Shown here: positions 1 to 64,000 of the stretch, piece by piece
How positions within the stretch are numbered: position 1 is the first letter of the stretch
Layout: every line of letters starts with the position of its first letter
Source of the DNA: Candidatus Gastranaerophilales bacterium
GTDB lineage: Bacteria; Cyanobacteriota; Vampirovibrionia; Gastranaerophilales; Gastranaerophilaceae
Direction of reading: 5' to 3'
Assembly: GCA_944326545.1 (NCBI GenBank)
Contig: CALVEH010000005.1
Location: forward strand, 62,001-126,000
DNA: 64,000 nucleotides
Made by a program: the position numbers and the translations under genes
The notes under the pieces: generated by a model
The model's database searches: none
What the model was told of the DNA's origin: nothing
Seen by the model: the letters and a program-made list of their open reading frames with translations, nothing else

Positions 1-712
1 TTTTTATCAGGACGCATTTGAAGTTTGTTTTTCAGATAACGATAAATTGTCTGCACTTGTTGCAAGTGAATTAGACGCTGATTTGTTAGTCGTTCTTTCT
101 GATATAGAGGGGCTGTATAACGATAATCCGAAAATCAACCCTGATGCTAAAAAGATTGATGTTGTTGAAAAAGTAACAGATGATTTTGAAGATTTCACTC
201 GTAATGCTCTTAGCCCTGTCAGTGGCGGTCGTGGCGGTATGAAAACAAAATTGTCGGCAATGAAGGTTGTTACTCGTTCTGGTGGTATGGCTGTTATAGC
301 TAACGGAAAAACACCTCATATTATAAGAAGACTTTTTGATAAAGACGAAACAGAAAAACTCGGCACAATTTTTCTTCCTACCGAAAATCTTGCTAACAAA
401 AAACGTTGGATTGCTTATGCTACAAATATTCAAGCAAGATTGGTCGTTAATGATGGCGCTAAAAAAGCTCTTAGTAAAGAGTTTAAAAGTCTTTTGCCTA
501 TAGGGATAATTGATATTGAAGGCGATTGTCAAAAAGGTGATATTGTAAGCATTGTTGATTCTCAAGGTAATGAGTTTGCCAGAGGTATGGTGAACTACAA
601 TTGCTCTGATTGTAAACGAATTATGGGACATCATTCTGACGAAATTCTTGGTATTTTAGGGTACAAGAATTATGATGCAGTTATTACTCGTGATAATATC
701 GCATTGCTTTAG
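1..712 (+). CDS. proB: glutamate 5-kinase, 5' end outside window
   Basis: Phosphorylates glutamate to glutamyl 5-phosphate, the first step of proline synthesis in the cytoplasm. The reading frame is open from base 2, with no start inside the window; the in-frame TTG at 47 lies within the kinase core. The kinase part shows the FSDNDKLSALVAS and ADLLVVLSDIEGLY segments and a GGRGGMKTK loop, as in amino-acid kinases. The last ~90 residues form a PUA domain (from about RLVVNDGAKKAL to the end), so this is the long ProB form. proA follows after 26 bp, which supports a proBA operon. Identification is secure; only the N-terminal third is missing. Confidence 0.95.
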   Translation, partial: FYQDAFEVCFSDNDKLSALVASELDADLLVVLSDIEGLYNDNPKINPDAKKIDVVEKVTDDFEDFTRNALSPVSGGRGGMKTKLSAMKVVTRSGGMAVIANGKTPHIIRRLFDKDETEKLGTIFLPTENLANKKRWIAYATNIQARLVVNDGAKKALSKEFKSLLPIGIIDIEGDCQKGDIVSIVDSQGNEFARGMVNYNCSDCKRIMGHHSDEILGILGYKNYDAVITRDNIALL

Positions 713-738
713 TTTCTATTTTTTAAGAGGGTCTAAGT

Positions 739-2043
739 ATGGTCATAAATTTAGAACAAATTGCACAAAATGCTAAACTTGCATCTTATACATTGGCTTC
801 TTTGCCAACTTTAACAAAAAATCAGGCGCTTCTTGCTATTGCAAAAAAATTGGAAGACAGTAAATTACTTATCCTTGAAGAAAATGCTAAGGATTTGGAA
901 GAAGCTAAAAAACTTGTTGAATCAGGTGAAATTAATCAAAGTACTTTTAATCGTCTTAAGCTTGATGATAATAAGATGAGGGATATGGTTAAAGGTATCA
1001 GAGATGTTAAAAAGCTGGAAGATCCCGTAAACAAAAAACTTTGGGCAATGGGTATGGATACAGGATTGGACTTGTATCGAGTTAGTTGCCCTATAGGTGT
1101 AATCGGTGTTATTTTTGAAGCCAGACCAGATGTTATTCCTCAAATATCGGCTCTTGCAATAAAAAGTGCCAATGTGGTACTTTTAAAAGGCGGAAAAGAA
1201 GCTCATCATACTAACGAAATTTTGGTAAAACTTATAAAAGAGGCATTAAGTGAAGTCCCTGGCTTCCCTTTAGATACAATTAACTTGTTGTATTCCAGAG
1301 AAGACGTATCAAAAATGCTTTCTATGGATAAATATATTGATTTGATTATCCCAAGAGGCGGAAATGCTCTTGTTCAATATATTAAAAATAATACTAAAAT
1401 CCCTGTAATGGGTCACGCTGACGGTATTTGTCATATTTATATAGATGAAGAAGCCGACGTGAAAAAGGCTACAGATATTTGTGTCGATGCAAAAACACAG
1501 TATCCTAGCGCTTGTAATGCTGTAGAAACAATACTTGTTCATGAAAGCTTGCTGGAAAATTATCTTCCTCAACTCGTTATAGAGCTAGAAAAAGCTCAAG
1601 TTAGGGTAAAAGGTTGTGAGGCTTGTAAAAAATATGTTCCACACCTTGAACTCGCAACAAAAGAAGATTGGGCAACAGAATATGGTGACAAAATTGTTTC
1701 TATAAAAGCAGTAAAAGATATTTTTGATGCTATAGCACATATAAATATTTATGGTTCAGGACATACTGATTGTATAATTTCTGAAGATAAGCAAGCTATT
1801 GAAACGTTTATGAATCTTGTTGATTCTGCAGGGGTTTTTGCTAACGCTTCTACTCGTTTTGCAGACGGATACAGATATGGTTTGGGGGCTGAGGTTGGAA
1901 TATCTACATCCAAAACTCATGCAAGAGGCCCTGTCGGTTTAGAGGGGCTTGTAATATACAAGTATAAATTGTTTGGCTCAGGTCAAACGGTTGCACCTTA
2001 TGCTGACGGAAAGAAAACTTTCATACACCAGAGAATAATATAA
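739..2043 (+). CDS. proA: gamma-glutamyl phosphate reductase
   Basis: Reduces glutamyl 5-phosphate with NADPH to glutamate semialdehyde, the second step of proline synthesis. The 434-residue length is normal. The catalytic cysteine is seen at about residue 259 in YPSACNAVET, and IFEARPDV and the IPRGGNALVQYI segment are typical of ProA. A clear Shine-Dalgarno (AAGAGGG) precedes the ATG. The stop overlaps the hemW start by one base (TAATG), so the two are likely translationally coupled. No proC is seen in the window. Confidence 0.97.
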   Translation: MVINLEQIAQNAKLASYTLASLPTLTKNQALLAIAKKLEDSKLLILEENAKDLEEAKKLVESGEINQSTFNRLKLDDNKMRDMVKGIRDVKKLEDPVNKKLWAMGMDTGLDLYRVSCPIGVIGVIFEARPDVIPQISALAIKSANVVLLKGGKEAHHTNEILVKLIKEALSEVPGFPLDTINLLYSREDVSKMLSMDKYIDLIIPRGGNALVQYIKNNTKIPVMGHADGICHIYIDEEADVKKATDICVDAKTQYPSACNAVETILVHESLLENYLPQLVIELEKAQVRVKGCEACKKYVPHLELATKEDWATEYGDKIVSIKAVKDIFDAIAHINIYGSGHTDCIISEDKQAIETFMNLVDSAGVFANASTRFADGYRYGLGAEVGISTSKTHARGPVGLEGLVIYKYKLFGSGQTVAPYADGKKTFIHQRII

Positions 2044-3149
2044 TGCCGTTAAGTGCTTACGTTCATATTCCTTTTTGCAAAAGTAAATGCAAATATTGTT
2101 CGTTTGTATCTTATTCCGGGTGCAAAGAATCAGAACAAAGTGATTATGTTGATACTCTCTTAAAGGAAATAGATGAGTTTTATAAGAATGAACAGTTAAA
2201 AACGCTTTATTTTGGAGGTGGAACGCCTTCTTTACTTTCTGTTGATAAATTATCTCTTATTTTAAACAAGTTTAAATTTAATTCTGATACGGAAGTTACT
2301 ATTGAGGTTAACCCTGAAACTGTTGATTTAGAAAAATTTGTTAATCTGAAAAAGGTCGGCTTTAATAGAGTTTCTATTGGTGTACAGAGCTTTGATGATT
2401 CTATTTTAAAAAGTATAGGTCGTATTCATACTTCAGAAAAAGCTGTTAAAGCTGTCGAAATGGCTCAAAGAGCTGGTTTTAATAATATAAGTGTTGATTT
2501 TATATATGGCTTGCCTAACCAGTCTTTAAAATCTTTTTGTGATGATTTACAAAAAGCAGTAAAACTTGGGGTTAATCATATATCTTTGTATGGTTTGAAG
2601 ATAGAAGAAGGTTGTTATTTTTATAACAATTTTCCTACGGATATTGCTGATGATGACTTACAGGCTGATATGTACCTTGCAGCCATAAATTTGTTAGAAA
2701 ATTTAGGCTTTTTCCATTATGAGATTAGTAATTTTTGTCAACAAGGCTATGAGTCAAAACATAATTTGAACTATTGGAATGACGAGACTTATTACGGCTT
2801 TGGTGCAGGTGCACACGGATATTGTGTTGATAATGATGAATATATAAGATACGCAAATTATTCATTATTAAACGAATACAAAGACAATTATCATAAGAAA
2901 GCTGAACAGGTTATATTAACAAAGCAAATGCGGCTTGAAGAATCTATATTTTTGGGGATGAGAAGAGGCAATGGTATAAATTTAAGTGAGATTAATGAAA
3001 AATTTTCTATAGATTTTGACGAGCAATATGTGTCTGTTGTTAAAAAATATTTGGATAGCGGACATCTCATAAAAACAGATTGTGGTTATAAATTTAGCCC
3101 TAATGGCTTTTTGCTTTCTAATATTATTTTGGCTGATTTTGTTTGTTAA
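2043..3149 (+). CDS. hemW: HemW-like radical SAM protein
   Basis: A radical SAM protein of the HemW group, thought in other bacteria to be a heme chaperone rather than the oxygen-independent coproporphyrinogen oxidase HemN. The cluster motif CKSKCKYC (Cys 12, 16, 19) lacks the fourth cysteine that follows it in HemN. FGGGTPS, SIGVQSFDD and the HNxxYW motif (HNLNYW) are present, the last being characteristic of HemW. The 368-residue length fits. It is coupled to proA by a one-base stop/start overlap. Older annotations call this family HemN-like, and heme delivery here is inferred from the family only. Confidence 0.9.
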   Translation: MPLSAYVHIPFCKSKCKYCSFVSYSGCKESEQSDYVDTLLKEIDEFYKNEQLKTLYFGGGTPSLLSVDKLSLILNKFKFNSDTEVTIEVNPETVDLEKFVNLKKVGFNRVSIGVQSFDDSILKSIGRIHTSEKAVKAVEMAQRAGFNNISVDFIYGLPNQSLKSFCDDLQKAVKLGVNHISLYGLKIEEGCYFYNNFPTDIADDDLQADMYLAAINLLENLGFFHYEISNFCQQGYESKHNLNYWNDETYYGFGAGAHGYCVDNDEYIRYANYSLLNEYKDNYHKKAEQVILTKQMRLEESIFLGMRRGNGINLSEINEKFSIDFDEQYVSVVKKYLDSGHLIKTDCGYKFSPNGFLLSNIILADFVC

Positions 3150-3187
3150 AACATGTTAACAATTCGTGGTGTTTTTCTTAAAATTGC

Positions 3188-3214
3188 TAAAGTTTATTTC
3201 AAGGATTCCGATAA
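3188..3214 (+). promoter_or_regulatory. sigma-28-like promoter
   Basis: TAAAGTTT (3188-3195), an 11-base spacer, then TCCGATAA (3207-3214). The first box equals the enterobacterial FliA consensus TAAAGTTT and the second differs at one base from GCCGATAA, with the consensus spacing. It lies 36 bp before the start of the 64-residue gene on the same strand. No sigma-28 gene is in the window, so use by such a factor is inference. Confidence 0.55.
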
Positions 3215-3250
3215 TAAAAATGTGAGAAAACAATAAAGGGAAATGATAAG

Positions 3251-3445
3251 ATGAAATCAAACTTTTTTTCAAACCAAGATCCAGATTTACCAAATTTAAA
3301 AAATTTAAAGTTGCCTAAAATTAGAACAGGGCTACCTAAGATTAAGGTTACAGATAATTCTAATTTGCTGTTTGAAATTGATGGCAAAAATTATTTAATG
3401 GATGAAATTGCTGATAATTTTGGCAATCTTTATTTCCAATCATAA
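3251..3445 (+). CDS. small hypothetical protein, 64 aa
   Basis: Not recognised. It encodes 64 residues, rich in Lys, Asn and Leu. A proline-punctuated stretch (DPDLPNLKNLKLPKIRTGLPKIKV) is followed by a short FEIDGKNYLMDEIADNFGNLYF segment that could be a small beta-alpha domain. There is no signal peptide or membrane segment. An AAAGGG Shine-Dalgarno lies about 10 nt before the ATG and a sigma-28-like promoter lies just upstream, which supports a real gene. Its 3' end abuts a terminator shared with the convergent gene. Function is unknown. Confidence 0.6.
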   Translation: MKSNFFSNQDPDLPNLKNLKLPKIRTGLPKIKVTDNSNLLFEIDGKNYLMDEIADNFGNLYFQS

Positions 3446-3478
3446 AAAATACGGCTGCAAAAGTTTTGCAGTCCGTAT
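3444..3478 (-). terminator. rho-independent terminator of the minus-strand gene ending at 3503
   Basis: ATACGGCTGCAAAA pairs with TTTTGCAGtCCGTAT (one bulged base). Read on the minus strand, the hairpin is followed by a run of six T. On the plus strand no T run follows, so it mainly serves the minus-strand gene, although the stem could also slow plus-strand transcription from the 64-residue gene. Confidence 0.75.
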
Positions 3479-3502
3479 GTGATTTGAAAGATAGAAAAAC
3501 TT

Positions 3503-4159
3503 TTACGCTAAGACTTCTTTATTAGAGCTTGGTTTATTGATTTCATCTTGTTTTAGCGTTTGAGTCGTTGTTTGTAGTTCTTTTAATGTTTTATCAATGA
3601 TTTTTTTTGTTTCTGCTTGTTTTTTTCTTTGAGGGAATAGCATATCACCTATTTTATATCCGATAGTACTTCCAGCAATGGAACCTAAAACAAATGTTAC
3701 GCCTTCTAATATTGAGAGAGCTGCTATTGCATATTTGTTTTTCATCATTGATTTGACAGTAGTCATATAGTTAGACTTAAAGAAATGAGTCATTGCTGCT
3801 TCTGTCATAAACATTGTTGTCATTCCTAGAGTTTCTCTTTTTAAAGCTTGTGGTTTGTCATCAGCTATAGCAACTCTGTAACCGGCTGCACCTATCAAAA
3901 GAGGGTTTACATGGTTAGATGCCCAAGTTGCTGCTTTACCTGCTTTTTGCAAAACTTTATAACCGTTTGCTGCACAGTTCATTGCATTTAATGCTGCAGA
4001 TGTTCCTTTACCCAACACGTTATCGAGCTGAGCGGCTGTTCTTGCTGCTTTGGTAAATTGTCCAACGTCAGCAAAGATTCTGCCTTTGTCGTTTGTGTTG
4101 ACTATTTTATCTGCATTTCTAATGCCGAATAATGTTGACCTAACGAGAACGTCGTACAT
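3503..4159 (-). CDS. lineage-specific hydrophobic protein, 218 aa
   Basis: Not recognised. There is no cleavable signal peptide. The middle contains several Ala/Gly-rich moderately hydrophobic segments, the clearest being about residues 142-170 (IAALSILEGVTFVLGSIAGSTIGYKIG region), which could span a membrane. The C-terminal 45 residues are charged and probably helical. The style resembles the proteins at 19825 and 63105: Ala-rich helices and a gene of its own with a private promoter. The ATG is preceded by AGGTG. The upstream element at 4185-4220 is shared with two other lineage-specific genes, so co-regulation is plausible. Function is unknown. Confidence 0.7.
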   Translation of the reverse strand: MYDVLVRSTLFGIRNADKIVNTNDKGRIFADVGQFTKAARTAAQLDNVLGKGTSAALNAMNCAANGYKVLQKAGKAATWASNHVNPLLIGAAGYRVAIADDKPQALKRETLGMTTMFMTEAAMTHFFKSNYMTTVKSMMKNKYAIAALSILEGVTFVLGSIAGSTIGYKIGDMLFPQRKKQAETKKIIDKTLKELQTTTQTLKQDEINKPSSNKEVLA

Positions 4160-4184
4160 GTTTACACCTGTTCACTAATCACTT

Positions 4185-4220
4185 CCATATATATAAAAAA
4201 TTTTTGTACTAAAAAATTGC
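4185..4220 (-). promoter_or_regulatory. shared upstream element, copy A
   Basis: Reading the minus strand: GCAATTTTTT, about 16 bases, then a TTTTATATATATGG box ending 25 nt before the ATG. The same two-part element in nearly the same geometry stands before the genes starting near 19008 and 51097. The AT-rich box probably contains the -10 region, while the role of GCAATTTT is unknown. Confidence 0.5.
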
Positions 4221-4292
4221 GTGTATTTTATTTTTCTTTACATTTGTAATATAATTATTGAAACCGTTGTAAATAAGGTGTTTTGAAGGTTT

Positions 4293-4502
4293 ATGATAAA
4301 AAGTTTTTTAATCAAATTAATAAATATTTATCAAAAAATATCGAGTCTTAAACCTCCTGTATGCAGGTTTTATCCGACATGCTCTGAATATACTAAACAA
4401 GCAATATTAAAATATGGTGTTTTAAAAGGCTTGTGGCTTGGTATAAAACGAATATCAAAGTGCCACCCATTACACCCCGGGGGGTATGATCCATTGCCTT
4501 GA
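4293..4502 (+). CDS. yidD: membrane protein insertion efficiency factor YidD
   Basis: A small inner-membrane-associated protein that assists YidC-dependent membrane insertion. The 69 residues carry the family signature: [47 protein letters not shown]. The three conserved cysteines and the amphipathic N-terminal helix are present. In many bacteria yidD sits in the rpmH-rnpA-yidC cluster, whereas here it is a single gene away from those partners. No strong Shine-Dalgarno is visible; TTTGAAGG lies about 5 nt before the ATG. Confidence 0.95.
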
Positions 4503-4633
4503 TTTTTTCATCTTCTTGTACGAGTTTTTAGCTCGGAGCTGGATTTTTAAACTTTTTTTTTATAGAATATGCACATAATGAGAGCACCCCATTACCTAAT
4601 AATTACCCCATAGCTCTAACAAAGAGGACAGAT

Positions 4634-6241
4634 ATGACTATATTAATATTTATACTTGCTGCATTATTTATTTACGTTGCTGTTTATTCTGTTTACTACG
4701 CAGTATGTGTGTTTAACAGCACTAAAGCAAAAAAGTTTTTAACAAAGCAGAAATATCATGCTGCAGCTGATCCTAACAATATGATCGTTATTATCTACGC
4801 AAGAAATAACGAATCAACAATAGTTCCTCTTTTGGAAGCATTGAATAAACAAAATTACCCAAAAGAAAATTATCAAATCCATATAATTCTTGATCATTGT
4901 ACTGATAATTCTTCTAATATTTTGGAGTTTATTGGCGGTGCAAAGATTTGGCGTGTTGGAGAAATTGCGCCTGTTGGTAAAGATGAGTCTGTTTCTTGGC
5001 TTTTAGAAGGCCTTTTGTCTTACCAAAATGTTGATGCATTCTTGTTTTTAAGTGCAGACAGATATATCGATGAAAACTTCTTGTCTTCTGTCAACGCAAA
5101 TCTTTATGGTGAAGATATTGTTATTGGTACAACCGATTACATAACAAGACGTAAAAATCTATTGAGCGGAATAAGAACAACTTATCATTCTTATGTAGAT
5201 AGAATATTTAATTGTGGCAGATCTTTAATGGGATTGGCTAGTATTGTTGATACTGATGTTTTTGTTGTCAGAAAAGATGTTTTAGAAAAAATCCAGTGCG
5301 TTGATTTTAAAGATATTAACAGCGAACTTAAATATACAACTTTGCTTGTAAGAAACAATTTTATTCCTAAATTTTGTCCTCTTATTAAGACTTATACTTC
5401 TATTGATAATTTTAAAGACAGAAAACAATCTGTATCATTTAAAATTTCTTTAGTATGGAATTGTCTTCCTTTGATTGTAAAATCTACGCCGAAGCTAGGT
5501 GAATTCTTGATGAATATTCTTGCTCCTAATTTTTGGATGCTTGTTCTTATTTATTGGGGACTTTTAAGTTTTACAAGTTCTTATGCAATTAATATAGAAG
5601 AGAAAACAGTGAGCCTTTCTGCAATGTTTGCAGGATTGATTAATTTTAACCTGTTTTTTGCTTTTGCTTTTGTTTTGTTTGTTGCTTTTGTTGTTTCTTT
5701 ATTTACGTCAAAAATCGGCAGACAAAATGTGGGCTATTTGTTTGCTTATCCTGTTTATTCATTATTAAAAATATTTATGCATATCCCTCTTGTAAGTGCC
5801 CTTGTTAATAAACTTGCAGCTAAAAAGGCTGATGAGGACAAAGAACTTTCAACAGTCGATGTTATTGTTACAGATGGCAAAAACAATTTAAAATGCAAGC
5901 TTGATTTGATATCTGAAAGCGGACTTGTTAAGGCTGTATTTAGATTTAAAAAGAAAAAGTATTCATCTTCTTCTCAGATCCGTATGTTAGATGCCATACA
6001 GGAAGTTTCTAATAAATTAAATGAACACGGCTTCAGAATAAAAATTTGCCAATCTTGCGGATATTTTAACCTTAAAATGGATGGTTCTACCAATATGGTA
6101 AAAGGCTATTGCAACAGATTGGTAGTTCAAAAAGAGACAGATGTCCCTATGGATACTATTTTGTGGAACTCTTGTCCTTACTTTGTTCCACAGGAAGTTA
6201 ACAAAATTATTGACTTAAATTCTTTTAGAGAAAATTTATAG
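4634..6241 (+). CDS. family 2 glycosyltransferase, membrane-bound, with C-terminal Cys domain
   Basis: An N-terminal membrane segment (residues 2-25) is followed by a GT2 domain (about 48-270) with ILDHCTDNSS at the nucleotide-sugar site and SADRYID in the position of the DxD motif. The usual QxxRW is degenerate (RKQSVSFK). Further membrane segments lie at about 295-315, 335-360 and 375-390. This is the layout of processive polysaccharide synthases and lipid-linked sugar transferases. The last ~110 residues form a separate soluble domain with CQSCGYF, GYC and NSCPYF cysteines. AAAGAGG precedes the ATG and dprA starts one base after the stop. The sugar and acceptor are unknown. Confidence 0.8.
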   Translation: MTILIFILAALFIYVAVYSVYYAVCVFNSTKAKKFLTKQKYHAAADPNNMIVIIYARNNESTIVPLLEALNKQNYPKENYQIHIILDHCTDNSSNILEFIGGAKIWRVGEIAPVGKDESVSWLLEGLLSYQNVDAFLFLSADRYIDENFLSSVNANLYGEDIVIGTTDYITRRKNLLSGIRTTYHSYVDRIFNCGRSLMGLASIVDTDVFVVRKDVLEKIQCVDFKDINSELKYTTLLVRNNFIPKFCPLIKTYTSIDNFKDRKQSVSFKISLVWNCLPLIVKSTPKLGEFLMNILAPNFWMLVLIYWGLLSFTSSYAINIEEKTVSLSAMFAGLINFNLFFAFAFVLFVAFVVSLFTSKIGRQNVGYLFAYPVYSLLKIFMHIPLVSALVNKLAAKKADEDKELSTVDVIVTDGKNNLKCKLDLISESGLVKAVFRFKKKKYSSSSQIRMLDAIQEVSNKLNEHGFRIKICQSCGYFNLKMDGSTNMVKGYCNRLVVQKETDVPMDTILWNSCPYFVPQEVNKIIDLNSFRENL

Positions 6242-6242
6242 T

Positions 6243-7364
6243 ATGGAAAAAGACGATTCTCAGTATTGGCTGGCATTTGCTTCGATAGAAAAAATCGGTA
6301 GCGTGTTTATTAAAAATCTTTTTGAACACTTTGGCTCGATAAAGTCTGCTTGGTGTGCAGGTGTAGATGAACTTTATAAGGTTGAAAATATAACTAAAAG
6401 CCAAATAAACGATTTTGTCGCAGCAAGAAAAGGCATAGAACCAGAAAAATGTTTTGAGTTTATTCAAAAAAAGAATTTGCATTTTATTACATTTACTGAC
6501 GAGGCTTATCCTTATCTGTTAAAGCAAATATCTAACCCGCCTATGACACTTTTTTATAAAGGGGATTTGTCTCGTTGTAACTTTCATAGGACACTATCTG
6601 TAGTGGGGTCTCGTAAGGCAAGTGAATCGGCTAAAATCGTTTTGTCAAAAATCATTGGCGAATTTTCAAACACCGATGTTTGTATTGTATCGGGTCTAGC
6701 TGCAGGAATTGATGCTACAGCTCATAAGGCGGCCGTTGAAAATAACTTGTCAACAATAGGTGTTATTGCAAGCGGATTTGATTTTGTTTATCCAAGGCAG
6801 AATAAAGATTTGTATAAAAAGATTGAAGATAACGCAGGTGTGATTTTTAGCGAGTACTGGCCGACTTTTCAACCTTTACCTTGGAGATTTCCCCATAGAA
6901 ACAGAATAGTTACAGGACTTTCTAAGGGGACTTTGGTTGCAGAAGCTGCAATAAAAAGCGGTGCCTTAATCAGTGCAAATCTTTGTTTGGAACAAAATAG
7001 AGAACTTATGTGTATGCCTGGGCTTTTAACAAATCCAAATACTGAAGGTATTTATAAATTAATTAAAAACGGTGCGGCAGTTGTTACGAGAGCTCAAGAT
7101 ATTTTAGATACGCTAGATTGGCAAATAGAATGCGTAACAGAAGATAAAAAAGAACAAGGTAAACTGGACTCTTTGGATTTAACAGAGGATGAAAAAAAAG
7201 TCTTGGAGTTGATTTCTACCGGTACAGATAATGTTGACGCACTATGTAATAAAACTGAATTTGAATTTGGGGATTTGTTTTTGTTGTTAACAAATCTTGA
7301 GATAAAGGGATATATAAAACAAACTGACGGTGACAGATACCTGTCAACCGTCAATCTTGGATAG
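6243..7364 (+). CDS. dprA: DNA-processing protein DprA
   Basis: Loads RecA on incoming single-stranded DNA during natural transformation; it is also found in many bacteria not known to be competent. The 373 residues comprise an N-terminal helical part (1-70), a Rossmann-like DprA core with VVGSRKASESA (about 119-130), SGLAAGIDATAHKAA and FPHRNRIVTGLS, and a C-terminal winged-helix part (about 305-373). It follows the glycosyltransferase by one base and so is probably cotranscribed. It faces the HD-domain gene with six bases between the stops. No other competence gene is in the window. Confidence 0.95.
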   Translation: MEKDDSQYWLAFASIEKIGSVFIKNLFEHFGSIKSAWCAGVDELYKVENITKSQINDFVAARKGIEPEKCFEFIQKKNLHFITFTDEAYPYLLKQISNPPMTLFYKGDLSRCNFHRTLSVVGSRKASESAKIVLSKIIGEFSNTDVCIVSGLAAGIDATAHKAAVENNLSTIGVIASGFDFVYPRQNKDLYKKIEDNAGVIFSEYWPTFQPLPWRFPHRNRIVTGLSKGTLVAEAAIKSGALISANLCLEQNRELMCMPGLLTNPNTEGIYKLIKNGAAVVTRAQDILDTLDWQIECVTEDKKEQGKLDSLDLTEDEKKVLELISTGTDNVDALCNKTEFEFGDLFLLLTNLEIKGYIKQTDGDRYLSTVNLG

Positions 7365-7370
7365 CTTTTG

Positions 7371-8177
7371 TTATAGGTAGCATTTTCTTTCCTGACCTGC
7401 AACACCTGCATATAATTCAACGTACTCTTTTGCAGGGCTTGAGTCAATTTTAGTTAACAAAACTTCTTCGATTTGGAAGAAACCTACGTCTCCTGACATT
7501 TCTATGTCAATTTTTATTGGTTTCTTTTCTCCGTGGTGGATACCTATTCTGTTTATTGCATTTGCTGAATACTTGTGAATATCACCGACTCTTGGTGTGT
7601 TGTTTATTGCAAGAGGGATTCTTGCTCTGCCTTTTGTCATATCACATCCGTCTGCAATCAGCAGAATGCCTGCTTCTATAGAATGAATTTTTCGAGAAGA
7701 CATATGTCCGATAATAGCTTCTGTCGCAACTGATTTTATAACAACTCTTTTGTGCAAGTTGTTTGGGAACAGATGTAATAATGTTCTGTCAATTATTGGT
7801 TGAGCGAGTATAACAGACATTTCTTCGTGACCCTGTCTGCCTATTGCCATACCTAAATCGTGCATCATTCCTGCAAGAATAACAGCTGACATACTGTCTT
7901 CAAATGTTCCAATTTCTTCTTTTTCGAGAGAGGTTTTAATGCCTGAGTCTCTCAGAATATTGAGCATTTTTATTGCATTGCCCACAACTTGTCGCATGTG
8001 AACAGGGCCGTGGTCGTTATATCCTAATCTTTTTATAGAAACGTTATTTGCGTATTCTTGCAGTTCTTGCAATTCTTCATCTTCAAACAAATATTTTACA
8101 AGTTTAAGACATTGGTTATTGTTTTTGAGTCGTTCAATTATTTTTGACTCTGTAACAACTTCTTTTACTGATTTCAT
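7371..8177 (-). CDS. HD-domain phosphohydrolase
   Basis: A metal-dependent phosphohydrolase of the HD superfamily: an H in GPVHMRQVV, the HD pair in GMMHDLGMAIG, H in RQGHEEMS and a C-terminal D in LIADGCDMTKGR, in the expected order. It has 268 residues and is soluble, with no sensor or output domain. The substrate is not predictable; stand-alone HD proteins act on nucleotides or cyclic nucleotides. It is transcribed separately from the TolC-like gene 65 bp upstream. The HD assignment is sure; the function is not. Confidence 0.85.
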   Translation of the reverse strand: MKSVKEVVTESKIIERLKNNNQCLKLVKYLFEDEELQELQEYANNVSIKRLGYNDHGPVHMRQVVGNAIKMLNILRDSGIKTSLEKEEIGTFEDSMSAVILAGMMHDLGMAIGRQGHEEMSVILAQPIIDRTLLHLFPNNLHKRVVIKSVATEAIIGHMSSRKIHSIEAGILLIADGCDMTKGRARIPLAINNTPRVGDIHKYSANAINRIGIHHGEKKPIKIDIEMSGDVGFFQIEEVLLTKIDSSPAKEYVELYAGVAGQERKCYL

Positions 8178-8242
8178 AATTTCTTCACCTTTATTGGCTG
8201 ATAATTATATTATACTATTCAAAAAAAATTACGGAAATACTG

Positions 8243-9604
8243 TTATAGTTTTGCTCCTGTCGCTTTATACAAGGTTATATAGTCTATGAGTCTTTGCGCT
8301 TTTGAATTGTCTTTTTCTTTTTGAATACTTAAAAGGTTTTCTTCATATTGAATAAGGCTTAGAAAAGAGTCGATTCCTGATTTGTAACGTTCTTGAATGA
8401 GTTTGTAGTTTGAGGTTTCAAGATTCAGTTTTTTTAAATTTGCTCTATCTTTTTGTGAATCGTATTTAATTAAACACAATGCATCATTAATTTCTTGAAT
8501 AGCTGTTAAATCTGCCTGTTTATAAGCTTCAAATAACTCTTGGTATTTTAGCTTTTTGGTCTTGAGATTGGCACTTAACATTCCACCGGTGAAGATTTTT
8601 TGCATAGCTGATACTCCAACCAATCCAAAGATATTGTTCCAATTAAACAGGTCTTTTAACAGTAATGCGTTGTATCCTGCTATACCAAGAATTGGAATTG
8701 TCGGTAAAAATTCTTTACGAGCAATTTTAATGTCTATCTTAGCTTTTTCCAGGTCGGACTCTGCTTTCATTATGTCAGGACGAGTAAATACTATGTTGGA
8801 TGTTATTTGTTGCGGAATTTGTCCTTTGAATTCAAGATTTTCAAAGGAGCCTCTTTCTAAATTTTCAGAGTTTGACGGACAATCGTCGATATAAACAGCG
8901 AGTTGATGCAATAGCAGGCTTCTTTGTCTTTTTAGGTCATTAATCTCTATTTGTGATTGTGTATGTAATTTATCTGTGTATGTTACGTCGTAAAGCGATG
9001 CAAGTCCTTCTTTGTACCTTTCTTTAGTGAGTTCAAGTATTTTTTCTCTTATGTCATTTACTTTTTCTTGAGTGTTTATAACTTTATCCAGCTTTAGTAT
9101 GTTTATATATATTGTTGCAACATCTGAAGCGAGTGAAATATCTGCTGCTTTTTCTTTATATTTGTAAGAATCATATTCTTTTTTTGATGATTTTGTTTTG
9201 TCATGATTTTTTAAAAATATGTCTGCTTCATATTTTGCAATTAGAGGTAATGCGTAGTTATTGGTTCTTATTGTTGCTGTGTCTATGTCAAAAATTTGAT
9301 TTTGAGCTGTTTTTATTCTTGCAAATGTCGGCGCAAACATCAGACTTGGGAATTCTTTTGACATTGTTGTTTTTATTGTCTGTCTGTATTGTTCTGTGAT
9401 GTAAGAAATTTTTTTTAGCTCGTGGTTTTTTTCCATTGCTATGTATACATATTTTTTTAAATAAGGATCGGAAAAATTATCCCACCAGTCTATATTGATA
9501 TTGCAAGCTCTATAAACCACCTTTGAATCAATAGTTTGTGCTAATATTGGAGAAGATATAAAGATAAAAATAAATACTATACTTATAAATTTTTTAGCGT
9601 ACAT
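8243..9604 (-). CDS. TolC-family outer membrane efflux protein
   Basis: Outer-membrane channel of a tripartite pump. A signal peptide (residues 1-22, MYAKKFISIVFIFIFISSPILAQ) has no lipobox. It is followed by two long helical repeats typical of outer membrane efflux proteins (about 65-240 and 275-445), with KERYKEGLASLYDV and QERYKSGIDSFLSLIQ as the matching repeat ends. The 453-residue length is normal. It is divergent from the MarR-EmrA-EmrB operon, with the inverted repeat at 9647-9679 between them. This implies that the three proteins form one pump under common control and that the cell has an outer membrane. Confidence 0.9.
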   Translation of the reverse strand: MYAKKFISIVFIFIFISSPILAQTIDSKVVYRACNINIDWWDNFSDPYLKKYVYIAMEKNHELKKISYITEQYRQTIKTTMSKEFPSLMFAPTFARIKTAQNQIFDIDTATIRTNNYALPLIAKYEADIFLKNHDKTKSSKKEYDSYKYKEKAADISLASDVATIYINILKLDKVINTQEKVNDIREKILELTKERYKEGLASLYDVTYTDKLHTQSQIEINDLKRQRSLLLHQLAVYIDDCPSNSENLERGSFENLEFKGQIPQQITSNIVFTRPDIMKAESDLEKAKIDIKIARKEFLPTIPILGIAGYNALLLKDLFNWNNIFGLVGVSAMQKIFTGGMLSANLKTKKLKYQELFEAYKQADLTAIQEINDALCLIKYDSQKDRANLKKLNLETSNYKLIQERYKSGIDSFLSLIQYEENLLSIQKEKDNSKAQRLIDYITLYKATGAKL

Positions 9605-9646
9605 ATACGCCTCTTTCGTTTTTTTAGTTGTTTTTTTTAGTCGTGC

Positions 9647-9679
9647 ATGTTAGCATAGTAATTGTTATCATACTAACAT
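9647..9679. promoter_or_regulatory. inverted repeat, probable MarR operator
   Basis: ATGTTAG (9647-9653) and CTAACAT (9673-9679) are perfect arms, and inside them TAGTA (9656-9660) and TACTA (9671-9675) also match. The repeat sits in the 92-bp gap between the divergent TolC-like and MarR genes, 17 bp before the MarR start. Autoregulation by MarR and joint control of both transcripts is the usual arrangement and is inferred here. Confidence 0.6.
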
Positions 9680-9696
9680 TTAGATAGGGTAGAGAT

Positions 9697-10158
9697 TTGA
9701 AAAGAATAAACAATGTAGATATAGATTTAGGGTTGGAAATGGCTTTAACATCTTCTGTTTATAGAGCTGCAAGCCAAAAAACGTTAAAACTTCATGGAGT
9801 GGATGATATCACCAGAGAACAGTTTGGTATATTACTCCTTTTGTCGCTAACGGACGGATTGTATCAAACCCAAATAGCCAATATATTAGGTAAGGACCGT
9901 CCTAATATAACAAGAATGATTGATATATTAGAAACTAACAAATTTATCAGAAGAGAAAAAGACGAGAATAACAGAAGAATTTTAAAGGTATACATAACTG
10001 AAAAAGGACAAGAAAAAGTTAAAATAGCAAAACCTTTAAAAGATAGGATGAATGCTGCTCAATATAAAGGGATGACAGATGAAGAAATCCTTACTCTTGT
10101 GACTCTTTTGAGAAAAGTCAGAAAAAATATTGAAGAAGAATATAAAATAAACGAATAA
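9697..10158 (+). CDS. MarR-family transcriptional regulator (first)
   Basis: A winged-helix repressor of 153 residues. The helix-turn-helix lies around YQTQIANILGKDRPNITRMIDILE with the wing at KFIRREKDENNRRILKVYITEKG, both typical of MarR. The start is TTG, preceded by GGGTAGAG; no in-frame ATG lies near it. It leads the emrA-emrB operon (11 bp gap to emrA) and probably controls it through the inverted repeat just upstream. The ligand is unknown. A second MarR of similar type lies at 15126 before another EmrB-like gene. Confidence 0.9.
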   Translation: MKRINNVDIDLGLEMALTSSVYRAASQKTLKLHGVDDITREQFGILLLLSLTDGLYQTQIANILGKDRPNITRMIDILETNKFIRREKDENNRRILKVYITEKGQEKVKIAKPLKDRMNAAQYKGMTDEEILTLVTLLRKVRKNIEEEYKINE

Positions 10159-10169
10159 GGCGGTAAAAA

Positions 10170-11195
10170 ATGGAAGAGAACAATAATAAAGATGAGGTTA
10201 TGGCATCAGCTTCTGACTCTACAGAAAAACCATCCAGAAAGAAAAAAACTAAAAAAGTTGTAAAAAAGAGATTTTTGATACCATCTATAATAATTGTAGT
10301 TTTATGTTTGCTGGGTTGGTTATATTTTTCAACGTTTGAAACTACTGATGACGCTTTTGTAGAAGGTCATATTGTTAGAATAAGTCCTAAAGTTACAGGT
10401 ATTATTGAAAAACTATATATAGACGATAACCAACATGTTAAAAAAGGCGATTTGCTTTTGCAAATTGATGATAGAGATTACAAAGTGCGTTATGAACAAG
10501 CTAAAGCGGCTTATGAAATGGCTTTGTATAAACAAAAATCTGCAGTTGTTGATAAAAATGCAGCAGAAACTGACTTAAAAGTTGCTAAACAAGATTTTGA
10601 CAGATATAAAAATCTTTTTGAGAAAGGTGCTGTTTCTCAACAGGAATATGACAGAGCAAAATCAAAATTTGATTTAGCAAAGGCTAATTTTGAAAACGCA
10701 CAACAGGCTGTTTTTTCTAAAGAAAAAAACAAAGTTGCTGATGCTGAATTAAAAAAACTTGAAGCAGCGATGAAACAAGCTCAGCTTGAGTTGTCATATA
10801 CAAAAATATATGCATCTGATGATGGTAAAATTACAAACCGTTCAGCTGAAGAAGGAGCTTTTATTAATGCAGGTGCTCCGTTGTTCTCTATAGTTCCTGA
10901 TAAAAGATGGGTTGTTGCTAACTTTAAAGAAACTCAGTTGAATAAAATCAGAGTAGGTCAAAAAGTAAAAATCAAAGTAGATGCTTATCCTCACCTTAAA
11001 CTTGTAGGTAAGGTTGACTCAATACAATCAAGCACAGGCGCTAAAACAAGTATGTTCCCTCCGGAAAACGCTGTAGGCAGTTATGTAAAAGTTGTGCAAA
11101 GAGTCCCTGTAAAAATTATATTTACTCAGCCGTTAGACCCTCAATACAGTATTGAACCGGGCATGAGTGTTGTTCCAAAAGTATTGGTTAAATAA
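10170..11195 (+). CDS. emrA: EmrA-type membrane fusion protein
   Basis: Periplasmic adaptor linking the EmrB pump to the outer-membrane channel. The N-terminus is Lys-rich and cytoplasmic, with one membrane segment at about 33-50. A biotinyl-lipoyl half follows (TTDDAFVEGHIVRISPKVTG), then a coiled-coil hairpin (about 105-210), the second lipoyl half (YTKIYASDDGKI) and a beta-barrel. The 341 residues are normal for EmrA/HlyD DHA2 partners. It overlaps emrB by one base (TAATG), so translation is coupled. The substrate is unknown. Confidence 0.92.
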   Translation: MEENNNKDEVMASASDSTEKPSRKKKTKKVVKKRFLIPSIIIVVLCLLGWLYFSTFETTDDAFVEGHIVRISPKVTGIIEKLYIDDNQHVKKGDLLLQIDDRDYKVRYEQAKAAYEMALYKQKSAVVDKNAAETDLKVAKQDFDRYKNLFEKGAVSQQEYDRAKSKFDLAKANFENAQQAVFSKEKNKVADAELKKLEAAMKQAQLELSYTKIYASDDGKITNRSAEEGAFINAGAPLFSIVPDKRWVVANFKETQLNKIRVGQKVKIKVDAYPHLKLVGKVDSIQSSTGAKTSMFPPENAVGSYVKVVQRVPVKIIFTQPLDPQYSIEPGMSVVPKVLVK

Positions 11196-12793
11196 TGAGT
11201 AACGAAGCAATAATAACAACTGAAGAAGAAAGATCTGGTAAGAATCCTTGGCTTAGTGCCGGCGCAGTAATGCTTACAATCTTTATGGTTGTATTGGATT
11301 CTTCTATTGCAAACGTGGCTTTGCCTCATATTGCGGGATCTTTTTCTGCAACCAGAGATGAATCAACTTGGGTTTTGACAAGTTACCTTGTTGCTAACGG
11401 TGTTATTATCCCGTCAACTGCTTGGTTTTCAACTTTGATGGGGCGTAAAAACTTTTTGTTATTATCAACTTTTTTATTTACAATAGCATCTGCTCTTTGT
11501 GGTATGGCAACGAGTATGACAATGCTTATTATTGCACGTGTTATTCAAGGTGTCGGTGGCGGTGCTATTATGCCAATTTCTCAGGCCGTTATGATGGAAG
11601 AGTTTCCTCCTGAAGAACGTGGCGTTGCAATGTCTGTTTTTGGCTTTGGGGTAATATTTGCTCCGATTATCGGCCCTACTTTAGGTGGTTGGATTACAGA
11701 TACTTATTCTTGGCATTGGATATTTCTTATCAATGTGCCAATAGGTTTTGTGTCTTTATGGCTTATTAAAAAGTTTATTGAAGATCCTCCATACGCAAGA
11801 AAAGGTAAGGTTAAATCAGTCGATTACTGGGGCTTTATATTTTTGATAATATGGCTGTTTGTTTTGCAAATAATACTTGATAACGGTCAAAAATCAGATT
11901 GGTTTGGCTCAAGTTGGGTAAGATGGTCTGCAGCGGTTGTCGCTGTGACTTTTATAGCTTTTGTTGTTAGAGAGCTTGTTATAAAAGAACCGATAGTTGA
12001 TTTAAAAGTATTTAAAGATAAAAACTTTGCAATAGGTACAGTCTTACACTTTGTTATTGGTGCTGTTTTGTATTCTACGCTGGCTATTTTGCCATTGTTT
12101 TTACAACAGTTAATGGGATACACTGCTACGTTAAGCGGTTTGGCCATTAGCCCTCGTGGTTTTGGGTCATTAACCGGTCTTGTTATTTGTGCGATTTTAG
12201 CAAATCGTGTAGACCAAAGATGGGTTATTACCGTTGGGATGTTGGTTTTAGCACTTTCTAATATAATGTTTGGTACATTGAATTTACAAATTTCTATGTC
12301 AAATATTATTATTCCTAATATTGTTTGCGGTGCTGCTTTTTCACTGGTTATGATACCTCTTATGACTATTGCATTTGTAACCCTTAAAAATAATCAAATG
12401 ACAAATGCAACAGGTGTTTTTAACCTTGCTAAAAGTGTTGGTGGTGCAATTGGTACTTCTGCCGTAAGTACAATGGTTTCTCGTATGAGTCAGGTTCACC
12501 AAACACATCTTATAAGAAATCTTACATATTCTCATTCAGGTTTTGTGGAAAAGGTCAATGCTATGCAGGCTGGCATTGCAATGATGTCTGGTCAGGCTTT
12601 ATCTGATATTAAAGCTAATACTATGGCTTATAAACAGTTGATTCAACAATCTACATTATTGGCTTATATGGACTGTTTTAAAATCTTTGCAATTATGCTG
12701 ATTGTGCTTACTCCTTTAATTTTCTTGTTCCAAAAGGTAAAATATAAAAAGCAGAAAAGCGCAAAAGTAGAAGCTCCTCTGCCTGCAAAATAA
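11195..12793 (+). CDS. emrB: EmrB/QacA-type MFS efflux pump (first)
   Basis: A drug:proton antiporter of the DHA2 family with 14 predicted membrane segments over 532 residues. LDSSIANVALPHIAGSF in segment 1, the RVIQGVGGGAIMPISQA segment and GFGVIFAPIIGPTLGGW (motif C of the antiporter group) are all seen. It works with EmrA and the TolC-like protein encoded next to it. The 15-bp gap to the thioesterase gene suggests read-through into it. About 500 residues align well by eye with the second EmrB-like gene at 15599. Confidence 0.93.
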   Translation: MSNEAIITTEEERSGKNPWLSAGAVMLTIFMVVLDSSIANVALPHIAGSFSATRDESTWVLTSYLVANGVIIPSTAWFSTLMGRKNFLLLSTFLFTIASALCGMATSMTMLIIARVIQGVGGGAIMPISQAVMMEEFPPEERGVAMSVFGFGVIFAPIIGPTLGGWITDTYSWHWIFLINVPIGFVSLWLIKKFIEDPPYARKGKVKSVDYWGFIFLIIWLFVLQIILDNGQKSDWFGSSWVRWSAAVVAVTFIAFVVRELVIKEPIVDLKVFKDKNFAIGTVLHFVIGAVLYSTLAILPLFLQQLMGYTATLSGLAISPRGFGSLTGLVICAILANRVDQRWVITVGMLVLALSNIMFGTLNLQISMSNIIIPNIVCGAAFSLVMIPLMTIAFVTLKNNQMTNATGVFNLAKSVGGAIGTSAVSTMVSRMSQVHQTHLIRNLTYSHSGFVEKVNAMQAGIAMMSGQALSDIKANTMAYKQLIQQSTLLAYMDCFKIFAIMLIVLTPLIFLFQKVKYKKQKSAKVEAPLPAK

Positions 12794-12808
12794 AAAGGAG
12801 TTTGTCCT

Positions 12809-13561
12809 ATGGTTCTTGATAATGTTCTTGTTAAAGAATATGAAATTAAATATTACGAGCAAAATCTTAATTCTCAATTAAAAGAGTCCAGCTTATTAAA
12901 TTTGTTGCAAGATATAGCAACGATAAGCGCAGAATCTTTGGGCTTTGGACCAAGTTATATTTTTCCGAAAAATTATGCTTGGGTTGTTTTAAAGTATCAC
13001 ATTGAATTGTATAAAGATTTGAAAAATTTGAATAAGCTAATTATAAAGACAGAATCTCGAGGAACAACTAAGTTGTACGCTTTTCGTGATTTTGAACTTT
13101 ATTCGTCTCAAAATGAGTTGTTGGGTAAGGTCATTTCTGCTTGGGCTTTGATTGATATAACTACAAGAAAAATTCTTCCAATGCAAAAAACTTTGGGATT
13201 TATTAAAAATTTTGAGCCACGTTTGGGTGATATAGAATACGGTAAAATTGAATCTTTAAGTGAAGTTAATTATCAAAAAGAATTTGATGTTAGTTTTGAT
13301 GATATTGATGTAAATAAACATGTAAATAATAGCAAATACATTACTTGGGCGTTAGAAGTTTTGCCTGTCGATTTTAGAATGTCATACTTGCCCAAAGTTA
13401 TTGATATTAAATACAAAAAAGAAATATCATTTGATGCGAAAGTTGTTTCTGTCGTTCAAAAGATTACAGAAAATGACAGTGTTTATACTTTGCACTGTAT
13501 AAATGACAAGCTTAATGGTGAAGAGCTTGTATCTTTAAAAATACAATGGTGTAAGGTTTAA
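12809..13561 (+). CDS. acyl-ACP thioesterase
   Basis: Releases free fatty acid from acyl-ACP (plant FatA/FatB-like bacterial family). It is a double hotdog fold of 250 residues. The first hotdog covers about 1-130 (SESLGFGPSYIF-like segment, WVVLKYHIEL). The second contains the catalytic Asn and His in DIDVNKHVNNSKYITW. AAAAGGAG stands before the ATG. It follows emrB by 15 bp, so it may belong to the efflux operon, for example to supply or adjust fatty acids under membrane stress; that link is only positional. Its stop overlaps the convergent LptF/G stop by three bases. Confidence 0.88.
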   Translation: MVLDNVLVKEYEIKYYEQNLNSQLKESSLLNLLQDIATISAESLGFGPSYIFPKNYAWVVLKYHIELYKDLKNLNKLIIKTESRGTTKLYAFRDFELYSSQNELLGKVISAWALIDITTRKILPMQKTLGFIKNFEPRLGDIEYGKIESLSEVNYQKEFDVSFDDIDVNKHVNNSKYITWALEVLPVDFRMSYLPKVIDIKYKKEISFDAKVVSVVQKITENDSVYTLHCINDKLNGEELVSLKIQWCKV

Positions 13562-14691
13562 GTGATTGTATAAACTTTTCTGTAATAAAGGATAGAACCT
13601 AGTATTATTAAGACAAAGTTTGGAATCCAAGCTGCCAAGAATGGTGATACTGCCATATTTTCACCAAAAGACAGAGATAATGCTCTTAAAAGGTAGTATA
13701 AGAATATAATCAAGATACTGAACAAGAAACCTCTGTTGTATCTAACACGCGGAGGGGTAATTGCCAAAGGAACGCCAAGTAAAACAAGAACAATTGTAGT
13801 GAAAGGAAATGCAAATTTGTTGTGAAGTTCTATCTTAAACAAAGATTGCATTTTTTCATCATGTTTTTTTGCGTTGTGTTCAACATATTTCCACAAAGCA
13901 ATTACGTTGTATTGAGTTGCTTCATCTTCTGTTAGTGCGTCTTTAACATCCATACCAAAATCCACAACAGACTGGTCAAACCAAGTTGTGTTCAACACTT
14001 TTTGATCTTTATCCATTGTGTAGGCTGCACCTCTATTAAACTGCCAGCCTTCAGGGCTTGTTTTCCCTGTTTGTGATTGAATGACTTGTATTGTTTTAGG
14101 GTTTGAAAAATCAACAACAGAAACGTTTTTTAGTGTGTTATCTTCACATCTTTGGACAAAGAAAAGACGTTTCATTGATTTGTTGCCGTTTTCATCAGTT
14201 TTAATCTCTTTAAATGTAAAATTTTGTTTTCCGTTTGGAATATTCTTTTGTCCTAATGCCCAAACGGCAAGAGTTTTTGATTGAGAATTTGTTATCGGAA
14301 CAATTGTTTCATTAATTACAAAAGTTAAAAGTGTCATAGCTGCAGCAAAAATAAATATTGGTTTTGCAATACGGTTTAAACCGATACCGCAAGCTCTCAT
14401 AACTGTAATTTCTGAAGAAAGACTCAATCTGTTCAACGTCATTACTGTTGAAAACAAAACACTCATAGGTATTGCCATTACAAATACTTGAGGCAGGTTT
14501 AACAAAACGATCATCATCGCTATATTAAACGGGATACCATACAACGTAATCTGTTTAATAAGTGTAATGAATGTGTCAGAAGCAAAAATAATAGACGTAA
14601 ATATTACAATCCCCATTATGAAGATTTCCAAGACTTGTAATAGGATATATCTGTCTAATATTGTTAATTTATCTAATATTTTGTTATGCAT
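13558..14691 (-). CDS. LptF/LptG-family permease (YjgP/YjgQ)
   Basis: Membrane subunit of the lipopolysaccharide export ABC transporter. The 377 residues show three N-terminal membrane segments (about 18-40, 55-80, 98-120), a large periplasmic beta domain (about 130-275) and three C-terminal segments. ILDRYILLQVLEIFIMGI and SSEITVMRACGIGLNRI (the coupling-helix region) are typical. Only one such gene is present. Many non-proteobacteria use a single LptF/G-type gene, and LptB or LptC are not in the window. It sits 3 bp after a zinc-finger gene in the same operon. It is direct evidence for an outer membrane. Confidence 0.9.
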   Translation of the reverse strand: MHNKILDKLTILDRYILLQVLEIFIMGIVIFTSIIFASDTFITLIKQITLYGIPFNIAMMIVLLNLPQVFVMAIPMSVLFSTVMTLNRLSLSSEITVMRACGIGLNRIAKPIFIFAAAMTLLTFVINETIVPITNSQSKTLAVWALGQKNIPNGKQNFTFKEIKTDENGNKSMKRLFFVQRCEDNTLKNVSVVDFSNPKTIQVIQSQTGKTSPEGWQFNRGAAYTMDKDQKVLNTTWFDQSVVDFGMDVKDALTEDEATQYNVIALWKYVEHNAKKHDEKMQSLFKIELHNKFAFPFTTIVLVLLGVPLAITPPRVRYNRGFLFSILIIFLYYLLRALSLSFGENMAVSPFLAAWIPNFVLIILGSILYYRKVYTIT

Positions 14692-14694
14692 TTT

Positions 14695-15015
14695 TTAGTT
14701 ATTTTGTCCCAGTTCTTCTTGTTTTAGAAAGTTGCATTGGGCTTCTAATTTTTTGTCTTCCATATTTTTAATTAAATCTTGAATGTTGTTTATTTTACCC
14801 AGTGCAAAACCGATTTCTGCAAGTAAAACGCAATCATTGCAAACTCTTATTCCGTCATAAACAACAGAGCCTGCCAAAGATTTTTCTTCTCCGCAGCATT
14901 GGCAGTCAAAGCCTTCAAATTCGCAGTCAGGGTTTTCTTCAATGTCGTCTGCTTTCATTTGAGCTACAACTGCTTGCATATCTTCTATAATTTGTAATTC
15001 TTTTTCTTTATCCAT
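14695..15015 (-). CDS. stand-alone ClpX-type zinc-finger protein
   Basis: A small acidic protein of 106 residues with a C4 zinc-binding module at about 38-68: CQCCGEEKSLAG, then VCNDCVLLAEI, the spacing seen in the N-terminal domain of ClpX. The rest is helical, with no ATPase. A second such protein is encoded at 44545. In ClpX this domain dimerises and binds adaptors and substrates; here the function is unknown. It leads the operon with LptF/G. A TATAAT box lies only 7 nt before the ATG, with no Shine-Dalgarno, so the transcript may be leaderless. Confidence 0.65.
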   Translation of the reverse strand: MDKEKELQIIEDMQAVVAQMKADDIEENPDCEFEGFDCQCCGEEKSLAGSVVYDGIRVCNDCVLLAEIGFALGKINNIQDLIKNMEDKKLEAQCNFLKQEELGQNN

Positions 15016-15060
15016 AAGAATTATTATAGCGTAATTATGGAATTATTACATGTTAATTTA

Positions 15061-15089
15061 TTGACTATTTGAAATAAAGTTAATACAAT
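15061..15089 (+). promoter_or_regulatory. sigma-70-type promoter of the second MarR operon
   Basis: TTGACT (15061-15066), a 17-base spacer, TACAAT (15084-15089). The expected start point falls in the operator repeats that fill the rest of the leader before the ATG at 15126. Confidence 0.75.
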
Positions 15090-15126
15090 TGTGTTGGAAT
15101 TACAACATGTTGGAGTTACAACACAA
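15089..15126. promoter_or_regulatory. nested repeats, probable operator of the second MarR
   Basis: An outer inverted repeat TTGTGTTG (15089-15096) / CAACACAA (15119-15126) encloses a perfect palindrome CAACATGTTG (15103-15112). The same bases also form two tandem copies of GTTGGARTTACAAC, at 15093-15106 and 15109-15122, spaced by 16 bp. The site runs from the -10 box to the ATG and replaces any Shine-Dalgarno. A bound MarR dimer pair would block both transcription and translation start. Confidence 0.65.
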
Positions 15127-15590
15127 TGAAAGATTTTTCGGAACGTTATGCGGAGTGTTTGCCGTATCTTGTTGATAAAGCTTCTGTGTACTTTAGATTA
15201 CACGGTTCTTCGGTGTTGCATCGTTTGGGCTCGGATTTGACAATTGATCAGTTTATAGCACTTGATGCTATTGCTTTAAGCAGTGATATTTGTCAGCGAG
15301 ATTTAGCAAAAATACTATTGAAAGACAGATCCAATGTTACAAGGATTGTTTCTATTCTTGAAAAAAAATCACTAATAAAAAGAATCTCAACTACTAAACT
15401 AAAGCGTCCTGTAAAAATGATTAAAATTACGGAAAAAGGACAAAAAGTTGTAGATGAACTTTCTCCTGTATTGAAAGGAGACTTGAAAGATTTTACGTCA
15501 TCTTTTAGTGCTAATGACTTGGAACAATTTGTTGATACATTAAACAAAATAATTTCAAAAATTAGTGAAAACGAAAATATACAGATTTAA
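15126..15590 (+). CDS. MarR-family transcriptional regulator (second)
   Basis: A MarR winged-helix protein of 154 residues. The recognition region is ICQRDLAKILLKDRSNVTRIVSILE and the wing ends in KMIKITEKGQKVVDEL. It is similar to the first MarR but clearly diverged, so the two probably respond to different ligands or sites. The ATG lies within the end of the operator-like repeat, and there is no usual ribosome binding site. The EmrB-like gene starts 8 bp after the stop. It likely represses its own operon. Confidence 0.9.
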   Translation: MKDFSERYAECLPYLVDKASVYFRLHGSSVLHRLGSDLTIDQFIALDAIALSSDICQRDLAKILLKDRSNVTRIVSILEKKSLIKRISTTKLKRPVKMIKITEKGQKVVDELSPVLKGDLKDFTSSFSANDLEQFVDTLNKIISKISENENIQI

Positions 15591-15598
15591 AAATAGAG

Positions 15599-17143
15599 AT
15601 GAACGATACTGGTATTACAAAAACAATAAATCCTTGGTTAACAACTATTGCTGTTATGACAGCCACTTTTATATTTGTGCTTGACGGTACAATAGCAAAC
15701 GTAGCTTTGCCTCAGATGGCTGGTAGCTTTTCATCCAGTAATGATGAGGCAACTTGGATTTTAACAAGTTATCTTATTGCAAGTGGTATAGTTGTACCTT
15801 CTGTTGACTGGTTTTCTAAATTTTTCGGAAGAAAACAGTTTTTTATTGCTTGCATATTGTTATTTACTTTTGCTTCTTTATTATGCGGTATGTCCTCATC
15901 ATTAGATATGATGATTTTTTCAAGAATTCTGCAGGGGCTTGGCGGTGGTGCTTTGTTACCTGTTTCTCAGGCTATTTTGTTAGAGGCGTTTCCTCTTGAA
16001 AAAAGGGCACTTGCTATGTCTATTTTTGGATTTGGCGTGGTTGTTGCTCCTGTAATAGGTCCTATTTTGGGCGGTTGGCTTACTGATAATTGGTCTTGGA
16101 ATTGGATATTTTTTATAAATATTCCATTTGGTATTCTTGCTGCAATAACTTCTAAATTGTGGATTGTTGATCCGCCTTATGCTCAAAAACAAGCAGATGC
16201 AAAGATTGATTACGTAGGCTTTTCCTTTTTGATTGTATGGCTCGTTACCTTTCAAGTGTTTCTAGATAAAGGCAATAATGCAGATTGGTTTGGGTCTGAG
16301 TGGATATGTTGGACATTCGCAATATCAATGATTGCAATGGTTTTGTTCATTTATTCTCAGATAGTACAAAAAGATTCTATTATCGATTTGTCTGTTTTTA
16401 AAGACAAAAACTTTGTTTTGGGAACAATAATTTTGGTTATTGCCAATATGGTGCTGTATGCTTCGACTACTATAATGCCTTTGTTTTTGCAAAATTTGAT
16501 GGGATATAACGCTTTTTGGAGTGGTTATTCTCTTATGCCCAGAGGGTTTGGGTCCGTAGCTGCTATTACTTTATATAGCCTTACAAATAAAATGTTTGAT
16601 TTTAGAATATTTGCTTTTGTTGGCATAGTTTGCTTGGCTGTGTCGAGTTTAATGTTCGGTTTTTTGAACCTTGAGTTTTCAATGATAAACATTATTGTTC
16701 CGAATGTGATTTTTGGTTTTTCAGTTGGTTTGACTATAACTGTTTTAACAACAGTATCAATGGATACAATAAGTAATGCGCAAATGACTAATGCAAGCGG
16801 TGTGCAAAACTTGATAAAAAACCTTGGTGCAGCTATTGGAACATCTCTTGTTGCAACGATGGTTTCAAGGTATTCACAAGCTTTTCAGCATAATCTTGTT
16901 GAATATTTAAATACTCAAAATAATGTTTATATGGAAAGACTATCAGTTTTAACATCTTATTTTTGTCAGTATGATGTATTTTCCGTTGCTCAGGCAAAGG
17001 CACAGGGGATGCTTTATAACCAGCTTATACAACAATCAACACTCTCAGCTTATATTGAAACCTTTAGGGTTTGGGGGCTTATCACTTTGGTGTGTTTGCC
17101 CCTGCTTCTTTTATATGGCAAAAGTAAAAAGTCTAAAAGTTGA
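15599..17143 (+). CDS. EmrB/QacA-type MFS efflux pump (second)
   Basis: A DHA2-family antiporter of 514 residues with 14 predicted membrane segments. LDGTIANVALPQMAGSFSSSNDEATWILTSYL and FGFGVVVAPVIGPILGGW correspond closely to the first EmrB. Unlike the first locus, no membrane fusion protein or outer-membrane channel is encoded here. It must either borrow the EmrA/TolC proteins at 8243-11195 or work alone in the inner membrane. The pair looks like an old local duplication of a MarR-EmrB unit. Confidence 0.9.
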   Translation: MNDTGITKTINPWLTTIAVMTATFIFVLDGTIANVALPQMAGSFSSSNDEATWILTSYLIASGIVVPSVDWFSKFFGRKQFFIACILLFTFASLLCGMSSSLDMMIFSRILQGLGGGALLPVSQAILLEAFPLEKRALAMSIFGFGVVVAPVIGPILGGWLTDNWSWNWIFFINIPFGILAAITSKLWIVDPPYAQKQADAKIDYVGFSFLIVWLVTFQVFLDKGNNADWFGSEWICWTFAISMIAMVLFIYSQIVQKDSIIDLSVFKDKNFVLGTIILVIANMVLYASTTIMPLFLQNLMGYNAFWSGYSLMPRGFGSVAAITLYSLTNKMFDFRIFAFVGIVCLAVSSLMFGFLNLEFSMINIIVPNVIFGFSVGLTITVLTTVSMDTISNAQMTNASGVQNLIKNLGAAIGTSLVATMVSRYSQAFQHNLVEYLNTQNNVYMERLSVLTSYFCQYDVFSVAQAKAQGMLYNQLIQQSTLSAYIETFRVWGLITLVCLPLLLLYGKSKKSKS

Positions 17144-17184
17144 TTTCTTATAACTAAATTTTATTTTTTGGATAGAATAAAAAT

Positions 17185-18501
17185 ATGACTAAATTGAAAA
17201 ATAAAATTGCGTTAATAAATCACGGCTGTGCAAAAAATCTTGTTGACTCAGAACTTATGCTTGGGATGCTGTCTCAAGAAGGTTTTAGCATTACGCTGAA
17301 TGATGATGAAGCTGATATAGTTATTATTAATACTTGCTCTTTTATCCACGATGCTGAGCAGGAATCTGTTCAATCAATAATCGAGATGGTGAACAAAGGT
17401 AAGAAAATTATTATTACAGGATGTTTGCCTCAAAAACATAAAAAAGAATTGAAAAAAGCAGTGCCTGAGGCTCTTGCAATGCTTGGTACATCTGATATCT
17501 CAGCTATTGTTGATGCGGTTAAATCAGTTGCTCAGCAAGATGATTATTTTTGTAAAATTTCAGAAAAACCGATATACGAATATCCGGAAAATGTTCAAAG
17601 ACAGCAAATCACTGTTGGCTCAAGTTCTTATCTTAAAATAGCTGAAGGCTGTAATTATCAGTGCGGTTACTGTATTATTCCAAAATTAAGAGGACCGTAT
17701 CGTTCAAGAACGATTGAAAATATTGTTGAGGAAGCAAAAGAACTTGGCAAAAAAGGTGTTTCGGAAATTGTTTTAATTGCACAAGATACAACAGCATACG
17801 GGGTTGATTTGTATAAAAAACCGTCTTTGGCAAAGCTGTTGAAAGAATTGAATAAGGTTGAAGAAATAAATTGGATACGTGTAATGTACACATATCCGTC
17901 AATGTTTGATGATGAATTAATTGATGCATATGCAAATTGCGATAAAGTTGTAAAATATGTTGATATTCCGCTACAACATTCTCATCCGGAAATGCTAAAA
18001 GCAATGCGTCGTCCGGTGATGGATTATAAAGATTTTATTTCTAAATTAAGAGATAAAATCAAAGGCGTTGCTATAAGGACAACTTTCATTGTTGGTTACC
18101 CTGGGGAAACTCAAGAAATGTTTGAACATTTGTACGAGTTTACTAAATGGGCTAAATTTGACAAAATGGGAGCTTTTGAATTTTCGAAAGAAAAAGGTAC
18201 ATACGCTTATTCTCTACCAGAACAGGTTCCAGCAAGAATAAAAAAACAGCGTAAGAATAAACTTATGAAACTTCAACAAAAGATTTCTTTAGAGGTAAAC
18301 AAGAGCTTTTTGGGAAGAGAAATCCCTTGTATTATAGAGTCAGTAGGCAGTGATGGTGCAGTTGTTGCCCGTTCATACAGAGATGCACCCGAGGTAGATG
18401 GGTTAGTCTATATAGAAACAGACGATATCCCAGTCCCGGGTGATATAGAAACTGTTAAAATCACTGGTTGCGATGAATACGATTTGTATGGCAATTTATA
18501 G
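17185..18501 (+). CDS. rimO: ribosomal protein S12 methylthiotransferase RimO
   Basis: Adds a methylthio group to an aspartate of ribosomal protein S12. The 438 residues contain a UPF0004 domain with Cys in NHGCAKNLVDSE (Cys15), NTCSF and GCLPQ for one iron-sulfur cluster, a radical SAM motif CNYQCGYC (Cys 156, 160, 163) and a C-terminal TRAM domain. INHGCAKNLVDSE and IPKLRGPYRSR favour RimO over MiaB. A TAGAAT box lies 6 nt before the ATG and no Shine-Dalgarno is visible, so the transcript may be leaderless. Its stop abuts that of the convergent gene. Confidence 0.93.
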   Translation: MTKLKNKIALINHGCAKNLVDSELMLGMLSQEGFSITLNDDEADIVIINTCSFIHDAEQESVQSIIEMVNKGKKIIITGCLPQKHKKELKKAVPEALAMLGTSDISAIVDAVKSVAQQDDYFCKISEKPIYEYPENVQRQQITVGSSSYLKIAEGCNYQCGYCIIPKLRGPYRSRTIENIVEEAKELGKKGVSEIVLIAQDTTAYGVDLYKKPSLAKLLKELNKVEEINWIRVMYTYPSMFDDELIDAYANCDKVVKYVDIPLQHSHPEMLKAMRRPVMDYKDFISKLRDKIKGVAIRTTFIVGYPGETQEMFEHLYEFTKWAKFDKMGAFEFSKEKGTYAYSLPEQVPARIKKQRKNKLMKLQQKISLEVNKSFLGREIPCIIESVGSDGAVVARSYRDAPEVDGLVYIETDDIPVPGDIETVKITGCDEYDLYGNL

Positions 18502-19008
18502 TTAGCTTAAGATGTTTCTTTTGCCTGTTGCCATTGTGTCGTTATCAAATATTCCTGCTGCTTTCTTTTCTGCAGAAGGAAAATCGAACGCATTTTGCTC
18601 ATAAAGGTTCAAATTTTCTTTTTCGTTTTTACCTTTTTGTAGCTCTGCGATTTTTTGCTGTATTAGATTTTGTTGATTTTTAAGCTTTGTTATTTGGTCA
18701 TCAATAGTGCCTTTGTCGTATTGTCCGAGAACAAATTGCCAAAATTTTAAAGAGTCGATTTGTGAGTTAGCATTCTTTAAATCCTGCATATTTGTACTGA
18801 TTTTTGGATCAATACCCAACAGCTTATTTTGAAGAATTTGGGTGTTTTCTTCTTTTATTTTTTCTGCTAATTCTTCTCTATATTTTTGTATTCTTTTGTT
18901 GTAATCTTCGACTGATTCCATCATACCGCGTGATAGCTGCGAAGTCGTATAGTACGCCTGCATTTGCTTTTGCAGTATTGGATCAGAAGACATTGGTGTT
19001 AGTCCCAT
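18502..19008 (-). CDS. lineage-specific coiled-coil protein, ~168 aa
   Basis: Not recognised. Hydrophilic, no signal peptide. Residues about 25-70 and 85-130 are predicted helical with heptad-like Leu/Ile spacing (YNKRIQKYREELAEKIKEE, QITKLKNQQNLIQQKIAEL), so a coiled coil or helical bundle is likely. The N-terminus is Met/Pro/Gln-rich, a feature shared loosely with the proteins at 46500 and 50213. I chose the ATG at 19008; the frame also allows a TTG at 19023. The upstream element at 19041-19077 is one of the three best copies of the shared element. Confidence 0.65.
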   Translation of the reverse strand: MGLTPMSSDPILQKQMQAYYTTSQLSRGMMESVEDYNKRIQKYREELAEKIKEENTQILQNKLLGIDPKISTNMQDLKNANSQIDSLKFWQFVLGQYDKGTIDDQITKLKNQQNLIQQKIAELQKGKNEKENLNLYEQNAFDFPSAEKKAAGIFDNDTMATGKRNILS

Positions 19009-19040
19009 AATCCTATTCCCCAAGTTCAGTTATAATCTTC

Positions 19041-19077
19041 CCTATATATATAAAAACATTTCTCACTCTAAAATTGC
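19041..19077 (-). promoter_or_regulatory. shared upstream element, copy B
   Basis: Reading the minus strand: GCAATTTT, then AGAGTGAGAAATG, then TTTTTATATATATAGG. From AAATG onward it is almost identical to copy C before the gene starting at 51097. The box ends about 32 nt before the ATG at 19008. Confidence 0.55.
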
Positions 19078-19114
19078 TTGTTTTTAAATTGCGCTTTACA
19101 ATTCTACAAAGTAG

Positions 19115-19148
19115 CATGACAAAACTATAAGCGTGCGATAATATTTAT
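19115..19148 (+). promoter_or_regulatory. sigma-70-like promoter of the gene at 19278
   Basis: ATGACA followed after 17 bases by TAATAT, then TTATATATAG, within the gap between two divergent lineage-specific genes. The TATATATAG end resembles the box of the shared element, but no GCAATTTT is present at the matching place. Confidence 0.4.
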
Positions 19149-19205
19149 ATATAGTTGAGATTAGTGAGGATCAGGGCTATTAACGACAAGATTTTTGATA
19201 ATTCG

Positions 19206-19263
19206 GGTTCGGAGAAAAAGGAAGGCCCCTGTTCTAAATCAAAGACAAATTCTAATCCGAATC
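19206..19263 (+). promoter_or_regulatory. possible leader hairpin before the gene at 19278
   Basis: GGTTCGGA (19206-19213) can pair with TCCGAATC (19256-19263), including one G-U pair. The 3' arm directly abuts the AAAAAGGGG ribosome binding site. Between them, AAGGCCCCTG can also pair with CAGGGC at about 19172. The leader is about 120 nt, long for this genome. It matches no riboswitch class I can name. A structured or translation-controlling leader is a guess. Confidence 0.3.
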
Positions 19264-19277
19264 AAAAAGGGGAAAAT

Positions 19278-19727
19278 ATGACAAGTCCTATGACACAAAT
19301 TAATACTTTTGCCGATATAAATGACAAAAGCAATCTTAGTGCATCTTCATTACTTTCAAAGGCGGGTGTTCCTATTTCTCATATTGTTGCTGCAGATAAT
19401 TATATGTTTGTTAAAAAAATCTACGGAACTCCTGTTGTTAAAAGTAGAATTACCAATAAAGATAAAGCATTGTTGGGTAAATATGATTTTAACCAACTTG
19501 AATATACTACTGTAAAGCAAATCAATGAAGAACTTGAATTGTTGAAAAAATGGTCATCTTCTTTGGATGCATCTCTTAAAACAGATGCTGATAACATTAT
19601 AGATATAAGATTGAAAGAACTTAAGTATCTTGCAGCTTGCAGATATACACTTATTACAAATGAAATTTACAACGGATATATTGCATTAGAAAAATATTTT
19701 GAAGATATTTCTAAGTATTCTATCTAA
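19278..19727 (+). CDS. lineage-specific hypothetical protein, 149 aa
   Basis: Not recognised. Soluble, mostly helical, no signal peptide. It begins MTSPMTQINTFADINDKSNL and continues with two helical stretches (QLEYTTVKQINEELELLKKW, DADNIIDIRLKELKYLAAC). The start at 19278 was chosen because AAAAGGGG lies 6 nt before the ATG. The frame stays open upstream to 19155, but that part overlaps the leader and has a non-protein-like composition. The next gene, also lineage-specific, follows after about 100 bp on the same strand. Confidence 0.6.
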   Translation: MTSPMTQINTFADINDKSNLSASSLLSKAGVPISHIVAADNYMFVKKIYGTPVVKSRITNKDKALLGKYDFNQLEYTTVKQINEELELLKKWSSSLDASLKTDADNIIDIRLKELKYLAACRYTLITNEIYNGYIALEKYFEDISKYSI

Positions 19728-19824
19728 TATTAACAATTGTAAAAAATAGAGGTTAATTTATCAAATATTTGCCTTTAGTTGTTTTTTACTGTGTAAGGAA
19801 ATGTGTGAAAGATAAGGAAGTGTT

Positions 19825-20268
19825 ATGTCTAAAGTTTTATTTTTAGTGTCACCTACTTTAAACTCTTTTGTAGACAAAAGAAAAGGTACGTCAGGTAATA
19901 AAATTGACTGTGCATTCCAACATTTTAAAAACGGAATGACATCAAATGTTCAAATTGGTGTAGTTGCCGGTGCTACAGCTTTGGCTGGTAAAGTGGCTTT
20001 TAATTCTGCTGTTAAAAAAGCACCTGAGTTGGCTGCTCAGTTAGAAGGCAAAGGTATTCTTACAAAGATTGCAAAATATATCAGTGCAGCTCCAAAACCT
20101 GTAAAAATTGCGGCTGGTGCGTTGATTGGCTTGAGCTTGCTTGTACGTTCTTATAAAACAGGTAAGATTGAGCAAAAATACTTAGACAGAGCTCAGTTTG
20201 TTGACCATACATTCTCTTTGGATGGAGAAGGTTCAAAGACTACAGCTAAGTCAGCCCCGTTGAAGTAA
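19825..20268 (+). CDS. lineage-specific protein with Ala-rich hydrophobic segments, 147 aa
   Basis: Not recognised. Two Ala/Gly-rich segments, about 48-62 (IGVVAGATALAGKVA) and 95-112 (VKIAAGALIGLSLLVRS), could insert into or lie on a membrane. There is no cleavable signal peptide. In composition it resembles the proteins at 3503 and 63105. ATAAGGAAG precedes the ATG. A strong terminator follows directly. Confidence 0.65.
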   Translation: MSKVLFLVSPTLNSFVDKRKGTSGNKIDCAFQHFKNGMTSNVQIGVVAGATALAGKVAFNSAVKKAPELAAQLEGKGILTKIAKYISAAPKPVKIAAGALIGLSLLVRSYKTGKIEQKYLDRAQFVDHTFSLDGEGSKTTAKSAPLK

Positions 20269-20280
20269 GTTTTAGTTATA

Positions 20281-20319
20281 AAAAAAGAGGCAACCATTAA
20301 AGGTCGCCTCTTTTTTTTA
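20281..20319. terminator. bidirectional terminator between convergent genes
   Basis: AAAAAAGAGGC-ACC pairs with GGT-GCCTCTTTTTT around an ATTAAA loop, with one A/C mismatch in the stem. Runs of A and T on the two sides make it work on both strands, ending the gene at 19825 on the plus strand and the gcvPB operon on the minus strand. Confidence 0.9.
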
Positions 20320-20329
20320 TGTATTTAAT

Positions 20330-21019
20330 TCAATTGATAAAGTAATTTTCGCCGTCTTCAGTAAGTGTGTATTCTGTAAATTCATTTGTACCGGTTAAAT
20401 CTGGAACTATTTTTACAAGATTTTGTTTAATTGCTTCATCTATTGTTCCGTGATCTATTGGTGCGCCGGTTGTGGGTACAAGTTTTGAATTTAGTTGTTT
20501 GATCGTAAAGCGTTCTTTGTTTTCAACATTAAGTGTGTATAATCCTGCAACTATGAGTTTATCAATGTCATTTTGAGGATTATATGAGTTTAAATATTCT
20601 TGAAAATCTGATGTAATTTCTTTTTTCTCAACAACTTCTGTTTTAGGGTTTTCTATAGACTCTGCCAGTGTTTGTTCAAAATTTATTTCTGCGATGGTTT
20701 CTTCTTTTGTATCGCTAAAATCAAAAGTTGGTGTAGTCATATCATTTATAGAAGTTAGTGCTTTTACGTTTAAAAAACCGCTTCTTTGAGAAGGTGTTTC
20801 TTGTTGCTCTTGCTCTTCAGGAAGAAAAGGTTTTTCTTCTTCGTTAGCGTTTGTTTGGTTGTTATTATCTTCTATCGCCTTTTTAGGAGGTTCGACATAG
20901 TCTCCTCTGACAACTCCATTAATCCAATCGGAAAGTTGTTGTTCAAAAGTGAATTTGTCGTTTGTTGAAAATTCAAATTCTATGTCGCCTTTTCTTATTT
21001 TAAAGTAATATTCGTGCAT
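20330..21019 (-). CDS. hypothetical protein with C-terminal winged-helix-like domain
   Basis: Not recognised as a named family. It has 229 residues. The N-terminal ~40 (YYFKIRKGDIEFEFSTND...QLSDWINGVV) form a small beta-rich unit. About 45-135 is acidic, low-complexity and probably disordered. The last ~90 (DIDKLIVAGLYTLNVENKERFTIKQL ... YTLTEDGENYFI) look like a winged helix of the kind found in small regulators. It starts one base after the gcvPB stop, so it is co-transcribed. A link to glycine metabolism is only positional. Confidence 0.6.
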   Translation of the reverse strand: MHEYYFKIRKGDIEFEFSTNDKFTFEQQLSDWINGVVRGDYVEPPKKAIEDNNNQTNANEEEKPFLPEEQEQQETPSQRSGFLNVKALTSINDMTTPTFDFSDTKEETIAEINFEQTLAESIENPKTEVVEKKEITSDFQEYLNSYNPQNDIDKLIVAGLYTLNVENKERFTIKQLNSKLVPTTGAPIDHGTIDEAIKQNLVKIVPDLTGTNEFTEYTLTEDGENYFIN

Positions 21020-21020
21020 C

Positions 21021-22469
21021 TTACATTGAATCCTTTTTATATCTTAAGTCCAAATGTCTTGCGGCATTTGTTTCATCAACTCTTTTTACTGGAGTGCAAT
21101 GAGGTGCCGAAAGTACGTTTTGCGGATTGTTTTTTACTTCTTCCGCTATGTTTTTCATAACTTCTATAAATTCATCCAAACGGGCTTTATTTTCTGTTTC
21201 TGTAGGTTCGATCATCATTGCCTCAGATACAATAAGCGGGAAATAAACCGTTGGCGGGTGGAATTTGTAATCCATTAATCTTTTTGCTATTTCGAGCGTG
21301 TGAACTCCGTTTGCCTTTTGTTTATCACCTGATAAAACAAATTCATGCATACAAGTATAGTCATAAGGCAAGTCGTAGTATTCTTTTAGCTTTTCTTTAA
21401 GATAGTTTGCATTTAAAACAGCATCTTGTGATGCTTGTTTTAGTTTGTCGCCTTTCATAAGGATGTATGCGTATGCTTTAACCAAAACTCCAAAATTGCC
21501 TTGGAATTCTTTTATTTTTCCTATTGTGTTTTTGAGGTCGTATTTTCTAACGTATTTTTCACCATCAAAGTCAACAACCGGTACAGGTAAAAATTCTTTC
21601 AGACGTTCAACAACACCAACAGGGCCTGCTCCTGGGCCTCCTCCTCCGTGTGGGGTTGAAAATGTTTTATGTAAGTTTAGGTGAACGATATCAAACCCCA
21701 TTTGTTTTGGGGTTGTTATTCCCATAATTGCATTAAAGTTTGCTCCGTCATAGTAGAGTAAAGAACCGTTTTCGTGCGCAATTTTAGAGATTTCTGATAT
21801 ATTTTCCTCAAACAACCCGAGGGTATTTGGGTTTGTCATCATTATTGCTGCTATTTCGTCTTTATGCTCTTCGTAAAGTTTTTTGAGATGGTCAACGTCA
21901 ACTTGTCCTTTGTTGTTGCTGTCCACTTTTACAATATCAAATCCGCACATACCTGCAGAAGCTGGGTTTGTTCCGTGGGCAGAATCAGGAATGATAACTT
22001 TTGTTCTTTGCGGTTGATTGTTTACTTTAAAGTAGTGTTTTACAATCATCATTCCGCAAAGTTCACCATGGGCACCTGCTGAACCTTGCAGAGTTATTGC
22101 ATCCATTCCTGTAACTTTTTTTAATGCTTCTTGCAATTTATACATTAATTCAAGTGCGCCTTGAGCATCTTCGTCATTTTGCAACGGATGAAGGCTTGTA
22201 AAACCTTCTAAAGAAGCAAGATATTCGTTCACTTTTGGGTTGTACTTCATTGTACAGGAACCTAAAGGGTAAAAGCCTGACTCTACGCAAAAGTTTTTAT
22301 CAGAAAGCTCTTTAAAGTGTCTCATTGCTTCTAGTTCACTGACTTCAGGAAGTTCTGCAGATTTTTTTCTTAAAAACTCTTGAGGAAGAAAGTCTGTGTT
22401 TAATTCTTCATCAGTAAGAGTTATTCCATTCATTCCTTTTATAGATTTTTCAAATATTAATTTTGTCAT
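21021..22469 (-). CDS. gcvPB: glycine dehydrogenase (decarboxylating) subunit 2
   Basis: PLP-dependent P-protein half of the glycine cleavage system, C-terminal subunit of the two-gene form. The PLP lysine is in LNLHKTFSTPHGGGGPGAGPVGV, and ESGFYPLGSCTMKYNP at the N-terminus is typical. The 482 residues are normal. The partner gcvPA, plus gcvT and gcvH, are not adjacent: this gene begins its own operon from a promoter at 22494-22522. The leader is too short for a glycine riboswitch. Confidence 0.95.
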   Translation of the reverse strand: MTKLIFEKSIKGMNGITLTDEELNTDFLPQEFLRKKSAELPEVSELEAMRHFKELSDKNFCVESGFYPLGSCTMKYNPKVNEYLASLEGFTSLHPLQNDEDAQGALELMYKLQEALKKVTGMDAITLQGSAGAHGELCGMMIVKHYFKVNNQPQRTKVIIPDSAHGTNPASAGMCGFDIVKVDSNNKGQVDVDHLKKLYEEHKDEIAAIMMTNPNTLGLFEENISEISKIAHENGSLLYYDGANFNAIMGITTPKQMGFDIVHLNLHKTFSTPHGGGGPGAGPVGVVERLKEFLPVPVVDFDGEKYVRKYDLKNTIGKIKEFQGNFGVLVKAYAYILMKGDKLKQASQDAVLNANYLKEKLKEYYDLPYDYTCMHEFVLSGDKQKANGVHTLEIAKRLMDYKFHPPTVYFPLIVSEAMMIEPTETENKARLDEFIEVMKNIAEEVKNNPQNVLSAPHCTPVKRVDETNAARHLDLRYKKDSM

Positions 22470-22493
22470 TTATTATTACTCCTCACCTTATAC

Positions 22494-22522
22494 ATGTTAA
22501 GGATTTGCGCCTCTTGTGTCAA
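22494..22522 (-). promoter_or_regulatory. promoter of gcvPB
   Basis: On the minus strand TTGACA (22522-22517), 17 bases, TAACAT (22499-22494), about 25 nt before the ATG. It overlaps the divergent promoter region of the sugar-binding protein gene, whose TATAAT is at 22529-22534. Confidence 0.65.
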
Positions 22523-22540
22523 TCATTATATAATCAATGT

Positions 22541-23776
22541 ATGGATAAGAATTTTAAGTTAACGGTTATAATATCTTTAGTCTGCATTGTAGCAGTGAGT
22601 ATAGTTTATTTATGGGCTAAACCTCAAGAAAAAAACAATAATGAAGTAGTTTTTTGGTCACTTCAAATGGGGACTTTTGATGGTTATATGAAGCCATTAA
22701 TAGCTGAGTTTGAAAAACAAAACCCAGATATTAAAATAAAATGGATTGATGTTCCGTATTCTGAGGGGGAAAAGCGAACTCTCGCTTCTATTTTGAGTTC
22801 TACCCCGCCTGATCTTGTTAACTTAACTCCTGATTTTTCAAGCGTTTTGGCTCAAAAACAGGCTCTTGAATACATAGATTGCAAAAAACTTAATTCTTAC
22901 AACAAACAGATTGTTCAGTCTTTAATGGTGGATGACAAGTGTTATGCTGTACCTTTTTATGCTACTTCGTCTGTGACTTTTTATAACAAACAGTTGCTTC
23001 AAAAAGCAGGGGTAAAAAAAATTCCTGCTACATACAATCAGCTAAATGAAATAGCACCTTTGATAAAGTCTAAAACAGGCGCATTTGTCACAATGCCTAC
23101 ACTAACTGAAAATGATACTCTTTTAAAAATACTGAATAAGTCTGATATAAATACTCCTGAAACCTTTGTTACGGATAAATCTGTACAAATTTTTAACGGA
23201 TACAGGAAGTTATATCAAAATGACCTTATTCCAAAAGAATCTGTTACTCAAAACCATCAAGAAGCTCTTGAAAAGTATATGTCAGGTCAGCTTGCTTTTA
23301 TTCAATCAGGGGCAAATTTCTTGAATATAGTTAAAGAAAATGCACCTCAGGTATTTAAATACACTGATGTATCTTCTCAACTTGTTGGAGACAACGGCAA
23401 ATATGATGTTTCTATTATGAATTTAATCATACCAGCACGTGCTAAACACAAAGATGGAGCATTGAGATTTGCTCTGTTTTTAACTAACAAACAAAATCAA
23501 ATAGAACTTGCTAAGTTAACAACTGTATTGCCTGTTAATAACGAAGCTTTGAAAGATGAGTATTTTAATACGTTTGATAAAAATGATGTTATTTCAAAAG
23601 CCAGAGTATTAAGCTCTAAACAGCTAAGCAATTTGCAAAAACAGGTTAAGTTTAAAAATAATCACAAGGAAATTTTGACCCTTTTAAATACGACTGTTCA
23701 ACAAATATTGCTTGAGAATGGTAGTATTAAAGAAAAACTTGAAACAGCAGCCGATAACTGGAAAAGATTGGAATAA
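22541..23776 (+). CDS. extracellular solute-binding protein, family 1 (sugar type)
   Basis: Substrate-binding component of a carbohydrate ABC transporter. An N-terminal membrane anchor (residues 6-27, LTVIISLVCIVAVSIVYLW) without lipobox is followed by a two-lobe SBP fold: VVFWSLQMGTFDGYMKPLIAEFEKQNPDIKIKW, AVPFYATSSVTFYNKQLL, FALFLTNKQNQIELA. It has about 411 residues. The ATG at 22541 is preceded by TATAAT at 22529-22534, 6 nt away, with no Shine-Dalgarno. The frame extends upstream to 22463 but that would include the promoter. No permease or ATPase gene lies nearby. Confidence 0.88.
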   Translation: MDKNFKLTVIISLVCIVAVSIVYLWAKPQEKNNNEVVFWSLQMGTFDGYMKPLIAEFEKQNPDIKIKWIDVPYSEGEKRTLASILSSTPPDLVNLTPDFSSVLAQKQALEYIDCKKLNSYNKQIVQSLMVDDKCYAVPFYATSSVTFYNKQLLQKAGVKKIPATYNQLNEIAPLIKSKTGAFVTMPTLTENDTLLKILNKSDINTPETFVTDKSVQIFNGYRKLYQNDLIPKESVTQNHQEALEKYMSGQLAFIQSGANFLNIVKENAPQVFKYTDVSSQLVGDNGKYDVSIMNLIIPARAKHKDGALRFALFLTNKQNQIELAKLTTVLPVNNEALKDEYFNTFDKNDVISKARVLSSKQLSNLQKQVKFKNNHKEILTLLNTTVQQILLENGSIKEKLETAADNWKRLE

Positions 23777-23779
23777 TAA

Positions 23780-24439
23780 ATGATATTTGCCGATTTAGAA
23801 GTAAAAATAAACTCCAAAAATGGTAATGAAATACTATTGCTCAAAAGAGAACCGTCAACAGATTACGACAAAACAGTGCTTGTTATAGGCTGTTTTCATG
23901 GTGATGAGCCTGATGGCGAATATCTTATAAACAAGTACCTTTCAGAACGTTCAATGACTAAAAACAGGCTTTTGTTTATTCCTTGTTTAAATCCTGACGG
24001 AAAATCAAATAATGTTAGAACTAACGCTAACGGGGTTGATTTAAATCGTAACTTCCCTACTAAAAACTGGGAAAAGACAGATTGTTCTTCAGAAAACATT
24101 TATTATGGCGGAAATGCTCCTGCAAGTGAAGATGAAACTCGTTTTATTATATACATAATTGAAAAATATCAACCTGATTTAATTATTACCCTTCACGAGC
24201 CATACAGTGTTGTTAATTATGATGGGCCAGCTAAAGAAATTGCACAAAAGATTTCTGAAATTACAGGTTACAAGGTTGAAGAATCTATAGGATACCCAAC
24301 GCCGGGAAGCTTTGGTACATATTGCGGGGTAGAAAAAAATATTCCGACAATCACTTTGGAATTGCCGGAAAAATCTGATAAAGATTTGTTATGGGATAAA
24401 ACCAAAGGAATCTTTGATTTTATCGCTAATTCTTTTTAA
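23780..24439 (+). CDS. M14-family peptidase, MpaA-like (murein peptide amidase)
   Basis: A zinc carboxypeptidase fold of 219 residues. The metal ligands are HGDE (His40, Glu43) and TLHEP (His139), and the catalytic Glu194 is in TLELPE. TNANGVDLNRNFP carries the Asn-Arg pair seen in M14 enzymes. Length and pattern are closest to MpaA, which cleaves the gamma-glutamyl-diaminopimelate bond of murein tripeptide during wall recycling. It has no signal peptide, as expected for cytoplasmic MpaA. It begins 3 bp after the solute-binding protein gene, so that protein might carry muropeptides rather than plain sugar; this is inference. Confidence 0.8.
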   Translation: MIFADLEVKINSKNGNEILLLKREPSTDYDKTVLVIGCFHGDEPDGEYLINKYLSERSMTKNRLLFIPCLNPDGKSNNVRTNANGVDLNRNFPTKNWEKTDCSSENIYYGGNAPASEDETRFIIYIIEKYQPDLIITLHEPYSVVNYDGPAKEIAQKISEITGYKVEESIGYPTPGSFGTYCGVEKNIPTITLELPEKSDKDLLWDKTKGIFDFIANSF

Positions 24440-26026
24440 TTATTTTTTTTGAGGTTCTGCATTTTTGCTAATCATAAATACCTCAATTTCGCCAGGTAGC
24501 AAGTCTATTTTTAGTTTAGCTTTTTCAATAGAAGGTGTTGTTGTGAATGCTAAAGGTACAATCACATCTTTTTCTTTAAGTGTTTTAATATGAATATTTG
24601 CTGCTTGGCTGTAAGCCAAATCTTTGTTTAAAACTACCAATATAGAAGAGTATCTGTAGTTAATCATATATGCAAATACTTTCGGATTGCCGCTGTTTAA
24701 GAATGTATATTCTCCGTTGTTAATTATTTCAGCAGCTTTTTGTTTGAATTGGTTAGCTACAACAAAATCAAAAATCAATTTGTTATTTTTTGCTCCTGGT
24801 TTGCGGGAGAAGTTGAATATATCAAATTTACCTTTGTGTACAAAGTAAACATCGTCATCTGTATATGATTTTGAAGCTTTTTTGTTTCCGTATTTGTAGC
24901 AGTAAGAGTCTCCTGTTTGGAATCCGTCAACAAAATATGAGTTTACAGGTAATGTAGCTTGTAACCATATAATTTCTTGTGAAAAAGGAATACCTCCTGT
25001 AATTATCGGAGAAACTTCATCGTGGGTTGCAAAACTTCCGATGACTGCTTTAGGTGTATTTTTAAGTGCGTATCCTTTTCTTATATCATTAATTAATGAT
25101 AGGTTTTTTTGAAACTCTTCTTGGGTTTTCCAGTTTTTGAAATCAAAGAAACTTCCGTACCAACCGTCAAAACCTGCTTCTAAAAGTTGATGATATGGAG
25201 TGAATGGTGCTCCGTTGGCAATTGGCTCATTCCATTTTTCAGAAGCTTCTGCAATGAAAGTAAATTCTGGGTCTTTTGATTTTGCATAAGAAATCAAACT
25301 TTTCCAAAAGTCAAAAGGTTTTGAAGTCGCTACATCTGCTCTTATGCCATCAGCTCCTAACTTTTGAACCATATCAACATAAGCTTTGTATTCGTTGTAA
25401 AGGTCATTATTTAATGTACCGTCAGCGTTTTGAGTTTTAAATACTCTAACATCTGTCCAATCAAAAGGTACAACCGGTTTGCCGTCACTGCCTGTCATGA
25501 AAAGTTCCGGTTTTTCCAGGAATAAGTCATAAGAACCGCAGCTTGGTAAATCTACGATTACTCTAATATCTCTTTTGTGGCATTCTTTTATGAAATTTTT
25601 AGCTTCTTGTTCAACAGAAAGATTATTGTCTTTGTCGTCAAGAAGAGGGTCGATTTTTCTGAAATTTGAAATAGCATATACAGAGCCTGCTGTTCCAAGA
25701 GCTTTTACTTTTCCTGTCGGAGTGATAGGGAAAAGGTGTATTGTATTAATTCCATAAGACTTTATTTCATCGAGTCTGTTGACTGCATTAACAAAGTTGC
25801 CTTGTACTTCTCCGAGTTCCGGTTGGATAATATCATCATTGTTTTTGTCTTCTGCATTGAATGAGCGTATATTAACGGCAAGTATTGTTGCTCTGTTGCT
25901 TGTAAAAAGAGATTTTAAATCATTAAACCAAACACCGTTGTTTATTGATGCAAAAGTAGGTTGTGCACCAAACATCCCTGCTGTGATAACAAGTGTTGAC
26001 AACAGTTTTACAAATTTTTTATTCAT
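24440..26026 (-). CDS. secreted alpha-amylase-family (GH13) protein
   Basis: A signal peptide (about 1-27, LVITAGMFGAQPTFA) is followed by a GH13 barrel. The conserved regions in order are: VIVDLPS, GIRADVATS with the nucleophile Asp, FIAEASE with the acid/base Glu, and FATHDE with the transition-state Asp. All three catalytic acids are therefore present, though the His of region I is replaced. It has 528 residues ending in a small beta domain (GEIEVFMIS). Substrates are probably alpha-glucans. The promoter at 26065-26093 shares its -35 box with that of hpf on the other strand. Confidence 0.85.
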   Translation of the reverse strand: MNKKFVKLLSTLVITAGMFGAQPTFASINNGVWFNDLKSLFTSNRATILAVNIRSFNAEDKNNDDIIQPELGEVQGNFVNAVNRLDEIKSYGINTIHLFPITPTGKVKALGTAGSVYAISNFRKIDPLLDDKDNNLSVEQEAKNFIKECHKRDIRVIVDLPSCGSYDLFLEKPELFMTGSDGKPVVPFDWTDVRVFKTQNADGTLNNDLYNEYKAYVDMVQKLGADGIRADVATSKPFDFWKSLISYAKSKDPEFTFIAEASEKWNEPIANGAPFTPYHQLLEAGFDGWYGSFFDFKNWKTQEEFQKNLSLINDIRKGYALKNTPKAVIGSFATHDEVSPIITGGIPFSQEIIWLQATLPVNSYFVDGFQTGDSYCYKYGNKKASKSYTDDDVYFVHKGKFDIFNFSRKPGAKNNKLIFDFVVANQFKQKAAEIINNGEYTFLNSGNPKVFAYMINYRYSSILVVLNKDLAYSQAANIHIKTLKEKDVIVPLAFTTTPSIEKAKLKIDLLPGEIEVFMISKNAEPQKK

Positions 26027-26064
26027 TTTTGTAACCCCTCTGCTTTTTCGAAATGTTTGTCAAA

Positions 26065-26116
26065 ATTATACAAAACTCATTATACGATTGCAACTCGACA
26101 GCAGATGAGTTATACT
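26065..26116. promoter_or_regulatory. divergent promoters sharing one -35 hexamer
   Basis: The palindromic hexamer TTGCAA (26088-26093) reads the same on both strands. On the plus strand it is followed by 17 bases and TATACT (26111-26116), for hpf. On the minus strand it is followed by 17 bases and TATAAT (26070-26065), for the GH13 gene. Both spacers are exactly 17. Confidence 0.7.
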
Positions 26117-26147
26117 TAGTAAGTATCATTATTATTGGAGGCAATAC

Positions 26148-26513
26148 ATGCGCATTCACGTAAACGGAAAAAATATTGAAATCACTGATGCAATTAAAGC
26201 TTACACTAAGGAAAAGATTGGTAAAGTAGCTACTCATTATGACCAAATTGAAGCTATTGACGTTATGTTAACAGTAATTAAAAATCCTAGTGTTGCAGAA
26301 AACCACACAGCAGAAGTAACTTGTAAACTAGTTACAGGTTCTGTTCACGTAGCTGAAACTGCTGAGTCTATGTATGCAAGTATTGACCTTGTTGCTGATA
26401 AATTGGCAAGACAGGTTAAAAAGTTCAAAGATAAAAATCTTGGCAAATCAAAATTAGATTCTATCAGAACAGGCGCTGTAGCAGAAGAAGTTGCTGAAGA
26501 ATCAGCTGAATAA
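26148..26513 (+). CDS. hpf: ribosome hibernation promoting factor, short form
   Basis: Binds the 30S subunit and, in other bacteria, stalls ribosomes in stationary phase. The HPF/RaiA domain fills about residues 1-100 (MRIHVNGKNIEITDAIKAYTKEKIGKV, then TAEVTCKLVTGSVHVAE). The C-terminal tail is short, acidic and low-complexity. The 121-residue length puts it with short HPF/YfiA rather than the long form with a dimerising domain. GGAGG precedes the ATG. Transcription probably excludes that of the divergent GH13 gene because the two promoters share a -35 box. Confidence 0.9.
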   Translation: MRIHVNGKNIEITDAIKAYTKEKIGKVATHYDQIEAIDVMLTVIKNPSVAENHTAEVTCKLVTGSVHVAETAESMYASIDLVADKLARQVKKFKDKNLGKSKLDSIRTGAVAEEVAEESAE

Positions 26514-26524
26514 AATTGTCTGAG

Positions 26525-26608
26525 AAAAATTTGCGATAATGAACGTGAGCAAATTTTTGAAGTGACACTTTGAAACGGTGGTAAACGGGCGGAAATGTTC
26601 AGTTTGCC
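26525..26608 (+). ncRNA. structured 3' region of hpf, possible small RNA
   Basis: In the 242-bp gap after hpf, AAAAATTTGC (26525-26534) pairs perfectly with GCAAATTTTT (26549-26558). A G-rich stretch is then flanked by GGTAAAC (26580-26586) and GTTTGCC (26602-26608), which pair with one G-U. A strong terminator follows at 26636. This is either a long 3' untranslated region or a small RNA; I do not recognise a family. Confidence 0.35.
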
Positions 26609-26635
26609 GACACTAGATTAGATTTATGTTTTTAC

Positions 26636-26675
26636 AAAAAGAGCTTGTACACGATTGGTGTTACAAGCTCTTTTT
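26636..26675 (+). terminator. strong rho-independent terminator
   Basis: AAAAAGAGCTTGTA pairs perfectly with TACAAGCTCTTTTT around a 12-base loop, with the T run on the plus strand. It ends transcription from hpf and the structured region behind it. The A run on the other side would also allow minus-strand activity. Confidence 0.9.
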
Positions 26676-26755
26676 AGTATGTAAACAACAGGGCTATTTT
26701 ATAACTTTTATAATCAATTTATCGTGACAATTATCCAAGCAAAAGGAGAATTGTT

Positions 26756-27772
26756 ATGACAAAAATTGTTTATTTTGATGTTCAAGAGAATGAAACAGAT
26801 TTTTTAAAAGAACATAATGAAGGCAAATACGATTATGCTCTTACACAAGGTTCTTTAAATGACCTTAACCCTTTAAAAGACAGCTATAAAAAAGCTGAGA
26901 TAATTTCTGTGTTTACGACCTCTAGAGTTGATGAAAGAGTGTTAGGTCAGTTTGAAAACTTAAAACTTATTGCACTAAGGTCTGTAGGGTTTAATCATAT
27001 AGATTTGGAATATTGCAACAGAAATAATATTTTTGTTGTTAATACCCCAAATTATGGTAATAAAAGTGTTGCAGAGTTTGCATTCGGTTTGATGCTTGAT
27101 GTATGCAGAAAAATTACTAAATCTTATATGGACTTTAAAGATATGGAAGTTGTTCCACAAAAGCTTATAGGGTCTGAGCTAGGTGGAAAAACTGTAGGTG
27201 TCATTGGGCTTGGTGCAATCGGTAGTGAGTTTGCTAGGCTTGCTTATGGCTTTGATATGGAAATATTGGGCTATGATAAATATCCAAGATATGAACTGTC
27301 TGACCAATATAATGTCAGATTTGTGGATTTTGACACCTTGCTTGAACAGTCCGATTTTATTTCTATTCACACCCCATTAACTCCTGAAAACAGGCATATG
27401 TTTAATGATGAAAGCTTTAAAAAAATGAAAAATTCATCAATTTTGATAAATACTGCACGTGGCGAACACATTGACACTATGGCTCTTTATAATGCCATAA
27501 GCAAAAAACAAATTGCTGGAGCGGGTCTTGATGTTGTTGAAAGTGAAGAAACCTTGTCAGACCCTGAGTATTTGATTGATATAAATAAACTCAATGAATG
27601 TGCATTAAAACAGACTATTTTAAATACTCGTTTGCAGCAATTACCTAATGTCATAATTACCCCCCACATTGCTTATAACACTAAAGAAGCAATCTATAGA
27701 ATATTAAGTACTACTATGTCTAATATAAGTGCTTTTTTAGAGGGGAATTTGCAAAATTGCGTTAATAAATAG
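26756..27772 (+). CDS. D-isomer 2-hydroxyacid dehydrogenase (D-lactate type)
   Basis: A NAD-dependent dehydrogenase of 338 residues. The nucleotide-binding GVIGLGAIGSEFARL lies at about 145-160. The catalytic Arg is in NTARGEHID, Glu in the VVESEE region and His in ITPHIAYNT, the three residues of the family. LRSVGFNHIDL and SVAEFAFGLML are close to bacterial fermentative D-lactate dehydrogenases. Reduction of pyruvate to D-lactate is the likely role. AAAAGGAG precedes the ATG. It stands alone between two terminated units. Confidence 0.85.
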   Translation: MTKIVYFDVQENETDFLKEHNEGKYDYALTQGSLNDLNPLKDSYKKAEIISVFTTSRVDERVLGQFENLKLIALRSVGFNHIDLEYCNRNNIFVVNTPNYGNKSVAEFAFGLMLDVCRKITKSYMDFKDMEVVPQKLIGSELGGKTVGVIGLGAIGSEFARLAYGFDMEILGYDKYPRYELSDQYNVRFVDFDTLLEQSDFISIHTPLTPENRHMFNDESFKKMKNSSILINTARGEHIDTMALYNAISKKQIAGAGLDVVESEETLSDPEYLIDINKLNECALKQTILNTRLQQLPNVIITPHIAYNTKEAIYRILSTTMSNISAFLEGNLQNCVNK

Positions 27773-27828
27773 CCTAAAAATTCTTGAAATATTACGTATC
27801 TGTAAGATTTTGAGAAAATTGTTTGTAT

Positions 27829-27870
27829 TGGTTTTTTGTTCATGATAAGCTTTCTTTTACGAGAAAACCA
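27829..27870 (+). promoter_or_regulatory. hairpin in the rpsF leader
   Basis: TGGTTTT (27829-27835) pairs with AAAACCA (27864-27870), a few bases before the ribosome binding site of rpsF. In several bacteria the S6-S18 pair represses its own operon through a leader hairpin. The CCG bulge known from that motif is not evident here, so the link is weak. Confidence 0.3.
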
Positions 27871-27884
27871 TAAGGAGCAAAAAA

Positions 27885-28181
27885 GTGAGAAAATACGAAT
27901 TACTTTCAATTATTAAACCTAATATGGATGCAGAAGAAGCAGATAAAGTAATAGCTAAGATTGAAGAAGCTGTTAAAGCTTTAGGCGGTAGCGTTACTTC
28001 TACTGACAAAATGGGCAGAAAAAAATTGGCTCATGACATCCAAAACTTCAGAGACGGACATTATGTTGCACAAAAACTTGAATTAGCACCTGAAAAAGTT
28101 GCTGAGTTCAAAAGACAATTGAGCTTAAATGACAACATTTTAAGAACAATGTTTATGGAACAATCAAAAGTTAGCGCATAG
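27885..28181 (+). CDS. rpsF: 30S ribosomal protein S6
   Basis: Small-subunit protein that pairs with S18 on the platform. The 98 residues begin with GTG: RKYELLSIIKPNMDAEEAD and MGRKKLAHDIQNFRDGHYV are characteristic. TAAGGAG precedes the GTG. It is first of the conserved rpsF-ssb-rpsR operon, all on the plus strand with gaps of 23 and 55 bp. Confidence 0.98.
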   Translation: MRKYELLSIIKPNMDAEEADKVIAKIEEAVKALGGSVTSTDKMGRKKLAHDIQNFRDGHYVAQKLELAPEKVAEFKRQLSLNDNILRTMFMEQSKVSA

Positions 28182-28204
28182 TCAGGAAAATTAGGAGATA
28201 ATAA

Positions 28205-28606
28205 ATGAGCTTAGCTAAAGCAGTTATATCTGGTACGGTATATAGAGCACCCGAAAAACGTTTTACTTCAAACAACGTTCCTATTTCTGCGTTTGCTTTA
28301 AATATCTCCGAAACTGAAGAAACATTGGTTAGAGTTATTGCTAAAGGCAATCTTGCTCAAACTGTTGAAGATTCTATCAACAAGGGTGACAGGGTTGTTG
28401 TTGAAGGCAGACTTCAAAACAATACGGTGAAAGGCGAAGACGGCTCTGAAAAAAGAATAGTAGAGATTGATGCATTCGCAATGGAAAAACTTGGCGGTGG
28501 CTCAGTTTCTGCTCCATCTTCTAAACCTTCACCAGATTCATTAGTCCAATTTGGACAAACCGATTTCTCGGACGACTTGATAGGCGAGGACGAAATCCCG
28601 TTTTAA
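28205..28606 (+). CDS. ssb: single-stranded DNA-binding protein
   Basis: One OB-fold domain (about 1-100), then a short linker and the acidic tip DEIPF that recruits replication and repair proteins. It has 133 residues, slightly short because the linker is only about 25 residues. The N-terminus MSLAKAVISGTVYRAPEKRF is less canonical than usual but the fold and tail fit. Placed between rpsF and rpsR as in most bacteria; TAGGAG precedes the ATG. Confidence 0.95.
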   Translation: MSLAKAVISGTVYRAPEKRFTSNNVPISAFALNISETEETLVRVIAKGNLAQTVEDSINKGDRVVVEGRLQNNTVKGEDGSEKRIVEIDAFAMEKLGGGSVSAPSSKPSPDSLVQFGQTDFSDDLIGEDEIPF

Positions 28607-28661
28607 GAGTTAGTTCGGGCGCAAACGCCACGTTACAGATTAAATAGAAAAGGAAAAAACA

Positions 28662-28892
28662 ATGGCAAGACCACAAATCGACAAAAACAAAAGAAAAAGC
28701 TGCAATTTCTGTGCAGATAAAGTTGAAGTTATCGACTACAAAGATGCACAAAAAATTAGAAGATATTTAACAGAAGCAGGTAAAATCCTTCCTAGAAGAA
28801 TTACAGGAACTTGCGCTAAACACCAAAGAATGTTAGCAAGAGCTGTTAAAAAAGCTAGAGAAGCTGCTTTAATCAATTATGTTTACGACTAA
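28662..28892 (+). CDS. rpsR: 30S ribosomal protein S18
   Basis: A 76-residue S18. CNFC at the N-terminal part and [26 protein letters not shown] at the C-terminal part are diagnostic. CNFC together with Cys and His in TGTCAKH would fit a zinc-binding (C+) form of S18. It is the last gene of the operon and is followed by a strong terminator. Confidence 0.98.
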
Positions 28893-28915
28893 TAAGTTGC
28901 AAAATAATTTGAATA

Positions 28916-28946
28916 AAAAAGACACCTTTATGGGTGTCTTTTTTTT
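28916..28946 (+). terminator. terminator of the rpsF-ssb-rpsR operon
   Basis: AAAAAGACACC pairs with GGTGTCTTTTT around a short TTTATG loop and is followed by a run of eight T. Confidence 0.92.
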
Positions 28947-28990
28947 GATACAATTTTATTATCTCAGGGTGTTTAGAAAGATTTTGAATT

Positions 28991-30964
28991 ATGAAAGAAA
29001 CTGTTTATACATTAACCGATAAAATTGATAACGATTTAGCTTGTACTTGTCTTTCAGAACAAGAAAGGTCTGAAATAGTTCGTGAGTTAAAGCCGTTGTT
29101 GAGTAAAGATGCGATAGTCCTTGCTCAAATTAATCCAACGTCAGGTGATGTTAGAGGTAATGCGCTAAAAGCCTTTGAGTGGATTAAATGGGCTCAAAAA
29201 TTAGAAGTTAATGCAATAGTTTTTCCTGAAATGTATTTGATTGGTTATCCTATTGGGGATTTTATAGACAGATTCCCTCTTGTTGTTGAAGAAAATATTG
29301 AGTGGCTAGAAGTGTTAGCTAAAAAAACTGATGATAAAACAAAGGTAATAATTGGCTTTGTTGAGTTTAATAAAAGCAAAAAGGGTAAGAAATATTATAA
29401 TTCTATTGCCGTGTTGGCAGGCGGTAAAATAGAGCGAGTTATCAGAAAATCATTGTTACCAAATTATGCAGAATTTAATGATTACAGACACTTTGAACCA
29501 GCACCCGTTGACAGTTTAAACAGAATTACAAATATAGGTGACGACAAAGCAGGTATAATTGTTTGCGAAGACGGATGGAATGATTTTGATTTCTTTGATA
29601 AAAATCTTTATTCCGTTGACCCTGTGGAAGTTGTTGTAAATGAACAGCATCCTGATTTCCTTTTAAACTGTTCATCTTCTATAACAAGAGCAAAAAAAGA
29701 ACAGTTAAAGCACAATATGTTAGGATTTGCTGCTAAAAAACACGCTACTCCTATCGTTTATGTAAATCAGGTTGGGTCAAACGAGTGTGTTTCATTTGAA
29801 GGTGCTTCAAGAGTTTACGACAAAGACGGAAAACTTGTTGCTATGGCAAAATCTTATAGTGAACAGTTTTTCATTGTTTCACCAACAATGGGCGGAAAAA
29901 TTTCTCCTTTACCTAACGGTTTGGAAAAAACATTGAATTCTCAAAAAGCGTTCACTTTGGATCATGAGCCTGATTTAGAAAGGACATATTTAACAATAGT
30001 TCAATCGATAAGAGATTATTTTAAAAAGACCGGCTTTAAAAGAGCTGTATTGGGACTTTCAGGCGGTCTCGATTCTACAGTAAGTGCTGTGCTTTTGGCT
30101 GATGCATTGGGTGCTGAAAACGTTTTTGGCATAAGTATGCCGTCTAAAATAACAAGTGTGGAAAGTAAAAACGATGCCCGTGAGTTGGCTGAAAATCTTG
30201 GGATTAATTTTACTGAAGTTTCGATAAAGGATATGTTTGATTCGACAAGAAGCAAATTTGACGAAGTATTTGATTCCATTGACGCTCAATGGAATTGCAG
30301 ATATAAAGAATGTTTTACAAATGATAATATTCAGGCCCGTTCTAGAGCATTGATTTTATGGGGTGTTGCAAATGAGTTTCAATCTTGTTTGCCGATTGCT
30401 ACATCTGATAAGTCTGAGCTTTATATGGGGTATGCAACAATAAACGGCGATATGTCAGGCGGGTTTGCTCCTTTAGCTGACGTTTCAAAGACTAAGCTTT
30501 TTGCCCTTGCCAGATGGCTGAATAAAAACAGAGCTGAAAAAAATGCTATTCCTGAGGCTATTATAGCGAAACGTCCAGGGGCTGAGCTTGCTATTAACCC
30601 TAAAACAGGCAAGCCATTGTTAGCTGAAGAAGCTCTTATGCCATACGAGTTTTTGGATGAGGTTATTTGGCGTGTTGAAAACTTGCAACAAACAATCGGT
30701 GATATGATGCAAGCAGAATTTTTACATGAGAAGCATCTTGCTCAAGAAGGTACTCCTCTGAGCAAAGAGCAAAAAATGGAGTGGCTGAAAAAATTCTTTA
30801 GAAGAATGTCAACATCTTTATACAAATGGACAATAATGCCGCCTTCTCCGATTGTTGACGCTCGTTCAATTAATAAAGCTGAATACAGACATCCTGTTAT
30901 AGCTTCAAAAATAAACTATAACAAAACCACTTTTGAAGAAAAGTTGCAAGAATTATCAAAATAA
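28991..30964 (+). CDS. nadE: glutamine-dependent NAD+ synthetase
   Basis: Last step of NAD synthesis, using ammonia channelled from glutamine. The N-terminal nitrilase-type amidase (about 40-300) has the triad Glu80 (VFPEMYL), Lys153 (RKSLLPN) and Cys192 (IVCEDGW). The C-terminal synthetase domain has the ATP-pyrophosphatase loop LGLSGGLDSTV at about 355-365. The 657 residues match the long two-domain form found in actinobacteria and eukaryotes. About 38 residues precede the first conserved strand. It ends at a hairpin shared with the convergent mtnA. Confidence 0.96.
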   Translation: MKETVYTLTDKIDNDLACTCLSEQERSEIVRELKPLLSKDAIVLAQINPTSGDVRGNALKAFEWIKWAQKLEVNAIVFPEMYLIGYPIGDFIDRFPLVVEENIEWLEVLAKKTDDKTKVIIGFVEFNKSKKGKKYYNSIAVLAGGKIERVIRKSLLPNYAEFNDYRHFEPAPVDSLNRITNIGDDKAGIIVCEDGWNDFDFFDKNLYSVDPVEVVVNEQHPDFLLNCSSSITRAKKEQLKHNMLGFAAKKHATPIVYVNQVGSNECVSFEGASRVYDKDGKLVAMAKSYSEQFFIVSPTMGGKISPLPNGLEKTLNSQKAFTLDHEPDLERTYLTIVQSIRDYFKKTGFKRAVLGLSGGLDSTVSAVLLADALGAENVFGISMPSKITSVESKNDARELAENLGINFTEVSIKDMFDSTRSKFDEVFDSIDAQWNCRYKECFTNDNIQARSRALILWGVANEFQSCLPIATSDKSELYMGYATINGDMSGGFAPLADVSKTKLFALARWLNKNRAEKNAIPEAIIAKRPGAELAINPKTGKPLLAEEALMPYEFLDEVIWRVENLQQTIGDMMQAEFLHEKHLAQEGTPLSKEQKMEWLKKFFRRMSTSLYKWTIMPPSPIVDARSINKAEYRHPVIASKINYNKTTFEEKLQELSK

Positions 30965-30993
30965 GCTTTTGGTTATAAACCAAAAGCTTTTTT
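30963..30993. terminator. terminator of nadE, lying inside the 3' end of mtnA
   Basis: AAGCTTTTGGTT (30963-30974) pairs perfectly with AACCAAAAGCTT (30978-30989) over a 3-base loop, with six T after it on the plus strand. The right arm and loop are also the last codons (Lys-Ala-Phe-Gly-Leu-stop) of mtnA on the minus strand, so one sequence serves as terminator and coding DNA. Confidence 0.85.
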
Positions 30994-32037
30994 AATAGAT
31001 TCGTTATAAGGCGGATAAAGCACGCCTTTTTCTGTGATAATTCCTTTTATAAGACTTGCCGGAGTTACGTCAAAACCAGGGTTTATTACGTTAATACCTT
31101 CAGCGCATACAGCTTTGCCGTTAATGTGAGTAACTTCCTCGTGGCTTCTTTCTTCTATTGGTATTTCTTTACCTGTTTCTATAGATGTATCGATTGTAGA
31201 TAAAGGTGCTGCTATATAGAAAGGAACATTGTGGTAATTTGCTACAATTGCAAGGTTGTAAGTTCCTATTTTGTTTGCAGTATCTCCGTTTGAGGCGATT
31301 CTGTCAGCACCAACAACAACCATATCTATCATACCTTTGTTCATAAAGTATCCGCTCATACCATCTGTAATGAGGGTTACTGGTATTCCATCCATAGCAA
31401 GTTCAAATGTTGTTATTCTTGCACCTTGTTGACGCGGTCTTGTCTCGTCTGCAAAAACTTGTATTGTGTTATCGTTTGCAAAAGCAGATCGAACAACACC
31501 GAGTGCTGTACCATAGCCTACAGTAGCAAGTGCACCTGCGTTGCAGTGAGTGAGAATTGTTGCTCCTTTTTTAGGAACGAGTTCAGCTCCAAAGTCACCG
31601 ATTTTTTTGTTAATTTCTATATCTTCGTTTTCAAGCTTAATTCCGTGTTCAATAAGCATTTGAACCATTTCATTTACAGATTTGTTGCTGTCTTTTATGA
31701 AATCAAATTGCTTATCAACTGCCCACATAAGGTTTACTGCTGTAGGACGTGAGCTTTTTAAGTATTCAGCTTTTTCTTTTAATTCTTTTAAAAACGTGTC
31801 TTTGTTTTGTGTTTTTTGTGCAATTTCAAGAGCAGCAAGAGCCATACCGTGTGCGCCGGCAATGCCTATTGCAGGGGCGCCTCTTACTATCATAGTTTTT
31901 ATTGCATTGTACATATCATCAGATGTTGTTATATCAACAAGTTTGTACTCGTAAGGTATAACAAGCTGATCCACCATTCTTGATACGTTTTTATCTTTAA
32001 TCCATTCTATAGTTTTTATTTTTGACTTAAAATCCAT
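30973..32037 (-). CDS. mtnA: S-methyl-5-thioribose-1-phosphate isomerase
   Basis: Isomerises methylthioribose 1-phosphate to methylthioribulose 1-phosphate in the methionine salvage or a related shunt. It is of the eIF2B-alpha-like fold with 354 residues. GAPAIGIAGAHGMA, the catalytic Cys in TILTHCNAGALATVGYGTALG, VFADETRPRQQGARIT and the catalytic Asp in VGADRIASNGDTANKIGTY are all present. No other salvage gene (mtnB, C, D, K or N) lies in the window. It is the last gene of the ruvC operon, 20 bp after a membrane protein gene. Confidence 0.93.
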   Translation of the reverse strand: MDFKSKIKTIEWIKDKNVSRMVDQLVIPYEYKLVDITTSDDMYNAIKTMIVRGAPAIGIAGAHGMALAALEIAQKTQNKDTFLKELKEKAEYLKSSRPTAVNLMWAVDKQFDFIKDSNKSVNEMVQMLIEHGIKLENEDIEINKKIGDFGAELVPKKGATILTHCNAGALATVGYGTALGVVRSAFANDNTIQVFADETRPRQQGARITTFELAMDGIPVTLITDGMSGYFMNKGMIDMVVVGADRIASNGDTANKIGTYNLAIVANYHNVPFYIAAPLSTIDTSIETGKEIPIEERSHEEVTHINGKAVCAEGINVINPGFDVTPASLIKGIITEKGVLYPPYNESIKKAFGL

Positions 32038-32057
32038 TCCTTAGTTCCTTTATAAAT

Positions 32058-32534
32058 TTATTCTTCTATTTCAATATCAGTTTTTGTTTCATCAGGTTTT
32101 GCTTCAAGTTGGTTATATACAAACATTGTAACCATACCTGTGAATGCATTTAACAAAGAATTCAACAATGCTACAAAGAAAACTGACATAATAAGGACAA
32201 AAAATCCTGAACGAAACAGCATGCTGACTCCAAGATAAAAAGAACCTTTATAGATTAATGCAATAATCGTAGCCAATGGTATAAATGATACGGAAAAACC
32301 TAAAAATGAAATAAAACCGATTATTGCACCGTACATAGCACCTTGTTTTATATCAAGTATTCCAATCATTTCCATCTTTTTCATATAGTACAATATTGCC
32401 GGTGCGGATAGTATTAACAATGCAAAAAATGAGAAATTGCAAATAAACGGTATTATCGTTAATACACCTAATACCAAACCGAGAATTGCTGATAATATAC
32501 ACATTTGTTTAAATAAAAGTTCTTTTAAAAGCAT
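32058..32534 (-). CDS. hypothetical membrane protein, 158 aa
   Basis: Not recognised. Four membrane segments are visible: about 10-32, 35-50, 62-92 and 103-135. The tail is charged and acidic (KPDETKTDIEIEE). There are no catalytic motifs. It lies between ruvC (47 bp upstream) and mtnA (20 bp downstream) and is probably in the same transcript. This size and arrangement is common in small bacterial integral membrane proteins of unknown role. Confidence 0.6.
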   Translation of the reverse strand: MLLKELLFKQMCILSAILGLVLGVLTIIPFICNFSFFALLILSAPAILYYMKKMEMIGILDIKQGAMYGAIIGFISFLGFSVSFIPLATIIALIYKGSFYLGVSMLFRSGFFVLIMSVFFVALLNSLLNAFTGMVTMFVYNQLEAKPDETKTDIEIEE

Positions 32535-32581
32535 TTTTTCTTCCTTTTTTGTTTGTATAGTTATATTTTATAATAAAGTTA

Positions 32582-33079
32582 TCAAGATATACATCTTAGT
32601 TCAACTTCATAGTTTCTTGCGTGGCATACGGCAATAGCTATTGAGTCCACTGTGTCGTCAAGTTTGGGCCAAACATTTCCGTTTGTTTGAACCATCTGTC
32701 TTACAGCTTCTGCTACCTCTTGCTTTTCTGCTCGTCCATATCCTGTAATAGTCTGTTTTACGACTATTGGTGTGTATTCGTAAGCCTTTACATCGTATTT
32801 TTCAAGAGTCATAAGAATAATTCCTCTTGCTTGCGCTACAGGAATTATTGTTTTCTGGTTCTTGAAAAAATATAGCTTTTCAACACCAGCGCAGTCAGGT
32901 TTGTATGTCTTTATAATTTCTTCCATATCTTGGGAAATTTCTAAAAGACGTCCTGCATCCGATTTGTTTTTGTCTGTTTGTATTGACCCTGATGCAACAA
33001 GATTGTAAGTATCATCAATGACATCAATGATACTGTATCCCACTATAGCTATTCCGGGGTCAAGTCCTAATATTCTCAT
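32582..33079 (-). CDS. ruvC: crossover junction endodeoxyribonuclease RuvC
   Basis: Resolves Holliday junctions with RuvAB. It has 165 residues of RNase H fold with the acidic active-site set: Asp7 in LGLDPGIAIVGY, Glu in GVEKLYFFKN and the Asp pair in LDDTVDSIAIA. FFKNQKTIIPVAQARGI is the RuvC basic region. A TATAAT box (33092-33087 on the minus strand) ends 7 nt before the ATG, with no Shine-Dalgarno, so the mRNA may be leaderless. ruvA and ruvB are not in the window. Confidence 0.96.
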   Translation of the reverse strand: MRILGLDPGIAIVGYSIIDVIDDTYNLVASGSIQTDKNKSDAGRLLEISQDMEEIIKTYKPDCAGVEKLYFFKNQKTIIPVAQARGIILMTLEKYDVKAYEYTPIVVKQTITGYGRAEKQEVAEAVRQMVQTNGNVWPKLDDTVDSIAIAVCHARNYEVELRCIS

Positions 33080-33193
33080 AAGTATAATTATAGTGTATAG
33101 ATATCGAAAAACAAATTTGTATTATTTTGAAATATAAAACTGTTTTTTGCTGTATTATTATAATAAGTGTTTACCAAAAAGTAGAGAGTTGTT

Positions 33194-34012
33194 ATGAACA
33201 AATTAGAAAAAAAGATGCTTGATACCCTTCTTGATTTAAAAGAAAATCATCACGTTGTTGGGGTAAAGGCAGAATTTGAAGCAGAAGGCACAAGAATGGA
33301 AGAAGCCTTGAGACTCAAAGAAGTTGTGACAAAAGCAGGGCTGGAATTAACCATAAAGGTAGGTGGCTGTGAGGCAATAAAAGATATGTTTGATGCCAGA
33401 GTTATTGGGGTCAATACCATAGTTGCTCCTATGATTGAAACTGATTATGCTATGCAAAAATATGTTCAGGCAACTCATTTTGTTTTTCCTGAAGATGAAC
33501 ATAAAAACACAAAATTCCTTTGTAATATAGAAACAATTACCGGTTATAACAATCTTGATAAGATTATTGCAAACCCTGCGTTTAAGAGTATTACAGGTGT
33601 TGTCTTCGGCAGAACTGATATGACAGGCTCATTAGGAATGAGCAAGGATGATATAAATCATGACAAGATTCTAGAATATGCTTGTGTTATTGCAAAAAAA
33701 ATGCAAGAAAATAACAAAGAAATGGTTATTGGCGGCGGTGTTTCGGCTATGTCATTACCTTTCTTTAAAAAATTGCCAAAAGGTGCACTGACAAGGTTTG
33801 AAACACGAAAAGTTATTTTTAATGCTCAAGATGCAATTGCTGATGATGATACAGATAAAGGTATTTTAAAGGCTGTTGGCTTTGAGCTTATGTGGATAAA
33901 AAACAAGCAGAATTTTTATAACGCAATTTCTCAAGAAGATATAAAAAGAATAGAAGTCTTGGAATCAAGATACAAAGATTCAATTAGAGAGGCCGGAGGC
34001 GCTATTGAATAA
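33194..34012 (+). CDS. HpcH/HpaI-type aldolase / citrate-lyase-like protein
   Basis: A TIM-barrel lyase of the HpcH/HpaI-CitE superfamily with 272 residues. VAPMIET on one strand and FGRTDMTGSLGM on another are the metal- and keto-acid-binding signatures, and VGVKAEFEAEGTRMEEA is at the N-terminus. It probably cleaves or forms a 2-oxo acid with pyruvate or a related donor. It overlaps the next gene, with the TTG start of the HAD gene inside its end, so the two are coupled. Relatives are often found in surface polysaccharide loci; the substrate is unknown. Confidence 0.78.
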   Translation: MNKLEKKMLDTLLDLKENHHVVGVKAEFEAEGTRMEEALRLKEVVTKAGLELTIKVGGCEAIKDMFDARVIGVNTIVAPMIETDYAMQKYVQATHFVFPEDEHKNTKFLCNIETITGYNNLDKIIANPAFKSITGVVFGRTDMTGSLGMSKDDINHDKILEYACVIAKKMQENNKEMVIGGGVSAMSLPFFKKLPKGALTRFETRKVIFNAQDAIADDDTDKGILKAVGFELMWIKNKQNFYNAISQEDIKRIEVLESRYKDSIREAGGAIE

Positions 34013-34745
34013 TCGCTGTATTGTTTTTGATTTGGATGGTACCATTTATTTTGGTAACAGGCCTGCTTATAAAGCAAATGAGGTAATTCACAAAGCAAAA
34101 GAAGTCTTTAAACACGTTTTTTTTGTTACCAATAATTCTGCCAAAACAAGAGAAGAACTGATAGAAAAACTAAAATCCATGGATGTTGATGTCTCTTTGG
34201 ATGAGCTTATTAATTCAGGCTTTGCCGTTGCAAAGTACCTTGCGGAAAATGGATATAATGATGTGCATTGTATTGGTACGGATTCTTTTAAAACAGAAAT
34301 TAAGTCATTTGGCATAAATATTGATACTGTTGAGCCTAAGGCTGTTGTTGTTGGATATGATCCTGATTTTTCTCTTAAAGATTTAACAGGGATACTAAAT
34401 TCAAAACTTGATGATTTCAAACTTATTATTGCGAACAGAGAAAGAAATTATCCGGGAAAAGACGGAATAATTATGCCGGGTGCAGGACCTATTGTCAGTG
34501 CGGTAGAAAACGCATTAAACAAGAAGACAGATGTGATAGTTGGTAAGCCTAACCCATTGATGTTGGAGCTTATTACAGAAGGTTTGAATCTCAAGCCTCA
34601 AGATATTTGTGTTGTTGGTGACAGTTATGAAAGTGATGTAATGATGGCAGAGGCTTACGGATCTTCATCTGTTTTGATTGATAAATCAAAATCACACAAT
34701 TGTTTTACTGTTGAAAAATTGGCTGATTTACTGGAGTTGTTTTAA
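34005..34745 (+). CDS. HAD-IIA (NagD-like) phosphatase
   Basis: Haloacid-dehalogenase-type phosphatase of 246 residues: FDLDGTIYFG (motif I), VTNNSAKTREE (motif II), VGKPNPLM (motif III Lys) and VVGDSYESDVMMA (motif IV), with a C2 cap between II and III. The start is TTG at 34005, supported by GGAGG seven bases before it, within the aldolase gene. The stop overlaps the ATG of the TPP enzyme by one base. It probably removes phosphate from the product or substrate of its operon partners. Confidence 0.85.
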   Translation: MNNRCIVFDLDGTIYFGNRPAYKANEVIHKAKEVFKHVFFVTNNSAKTREELIEKLKSMDVDVSLDELINSGFAVAKYLAENGYNDVHCIGTDSFKTEIKSFGINIDTVEPKAVVVGYDPDFSLKDLTGILNSKLDDFKLIIANRERNYPGKDGIIMPGAGPIVSAVENALNKKTDVIVGKPNPLMLELITEGLNLKPQDICVVGDSYESDVMMAEAYGSSSVLIDKSKSHNCFTVEKLADLLELF

Positions 34746-36526
34746 TGATTAAAGTTTCTGATTATATTGCAAAAAGATTAAAAGAATTTTATGGCGTCAA
34801 AACTGTTTTTATGGTTTCAGGCGGCGGTGCGATGCATCTTAATGACAGCTTCGGTAAATACATCCCTTATGTATGTAATCATCACGAGCAGGCATGTGCT
34901 ATAGCTGCAGAAGGCTATGCAAGAGTTAATCAAGAACTTGCTGTTGTTAATGTAACAACAGGTCCTGGCGGTTTAAATTGCTTAAACGGGGTATTTGGCC
35001 AGTGGACTGATTCAGTACCTGTTTTGTATGTTTCTGGACAGGTTAAATATACAACCACTTTAGACAGTTGTCCGTCTGTTCCTTTAAGACAGCTTGGAGA
35101 TCAAGAGGTTGATATTGTTTCTGTTGTTAAACCTTTGACGAAGTATGCAGCTATGGTAAAAGATGCTTATGACATTGAGTATATGCTTGATAAGGCTGTG
35201 TATTTAGCTACTCATGGCAGAAAAGGTCCTGTTTGGATTGATGTCCCTTTAAATATTCAAGCTGCAATGGTTGATGAATCTAAATTGAAGAAATATGACC
35301 CGATAGAAGATAAAATTCAATTGCCTGACATAAGCAAAGAACTGCAAGAGTTGAAAGCACTGTTTGCAGATTCAAAAAGACCTGTTATTATTGCCGGCCA
35401 TGGTATTCGTTTGTCAAATGGAATTGAACAGTTCTTAAGACTTGTTGAAAAATTAAATATACCTGTTGTTACAACTATGAACGGTTTTGATGTTATACCG
35501 GATGATCACAAAAACTTTATTGCCAGAATCGGTACTGTAGCAAATCGTGCAGGAAACTTTGTTTTACAAAATGCTGATTTAGTCTTGTCTGTCGGTTCTC
35601 GCAATAATATTCGTCAGGTTAGCTATAATTGGGAAAATTTTGCTAAAAATGCAAAGTTAGTTTGTGTTGACATAGATAAAGCCGAGTTGGATAAGCCGAC
35701 TGTTAAACCTGCAATAAAAATACATTCTGATGCAAAAGATTTTATTGACAAAGCTTATGAAGTATTACAACCTAAAGCTTTTGATGAATGGAATGCTTGG
35801 TGTAACGGTATTAAAAACAAATACAAGCCTGTTTCAGAGGCTGTCAGAGTGGGTAATAATCCTATTGAACCTTATTATTTTATAGATGAATTTATAAAAT
35901 GTCTTAGAGAAAATCAAGTTTTGGTTGGTGGCAACGGAACTGCCTTTTTGCTGCCTTTTCAAGTAGGTAAGGTTAAAAAGGGACAGAGATTTATTTGGAA
36001 TTCCGGTGATGCATCTATGGGCTATGATTTGCCTGCGGCGATTGGCGCTTGTTTTGCAAATGGTCAAAAAGATGTTGTTTGTTTGGCTGGGGATGGTTCT
36101 ATAATGATGAATCTTCAAGAGTTGCAAACTATTATTCATTATAATTTGCCGATAAAATTATTTGTATTAAATAATGACGGTTACATTTCTATTCAACAAA
36201 CACAGAAAAACTTTTTTGAGGGTAGAATGACTGCTTGTACTACAAAAAGCGGTGTTTCTCTGCCTGATTTTATAAAAGTTGGCAAAGCTTTTGGGTTGCT
36301 GACAAAAGTTATTGAACGCACAGACAATCTTGTGCAAAAAATTAATGAAGTATTAAATACTCAAGGTCCTGTTCTGTGCGAAGTAAAACTTACGCCAGGG
36401 TATATTTTTGCACCAAAACTGTCTGCAAAAAAACTTGAAGACGGAACAATGATTTCTCCATCTTTAGAAGATTTGTATCCGTTTTTGCCTAGAGAAGAAT
36501 TTGAACAAAACATGATTAAAGACTAA
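34745..36526 (+). CDS. thiamine-diphosphate-dependent enzyme (acetolactate-synthase-like)
   Basis: 593 residues with three domains: the PYR domain with catalytic Glu48 (CNHHEQACAIAAEGYAR), a central Rossmann domain (about 190-330), and the PP domain with GDGSIMMNLQELQT ... NNDGYISI binding the diphosphate at about residue 450. The overall build is that of acetolactate synthase, but there is no regulatory subunit gene and the neighbours are not branched-chain genes. The overlap with the HAD gene makes a coupled trio. Possible roles include a 2-oxoacid decarboxylase or a two-carbon transfer onto a sugar, as in YerE; this is inference. Confidence 0.82.
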   Translation: MIKVSDYIAKRLKEFYGVKTVFMVSGGGAMHLNDSFGKYIPYVCNHHEQACAIAAEGYARVNQELAVVNVTTGPGGLNCLNGVFGQWTDSVPVLYVSGQVKYTTTLDSCPSVPLRQLGDQEVDIVSVVKPLTKYAAMVKDAYDIEYMLDKAVYLATHGRKGPVWIDVPLNIQAAMVDESKLKKYDPIEDKIQLPDISKELQELKALFADSKRPVIIAGHGIRLSNGIEQFLRLVEKLNIPVVTTMNGFDVIPDDHKNFIARIGTVANRAGNFVLQNADLVLSVGSRNNIRQVSYNWENFAKNAKLVCVDIDKAELDKPTVKPAIKIHSDAKDFIDKAYEVLQPKAFDEWNAWCNGIKNKYKPVSEAVRVGNNPIEPYYFIDEFIKCLRENQVLVGGNGTAFLLPFQVGKVKKGQRFIWNSGDASMGYDLPAAIGACFANGQKDVVCLAGDGSIMMNLQELQTIIHYNLPIKLFVLNNDGYISIQQTQKNFFEGRMTACTTKSGVSLPDFIKVGKAFGLLTKVIERTDNLVQKINEVLNTQGPVLCEVKLTPGYIFAPKLSAKKLEDGTMISPSLEDLYPFLPREEFEQNMIKD

Positions 36527-37149
36527 ATCTTTTCAAAGAACGTTTTGTCTTTTTTGCATACAGGGCATACATAGGTATCAGGTTCTTTAGTTATATCTCC
36601 TTTGTAGATGTAGCCGCATATTTTGCATTTGTATGCTATTTCGTTTGTATCTGTTTTTTCCTCTTTATAAGTCGGGGCAGCTTTTGGGCTTTTGCCTTTT
36701 TTTACTGCGTGATAATAAGCATAAGTCATTGGGGTATCGTTGTTTTCGATATCACCATCTAATATTTTGCCTATAAAAACGCTGTGAGTTTCTGTTTCAA
36801 ATTTGTCAACGAGTTCACATATTACGTAGCCTACAGCATCTTCCAGTACATGTAATCCGTCAACTATCTTGGTTTTAACGTTTTCAAATTTGTTTACGTC
36901 TCTGCAAGAGCTAAAACCAAACACAGGAATTATATTGTCGTCAACATGTTCACCAAGTATTGATATTGCAAACTTTTGGTCTTTTTCAATACATTCGTTT
37001 GTAAAATTGTGATGGTTTACGCTTATACATAAAGTGTCGTAAGTGATTTGCATTACGCAATTGACAATACATCCGACAGGTTTTTCATTACAATTTGTAG
37101 TAACTGCGTAAACACCGTAAGAAATTTTGTTTAAAACTTCATTATTCAT
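36523..37149 (-). CDS. flavin reductase-rubredoxin fusion (high-molecular-weight rubredoxin type)
   Basis: Residues 1-150 form an FMN-binding flavin reductase-like domain (SYGVYAVTTNCNEKPVGCIVNCVMQ, ISVNHHNFTNECI). The last 36 residues are a rubredoxin: CKICGYIYKG ... YVCPVC, with all four iron cysteines. In acetogens such a fusion passes electrons from NAD(P)H to an oxygen-reducing flavodiiron protein; no flavodiiron gene is in the window. It supports an anaerobic lifestyle with oxygen defence. Its stop overlaps that of the TPP enzyme by four bases. Confidence 0.88.
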   Translation of the reverse strand: MNNEVLNKISYGVYAVTTNCNEKPVGCIVNCVMQITYDTLCISVNHHNFTNECIEKDQKFAISILGEHVDDNIIPVFGFSSCRDVNKFENVKTKIVDGLHVLEDAVGYVICELVDKFETETHSVFIGKILDGDIENNDTPMTYAYYHAVKKGKSPKAAPTYKEEKTDTNEIAYKCKICGYIYKGDITKEPDTYVCPVCKKDKTFFEKI

Positions 37150-37191
37150 ATAAACCCCTTTTGTTATAAAAATGTTTTAATAATAAATGAT

Positions 37192-37755
37192 TTATTGGCA
37201 GGAATATTGCATAAGCATATGACAAAGTATCAGATGAATATCTTCAGAAACTTGTTTGTCAAAAGAATTTGCATTAACAGAGTATTTGGATATTTTTTTA
37301 AGTTTGCCACCGTCACAGCCTGTTAAACCTATTGTTGCGATATTGTTTTTGTTTGCGTATTCTACCGCTTTGATTATGTTTGGAGAATTTCCGCTGCTAG
37401 AGATTGCTATAAGTATGTCATTAGGTTGAACAAAGTTTTTGAGTTGTTCTACGAAAATATCATCGTAGCATACATCGTTGGAATAAGACATTACCGTGGC
37501 GATGTTGTCACTGAGACAAATAAATTTAAAACGTTTTTTGTTGTCATAACCATAGCTTGCTACTTTGTTAAAGTCACAACAAAAATGGCTGGCTGTTGAT
37601 GCAGAACCGCCGTTGCCTATGATAAAAATGTTTGCTTCTTTTTCCCTTGCGTCAGAAAGTATTTGAGCAAATTGCTCTATTTCTTTTCTGTCTAGGTTGT
37701 CCAGCGCTGTTTTTAGCCTGTTTATGTAGCTTTCAATTTGCTCTAACATCTTCAA
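37192..37755 (-). CDS. SIS-domain phosphosugar isomerase, GmhA-like
   Basis: 187 residues with one SIS domain: FIIGNGGSASTASHFCCDF, ISSSGNSPNIIKAVEYA and SEDIHLILCHML are the usual GmhA/DiaA signatures. GmhA makes D-glycero-D-manno-heptose 7-phosphate for lipopolysaccharide core or S-layer glycans. DiaA, of the same family, acts in replication initiation instead. With the sugar-modifying-looking trio next door and no other heptose gene in the window, GmhA-like is the better but unproven guess. It is divergent from a lineage-specific gene. Confidence 0.8.
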   Translation of the reverse strand: MKMLEQIESYINRLKTALDNLDRKEIEQFAQILSDAREKEANIFIIGNGGSASTASHFCCDFNKVASYGYDNKKRFKFICLSDNIATVMSYSNDVCYDDIFVEQLKNFVQPNDILIAISSSGNSPNIIKAVEYANKNNIATIGLTGCDGGKLKKISKYSVNANSFDKQVSEDIHLILCHMLMQYSCQ

Positions 37756-37875
37756 CTCCGATAAGTGTATTTATTATAGTAAACTATGCTAAATGCCTTT
37801 CTGTCAAACGTTGTTATTAATAGCAAAAAATTTTTTGTTTGTTTTTTATCCCTTCTGAAAGGATGTTTTTTGCAA

Positions 37876-38334
37876 ATGGACTCTAATGTAAGTTTTAAAG
37901 GCGTTTTATACGGTAAAACAGGAAATCACCTGACAAAGGGGATAATCTGTTGCCCGCACGGAGACAACAAATTTGTAAGGTTTGTTAATCGTATTGGCGA
38001 AAATTCTACTAATATAAAAGAAAAAATAAAAGTTACTTGCAGTTCTGATGGGCTTGATAAAATTCTTATAGAAACAAAAGAAATACCTAAGTTAAGCTTT
38101 TGGGAACAAATATTTTTTAGAGTTGATAAGTTGCAAAACAAAGCTATAAAGTGGCGTAAAGAAGGTAAGATTGATAGTTTTGTTTTTAAACTGAATGAGC
38201 TTGAGTATGTAAATTTAAGGGATAATTACCCGTATTTGCCTAAAAAACAGTTGAGAAAGTTTGCTAATGTTGTAAAATCTGCAGCTCCTGACGAAATGCA
38301 AAAGTTTTTAAACAACTTTTTTGGTAAGCTTTAA
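37876..38334 (+). CDS. lineage-specific protein with N-terminal SFKG motif, ~152 aa
   Basis: Not recognised. A basic, soluble protein. It begins MDSNVSFKGVLYGKTGN, and the SFKG segment close to the start recalls SFGAKL near the start of the protein at 61954. The last ~60 residues are helical and charged. The frame is open from 37786, but that would leave only 30 bp for two divergent promoters. AAAGGA fits a TTG start at 37870 (six bases) or, less well, this ATG. Function is unknown. Confidence 0.6.
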   Translation: MDSNVSFKGVLYGKTGNHLTKGIICCPHGDNKFVRFVNRIGENSTNIKEKIKVTCSSDGLDKILIETKEIPKLSFWEQIFFRVDKLQNKAIKWRKEGKIDSFVFKLNELEYVNLRDNYPYLPKKQLRKFANVVKSAAPDEMQKFLNNFFGKL

Positions 38335-38413
38335 AATCTTTGTGTAATGCATTTTTATAACAAAAAATTCTTGCTTATTGTAAAATAATAGGTGAGCAAA
38401 AAGAGGTGTTATT

Positions 38414-40198
38414 TTGGAGAGAGAAGATATTTTAAACAGTGCAAACGAGTTGATTTGCGAAAAGAATTTTAAAGAAGCTAAAGAACTTTTAGAAAATTAT
38501 GTAAAAGAAACATCTGATACTTCTATAGAGTTAGAAAAAACTCTAGGGCTGTGCAATGTTAATCTTGGATTAAATGAAGCAGCTAAAGAAAATTTCGAAA
38601 AAGTTGTAGCTCAAAACGATGATGATGCCACATCTTGGTTTTATCTCGGAATGATTTATGAAGATACAGACAACCTTGAGCAGGCTCTTAAAGCTTATGA
38701 AAAAGTTCTCGTTTTAAGAGAAGATTATAAAGATGCTTATAAAAACCTTGGAGTCTTGCATTTAAAACTTAAAAACTATGATTTGGCTCTTGAATTTGCA
38801 ACAAAGGCATTGAGCTTTGATGATGAAGACTATCAAGTATATTACATAATAGGTACCGCTTATACATCTAAAAAAGAATATGAAAAGGCTATAAAAGCTT
38901 TAAAACAAGGTATTGAACTAAGACCAGAACACCCTTTAATGTATAACAATTTGGGTTCTTGTTATTTGGCTTTGAAAAAAATTAAAGATGCACAAAAAGC
39001 GTTTGAAAAGGCTGTAGAACTTGGACCAGAAAATGCAACAAGTTATTATAATCTTGCAACTGCAATGCAGCTTCAACAATGGCACAAACAGGCTTATGAA
39101 CTTTTTGAAAAAGCTTATTCTATTGAGCAGTCTGAGTTTTATCTTTCTGCAGTAGCTGTGGCTGCTGTAAATGCAGATAAGTGGGAAAAAGCAGTTGAAT
39201 ACTATCAAAAGCTTATTGTGTTACATCCTGAAAAACAAAATTTTCAGTACAATTTGGCTTGCGCGTATCACGAGCTTAAAAGGTACCCTGAGGCTATCAG
39301 ATTGCTTGCTCAATTAGTAACTTTAAACCCTAAATCAATCTCTATGGGACAAAAGCTTGCTGATTGTTATGAAAAGACAGGTAATACAGAGCTTGCTAAA
39401 AAAGTCTATACAAATATGATAAGGCTCGGCAAGATTCCTCCTGAGGTCTATTATCGTTATGCACTTTTGTGCATGCGAACAGGTGATAAAGACAAAGCAG
39501 AAAATATATTCAAAAAAGTTATTCAACTTGACCCTAAAAATCCATATGCTCACAAAGATTTGGGTGTAGTTTATTTGTCTCAAAGACTTTTTGATTATGC
39601 TAAAGAAGAGTTTGAAACAGCTTATGAACTTGCTCCTGATAATGCTTCTGTAGTGTTTGAATTGGCTAATTTTTACCAAGCAATGAATGATTACCAAAAA
39701 GCCGCAGAGTATTACGAAAAGGCTTTTGCTAATGATAGTGAATCGATGGATATTGCTGTATTTAGAGCATTAAATTATCTAAGAATGAATGATTTGGATA
39801 AGTCTTTAGAATTGTTCTTGGATGCTATGAAAAAATATCCGTCACAGTATATGATATTGTTCAATATCGGTTTGATATACTATCAAAAAGGTAACTATGA
39901 CGCAGCTAAAGAGTTTTTGTCAGATGCGTACAGCCTGTATCAGGATGCAGAGATAATGAATGTCCTTGCACTGACTTTTTATGAACTTGAAGAATACGAA
40001 AATGCAAGGAATTTAGCATTGAAATTGGTTGAACAATACCCTGACAATATCAATGTTTTGCTTTTGCTTGCTAAGTCATATATTGAGCTTGGGGATGCAG
40101 ATAATTCTGTTAAATATCTTGAAAAGATTTTGGATGTTTTCCCTGAACAGCCTGAAGCAAAAGAATTATACGAAAAAATCAAAGGAGTAAGTAAATAA
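38414..40198 (+). CDS. TPR-repeat protein, 594 aa
   Basis: Made almost entirely of about 16 tetratricopeptide repeats (for example WFYLGMIYEDTDNLEQALKAYEKVL), with no signal peptide, membrane segment or catalytic domain. The start is TTG, preceded by AAGAGGTG. It probably acts as a cytoplasmic scaffold. It overlaps queD by one base (TAATG), so the two are translated together, and uppP follows 20 bp later. Why a large TPR scaffold is coupled to queD is unclear. Confidence 0.85.
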   Translation: MEREDILNSANELICEKNFKEAKELLENYVKETSDTSIELEKTLGLCNVNLGLNEAAKENFEKVVAQNDDDATSWFYLGMIYEDTDNLEQALKAYEKVLVLREDYKDAYKNLGVLHLKLKNYDLALEFATKALSFDDEDYQVYYIIGTAYTSKKEYEKAIKALKQGIELRPEHPLMYNNLGSCYLALKKIKDAQKAFEKAVELGPENATSYYNLATAMQLQQWHKQAYELFEKAYSIEQSEFYLSAVAVAAVNADKWEKAVEYYQKLIVLHPEKQNFQYNLACAYHELKRYPEAIRLLAQLVTLNPKSISMGQKLADCYEKTGNTELAKKVYTNMIRLGKIPPEVYYRYALLCMRTGDKDKAENIFKKVIQLDPKNPYAHKDLGVVYLSQRLFDYAKEEFETAYELAPDNASVVFELANFYQAMNDYQKAAEYYEKAFANDSESMDIAVFRALNYLRMNDLDKSLELFLDAMKKYPSQYMILFNIGLIYYQKGNYDAAKEFLSDAYSLYQDAEIMNVLALTFYELEEYENARNLALKLVEQYPDNINVLLLLAKSYIELGDADNSVKYLEKILDVFPEQPEAKELYEKIKGVSK

Positions 40199-40563
40199 TG
40201 TACGAATTAAAAGTAATAAGCTCGTTTTCAGCAGCTCATCATTTGTTAAATTATGAAGGTGAATGTGAAAATCAACACGGTCACAACTGGAAGGTTGAAG
40301 TTTATGTAAAAGGAGAAAACCTTGATAAATCTAATATCCTTGTTGATTTTAAGGTCTTGAAAAGAGAACTCAAAAAAGTTTTGGATAAACTTGATCATAA
40401 AGATATAAACGAATTACCGGAATTTAAAAATGTAAGCCCAAGCAGCGAAGTCTTGGCAAAGTTTATTTACGATGAGATGAATAAAATATTTCCTCAAGTT
40501 TCAAAAGTTGGAGTTTGGGAAAATGAAAATTCTTGCTCAATGTATTATGAGCAATGGAGTTAG
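40198..40563 (+). CDS. queD: 6-carboxy-tetrahydropterin synthase
   Basis: Second step of queuosine/7-deazaguanine synthesis. The 121 residues carry the zinc histidines (H14 or H15, His27, His29) in SAAHHLLNYEGECENQHGHNW with the catalytic Cys23 typical of QueD. LDHKDINELPEF and the Glu near the end complete the active site. A 6-pyruvoyl-tetrahydropterin synthase reading is less likely because of the CxxxHGH spacing and length. queC and queE are not in the window. Confidence 0.92.
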   Translation: MYELKVISSFSAAHHLLNYEGECENQHGHNWKVEVYVKGENLDKSNILVDFKVLKRELKKVLDKLDHKDINELPEFKNVSPSSEVLAKFIYDEMNKIFPQVSKVGVWENENSCSMYYEQWS

Positions 40564-40583
40564 CTTAAAGAGGTTATAAAATA

Positions 40584-41429
40584 ATGAATTTAATACAAGC
40601 AATCATAATGGGGTTGATTCAAGGTTTAACTGAATTTTTGCCTGTTTCAAGCTCAGGACATTTGGTTTTGACATCAAGTTTATATAAATATTTTACTCAT
40701 AAAGAATTTGTTACAGGAAGCAGTGAAGAGGTCGTTTTTGATATAGTTTTGCACCTTGGAACATTGTTGGCTGTAGTGTTGTTTTTTAAAGATGATATTT
40801 TAAAAATAACAAAATCTTTTATTAACGCTTGCGTAAAAAGAGATTTTTCTGATGCTGATGCAAAGCTGGCTGCATTTATATTACTAGGTACTGTTTTTAC
40901 TGTGCTTGTAGCTTTCCCTTTGAAAATAGTTTCTGAAAGTTTGATTAATCTTCCTTATATTGTTGGGATATTTATTTTCCTTACAGGTTTTATTTTGTAT
41001 CTTGGCGAATGGGCTTCTGAGAAAAAGAAAGCAAGAACTGACAAAGTTGACTTAAAAACAGCAATAATAATAGGTCTAGCTCAAGGTATTGCTTCTATAC
41101 CTGGAATTTCTCGTTCAGGTTCTACTATTTCAACAGGTATATTTTTAGGTCTCGATAGAGTATCTTGTGCAAGATATTCGTTCTTGCTGAGTTTACCGAT
41201 TATTGTCGGGGCTTCTATTTTTTACCCTATTTTGGAGCTTGATTTGCACCAGATGATGAGCTTTAATTGGGCAGCTTTTGTTGTCGGCTTTATTGTTTCT
41301 TTTGTTTCAGGATTCTTTTGTATTAAATATTTCTTGAAATTTTTAGGCAAACATTCAATGAAGGTATTCGCTTATTATTGCTGGGTTGCCGGTATATTTA
41401 TGTTTGTATTCTTCAAATTTTTTGCGTAA
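40584..41429 (+). CDS. uppP: undecaprenyl-diphosphatase
   Basis: Recycles undecaprenyl diphosphate to the monophosphate used in wall synthesis; its overproduction gives bacitracin resistance. The 281 residues form an integral membrane protein with about eight segments. GLTEFLPVSSSGHLVL near the N-terminus and IPGISRSGSTI in the second half are the two catalytic motifs of the BacA family. It is the third gene of the TPR-queD-uppP unit. Confidence 0.96.
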   Translation: MNLIQAIIMGLIQGLTEFLPVSSSGHLVLTSSLYKYFTHKEFVTGSSEEVVFDIVLHLGTLLAVVLFFKDDILKITKSFINACVKRDFSDADAKLAAFILLGTVFTVLVAFPLKIVSESLINLPYIVGIFIFLTGFILYLGEWASEKKKARTDKVDLKTAIIIGLAQGIASIPGISRSGSTISTGIFLGLDRVSCARYSFLLSLPIIVGASIFYPILELDLHQMMSFNWAAFVVGFIVSFVSGFFCIKYFLKFLGKHSMKVFAYYCWVAGIFMFVFFKFFA

Positions 41430-41455
41430 GAATTTTGTAACATTTCTTAATATTT

Positions 41456-41482
41456 CCTCTCTCTATATGATGTAAAGAGAGG
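41456..41482 (+). other. hairpin between uppP and the EF-hand gene
   Basis: CCTCTCT (41456-41462) pairs with AGAGAGG (41476-41482) over a 13-base loop. AAAATTTTT follows, so it might be a weak terminator of uppP. It could equally be a control site of the next gene. Confidence 0.4.
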
Positions 41483-41541
41483 AAAATTTTTGCAAAATGA
41501 TAGAAGATTAAAAAGGCTTGGCAATAGTCAGGAGAGGTAAA

Positions 41542-41979
41542 ATGGTAGGATCAATAGGCTCAGTTTCGAGCAGTATGTTTCAATACTTGCTTTCGATGCC
41601 TTCAACAACAGAATCTTCTCAAAATGTTAGTTTTGATAATGTGCTTTCTGCCAATAAGGTTGATAATCAGTCTGCCGCTGATTCGGTTTCAAATGCTGGT
41701 GGAACATCTTCAACATCTTCGTCATCAGCTAACAGTGAGATGGATTTAAATAATGACGGGCAAGTTACTATTGATGAGGTAATCCGTTATACTCAAATGC
41801 AAATGACAGATAAAATGTCTGAGCAAATGAGTTCTGAAGACGGAGCTTTTGAAATGGGGCAGCAAGCTCAAAGTCAGCTCAATGGAATGGAAGAACTGAA
41901 AAACAAACAGGCGGCAAGTGCCTATGGGCTTAATCAAAACAATTTTGTTGATATGATTACGTCCGGTATTCTTGCCTGA
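41542..41979 (+). CDS. lineage-specific protein with one EF-hand loop, 145 aa
   Basis: Not a named family. Residues about 68-79 (DLNNDGQVTIDE) are a canonical calcium-binding EF-hand loop (D-x-N-x-D-G-x-x-x-x-x-E). Before it is a Ser/Thr/Asn-rich disordered stretch; after it a Gln/Met-rich helical region. No signal peptide. The ATG at 41542 was chosen because GGAGAGG lies before it; the frame also offers a TTG at 41518. Single EF loops of this kind occur in dockerin-like and calcium-sensing surface proteins; the role is unknown. Confidence 0.65.
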   Translation: MVGSIGSVSSSMFQYLLSMPSTTESSQNVSFDNVLSANKVDNQSAADSVSNAGGTSSTSSSSANSEMDLNNDGQVTIDEVIRYTQMQMTDKMSEQMSSEDGAFEMGQQAQSQLNGMEELKNKQAASAYGLNQNNFVDMITSGILA

Positions 41980-42040
41980 TAAATTAAATAATGGCTACTA
42001 GACTTGGTTAGGAGTCTGAACAGGAATGATAAATAAGCAA

Positions 42041-42061
42041 AAAAAAAGACCTTTCGGTCTT
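42041..42061 (-). terminator. terminator of the zinc finger-HEAT-ruvX-DUF1292 operon
   Basis: AAGACC and GGTCTT form a six-pair stem with a four-base loop. On the minus strand it is followed by a run of T (the A run at about 42039-42048), about 130 bp after the DUF1292 stop. Confidence 0.8.
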
Positions 42062-42191
42062 AAATATTTTGTGATTCCTCGTGTGTGGTAGATTTCTCGT
42101 CTCTAATTTTATCCTCTTGTATATATAAAGTATAGATTCAAGAAATAATTGCTACATAAGGAATATATTATTAAGAAATATTACAAGATGA

Positions 42192-42479
42192 TTACTCTTC
42201 AATCTCTACATCATCTTCGAGTGAATCAATATAATCAACAACTTTGTTGAATTCGTCATCATCTTCTATCATCTCAAATACATATTCTTCGCCTTCTTTT
42301 GTTAATCTCATAAGGACGACTTCTTTTTCTTCTTCGGAGTCGTCATTTTCTTTTGGTAACAAAAGGCCGTATTCTTTGCCTTCCATTTCTACTATATCGA
42401 TGAGCTCAAAGTTAATAACATTGCCTTCTTCATCAATAGTTTCTATTAATTGTTCTTCCATTTCTTCGTGGTTTGTCAT
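42192..42479 (-). CDS. DUF1292-family protein
   Basis: A 95-residue very acidic protein: ITFELIDIVEMEGKEYGLLLP-like core (here NFELIDIVEMEGKEYGLLLP) and VVLMRLTKEGEEYVFEMIEDDDEF. This is the DUF1292 family, typified by YrzB of Firmicutes, function unknown. It stands directly after ruvX (18 bp), as in Firmicutes, and is the last gene of its operon. Confidence 0.85.
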   Translation of the reverse strand: MTNHEEMEEQLIETIDEEGNVINFELIDIVEMEGKEYGLLLPKENDDSEEEKEVVLMRLTKEGEEYVFEMIEDDDEFNKVVDYIDSLEDDVEIEE

Positions 42480-42497
42480 TGTTTGTTTTCCTTTATT

Positions 42498-42914
42498 TTA
42501 ATTTGTTCTGTCTAAGTATTGTTGTAGTATGATACAAGCACTTTTTAAATCAACAAGCCCTTTGTTTTTGGTGTATTTTTTGCCTTGTAGTGCAAGAATA
42601 TTTTCAGCTTGTCTGCTTGTTAATCTTTCGTCTTCAAAAATTATTTCGCAATCCTGCATTTTTATTTTTAACAGATTTGCAAATTTTTCGCAATCCTGTG
42701 CTTGTTGTCCGATTGTTCCATTCATATTTTTGGGCAAGCCGACAACAATTTTTGTTACGCTGTTACTTGTGCATATTTGTGCAATTTTTTCGATAGCTTT
42801 ATCTTCAGGTTCTCTGCTTATTGTTTCGCACGGCTGTGCCGTAAGCAATAAAAAATCACTGAGCGCTATCCCTATTCTTTTTGTTCCGACGTCTAAGCCC
42901 ATTATTTTATGCAT
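42498..42914 (-). CDS. ruvX: Holliday junction resolvase-like RNase, YqgF family
   Basis: An RNase H-fold protein of 138 residues acting in 16S rRNA 5' maturation in E. coli. GLDVGTKRIGIALSD, IVVGLPKNMNGTIG, FEDERLTSRQAE and VDLKSACIILQQYL carry the acidic active-site set. It follows the HEAT-like gene by 4 bp and precedes DUF1292. The C-terminal motif reads KSACIIL rather than the more common AA pair. Confidence 0.93.
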   Translation of the reverse strand: MHKIMGLDVGTKRIGIALSDFLLLTAQPCETISREPEDKAIEKIAQICTSNSVTKIVVGLPKNMNGTIGQQAQDCEKFANLLKIKMQDCEIIFEDERLTSRQAENILALQGKKYTKNKGLVDLKSACIILQQYLDRTN

Positions 42915-42918
42915 TATG

Positions 42919-44538
42919 TTAAATCCAATTGTCTTCTATTGTTTTTATACATTGTTTTATATGGTTTATATCAATATTTTGAAGATCTTTGTTTGCTTTT
43001 CTTGTGAATATTGATGTTGCATTTTTTAAATTTTCATATCTTTCTTTTTGGGTCAGAAAATACTCATATAAGCTTCTTTTGAGTATATCTGTTTTGAATG
43101 TTTCTTTTGCAGATGATTCTTTAGTCAAGGAATATGTCAGATCTGCAAAGGTTTTTTCATCAGACAATTCAAGTAAATGAGCTGCGATCAACAGTCTTTG
43201 GTTGAAAATTTTCATAAATGCGTCAGAAAAGATTTCAGACTTAGCTTCTTCTACAATTTCATTGAAGTTTTTGATTTCTTCTATTTTGTTTTCATTGATT
43301 TTTTCAATTATTTTTTCAAAAGGCTCGTTATTAGAAGTGTCGAAGAACCATTTGTCAAAGTAATTTTTTTTGTATAGCTGGTTAAGAAGAACATCGTTCA
43401 GCTCTATCGAACTAAGATTTTGTGCTAAATTAATATCTTCATAATCTATATCTTTTGTTATCATTGACCAGGCTGCGTATTCATAGGATATTTCCTGATA
43501 TTTTAGCCTTGATATTTTTTCTGCATTTGTTAAAAGGTATTTGCACAGTTTTTCATCAATTTCTATAATCTTATCGTTTTGGTAGAATTTGTTGACGATT
43601 CTGTCAAACTCTTGTTCAGAAATTTCGTTAAATCCAAAACAATCAATAATACCATCAATGTCATTTATAACAATAGCGAACATTTGTATGAATGCTGCTT
43701 CGTTTTTTCTTGAAAAGATTATACCGATATTTCCGTGACCATCTGGGAAGTTAACAAAACATTTGTAAACAGGTGTGTTAGCCAAAAGTTTTTTGTAATA
43801 TTCACCTGTAATATCTTCTTTTACTCCTGATAGCTTAAGCAGGCTCAGACTTTTTTGAAGATTTGCTTTAACTGACAAATCATCTATGTTGTTCATAAGT
43901 GAAGTTAAAACAGGATATGCTAAGTTAGACTTACTTTCTCCAAGGGCTTTTATCGCTATTTGTGAAATATCGTTATAAGGGTTTGCCAATACAAGTGGGA
44001 TAAGAATATTGGCAAGGCTGTCACCCGTATAGTCATTAGCCAAAGAATCAACAAGCATTTCTTTTTCTTTCTCAGGTAATGCATTTACAAAGTCGAGAAA
44101 GTCGATTTGTGCTTCAGGATTGATTTTGGCATTTTCAAGAAGTTTTACCGTGTCTAAATCTATTATTTCATCAGGATTTTCAAAGTATGTAAGATACTGT
44201 TCGTAATTTACGTGTTTTCCAAGTTCTCTTAGGAAAGTAACTATTTTGGCTTTAATAGAATCTTTTATTTGTGGATTTGCAAGCGTTTCAAAAAAGAGTT
44301 TTTCTGTTTTTTCTTTTTCTATAAGTTCGCTAAGCAAAAAGGAAATTGTGTAATCTCTCATTTCTGAGTTTTCTTTTAACAATTCCTTATGCAAGATTTC
44401 TAGCACTGTGTCTTTGTCTTTAATTGCGTTTAGTTCATCAACAGTGTTGCCAACAAAAGAAAAGTCGGACGTGTTATTTTGAAGATTTATAATTGCAGAA
44501 AGCAATTTTGCTCTTATTTGAAGCTTGTTTTCTGTCAT
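42919..44538 (-). CDS. HEAT-like helical repeat protein, 539 aa
   Basis: Not assigned to a named family. It is almost wholly helical and acidic. Residues about 40-250 show repeats of about 35 residues (DYTGDSLANILIPLVLANPYNDISQIAIKALGESKSNLAYPVLTSLMNNIDD) that look like HEAT repeats. A mixed alpha-beta part (about 255-340, CFVNFPDGHGNIGIIFSRKNEAAFIQMFAIVI) interrupts them. No signal peptide or membrane segment. It is in one operon with the zinc-finger gene (6 bp) and ruvX (4 bp), which suggests a scaffold or RNA-related role, unproven. Confidence 0.65.
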   Translation of the reverse strand: MTENKLQIRAKLLSAIINLQNNTSDFSFVGNTVDELNAIKDKDTVLEILHKELLKENSEMRDYTISFLLSELIEKEKTEKLFFETLANPQIKDSIKAKIVTFLRELGKHVNYEQYLTYFENPDEIIDLDTVKLLENAKINPEAQIDFLDFVNALPEKEKEMLVDSLANDYTGDSLANILIPLVLANPYNDISQIAIKALGESKSNLAYPVLTSLMNNIDDLSVKANLQKSLSLLKLSGVKEDITGEYYKKLLANTPVYKCFVNFPDGHGNIGIIFSRKNEAAFIQMFAIVINDIDGIIDCFGFNEISEQEFDRIVNKFYQNDKIIEIDEKLCKYLLTNAEKISRLKYQEISYEYAAWSMITKDIDYEDINLAQNLSSIELNDVLLNQLYKKNYFDKWFFDTSNNEPFEKIIEKINENKIEEIKNFNEIVEEAKSEIFSDAFMKIFNQRLLIAAHLLELSDEKTFADLTYSLTKESSAKETFKTDILKRSLYEYFLTQKERYENLKNATSIFTRKANKDLQNIDINHIKQCIKTIEDNWI

Positions 44539-44544
44539 TTATGA

Positions 44545-44841
44545 TTACTCCAATTTTGTCCAAAATGCATCTAATATCTTTTGAGCTTCACCTGATGGCA
44601 TTTTATCTTCTAATATAAGATATTGAACAGCAATCATTGTACATTCTGAGCAGATATTAACACCTGGACCTTTAACCATTTTTACAACTTGTGTGTTTGG
44701 TCTTCCGCAAAAGCTGCAATAAACCGGCTCAAAACCTTGATTGTTGTTTTCTTCGGCTTTAGATTGGTTGTCGTGCTTAGCTCTGCTGAGGGATACTACT
44801 TTTTCATCATTTGACATAATATTATTATCCTTATGTGACAC
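44545..44841 (-). CDS. stand-alone ClpX-type zinc-finger protein
   Basis: 98 residues. After a polar, disordered N-terminus of about 40 comes VYCSFCGRPNTQVVKMVKGPGVNICSECTM, which matches the C4 zinc-binding domain of ClpX closely (CSFCG ... ICxEC). No AAA+ domain follows; the protein ends about 30 residues later. It leads the operon zinc finger-HEAT-ruvX-DUF1292. It could be an adaptor competing for or recruiting ClpX-type substrates; this is inference. Another such protein lies at 14695. Confidence 0.8.
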   Translation of the reverse strand: MSHKDNNIMSNDEKVVSLSRAKHDNQSKAEENNNQGFEPVYCSFCGRPNTQVVKMVKGPGVNICSECTMIAVQYLILEDKMPSGEAQKILDAFWTKLE

Positions 44842-44980
44842 AAAAGGTCAATTAACTCTATATTGACTTATTTAAGGAGTTTTAACGATTTTATGAAAAA
44901 TATATTCAATCAAAAAACGTTACAACAGTCTACATTGTTTATTGTATCTTATTTTAGGTCTGTTGCCAAATATTTTAATT

Positions 44981-45009
44981 TTGATTATTATGTTAGAAAG
45001 TGTTATAGA
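44981..45009 (+). promoter_or_regulatory. promoter of the TPR lipoprotein-lgt operon
   Basis: TTGATT (44981-44986), 17 bases, TATAGA (45004-45009), 15 nt before the ATG at 45025. This placement argues against starting the gene at the upstream TTG (44863). Confidence 0.6.
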
Positions 45010-45024
45010 GTTGATGACCTGTTT

Positions 45025-45657
45025 ATGAAAAAGTTTGTACTATTAATAACTATATTATTCGTTTCTGTAATTTCTACGGCTTGTATTAATAATCTCGCTG
45101 TACAAGAACTCAATAATAAAGCGAAAGAGTATATGGCTAACGGTGAAGCTGATAAGGCTGTTGCTCGTTTGCGTTCAAGTATCGATTTGGATACAAGTAT
45201 TTTTGAAACACATTACAATCTTGGTGTAGCTTTGATTGCTACTAATGAATATGAAGAAGCTCAAGAAGCACTTAAAAATGCTATTAAGCTCAAGCCTGAT
45301 TTCGCTGACGCCTATTATTCACTTGCTTTGGCTTATGAAGGTGAAGCTTTTGAAATTATAGACGGTGACGATGCTGATGCCGATGAACAAGAATCAGCAG
45401 AAACTAAAAAAACAGAAGATAAAAAAGTACCGTTAACAGCTGAAGATAAAAACAAAATTGTTGAGTTGTTGAATTTGGCGGTTGATAATTACAATTCTTA
45501 TCTCATCAAAAAGCCTGATGCAAAAGATAAAGACAAAATTTTAACTCAGATAGAATTTTTGAATCAACAAGTTCAACAATATAATTCATTAAATAGTAAT
45601 GCTATAGAAGATTTGAGAGCTTTTAAACAAAAATCTCAATCAGGTGCTGAGGAATAA
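45025..45657 (+). CDS. TPR lipoprotein
   Basis: A signal peptide with lipobox (residues about 5-20, ending ISTAC with the lipid-bearing Cys) is followed by two to three TPR repeats (about 30-110), an acidic linker (DGDDADADEQESAETKKTEDKK) and a helical tail. It has 210 residues and is probably anchored in the inner or outer membrane, facing the periplasm. The one-base overlap with lgt (TAATG) couples a lipoprotein to the enzyme that lipidates it. Confidence 0.78.
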   Translation: MKKFVLLITILFVSVISTACINNLAVQELNNKAKEYMANGEADKAVARLRSSIDLDTSIFETHYNLGVALIATNEYEEAQEALKNAIKLKPDFADAYYSLALAYEGEAFEIIDGDDADADEQESAETKKTEDKKVPLTAEDKNKIVELLNLAVDNYNSYLIKKPDAKDKDKILTQIEFLNQQVQQYNSLNSNAIEDLRAFKQKSQSGAEE

Positions 45658-46454
45658 TGCAGTCGCCTCCGTCTTCTATTTTAGTAAGTATTGGTGGTTT
45701 TGATATTCATTATTACGGTTTGATAATGTTTTGCGCAATCGTTTGTGCTCTTTTTATTATCAGATATGTTGCAAAAAAATATTATAGAAATATTGATACT
45801 GACTTGATTTTAGACATTTTACCCCCGGTTATTATATCTGCTATTTTAGGAGCAAGGTTGTATTATGTGTTGATGGATTTTGGCTATTTTTATGAGCATC
45901 CTACAGAAATATTTGCTCTTTGGCACGGTGGTATGTCTATTCACGGTGGAATTATAGGTGGGGTTCTTGCCGGAGGGATACTTGCAAAAGTTAAAAAAAT
46001 AAGTTTTTTACAATATGCAGATGTTTTTTCTTACGGTCTGGTGATTGGTCAGGCAATAGGCCGTTGGGGTAACTATTTTAATTGCGAGGCTTTTGGCAAA
46101 CCTTGTTTTATACCCTATTTACAATTATATATACCTGAACAGTATCGTCCCTACGGATATGAAGCTTATGAGTATTTTCATCCGACATTTTTATATGAGT
46201 CTTTATGGGATATTGTTGTGTTTTTGTTGTTATTTTGCGTTATAAGAAAATTGCCAAATATTAAAGACGGTACAATATTTTGTGCTTATTTGATTTTATA
46301 TTCTATTGGAAGATTGATTATTGAATCTTGTCGATTGGATAGTGTTTTAAATATTGGCGGCATTGAAATTGCAAGTATTGTTTCTGCTCTGATAATTATT
46401 GTTTCTGTTGTGCTTTTATTTTTCATTTATAAAAAGAAAAGACAAGATGTATAG
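45657..46454 (+). CDS. lgt: prolipoprotein diacylglyceryl transferase
   Basis: Transfers diacylglycerol from phosphatidylglycerol to the lipobox cysteine. It has 265 residues and about seven membrane segments. LWHGGMSIHGGIIGGVLAG, GQAIGRWGNYFNCEAFG (the Lgt signature) and PTFLYESLWD are present. An unusually long loop (about 155-178) lies between the signature and PTFLYES. The stop codon is inside the terminator hairpin. Confidence 0.96.
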   Translation: MQSPPSSILVSIGGFDIHYYGLIMFCAIVCALFIIRYVAKKYYRNIDTDLILDILPPVIISAILGARLYYVLMDFGYFYEHPTEIFALWHGGMSIHGGIIGGVLAGGILAKVKKISFLQYADVFSYGLVIGQAIGRWGNYFNCEAFGKPCFIPYLQLYIPEQYRPYGYEAYEYFHPTFLYESLWDIVVFLLLFCVIRKLPNIKDGTIFCAYLILYSIGRLIIESCRLDSVLNIGGIEIASIVSALIIIVSVVLLFFIYKKKRQDV

Positions 46455-46466
46455 TCTTGTCTTTTT
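46437..46466. terminator. bidirectional terminator overlapping the lgt stop codon
   Basis: AAAAGACAAGA (46437-46447) pairs with TCTTGTCTTTT (46455-46465) over a seven-base loop that contains the TAG stop of lgt. T runs on both strands let it also end the convergent coiled-coil gene. Confidence 0.88.
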
Positions 46467-46499
46467 TACAATAGATGATGTATATAGTTAAGTTTTATA

Positions 46500-48350
46500 T
46501 TAATAAACCCATTGTTTATATGGTGATGCATATAAGTCATTGAAACCTAAACCTGAGCCTGTTGGAGCTTGCATAGCTAACATCGCGTATGGATTTGTCA
46601 TATATTGATTTTGTTGAGCTTTTTGGTTTGTGTATTGATTTGCTTTATCTAAAGCTTGTTGACTGCTGTTCATTGCTTCTATGTAAGCTTGCATTGCTTC
46701 TGCTGATTCAAAACCGTATTGTTGAGCGTATGCATCAGCTTGTGCTTTTTCATCAAGACCTTCTACTTGTGCTGCTGGATTTGAGAGGTAGTAAGAACCG
46801 TATGCAAGTCCAACTTGTGGTAAGTGTTTTTGAGTTGCAACTTTGTAGTTTGCGTTTTTTAAAATTTGTTTGTCTTTTGCTATTGCTTTTTCAATTGTGC
46901 TGATTCTAGCTGAGATGTTTTCTTTTTGTGCTTCAGTTGTTGCTGTTCTGAGTTGATCATTTAATCTTGTTATATCAGCTTCAGCTCTTTTTACGTTGTG
47001 TTGAGCAATTTCAATTTCTTTTTGTGCTTTTATTCCTTTCAAAAGTTTTTGTTGGAGTTTTATTTCTGCTTTTATTGCTGCTTTGTCTGATTCAGCTGCT
47101 GTTTTTAATTGTTCTTTAAGGCTTTTTATAAAGTTTTCTTTGTTTGCTATGCTTTTGTTAAAACCTATATGGTATTTTGAATCAATTACATCAGCCATTT
47201 GATAAAGTTGTTCTCTTTGTGCTGTCAATCTTGCTTTTTCTGCTGCTGAGAGAGAAGAGTCTGCTAATTTTGCTTCTACTTTTGTGATTTGTTCTTCTAA
47301 AATATCTAGAGATTTGTTTTTGCCGTCATTTACAAGTAATCTTGTTTCTGCCACTGTTTTTTCTTGTTTTAACTTTGCAAGTTTGGTATTGATTTCGCTT
47401 ACGCGTTCTGTAGATGGGTTAGTGGCAAGTTCATCATTTAATTTTTTCATTTGATTATCAATATCTTTGATATTTTTGTTTAGTTTTTTCTCAAGAGCTT
47501 GAGTATAATTTTTGTGTCCGTTTTTGTAAGAGAAGGCTTCTGTAATATTAGGTTTAACTGTATTGTTATAGTATGCTCTTATTGCACGTCCTGATTGCAT
47601 TGGGTGAGTAATAATTGCTTTGCTGCCTTTTGTAACTCCTGAACCTGCGATTTTGAAGCAGTCTTTTGTTGCTCTTAATGAACTTGTGATAGCATTGCCT
47701 TTTGGTATTGGGGCTCCAGCAGCTTTTAATGCACCTTTTGCACCTGCAACAGAACCGACAAGAGCAGTTGTACCTGAACCAATTTCTTGCCAAGCTGCTT
47801 CAGCTTCTGCATCAGTTTTTGCTGTTGCTGCTTTGTATATGCCTTTTCCTGTTTGGACTGTTGCCATTGTTGCGCCTGCAGCTACTAAAAATGGTGTTGC
47901 AGCTCCGCCAGTAGCTACTGTAAGTGCAACAGCACCTGCCGCTACAGCTACTGTAGTCAATGTGCGTTTCCAGCTGAATTTACCGTTTTCATCGCAAACC
48001 ATTCCTTTAAAGAAATTGCCTACGCCCTTAACAAAGTTTTTGCATTTTTTGCCAAAGCTAATTTTTCCGTCATCTTGACCGTCACCTTGTGCAGGGATTT
48101 GTGTTTTATTTAGAGCAGCTTGTTGAGCTTTAATTTGTTGTTGTTCCAACTGTTTTTGTTGCAACATTTGTTGTTGCAATTTTTGTTGCTCTTGTTGTCT
48201 TTGCAACAATTCCATTGTTTGTTGATATTTTTGTTGTTGCATTTGCTGCATTTGTTGTGCTTGTTGCATAGTTTGCATCAAATACATCCAATATAAACCG
48301 TTTTGATAATTTGAGGGCAAATTAACGCCGTAACTCATTCCGTATCCCAT
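46500..48350 (-). CDS. lineage-specific Gln-rich coiled-coil protein, 616 aa
   Basis: Not recognised. Residues about 25-80 are over half Gln with Met and Leu. About 130-165 and 190-210 are Ala/Gly-rich hydrophobic segments that could insert in a membrane. About 285-510 is a long coiled coil (KLNKNIKDIDNQMKKLNDEL, EIEIAQHNVKRAEADITRLN). The last ~60 residues are Gln/Ala/Tyr-rich. There is no signal peptide. Such a layout resembles tape-measure, translocator or cell-envelope scaffolds. AGAAAGG precedes the ATG. A weak copy of the shared element lies upstream at 48403-48440. Confidence 0.7.
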   Translation of the reverse strand: MGYGMSYGVNLPSNYQNGLYWMYLMQTMQQAQQMQQMQQQKYQQTMELLQRQQEQQKLQQQMLQQKQLEQQQIKAQQAALNKTQIPAQGDGQDDGKISFGKKCKNFVKGVGNFFKGMVCDENGKFSWKRTLTTVAVAAGAVALTVATGGAATPFLVAAGATMATVQTGKGIYKAATAKTDAEAEAAWQEIGSGTTALVGSVAGAKGALKAAGAPIPKGNAITSSLRATKDCFKIAGSGVTKGSKAIITHPMQSGRAIRAYYNNTVKPNITEAFSYKNGHKNYTQALEKKLNKNIKDIDNQMKKLNDELATNPSTERVSEINTKLAKLKQEKTVAETRLLVNDGKNKSLDILEEQITKVEAKLADSSLSAAEKARLTAQREQLYQMADVIDSKYHIGFNKSIANKENFIKSLKEQLKTAAESDKAAIKAEIKLQQKLLKGIKAQKEIEIAQHNVKRAEADITRLNDQLRTATTEAQKENISARISTIEKAIAKDKQILKNANYKVATQKHLPQVGLAYGSYYLSNPAAQVEGLDEKAQADAYAQQYGFESAEAMQAYIEAMNSSQQALDKANQYTNQKAQQNQYMTNPYAMLAMQAPTGSGLGFNDLYASPYKQWVY

Positions 48351-48402
48351 TTAATACCTTTCTCTAAATGAAAAATTCCCGTGTAAAATAATCTCTTAAA
48401 TT

Positions 48403-48440
48403 CCCTTATTTAGATAAAGTATTTTTTCTGCATAAAATTG
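48403..48440 (-). promoter_or_regulatory. possible shared upstream element, weak copy
   Basis: Minus strand: TCAATTTT, about 13 bases, then ATACTTTATCTAAATAAGG. Spacing is as in copies A-C, but the first base of GCAATTTT and part of the TATATATA box differ. It lies about 53 nt before the ATG. Confidence 0.3.
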
Positions 48441-48507
48441 ACTTTTTAATGCAGTTTGTTAAGAAATGTAAATTACGGTAAAATGGTTATGTGGGTTGAG
48501 TTAGCGA

Positions 48508-49182
48508 TTAATAATTTGGACGAGTAAAAACATTTATTCTGTTTAGTGGCCAGAATAAAAATATTGCTTTTCCAATAAATCTTTCTTTAGGTAAGAATCC
48601 CCAAAATCTTGAGTCTTGAGAGTTACCTCTGTTGTCTCCCATCATAAAATAATTGCCTGCAGGTATTTTCATAGGTCCGCAAAACATTTCATTCGAACAA
48701 GGAATGTAATCATCAGGGCTCATTATGTATGGTTCGTTTAGAGGTTGGTCGTTTATGTATACTTTAAAAGTACCGTCAACAAACTCTTTTACTTCCAGTT
48801 TGTCTCCAGGGACACCGACAACTCTTTTTATGTATGCGATATCTTTGCAGAAAAAGCCTGTTAATCTTGCCATTATTGAAAGCGGATCGGTTTTGATTTC
48901 CTCTTCAGGCGGGTAAAATACCATAATGTCGCCTCTTTTAGGCTCTGAATAAAATCTTGAAAATCTTTCGACAAAAATTCTATCCCCTTCTATAAGGGTT
49001 GGACGCATTGATGCTGAAGGAATCCAACGAATTTCGCCTATAAAAAATCTTATTATAACAACCATTACAACAACAAAGACGACTGTTTCTACAGTTTCTT
49101 TTAGCATAGCTATAAATTTTTCTTTAGGTGTTTCCGGTTGCTTGTCTTTTTTTTCTTCTTTATCCATCATAATTCTTTTCAT
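48508..49182 (-). CDS. lepB: signal peptidase I
   Basis: Cleaves Sec signal peptides on the outer face of the inner membrane. One N-terminal membrane segment (about 28-48) is followed by the catalytic Ser in SASMRPTL and Lys in YIKRVVGVPGD, plus GDNRGNSQDSRFWGF. It has 224 residues. The ATG overlaps the stop of the polyprenyl synthase gene by four bases (ATGA), so the two are coupled. The insert with two Cys (IPCSNEMFCGP) between the catalytic blocks resembles the long form seen in Cyanobacteria and relatives. Confidence 0.95.
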   Translation of the reverse strand: MKRIMMDKEEKKDKQPETPKEKFIAMLKETVETVVFVVVMVVIIRFFIGEIRWIPSASMRPTLIEGDRIFVERFSRFYSEPKRGDIMVFYPPEEEIKTDPLSIMARLTGFFCKDIAYIKRVVGVPGDKLEVKEFVDGTFKVYINDQPLNEPYIMSPDDYIPCSNEMFCGPMKIPAGNYFMMGDNRGNSQDSRFWGFLPKERFIGKAIFLFWPLNRINVFTRPNY

Positions 49183-50129
49183 TTGCCTGATAGTAAATTA
49201 CACAGGTCTATTATTGCTCTTTTATATTGATTATCCTCAAGAAAAGATGTATTTTCAATAGCCCTGTTAAGGTAATATTTTGCAAGTTGTTTAGTTCTTT
49301 CTATTGCATTGCTTTCTTTAATATGTTTAGAGATGAGTTTTATGTTTTTGATTTTTGTTAAATCACCTTGGTATTTTTCTTGCACATAGTATATGAACGG
49401 TGCACTGTAGTCGCCATTTTGAATATCTTCATCAACTTTTTGAGTGTCATTGAAGTTTTCTATATCATTAATTATTTGAAAAGCTGTTCCAAAATTTAGT
49501 GCAAAATTTTTCACATCTTCTTTATTTTTTATGTCAGTATTGTCATATATGTATGTAGAAACGATACCTGCTTCAAAAAGTCGAGCTGTTTTGTCTTTTG
49601 ATTTTTCTATGTATTTGTCTATGCTAAGGAGCTTGTAACGGTTAAAATATTGGTAAAGCTCACCATTTATAAGATTTGAAACTGCTTGAGTGTGTGTTTC
49701 TCTTATATTTTTGTCTTCTATATCAAACAATAGGTTAAGCACTTGTGCTATTAAAAAATCCCCAGCAAGTACAGCCATTTTACTATCATAATCAAAGTTT
49801 AGCGTTTTTTGTCCCCTTCTTAAGAGTGAGCAGTCTATTATATCGTCATGGATGAGTGTTGCGTTATGCAATAGTTCATTCGCCATGGCGATTTTTGTAT
49901 AAAATTTATCTTCTTTTTTATTTAGCGCTTTTTTCCAAAGGAATATAAGAGCAGGTCTTAGTCTTTTTCCTTTGTTATTTATAAACTCTTTTATTATTGG
50001 AATAATTTGTGAGTTATTTGTTTTTTGTTTTTCAAAATAAGAAGTAATTTCGCAGTCTAATTTTTCAAAATCAGACTGAATAACGCTTATGATTTCATTA
50101 TATTTTGTGTTAAAAACCGAATCCGCCAA
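49179..50129 (-). CDS. polyprenyl synthetase family protein
   Basis: Makes linear polyprenyl diphosphates, a precursor of quinone side chains or of carrier lipids. It has 316 residues. The first Asp-rich motif is intact in LIHDDIIDCSLLRRGQKTLN. The second reads INDIENFNDT, where most members have DDxxD, so the binding site is altered. GKRLRPALIFLWKKAL supplies the diphosphate-binding basic residues. Chain length and activity cannot be read with confidence. Translationally coupled to lepB. Confidence 0.85.
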   Translation of the reverse strand: MADSVFNTKYNEIISVIQSDFEKLDCEITSYFEKQKTNNSQIIPIIKEFINNKGKRLRPALIFLWKKALNKKEDKFYTKIAMANELLHNATLIHDDIIDCSLLRRGQKTLNFDYDSKMAVLAGDFLIAQVLNLLFDIEDKNIRETHTQAVSNLINGELYQYFNRYKLLSIDKYIEKSKDKTARLFEAGIVSTYIYDNTDIKNKEDVKNFALNFGTAFQIINDIENFNDTQKVDEDIQNGDYSAPFIYYVQEKYQGDLTKIKNIKLISKHIKESNAIERTKQLAKYYLNRAIENTSFLEDNQYKRAIIDLCNLLSGK

Positions 50130-50212
50130 ATGAGACCTCTTTTTTGTTAATTATAACAAAAAAGATTTATGCGCTCTATTTATATCAGTATAAAAATTAG
50201 TAGTACATAGTG

Positions 50213-51097
50213 CTAGGCAAGACGGTTATATTCATCAGTTAATGATGCAACACACCTTCCCCAGTTTACATTTAAGTTTGTTGGGTCGTTATTGGCACCG
50301 ATTGGGCAATATTTTTCATGAATTTGAGAGACCGTTACTCTGCCTTGATTAATATAATTATTTCTCAAGTTTTTGGCTAACGATTCAAGACATGCATCTA
50401 CGCTACTGAATGTCGCTAGTTCAGTGTAGTTGCTGGAGGCGCTCATTATACCGGCTACATTGTTTTTTTCTACTGCTGCAGGGCTTGTGCCATATGTACT
50501 TTCACTGTTTGCTATAGCTGCCATCATTGCTGCGCTTACTCCGTATTTTTCTTGTAATTCAAGAAGTTTTGTTCCTTTGCCTTCGAGAACGCCTTTTAGG
50601 TGTTTGTTTAAATCTTCTGCCGTGCCTTTATATAAATCTGTAGCTTTTTGATTGTAATTGCCATATTTTGCCGCAGGTGTTACTGTGCCTGCTGGTGGTG
50701 TTGTTTGGGTGCCATTTAAAAAGTCAAAATTTACTTCTGGCATTTTGTAATTATTGAGCATTGACATAAAATTATCAAACATTTGAGACATTATGTTTTG
50801 TTGTTGTCTTGCGTTTATTGCATTCATAATATTAAAGTTCATTGATGATATGCCAAATGGGTCAAAGTTGCCAAATGTACTAAATTCCGGCATTATGAAA
50901 TTTGTATTGTTAGTTGGAAATAAACCTCCTGTAGAGTACAACATTGGTGTAGGAGAAAAACTTCCACCTAAGAGGTTATTATTTCCAAATATAAATGGAT
51001 TCCCTAAGGCAAATGAATTGTCGAACGTTGTCGAAGGTGCCAACGCAGGAAGATATTTCATATTCATTGTTGTGAAATCTATTTTATTTCCCGACAT
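50213..51097 (-). CDS. GH73-like peptidoglycan hydrolase without signal peptide
   Basis: 294 residues. Residues 1-155 are low-complexity, rich in Asn, Phe, Met, Gly and Pro, with no signal peptide. Residues about 165-294 resemble the glucosaminidase (GH73) fold: LLELQEKYGVSAAMMAAIANSEST with the likely catalytic Glu, YGTSPAAVEKNNVAGIM, FSSVDACLESLAKNLRNNYI and VSQIHEKYCP. Such enzymes cleave wall glycan strands. Because it has no Sec signal, export would need another route. AAGGGAA precedes the ATG. The upstream element at 51116-51154 is one of the three best shared copies. Confidence 0.7.
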   Translation of the reverse strand: MSGNKIDFTTMNMKYLPALAPSTTFDNSFALGNPFIFGNNNLLGGSFSPTPMLYSTGGLFPTNNTNFIMPEFSTFGNFDPFGISSMNFNIMNAINARQQQNIMSQMFDNFMSMLNNYKMPEVNFDFLNGTQTTPPAGTVTPAAKYGNYNQKATDLYKGTAEDLNKHLKGVLEGKGTKLLELQEKYGVSAAMMAAIANSESTYGTSPAAVEKNNVAGIMSASSNYTELATFSSVDACLESLAKNLRNNYINQGRVTVSQIHEKYCPIGANNDPTNLNVNWGRCVASLTDEYNRLA

Positions 51098-51115
51098 AAA
51101 ATTCCCTTAGAATAT

Positions 51116-51154
51116 CCTATATATAAATAAAAACATTTTGTTAAAAAAAATTGC
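51116..51154 (-). promoter_or_regulatory. shared upstream element, copy C
   Basis: Minus strand: GCAATTTTTTTT, then AACAAAATG, then TTTTTATTTATATATAGG, ending about 18 nt before the ATG at 51097. Very similar to copy B upstream of the coiled-coil gene at 18502-19008. Confidence 0.55.
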
Positions 51155-51237
51155 CTAAAGACTTCTATTGATTTTGATTTCTGCTATCTTCATGTAAGAA
51201 TATTGTCATTACTTATTTACACAATGGAAGCTGAAAG

Positions 51238-52866
51238 ATGATAACAACTAGTAATTTAACTGTAAGATTTGGTTCACAAACTCTTTTTGAAAATATAAAT
51301 ATAAAATTTGTTCCAGGACACTGTTATGGCGTAATCGGAGCAAACGGTGCCGGTAAATCTACTTTGCTAAAAGTCATTGCAGGTGATATAGAACCTACCT
51401 CAGGCGAGGTTCATATACAAAAAGGCATGAGAATTGCTGTTTTAAAACAAGACCATTTTGCTTACGATGCTTTTCCTGTTATTGATACTGTTATAATGGG
51501 GCATAAAAGACTCTATGACGTTATGAAAGAAAAAGAGGCTCTTTATGCCAAAGCTGATTTTACAGATGAAGATGGCATGAAAGTTTCTGAGTTAGAAACA
51601 GAATTTGCAGAGCTTGATGGTTGGCAAGCAGAGTCTCAAGCTGCTACTTTATTGAGTGATTTGGGTATTGATGATGAAAAACATTATCAGTTGATGAGTG
51701 AGTTATCAGGTAGCGAAAAGGTTCGTGTATTGCTTGCTCAGGCTTTATTTGGAAATCCTGATATCTTGTTGTTAGACGAGCCGACAAACCACCTTGATAT
51801 AACAACTATTAAGTGGTTGGAGGAATTTTTAATAGATTTCCCTAATACTGTTATTGTTGTATCTCACGACAGAAACTTTTTAGATAAAGTTTGTACACAT
51901 ATTGCTGATATTGATTACTGCAATATTCAGCTTTATACAGGTAACTACTCTTTCTGGGCACAAGCAAGTCAGTTGATTCAAAAACAAAAAGAAGAACAAA
52001 ACAGAAAAACTGAAGAAAAAATAGAAGAGTTAAAAGCTTTTATTGCAAGGTTTAGTGCAAACGCTTCAAAAGCTGCTCAGGCTACATCGAGAAAAAATAT
52101 GCTTGATAAATTAACTCTTGAAGATATAAAACCTTCATCAAGAAAGTTTCCAAGAATAAGATTTAATTATAAAAAAATTCCGGGCAAAGATGTTTTGCAT
52201 ATTGATAAGTTAAATAAATCCATTGATGGTGAATTGCTTATAAAAAACTTTTCTATGGATGTTTATCAAGGTAATAAGATTGCCTTTATAAGCCGTGATC
52301 CTATGATTGTAACTACTTTGTTTCAGATTCTTGCAGGCGAGCTTGAGCCTGATTCAGGTAAGGTTGAATGGGGTGTAACTGCTACTCGTTCTTATTTTCC
52401 AAAGGATAATAATGCATACTTTGACACAAAAGTAAGTTTGATTGATTGGTTAAGACAATATTCTGAAGAGCAGCATATAAGCTATATCAGAGGCTACTTG
52501 GGCAGAATGCTTTTTACCGGTGAAGAATCTGAAAAAAGCGCAAATGTCTTATCAGGTGGAGAAAGAGTCAGATGTATGCTTGCAAAAATGATGGTTGCAG
52601 AGTCTAATGTATTGATTTTTGATGAACCAACAAACCACCTTGATCTAGAGTCTATTACTGCTTTGAATAACTCTTTGATTGATTTTAATGGTAGCGTTTT
52701 ATTTACTTCTCAAGACCACGAATTTATCCAAACAGTTGCTGATAGAATTATTGAAATTTCTCCAAATGGTTGGATAGAATCTCATTACAAATATGAAGAA
52801 TATATGCTTAACCCTGAAATGAAAAAGAAAAGAGAACTTTTGTATAGAGATACGGTGAAAAAATAA
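51238..52866 (+). CDS. ABC-F family ATP-binding protein
   Basis: A soluble tandem ATPase of 542 residues that acts on ribosomes in this family. Domain 1 has Walker A GANGAGKST, signature LSGSEK and Walker B LLLDEPTNHLD. A charged linker follows (about 245-310). Domain 2 has LSGGERVRCML and LIFDEPTNHLD, but its Walker A is replaced by SRDPMIVTT, so it probably cannot hold ATP in the usual way. The pattern is closest to the YbiT/YkpA-like group. Which antibiotic or translational stress it serves is unknown. Confidence 0.88.
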   Translation: MITTSNLTVRFGSQTLFENINIKFVPGHCYGVIGANGAGKSTLLKVIAGDIEPTSGEVHIQKGMRIAVLKQDHFAYDAFPVIDTVIMGHKRLYDVMKEKEALYAKADFTDEDGMKVSELETEFAELDGWQAESQAATLLSDLGIDDEKHYQLMSELSGSEKVRVLLAQALFGNPDILLLDEPTNHLDITTIKWLEEFLIDFPNTVIVVSHDRNFLDKVCTHIADIDYCNIQLYTGNYSFWAQASQLIQKQKEEQNRKTEEKIEELKAFIARFSANASKAAQATSRKNMLDKLTLEDIKPSSRKFPRIRFNYKKIPGKDVLHIDKLNKSIDGELLIKNFSMDVYQGNKIAFISRDPMIVTTLFQILAGELEPDSGKVEWGVTATRSYFPKDNNAYFDTKVSLIDWLRQYSEEQHISYIRGYLGRMLFTGEESEKSANVLSGGERVRCMLAKMMVAESNVLIFDEPTNHLDLESITALNNSLIDFNGSVLFTSQDHEFIQTVADRIIEISPNGWIESHYKYEEYMLNPEMKKKRELLYRDTVKK

Positions 52867-52870
52867 AATA

Positions 52871-52899
52871 AAAAAGACCTGATTATTTCAGGTCTTTTT
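52871..52899. terminator. bidirectional terminator
   Basis: AAAAAGACCTGA (52871-52882) and TCAGGTCTTTTT (52888-52899) form a perfect 12-pair stem with a five-base loop between the convergent ABC-F and pentapeptide genes. Confidence 0.92.
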
Positions 52900-52905
52900 A
52901 TTATT

Positions 52906-53436
52906 TTAGTAATCGCTTGATGAGCTTTCGTCATCATCATCAAGTGATGACAAGTCTTTTGTATATGTTGTATCAAAATCTTCAGGCAGCATATCTGTAT
53001 CAGGCCATACTGTAGATTCATCAAATCTTACAGCGTCCATGTTCTCTGCAGCTGCAAAATCTGAGTTTTGTAAATCACTTTCGTTAAATACAGCACCTGC
53101 CATATCAGCATCTGTGAAGTTGCAGTAATTTACTGTAGCGTAGCTAAAATCTGTACCGTTTAACAAAGCTCCGGAGAAATTACATTCAACAAGTGCTGAA
53201 CGAGAGAAATCTGCAGACGTTAAGTCTGTATCAGTAAAGTTCACTTCTGTAAAGTGAACATCACCAAATGAACAGCCTGACAAATCAGCATTTGTTAAGT
53301 CGATGCTTTCGAGTGTAAGGTTTGAAAAATCTAGTTCACTCAAATCTATTTCTTCATGATTTTTGCGATAGTTTTCATATTCTTTGGGGTTAGAAACTAT
53401 AAGATCAAAAATTTCATCTTTTGTATATTCTGCCAT
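52906..53436 (-). CDS. pentapeptide-repeat protein
   Basis: Residues about 30-135 form tandem A(D/N)LXX-type repeats (DLTNADLSGCSF, DLTSADFSRSALVECNFSGALLNGTDFSYA), the right-handed beta-helix of pentapeptide proteins. N-terminal cap about 1-28; acidic C-terminal tail ending SSLDDDDESSSSDY. It has 176 residues and no signal peptide. Some family members mimic DNA and protect gyrase, but most have no known role. The acidity would suit DNA mimicry; this is only suggestive. Confidence 0.88.
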   Translation of the reverse strand: MAEYTKDEIFDLIVSNPKEYENYRKNHEEIDLSELDFSNLTLESIDLTNADLSGCSFGDVHFTEVNFTDTDLTSADFSRSALVECNFSGALLNGTDFSYATVNYCNFTDADMAGAVFNESDLQNSDFAAAENMDAVRFDESTVWPDTDMLPEDFDTTYTKDLSSLDDDDESSSSDY

Positions 53437-53475
53437 TTAAAAAATCTCCTTAATAACTGATAATAATTCCCGCGT

Positions 53476-54105
53476 TTAATCTTCTATGATTCTCATCTGC
53501 ATTGCAAGTAGTACTGCTTGTGTTCTGTTTTTAACTTTTAGTTTTTTGAAAATACTGTTCAAGTGGGTTTTAACAGTGACTTCTCTAACATAAAGTTTTT
53601 CAGCTATATCATTGTTACTTGCACCTTGTGATACCATTTTGAGTATTTCTTTTTCTCTTGCGGTGAGAGGTTCAATGTTGCCTTCTTTTACAAACTTCAA
53701 GTCAACGTTATTGTGTTTTTCTTTTTGCCAGTTTGAACGTCTTAAAAGAGCTTCGATTCTGGCTAGTAAGTTTGGCAGGATAAACGGTTTTACAACATAG
53801 TCGTCTGCTCCGAATTTGAGACCTGAAATTTCTTTTTGTTCTTCGTTTATAGCCGTAATCATAATTATAGGTATGTTTTCAAGCTTTTTGTTTTGACGGA
53901 TTGCCTTTAATGTCTCCCATCCGTCCATATTGGGCATCATTACATCAAGCAATACCAAGTCAAAGTCGTTGCTTTCTGATGTAAGTTTTTTTATACCCTG
54001 CAAGCCATCTTTTGCCACTTCTACTTCATATCCGTATAAAGGTAGGGCATCAGCTAAATACTTAGGGTTGTCGTCAATAATGAGAATTTTTGCTATAGCA
54101 ACCAT
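53476..54105 (-). CDS. response regulator, REC plus LuxR-type HTH (first)
   Basis: 209 residues. REC domain about 1-125 with the acidic pair (IIDDNP), the phospho-acceptor Asp in LVLLDVMMPNMDG and Lys in YVVKPF. The LuxR-type HTH is about 145-205: LTAREKEILKMVSQGASNNDIAEKLYVREVTVKTHLNSIFKKLKVKNRTQAV. No histidine kinase is near it, so it is an orphan regulator. It is similar in build to the regulator 90 bp upstream but has a shorter linker. Confidence 0.9.
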   Translation of the reverse strand: MVAIAKILIIDDNPKYLADALPLYGYEVEVAKDGLQGIKKLTSESNDFDLVLLDVMMPNMDGWETLKAIRQNKKLENIPIIMITAINEEQKEISGLKFGADDYVVKPFILPNLLARIEALLRRSNWQKEKHNNVDLKFVKEGNIEPLTAREKEILKMVSQGASNNDIAEKLYVREVTVKTHLNSIFKKLKVKNRTQAVLLAMQMRIIED

Positions 54106-54196
54106 ATTTTAGTCTCTTTTATGCTACTTTAGTTGTAATTTTAATAAATAAATCCGCAATTATCAATTAATATGACAGCAAATTCATCTATTTAAC

Positions 54197-54874
54197 TTAG
54201 ATTAGATTATCTTTCAGGGCTTTTATTGCTGCTTGAGTTCTGTCATTTACTGCAAGTTTTTGAAGAATATTGCAAACGTGTGCTTTTGTCGTATTTATAC
54301 TAACATCAAGTTTTTTTGCTATTTCGTTATTAGTTAAGCCTTCAACAATTAACGCTAATACTTGCTTTTCTCGCACAGTAAGGTTGTTCTCTGTACTTTT
54401 TGGCGCTTCTGAATTAGCAGATACAGGCTGCTCTTTTACTTCGTTTTCTGTTCTGCGTGCGGCATTTAGAACATATTGTGCCACTTTAGGGTCAAACCAG
54501 GCTGCTCCTTCTAATATTGATTTTGTTATATCTATAAGTTTGTCCGGTTCAATATCTTTTGTGCAATAAGCGTTTGCCCCATTTTGCAATGATTTGAGTA
54601 CATCATCTTCTTGTTCGTGAGAGGAAAGAATCACAACTTTTATCGATGGATGTTTTTCTTTGATTATTTTTGTAGCGTCTATACCGTTTATGTCAGGTAA
54701 GCCTAAGTCCATAATTACAGCGTCAATTGCTTCCTTTTGGGCTATTGATATGCCTTGTTTTGCATTAGCAGCTTCGTAAATCTTTGAGAAGTTTTTATCA
54801 GACTCAAAAGCTGTTCTTAGTCCAAATCTCGTTAGAGAATGGTCTTCTATAATTAGGATGCTGTATTTTTTCAT
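54197..54874 (-). CDS. response regulator, NarL type (second)
   Basis: 225 residues. REC domain with IIEDHSLTRFGLR, the phospho-Asp in DAVIMDLGLPDINGID and Lys in AYCTKDIEP; long linker rich in Glu/Ser; HTH LTVREKQVLALIVEGLTNNEIAKKLDVSINTTKAHVCNILQKLAVNDRTQAAIKAL. It starts 8 bp after the TPR gene, so it is in one operon with that gene and the GAF-HD-GYP protein. No sensor kinase is encoded here. Confidence 0.9.
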   Translation of the reverse strand: MKKYSILIIEDHSLTRFGLRTAFESDKNFSKIYEAANAKQGISIAQKEAIDAVIMDLGLPDINGIDATKIIKEKHPSIKVVILSSHEQEDDVLKSLQNGANAYCTKDIEPDKLIDITKSILEGAAWFDPKVAQYVLNAARRTENEVKEQPVSANSEAPKSTENNLTVREKQVLALIVEGLTNNEIAKKLDVSINTTKAHVCNILQKLAVNDRTQAAIKALKDNLI

Positions 54875-54882
54875 AATTTTCC

Positions 54883-56481
54883 TTACAATTGTGAACGCAT
54901 TTCAAGGTTTGCTTGTTCATTTAGCGGATCAAGCTCTAATGCTTTTTTAAAGTCTTTTTGTGCTGCATCAACGTGTCCTGCTTTTTTATTTATCAAGCCG
55001 TTGTAATAATAATAGTTGCTGTTTTTGCTGTCGATATATTTTACCGGTTTTAGGTAAGTTCTGGCAAGTTCAAGACGGTTGTTTTTTATTGCTATATCCG
55101 CTAAGCCTAACCAAGCATTAGTCATCAAAGGATCGAGTGATACTGCTTTTTTTAGGTACTGAATGTTTTTTATATCGTCAATTTTGGATGCAATGTAGTA
55201 AATATTTGCGTCAGTTGTTCCTTTTTCAAATACTTTGTTTGCATATTCAACCGATTTGTCACTCATATCAAGCATTTTGTAACACAAAGATGCTTTAATC
55301 ATTGCTTCTTTGTTCTTTTTGTCTTTTTTAGCTGCTTTTAAGAAATAATCGAGCGCATTTTTGTAATCTTTTTTGAAAAGATACATTTCTGCTATACCCA
55401 TAATTGTTGGTGTATAGTTCTTTTTGATTTTATAAGCTTTTTCGTATAGCTCCATGGAATCAGCCAAGTTGTTTTGTTTAAAATAAATTTCTGCAAGCAT
55501 TGTCATCGACTTGTAGTCTTTTGGATCTGCGCTGATGTTTTGGTTTAGTTCTTTAATAGCTCTTGGTGTATCTCCTGCTTTTTCAAAATATTTTGCAAGA
55601 TACAAGGCTGACAAGTTTCTGTCTTTTGTCGCTTTTGCAAGAGTGTAGTAGTACAAGCCTTCTAAATCTTTTTTGTAGTCAAGAATATTTATATCTTGAG
55701 ACAAAAGGTTTTCCATTATTTTTACAGAATCTGAAAGTTTATTAGTTTCACAGAATATTTGAGCCTTGTATTTTTGATAATTTATGTTGTCAGGGCTGAT
55801 AGATATAGCCTTGTTGATTTCATTAATGGCTTTCCCGTATTCTTTAGTATTGTAGTATGCCTGAGAAAGTATGTAGTGAGCGTAATCTGATCTTTTTAAA
55901 TTATCAGGAAGCCTGTTCATATCTCTTGCAACTTCAAACGCAAGGTTGTTGTAGTAAATTTCTGTGTAATTTTGTGCGAGTTTAATCTCGTCATCATAAG
56001 AAAGAACAACCATTGGGAATAATTTTGATTTAATTAACTGAATTTGGTGGTTGTATGTTTCTCTGTCTTGAATGTTGTTTATAGCCTCTTGTGCAAGAGA
56101 GAACAAACCTATGTTTGCAAACTTATAAGCAAATCCTATGTTTGCAAAGTCATTGTTAGATGTTTTTTGCAAGATAAGCTTGTAGTCTTTGTATGCAGAT
56201 GTTATATTACCTTGAGAAAATTTTTCGTTTGCTTCAGCATATTTTTTTGCGTAGTCTATTTCGCTAACAGAAGCTGCATTTAAATTGTCAGTTCCTTGCG
56301 CGTATGTTAACAACCTCAAAAAATCGTTTGTAAGTTGATTATTTTTTATCAACTTTAAATTTTCCATATTAAAAGTTGATATTGGTGTTCTTACAATATT
56401 TTTATTTATATCTTTTGCATAGCACATTCCTGAGGTTGCGCTAGCCATTATGATTGCTGATACTATAAATTTTCTAATCAT
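54883..56481 (-). CDS. exported TPR protein, 532 aa
   Basis: A signal peptide (about 1-22, IVSAIIMASATSGMCYA) without lipobox, unless the Cys in GMCYA serves. It is followed by about eleven TPR repeats through the rest of the protein (FANIGFAYKFANIGLFSLAQEAI ... AWLGLADIAIKNNRLELARTYLKPV ... YNGLINKKAGHVDAAQKDFKKALEL). Probably a periplasmic scaffold. Lies between the GAF-HD-GYP gene (21 bp upstream) and a NarL-type regulator (8 bp downstream), in one operon. Confidence 0.82.
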   Translation of the reverse strand: MIRKFIVSAIIMASATSGMCYAKDINKNIVRTPISTFNMENLKLIKNNQLTNDFLRLLTYAQGTDNLNAASVSEIDYAKKYAEANEKFSQGNITSAYKDYKLILQKTSNNDFANIGFAYKFANIGLFSLAQEAINNIQDRETYNHQIQLIKSKLFPMVVLSYDDEIKLAQNYTEIYYNNLAFEVARDMNRLPDNLKRSDYAHYILSQAYYNTKEYGKAINEINKAISISPDNINYQKYKAQIFCETNKLSDSVKIMENLLSQDINILDYKKDLEGLYYYTLAKATKDRNLSALYLAKYFEKAGDTPRAIKELNQNISADPKDYKSMTMLAEIYFKQNNLADSMELYEKAYKIKKNYTPTIMGIAEMYLFKKDYKNALDYFLKAAKKDKKNKEAMIKASLCYKMLDMSDKSVEYANKVFEKGTTDANIYYIASKIDDIKNIQYLKKAVSLDPLMTNAWLGLADIAIKNNRLELARTYLKPVKYIDSKNSNYYYYNGLINKKAGHVDAAQKDFKKALELDPLNEQANLEMRSQL

Positions 56482-56502
56482 ATACCTTCCCTGGTCTGTT
56501 TA

Positions 56503-58257
56503 TTATTTGCCTGCTTTACAATTGTAGTATGTGTTGAACAATTCAATCAATACTTTATCTGCTTCTGTATATTCTTCTTCATTTTTCATCAATAAGTCGA
56601 AGAGATAATCTACGTCATATTTATCAAGAAGTTCTCTGTCTTTTTTGTCATATAAAACAGAATCAACCTCACTTAAAAATACGTCAACAAGTCTGTCTAA
56701 TTTTATTTTGAAAAATGCGTCAACAATATCTCCGTCAAAGTGTTTCCAAGCACCTGATTTTATTATATCAAGTGCATTTTTAATCGGCATTTTGTCACGA
56801 TAGTGTCTTTTTGATGTAATAGCGTCAAAAACATCGCTTACTGCAAGGATTCTGCCACCTAGAGGTATTTCTTCTCCTTTTAGCTTTCTGAAATAGCCTG
56901 TGCCATCGTATTTTTCGTGGTGGCTTGATGCAATTTCAGCTACTTCTTTAAACTCTTCTGAGATATATACCCTGTTAAGTATGTCATAAGTGATTTTTAC
57001 GTGTTCTTGAATATGTTTGTACTCGTCATCTGTGAGCTTTCCGTCTTTTTGTAAGACAGCATCTCTGATACCGATTTTACCTATATCGTGAAGAATGGCT
57101 GCGTGTATGATATTTGCTGTCGCTTTTTCATTAAGCTTCATAACTTCACAAATAAGCTCTGAGTACATTTTTACGCGGTTTGAGTGACCTGCTGTTATTT
57201 TGTCTCTTGCATCGATTGAGGCTGCAAGTGTATCGACGAAGTTTTTAAATAATTCTTTTTGTTTGTCTATCATTAATTGTTGGGATTCAAACAACTTTGC
57301 GTTTTCAATTGCGATGCCTGCACTTGAGCCTATTGCGATAAGAATTTCTTCGTCTTCTTTAGTAAATACAGCATCATTATTTTTGTTCAATACCTGAAAC
57401 ACGCCTAAAATCTCGTGTTTCATATTCCATATAGGCATACATAGTATTGTTTTTGTTCTGTAACCGGTTTCTTTGTCTATATCTTGATTAAAACGATCGT
57501 CTTTGTAAGCATCTTCGATATTTATTATTTCACCCATTTGTGCTACATACCCTGCCAACCCTTTGTCAGCTGGAAATCTGAGCTCTTGAGTACCCATACC
57601 GAGTGCGACTTTTGAAACAAGCTCATTTCTTTCTTTATCTAAAAGAAAAACGGTGCATCTGTCTGCATCCAGAACTTTTTTGATTTCTTCTGCCACTGTT
57701 TTTAAAAGATGTTCAAGACTTGTTTCTGCAGCCAGCGTTCTTGCTACGTTAAGTAGAGCAACAATTGGTTTTTCTGCATTGTTAGCTGAATCAGAACCTT
57801 CTTCTTGTACATTGAGTTTTTCAATTTGAGTAATTAAATTGCTTACTTTGGTTTCTATTATGGCATTATCTGATTTTATGCTATTTGCCTGTCTTAGGAC
57901 ATTTATGGACATTGCATAATTTTTTTCGGCGTTATAGATATATCCCCAGCAATATAAATTTGTTTTAATCGCATTTTTGTTGTGTGAATTTTCTGCTAAA
58001 AATCTTGCATCTTCAAGCATATTCAGCGCTATTTTATAGTTGCTTTTGTCTGCTTTGTATTTAAGTACTGCAAGCAAAGATAGATTTTGAGCAATGAATT
58101 CATAAGATTTATTAAGTAAAAATGTGTTATGAATCATTTCAGCTTTTGGAATTAGAGAAGAAATTGCCGCTGTATCTAATGTCTTAAATATTGTAAACAT
58201 TGTGTTTTGAGCGTTGTTCAAGTCTTCTACACAAACAGATTTTATAAACTCTTCCAT
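56503..58257 (-). CDS. GAF and HD-GYP domain protein
   Basis: 584 residues: an N-terminal helical part with TPR-like repeats (about 1-155), a GAF sensor domain (about 165-315, ADRCTVFLLDKERNELVSKVALGMG), then HD-GYP (about 335-500). HD is intact in HDIGKIGIRDAVL and SSHHEKYDGTGYF; the GYP signature reads GYF. HD-GYP proteins hydrolyse cyclic di-GMP or related dinucleotides. No GGDEF gene is in the window. It heads the operon with a TPR protein and a response regulator. Confidence 0.88.
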   Translation of the reverse strand: MEEFIKSVCVEDLNNAQNTMFTIFKTLDTAAISSLIPKAEMIHNTFLLNKSYEFIAQNLSLLAVLKYKADKSNYKIALNMLEDARFLAENSHNKNAIKTNLYCWGYIYNAEKNYAMSINVLRQANSIKSDNAIIETKVSNLITQIEKLNVQEEGSDSANNAEKPIVALLNVARTLAAETSLEHLLKTVAEEIKKVLDADRCTVFLLDKERNELVSKVALGMGTQELRFPADKGLAGYVAQMGEIINIEDAYKDDRFNQDIDKETGYRTKTILCMPIWNMKHEILGVFQVLNKNNDAVFTKEDEEILIAIGSSAGIAIENAKLFESQQLMIDKQKELFKNFVDTLAASIDARDKITAGHSNRVKMYSELICEVMKLNEKATANIIHAAILHDIGKIGIRDAVLQKDGKLTDDEYKHIQEHVKITYDILNRVYISEEFKEVAEIASSHHEKYDGTGYFRKLKGEEIPLGGRILAVSDVFDAITSKRHYRDKMPIKNALDIIKSGAWKHFDGDIVDAFFKIKLDRLVDVFLSEVDSVLYDKKDRELLDKYDVDYLFDLLMKNEEEYTEADKVLIELFNTYYNCKAGK

Positions 58258-58349
58258 ATTAAACCCTTAACATAATCTCTTTTTAATTATACAATATTTT
58301 CTATAATTAATAAACCGTATAGAATAAATAGGGGAATTAAGGAGTTTTT

Positions 58350-59042
58350 ATGAATAAAGTTAGTATAATTATTCCTGTTTTTAATGAAATATCAACTTTG
58401 GATAAGATACTTGAAAAGGTCGAACAAGCCTCTTTTTGTGGGTTAGAAAAAGAGATTATTCTTATTGATGATATGTCAACTGACGGGACAAGAGAACACC
58501 TTGCTGAGTTGGAAAATAAGTATAAGGTTTTGTATCACAATTATAACAAGGGTAAGGGGGCTGCAATCAGAACAGGTCTTGAACAGGTTACAGGTGATAT
58601 TATGGTTATACAAGATGCTGATTTAGAGTATGATCCTGCTGATTATGAACCATTGGTTAAGCTTATTGTTGATGACAAAGCTGATGTTGTGTACGGTTCA
58701 AGATTAACAGGGGCAAAACCTTCTCGTTCATTTATGTTTACTCATTGGTTGGGTAATAAAGTTTTGACTTTGACAACAAATATCTTGTATGGCGCAACTT
58801 TAACAGATATGGAAACTTGTTATAAGGCATTTAGAACAAGCTTTCTTGAAGGAATACAGATTAAGTCTGACAGATTTGACTTTGAACCTGAAATTACCGC
58901 TAAGGTGTTAAAAAGAAAACCAAGACTTTATGAATTGCCTATTTCTTACTATGGACGCGATTATTCTGAAGGTAAGAAAATCACTTGGAAAGATGGTATA
59001 CATGCGCTGTGGGCATTGTTGAGATTTAGATTTACTGATTAA
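58350..59042 (+). CDS. family 2 glycosyltransferase, DPM1-like
   Basis: Soluble GT2 enzyme of 230 residues that transfers a sugar from a nucleotide donor to a lipid-phosphate or similar acceptor. IIPVFNEISTLDKIL, LIDDMSTDGTRE, GKGAAIRTGLE and the metal-binding QDADLEYDP are diagnostic, and FDFEPEITAKVLKRKPRLYELPISYYGRDYSEGKKI completes the fold. No C-terminal membrane segments. GGAG precedes the ATG. Its end overlaps the convergent anti-sigma gene by 11 bp. Confidence 0.9.
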   Translation: MNKVSIIIPVFNEISTLDKILEKVEQASFCGLEKEIILIDDMSTDGTREHLAELENKYKVLYHNYNKGKGAAIRTGLEQVTGDIMVIQDADLEYDPADYEPLVKLIVDDKADVVYGSRLTGAKPSRSFMFTHWLGNKVLTLTTNILYGATLTDMETCYKAFRTSFLEGIQIKSDRFDFEPEITAKVLKRKPRLYELPISYYGRDYSEGKKITWKDGIHALWALLRFRFTD

Positions 59043-59721
59043 TGTCCATAGAGTTGTCATAGTTTTCAAAATCATCGATATCGGTCTCTTGTTGGGGTTC
59101 TTTATCGATGATTTGTTGTATGGTTTGTTTTATTTTCGGCTTTATAGGTTCGTCTAAAAGCTTGAATTCGTATGCGCCTACCAAAACAAGTCCTGCTAAT
59201 ATTGCTATTTTAGCAGTTTTGGGGGTGAAAATTTGTTTTAGGATTACGCTGTCAAATATGCTTTGTTGGTTGCCAAGCTGTTTTATAACGGTGCGAGTAA
59301 TTTCTGATGAGGCAAGTTTTTTTGTTTTGTTAAATGAGTACCTCATATTTTTTTGTATTATATATGCGTTTTTTAAGGCTTTTTGGGCGTTTTTGGATTT
59401 CATCAGATATTTTCTGAATTCAAAGCACTCATCCGCATTTAGTTCGTTATCTATGTAAGGTGAAATTTGGCTTACGAATTTTTCGTGTTCTTTTATGCTG
59501 AAATTGTTTTTTTTCTGTTTTTGCTTAGATAGTTCTACAAATTGTTTGTAAGAATCTTGTAAGTTTTTTATGAGTGATTTCAGGTATAAATATTTCTTTC
59601 TGCAAGCAGGACAGATTGCAATGTGATCTTTTACAAAAAACATCTCATTTGCAGAAAGGTTATTATCAATATAAAGAGAAAGCATTGAGGTTACTTTTTT
59701 ACAGATTACTTTATTTTCCAT
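59032..59721 (-). CDS. membrane anti-sigma factor with zinc-finger domain
   Basis: 229 residues. The N-terminal anti-sigma zinc finger has the His-x3-Cys-x2-Cys motif in HIAICPACRKK (about 31-41). A second, cysteine-poor copy of the same pattern follows at about 77-115 (SPYIDNELNADECFEFRKYLMKS). One membrane segment at about 172-188 (AKIAILAGLVLVGAYEF), then a short acidic exterior part. It would hold the sigma factor encoded just upstream (15 bp) at the inner membrane until a signal arrives. Confidence 0.82.
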   Translation of the reverse strand: MENKVICKKVTSMLSLYIDNNLSANEMFFVKDHIAICPACRKKYLYLKSLIKNLQDSYKQFVELSKQKQKKNNFSIKEHEKFVSQISPYIDNELNADECFEFRKYLMKSKNAQKALKNAYIIQKNMRYSFNKTKKLASSEITRTVIKQLGNQQSIFDSVILKQIFTPKTAKIAILAGLVLVGAYEFKLLDEPIKPKIKQTIQQIIDKEPQQETDIDDFENYDNSMDINQ

Positions 59722-59736
59722 AACAACTCCGAAATT

Positions 59737-60342
59737 TTAAGCAATATAGTTTTTTAAATCTTCTTGCAATTTGTTTCTGGCTCGAGCGATACGAGATTTT
59801 ACAGTCCCTACATTTGTGTTTGTGATATCGGCTATTTCTTCATAAGTTAATCCTTGGAATTCTCTCAAAACGATAGCAAGTCTGAATGAATCTGGTAGTT
59901 TGTGTATTGATTTTTCGATTATACGATTTAGTTCTGAATTTATACTTGCTTCTTCGGGGGTACATTCTTTACAAGGTACTTCTGTAATGCAAAAACGGTC
60001 TTGCTCTTCATCATTATTTTTGTCGATTGGTATTGTTTTAAGTTTTCGGTTTTTGCTTCTTATGTGGTCGTAAAAAAGTCTTGTAACTATCTGATTTAAC
60101 CAAGCTTTAAATTTGGTAGGCTCTTTCAGCTTTTTTATGTTTTTAGACATTTTAAGTAAAGCTTCTTGGGTTAAGTCCATTATGTCTTCGCAGTCGCTGC
60201 TTAGATAATAAAACGATGCGTAGATACTGTCTTGGTTCCTTTTTATAAGTTCTTCCAAAGCTTCAAAATCATCATTTTGAGCAAGAACAATAATTTCGTC
60301 CAAATTTTTATGTTTGTATCTTTTATTATCAAATAGCTTCAA
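59737..60342 (-). CDS. RNA polymerase sigma factor, ECF type
   Basis: 201 residues with region 2 (about 30-95, DCEDIMDLTQEALLKMSKNI, KAWLNQIVTRLFYDHIRSKNR) and region 4 (about 140-195, LPDSFRLAIVLREFQGLTYEEIADITNTNVGTVKSRIARARNKLQEDL), as in RpoE/SigW-type sigma factors. The linker contains CITEVPCKEC. It forms an operon with its anti-sigma factor. The ATG lies at 60342; the start is weakly supported by GAAATTG only. Its targets cannot be read from this window. Confidence 0.92.
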   Translation of the reverse strand: MKLFDNKRYKHKNLDEIIVLAQNDDFEALEELIKRNQDSIYASFYYLSSDCEDIMDLTQEALLKMSKNIKKLKEPTKFKAWLNQIVTRLFYDHIRSKNRKLKTIPIDKNNDEEQDRFCITEVPCKECTPEEASINSELNRIIEKSIHKLPDSFRLAIVLREFQGLTYEEIADITNTNVGTVKSRIARARNKLQEDLKNYIA

Positions 60343-60481
60343 TTTCTAAACACTCCATTTTTATACTCTTAAATTAAATGAAGGTTTGATTTATTAGTAT
60401 GCTCTTTGATTTATATACAGTCAGATAATAAAAAATATCTTGTCTGATACTCGGGGGTCAGAAGTAGTAATATGGATGTGT

Positions 60482-61276
60482 TTATATGTTTAATATGTAT
60501 AAATCTTTATCAAGTTTAATTTCGAAGTATGTATTGGCTGGAATAATAAGATCGTTGCCTCTTTTTCCAAGTGCTACAAATGGAGATATTAAAAGGTCTG
60601 CGGCTTGCAAAGCTGCAGCAACTATGAACCACGCAGGTTTTGTAAACGTGCTCATTTCACAAATTTTGTCACTTCCGCAAGGATCTTTTGCTGCATTGTG
60701 TATAATCCCTTGTTCGGCTAAATCTGATAAATTAGCAAGGTAACAAGGTGAACCGGCTAGTGTTCCCATATATACATTTTTGTTATCCATTTTTGAAATG
60801 GATGCTACTACAGGGTATGTTATTTTATCTACGGTGATTTTTAGCAGTTTTACTTTTGCTGTTGCGCTTTTTCCGGCGAGTCTTGGTTTGCTAGTCTTTT
60901 CTATTACACCGTGTAGAACAATAGTTGACGGTTCTTTGTCATAAGTAAGATATTCGTTTTGCACGGAGGTGAACTTGATTGGAATACCACTTGCGTTATT
61001 GTTAAGGTTGCTGTCTGATACAACAAGGAATTTTCTGCCTTTTTCTATTTTGATAGTATCAAATTCCATATCCGGCAATATGTTACTTATATTATCTCCA
61101 ACTTGTTTATCTCTGGGGGTTCTTCTTTTAACGTCTTCTTCTAGTATATAAGCTTTGTGTGGTGTATTTTCCTCATAAACTTCCAGAGTTGGGTTTACTA
61201 TTTCTTTTGCAAATAATGGAGATATGTTAAAAAATGCATACGACAATATAAGCAGATATGATATTCTACTTCTCAT
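60482..61276 (-). CDS. hypothetical secreted protein, 264 aa
   Basis: Not recognised. A signal peptide (about 1-23, YLLILSYAFFNISPLFAKE) is followed by a mostly beta protein: HKAYILEEDVKRRTPRDKQ, GIPIKFTSVQNEYL, TIVLHGVIEKTSKPRLAGKSATAKVKLLKIT. A hydrophobic stretch lies at about 214-235 (AWFIVAAALQAADLLISPFVAL) and the end is DLIIPANTYFEIKLDKDLYI. Two Cys pairs could form disulfides. It lies 139 bp before the sigma factor gene on the same strand and could be in that regulatory circuit, but no motif proves it. Confidence 0.6.
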   Translation of the reverse strand: MRSRISYLLILSYAFFNISPLFAKEIVNPTLEVYEENTPHKAYILEEDVKRRTPRDKQVGDNISNILPDMEFDTIKIEKGRKFLVVSDSNLNNNASGIPIKFTSVQNEYLTYDKEPSTIVLHGVIEKTSKPRLAGKSATAKVKLLKITVDKITYPVVASISKMDNKNVYMGTLAGSPCYLANLSDLAEQGIIHNAAKDPCGSDKICEMSTFTKPAWFIVAAALQAADLLISPFVALGKRGNDLIIPANTYFEIKLDKDLYILNI

Positions 61277-61442
61277 GTAAGAAACCTCAAAAAATGTCTA
61301 AAATACTGTGTTTTTATTAACCCCTTGTTCGTTGGGATTTATATTCTAGCTTCAAAGATAAATAAATATATCCTTTATTTATTGGATTTACAAAAAATGA
61401 TTTTGTATTTTCGGATATTAGTGTTCTTTTTTTGGTAAATTG

Positions 61443-61469
61443 TAAAAAATACACTAAATAGCCCGATTA
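61443..61469 (+). promoter_or_regulatory. sigma-28-like promoter (weaker)
   Basis: TAAAAAAT (61443-61450), 11 bases, CCCGATTA (61462-61469). TAAA and CCGAT match the sigma-28 boxes at the consensus spacing, with several other positions off. It lies about 90 nt before the small gene at 61561. Confidence 0.35.
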
Positions 61470-61560
61470 GGTAATGGCTTATTATAAAAAATAAGATAAT
61501 ATTTATGATGACTTTTGTGTTTATATGTATTACCAAGAAAATAGCAGCCAGGAGAAATCT

Positions 61561-61818
61561 ATGCTTGAAAAAAATTGTAATGTTACCGTATCAGATTTTG
61601 CCGTATATCCCAAAACGATTAGTACAAGCTCTGTATCCTCAAAGAAGCATATTGTTGAAGAACTAAAGGATTTATTGAAACTGATTAGTGCTTATGATTT
61701 TTGGGTTAATGATAACATTGTAAAAATGACTATAAAAAGAATAAAAAATAACAATAGACGCTTAAATACTCGCAAAACAAATTATTGTATTTTGTCTGCA
61801 CCGGACTATAAAGACTAG
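61561..61818 (+). CDS. small hypothetical protein, 85 aa
   Basis: Not recognised. Basic and soluble: MLEKNCNVTVSDFAVYPKTI, then a helical segment (HIVEELKDLLKLISAYDFWV) and an Arg/Lys/Asn-rich tail (IKRIKNNNRRLNTRKTN). The ATG at 61561 is chosen because CAGGAG lies before it; the frame also extends to an ATG at 61525. A weak sigma-28-like promoter precedes it. The TPR-HExxH gene follows at 61954. Confidence 0.5.
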   Translation: MLEKNCNVTVSDFAVYPKTISTSSVSSKKHIVEELKDLLKLISAYDFWVNDNIVKMTIKRIKNNNRRLNTRKTNYCILSAPDYKD

Positions 61819-61855
61819 CATTTGTATCAATTTATAAATACATTTTGGAAAAAAC

Positions 61856-61885
61856 GCAATTTTTTCAAAGATTCGGTTTTAGAAT
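61856..61885 (+). promoter_or_regulatory. shared upstream element, partial copy F
   Basis: GCAATTTTTT (61856-61865), 14 bases, then TAGAAT (61880-61885) in the place of the TATATATA box. The GCAATTTT part is exact; the second part is only similar. It lies about 70 nt before the start of the TPR-HExxH gene. Confidence 0.35.
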
Positions 61886-61953
61886 AAAACAGATTGGCTT
61901 ATGCATACCTAATGCCGGTCGTGATGTGTGAAATATCTTCCGGAATGTAAAAA

Positions 61954-62985
61954 TTGATTTCTAATATTGCAAATACTTACACAAACAGCATCCCTTCATT
62001 TGGAGCCAAATTAACAGTTTTAGGCGTAAATACTCCTAAGGCTTCTTCTATGCATTCTTCCTCTTATATGAAAAGTAAGGCAGATGAGTATTTGCAAAAC
62101 GGAAACTTTGAGAGAGCTATTGAGTATTATAAAAGTGCACTAAACGCTGATCCTTATAATACCGATATTCATTTGAATTTAGCTAAAACATACGGCTTTA
62201 ACGGGCAGTACAAAGAGGCTATTCCTCACTTACAAGAATATCTTAATAAAAAGCCTGAAGACATTGAAAATATCACATTGCTTGGTGAATATTATAAAAA
62301 GTCAGGCATGTTTGCTAAAGCCATAGAATGTTTTAACAGGGCTTTGTGCATAGAGCCAAATTATGACTATGCAAAAAGGAACCTTCTTGATACTCAAAAT
62401 TTGAAATTGGCGTGTATAAATCCTCAAAAAGCCAGACAAGAACGTTATGATACAGCAATAAAAAATCTTACAGAAGCAGTAAAAATAGCTAAAGGCTTTT
62501 TCCCTAAGGGGTATATGGATGATATGAAAGACATGACTGTTTCTTTTGATAAAACATCCAAAATGGGTGGGCGTACCAATATTGCACAGTATGAACATGG
62601 AAAAAGAAAAATATCTGTTACGGATGAGTACACGTATGCTGATCCTAAATTAACCGGTGCTTATCTTATACATGAATTTGTTCATGGAAAAGATAATGAC
62701 CCATATACATCTGTTAGAGAAGAGCAAGATGCATACAGGATTCAAGCTCAGTATTGGACAAATAATGTTTTTGATGTCTACGATCCGGAGATGGATTATG
62801 TTTCTGATTTGTATAAGCAGTCTGCAGAAGCTCTGGATGCTAGGGTTGCTGAGATATACAGATTAAGAGACCCTGGTATACCGGATGTTTCTTATAATCA
62901 TCCTCCATCTACTAAAAAAGCATCAGCATTTTCTTTATCTAAAGCTGCAAGCAAGCCTATAAAAGCCTATGACATAATATGTTGA
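61954..62985 (+). CDS. TPR protein with HExxH metalloprotease-like motif
   Basis: 343 residues, TTG start, no signal peptide. The N-terminus carries SIPSFGAKLTVLG. Residues about 30-150 form three to four TPR repeats (YLQNGNFERAIEYYKSALNADPYNTDIHLNLAKTY). Then AYLIHEFVHGKDNDPYTSVREEQDAYRIQAQYW: His-Glu-x2-His plus a downstream Glu, the pattern of gluzincin-type zinc sites. The C-terminus is Ser/Lys-rich. Protease activity is inferred from the motif only. Neighbours are other lineage-specific genes. Confidence 0.65.
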   Translation: MISNIANTYTNSIPSFGAKLTVLGVNTPKASSMHSSSYMKSKADEYLQNGNFERAIEYYKSALNADPYNTDIHLNLAKTYGFNGQYKEAIPHLQEYLNKKPEDIENITLLGEYYKKSGMFAKAIECFNRALCIEPNYDYAKRNLLDTQNLKLACINPQKARQERYDTAIKNLTEAVKIAKGFFPKGYMDDMKDMTVSFDKTSKMGGRTNIAQYEHGKRKISVTDEYTYADPKLTGAYLIHEFVHGKDNDPYTSVREEQDAYRIQAQYWTNNVFDVYDPEMDYVSDLYKQSAEALDARVAEIYRLRDPGIPDVSYNHPPSTKKASAFSLSKAASKPIKAYDIIC

Positions 62986-63104
62986 TAGAAATGTTTAAAA
63001 ATGTAAATAAGTGTAACAAAATCACTAATTATTGTATTATGTTCGTGCAAAAATAATTCTTGAGAATACTTATATCACCGAAACGAATTTTGAAATAGAT
63101 TAGT

Positions 63105-64000
63105 ATGAGACTTGACCCCTCGATATACAATAAATATTTAATTAATAAAACATCAGCAGCACGTTCGTTTGTGACAAAGCTAAATAAAGACGGAGCAATA
63201 TTGCCTGTTGTTTTGCTGGAAGCAACTGTTACAGGTGGAAGAACTTATCAGGCATACAAAAGAGATGGCTTTGTTGAAGCTAGAGAACGTGTAACAGAAG
63301 AGTCTTTAGGGGCTATTTTCTGGTTGTTTGGTGCAACTATGGCAGCTGCTTTGTTTGATAAAATTGGACAGAAGTTTTTGAAGATTCCTAAAAATATGCC
63401 TGATGTTGGTCGTGACAAAATCAGAGGTCCTTTCAACAACTTTGTCAATAAAGTCGCTTCTGTTTTGAATTTGTCAGCTGCACAAAAAGATGCGGTTAAA
63501 ACTAATTTGGCTAGATTTTCTGTTGGTAAAACAGCAGCAAGTCTTATTACCGCGTGTCTTTTTATTGGTTATGTCGTTCCAAAATTGAATCAGGCTATTA
63601 CAAAACATCTCTTTGGTAAAATGAGTCAAAAAGATCCTAACCATGAAAAAGCGCCTGATCCTAGAACAAACAAACTCACTCTTAAGGATGCTAGAGCAAT
63701 TTTCTCTGCTAAAGGTATTTCAATAAATGCTGTTGAAAACTTTAAGGCAAGAAATGCGTTTATGCATAATTTGACAGGACAATTCAAAAAAGATACTCCA
63801 TCATTCGGTTCGAGCGCTGACTCTATGTTAAGAATCGTCCAAAACTTCCAAACAAATGATGTATGGAAACTTCTTGGTACTGATGTTGGTACTGTTACAG
63901 GTAGAACTGCAAACGCAAGAAATAAAGACGAACGTATAGAAATCTTATTTAGAGATGTTTCCTCTATTTATTTCTATTGCTTCTCTATGCCTGCAATAGT
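63105..64000 (+). CDS. lineage-specific protein, 3' end outside window
   Basis: Open from an ATG at 63105 to the right edge: 298 codons without stop, coding-like composition. It begins MRLDPSIYNKYLINKTSAAR. Two Ala-rich hydrophobic segments lie at about 67-83 (LGAIFWLFGATMAAALF) and about 146-163 (AASLITACLFIGYVVPKL), and there is a TPSFGSS segment further on. No signal peptide. It is similar in style to the proteins at 3503 and 19825. No clear Shine-Dalgarno (GAAATAG only). Not recognised; the true length is unknown. Confidence 0.7.
   Translation, partial: MRLDPSIYNKYLINKTSAARSFVTKLNKDGAILPVVLLEATVTGGRTYQAYKRDGFVEARERVTEESLGAIFWLFGATMAAALFDKIGQKFLKIPKNMPDVGRDKIRGPFNNFVNKVASVLNLSAAQKDAVKTNLARFSVGKTAASLITACLFIGYVVPKLNQAITKHLFGKMSQKDPNHEKAPDPRTNKLTLKDARAIFSAKGISINAVENFKARNAFMHNLTGQFKKDTPSFGSSADSMLRIVQNFQTNDVWKLLGTDVGTVTGRTANARNKDERIEILFRDVSSIYFYCFSMPAI

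Follow-up and report, generated by a model that had tools for sequence, protein, structure and literature searches.

Back-to-back divergent promoters that overlap usually have two different -35 boxes, which themselves overlap or lie side by side, often together with a shared operator. In the bidirectional promoters described by Warman, Grainger and colleagues, the -10 element is shared and near-symmetrical, and the divergent transcription starts lie 10, 18 or 23 bp apart (PMC12825309). In five bidirectional promoters of E. coli, the two directions did not compete at the basal level of activity; activation of one of them was needed before competition became clear (PMC12825309).

Here, we report an analysis of an intergenic region that separates the gene for a ribosome hibernation factor (hpf) from a divergent gene of the glycoside hydrolase family GH13, and in which one palindromic hexamer appears to serve as the -35 box on both strands. 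The window, that is, the whole stretch of 64,000 nucleotides analyzed, comes from a gut-dwelling bacterial genus related to cyanobacteria, which its named relatives assign to Candidatus Gastranaerophilales. Our main reading, to which we assign a probability of about 0.7, is that these are real overlapping divergent promoters of the housekeeping sigma factor sharing a single -35, that docking of the polymerase on them is mutually exclusive, and that the hexamer was captured from the GH13 promoter. From the observed sequence, its conservation, a natural split of the hexamer in one genome, the -35 boxes of outgroups and the recurrence of the design at other gene pairs, we infer the use by polymerase, the exclusion and the capture. 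The features on which the argument turns are the following.

26148-26513, + strand: hpf, short ribosome hibernation-promoting factor, 121 aa (PF02482, TIGR00741)
26117-26147, + strand: hpf leader with a GGAGG ribosome-binding site and a AAGTATCA-type start
26111-26116, + strand: TATACT, predicted -10 of the hpf promoter, 17 nt from TTGCAA
26094-26110, + strand: hpf-side spacer, 17 nt
26094-26100, no strand: CTCGACA, conserved stretch in the hpf spacer, adjoining the -35
26088-26093, no strand: TTGCAA, palindromic hexamer, proposed -35 of both promoters
26087-26071, - strand: GH13-side spacer, 17 nt
26065-26070, - strand: TATAAT, predicted -10 of the GH13 promoter, 17 nt from TTGCAA
26026-24440, - strand: GH13-family secreted alpha-glucan-type enzyme, 528 aa (PF00128, PF16657)

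The hpf product is a typical short HPF of the HPF/YfiA (LrtA) kind, scoring 84.1 bits against TIGR00741 (cut-off 40.9) and 80 bits against PF02482 (cut-off 23.7). The start of its leader (26121-26130), where a AAGTATCA-like sequence directly follows the -10, is conserved in several other genera as well as in the genus itself, which might point to regulation at the transcription start. Downstream of hpf, positions 26541-26585 are part of a short dispersed repeat, of which about 40 bp are matched at 84-90% in 9 further places of the genome. The GH13 protein matches PF00128 partially (positions 54-160; 31.1 bits, cut-off 22) and PF16657 at 31.7 bits (cut-off 27), and the motifs GIRADVA, EASE and THD, candidates for the catalytic Asp/Glu/Asp motifs, are visible by eye in its translation. 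Only general alpha-amylase models were passed and no specific one, so "starch-type" is a guess, and the link between ribosome hibernation and starch-type glycan use that the preliminary description drew is unproven. A search of the area against Rfam gave nothing above the gathering scores.

The intergenic region reads ATTATA-17-TTGCAA-17-TATACT, exactly, to the base, as the preliminary description had it; one hexamer thus stands 17 nt from a -10 box on each strand, between divergent genes. In a promoter scan, 9 of 12 consensus positions were matched by the hpf promoter and 10 of 12 by the GH13 promoter, TTGCAA itself agreeing with TTGACA at only 4 of 6 bases. Single promoter-like matches often arise by chance (in 2 kb, 9 against 7.2 expected from shuffles), so that the scan alone is weak proof and conservation is the test. 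The full pattern ATTATA-17-TTGCAA-17-TATANT occurs once without mismatch in the 2.19-Mb genome. Another candidate -10 for GH13, a TATAAT at about 26084-26079 on the minus strand, was rejected as it is not conserved among relatives.

We searched for hpf in 99 related genomes and read its upstream DNA in 70 of them; the GH13-hpf pair is present in 21 genomes of the genus. In the alignment of 20 of these 21, the three hexamers do not vary at any of their 18 bases, and each spacer is exactly 17 nt long. By contrast, the adjacent GH13 leader is nearly random at about 0.5 bits per column, and identity of the GH13 protein to the copy in the window falls to about 61%; the arrangement is thus conserved beyond its surroundings. 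When the 383 family genomes were searched with the pattern, the shared hexamer was also recovered in 3 genomes of one sister genus (g19) and 4 of another (g33), in which the GH13 spacer measures 17 or 18 nt. Hence the hexamer and both spacers, for which conservation in relatives had been proposed as a check, are kept throughout the genus with one exception and near-exactly in the sister genera (27 of the 28 genomes compared). Two further genomes have no hpf match and so do not test the architecture: G002 also lacks a GH13 orthologue, and in G017 the contig stops 107 bp upstream of the GH13 gene. Directly upstream of that gene in G017 (L230) lies a stretch that by eye resembles the dispersed repeat at 26541-26585. 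Judged from these alignments, the shared-hexamer arrangement is not a product of chance.

The one exception is informative. In G021, a 13-bp tandem duplication (ATTGCAACTTGCG/ATTGCAACCTGAT) has produced two copies of TTGCAA: 17 nt separate the left copy from the GH13 -10, and 17 nt likewise separate the right copy from the hpf -10. In a tree based on both proteins, G021 branches within the genus, and the two sister genera fall outside it; as these carry the single hexamer, the shared state is older and the split derived. That each promoter keeps a TTGCAA at 17 nt is what would be expected if both use the hexamer, and both promoters look real; by the same comparison, sharing of the hexamer is dispensable. 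The preliminary description had regarded related genomes with two separate -35 boxes as evidence against it. Such a relative exists, as 1 of the 21 genus genomes, but its duplication preserves both 17-nt spacings, so that the necessity of sharing is undermined and the identity of the promoters is not. The proposal that TTGCAA is the -35 common to both promoters is backed by this natural split together with the conservation.

Outside the clade, the two genes have different upstream elements. Elsewhere in the order, HPF/YfiA (LrtA) genes have a TTTAAA-17-TATAMT promoter and mostly other upstream neighbours, unlike the gene in the window. Of 47 genomes from across the order, 33 have TTTAAA 17 nt from a TATA-type -10. 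This count is somewhat generous, because three hexamers were considered as the -35 and the best one was taken, a choice that favours TTTAAA in AT-rich DNA. This TTTAAA, with its TATA[AC]T -10 (for example, L031-L070), is itself a palindromic -35, and TTTAAA-17-TATA[AC]T could be a distinctive class of hpf promoter. GH13 orthologues unlinked to hpf, sampled as one per genus from 26 genera, are preceded by TTGC..-17-TA...T in 15 cases, one of them doubtful (L253), against a mean of 0.39 and a maximum of 4 in 500 dinucleotide shuffles; five of the 15 carry TTGCAA itself. Given TTTAAA at hpf elsewhere and TTGC.. at unlinked GH13 genes, the GH13 promoter is the probable source of the shared hexamer. 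In the simplest history, the GH13 gene would have reached its place upstream of hpf in an ancestor shared by the three genera, and hpf would then have lost its own TTTAAA, reading the GH13 palindrome from the opposite side.

The same design recurs at unrelated divergent gene pairs in the family. The right-spacing pattern is present in 129 of the 383 family genomes, and identical hexamers at wrong spacing in 59; the latter served as the control in place of the built-in reversed pattern, which is poorly matched in composition. Among sites whose surroundings were read, taken from the matches listed and not as a random draw, 26 of 70 with the right spacing lie between divergent open reading frames and 23 in coding sequence, compared with 1 and 38, respectively, of 50 with the wrong spacing (divergent placement, Fisher P 1.3e-6, related genomes not being independent). 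Three of the 26 are the hpf/GH13 pair and the rest are unrelated pairs, for example, one pair found in three genomes (L104, L105 and L108), and those at L113, L293 and L294. If the G000 genome is taken by itself, no such excess is seen (7 matches to TTGCAA-17-TATAMT against 5 in the wrong-spacing control). Palindromic hexamers can match TTGACA at no more than 4 of 6 bases, since the position pairs 2/5 and 3/4 lose one each, and TTGCAA is the 4/6 palindrome that retains TTG; this ceiling predicts both the repeated use of TTGCAA and a limit on promoter strength. There is an even chance, in our estimate, that the self-complementary TTGCAA -35 defines a distinct recurrent class of bidirectional promoters, separate from those with a shared -10, comprising some 20 unrelated pairs in Gastranaerophilaceae and able to arise when a rearrangement lets one gene capture the -35 of its neighbour.

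The geometry of the site suggests how the two promoters would interact. Region 4 of the sigma factor reads the -35 as double-stranded DNA, to which TTGCAA would present an identical surface both ways; since the hexamer is self-complementary, binding by region 4 is possible in both orientations, and a docked polymerase would be led either to TATACT (hpf) or to TATAAT (GH13). From the -10 boxes, starts are predicted at about 26123 (+) for hpf and 26058 (-) for GH13, some 65 bp apart. The usual polymerase footprint extends from about -55 to +20, so the two footprints would overlap by some 45 bp, leaving room for one polymerase at a time. Mutually exclusive docking is, on this footprint geometry, a sound structural inference. 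Such exclusion would give at most a mild negative coupling, growing when one promoter is strongly active. The further claim of the preliminary description, that the site is a built-in switch needing no regulator, is unsupported: exclusion matters only if one promoter is near-saturated, the bidirectional promoters of E. coli compete only when strongly active, and the conserved CTCGACA suggests a further factor. A literature search found no promoter study and no transcription-start or binding data for Gastranaerophilales.

Several other readings of the site have to be weighed against ours. It is very improbable that only one promoter is real and the other a chance TATAAT-like match in AT-rich DNA: the scan does find about as many promoter-like sites as the shuffles, but neither -10 box varies in any of the 20 genomes, in contrast to the adjacent leader, and the duplication in G021 has left the 17-nt distance intact on both sides. 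A much stronger contender, which we consider a toss-up, holds that the region is simply compact, one palindromic -35 serving both genes in a short AT-rich region with no regulatory meaning and with negligible competition at normal activity. The five E. coli bidirectional promoters, too weak to compete at basal activity (PMC12825309), fit this explanation, as do the loss of sharing with retention of both promoters in G021 and the recurrence of the design at many unrelated gene pairs. What it leaves unaccounted for is the retention of sharing, with near-exact spacers, in 27 of 28 genomes, which would be needless if a second -35 were easily gained.

The remaining alternative concerns CTCGACA, which, seen from the GH13 promoter, lies just upstream of the -35. 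Within the genus, CTC is conserved in 20 of 20 genomes and GACA in 19 of 20, and CAAAA beside the GH13 -10 is conserved as well; core promoter elements explain neither, and the conserved block might, from its sequence, be partly an operator. CTCGACA could be bound by a local regulator, or it could give the polymerase an additional contact at the GH13 promoter. We think it somewhat unlikely that the site is a regulated bidirectional promoter in which TTGCAACTCGACA is (also) a factor site, repressing hpf from within the spacer and activating GH13 from beside its -35, so that the switch would need a regulator. The conservation of a stretch that is neither -35 nor -10 speaks for such a factor, as do inverted repeats present here in some relatives (for example, CAACTCGACACGAGTTG in G001) and the behaviour of E. 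coli activators, which at bidirectional promoters typically increase the transcript of one direction and reduce that of the opposite direction (PMC12825309). On the other hand, the inverted repeat is not conserved in form, the sister genera keep only CT after TTGCAA, and no regulator gene lies beside the hpf/GH13 pair; CTCGACA with the hexamer in front of it is unique in the genome, and the 12-mer TTGCAACTCGAC occurs there once with one-mismatch relatives at the control level, so that no regulon is visible. One more specific candidate, an operator of AACTC/GAGTT half-sites, was set aside: relatives differ in both the spacing and the symmetry of these half-sites, and the GAG that precedes the hpf -10 fits a general G/T-rich lead-in of other hpf promoters.

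Overlapping divergent promoters with a shared, captured -35 thus remain our preferred reading, and their relation to the known systems can be stated. With conventional back-to-back promoters, the site has in common divergent genes, overlapping polymerase footprints and a short intergenic distance; it differs in that a single hexamer stands exactly 17 nt from both -10 boxes. Narrow literature searches, weak evidence of absence, returned no description of a single shared palindromic -35. Comparison of the 27 genomes that share the hexamer, the one with duplicated copies and the outgroup genera with a different -35 for each gene provides natural tests, and the evolution of divergent promoters and their competition become testable by such comparison and with simple reporters. 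The likeness to the promoters of Warman et al. lies in the symmetry of a core element, which would allow binding in either orientation, one binding event excluding the other, and divergent mRNAs. The difference is that here the -35 is shared and fully palindromic, whereas the -10 boxes (26065-26070 and 26111-26116) are separate and the starts are predicted about 65 bp apart, as opposed to 10, 18 or 23 bp. The hpf/GH13 site is not a member of that class, yet it follows the same principle: bidirectional promoters in bacteria have so far been described through symmetry of the -10, and the present case extends the idea to the -35.
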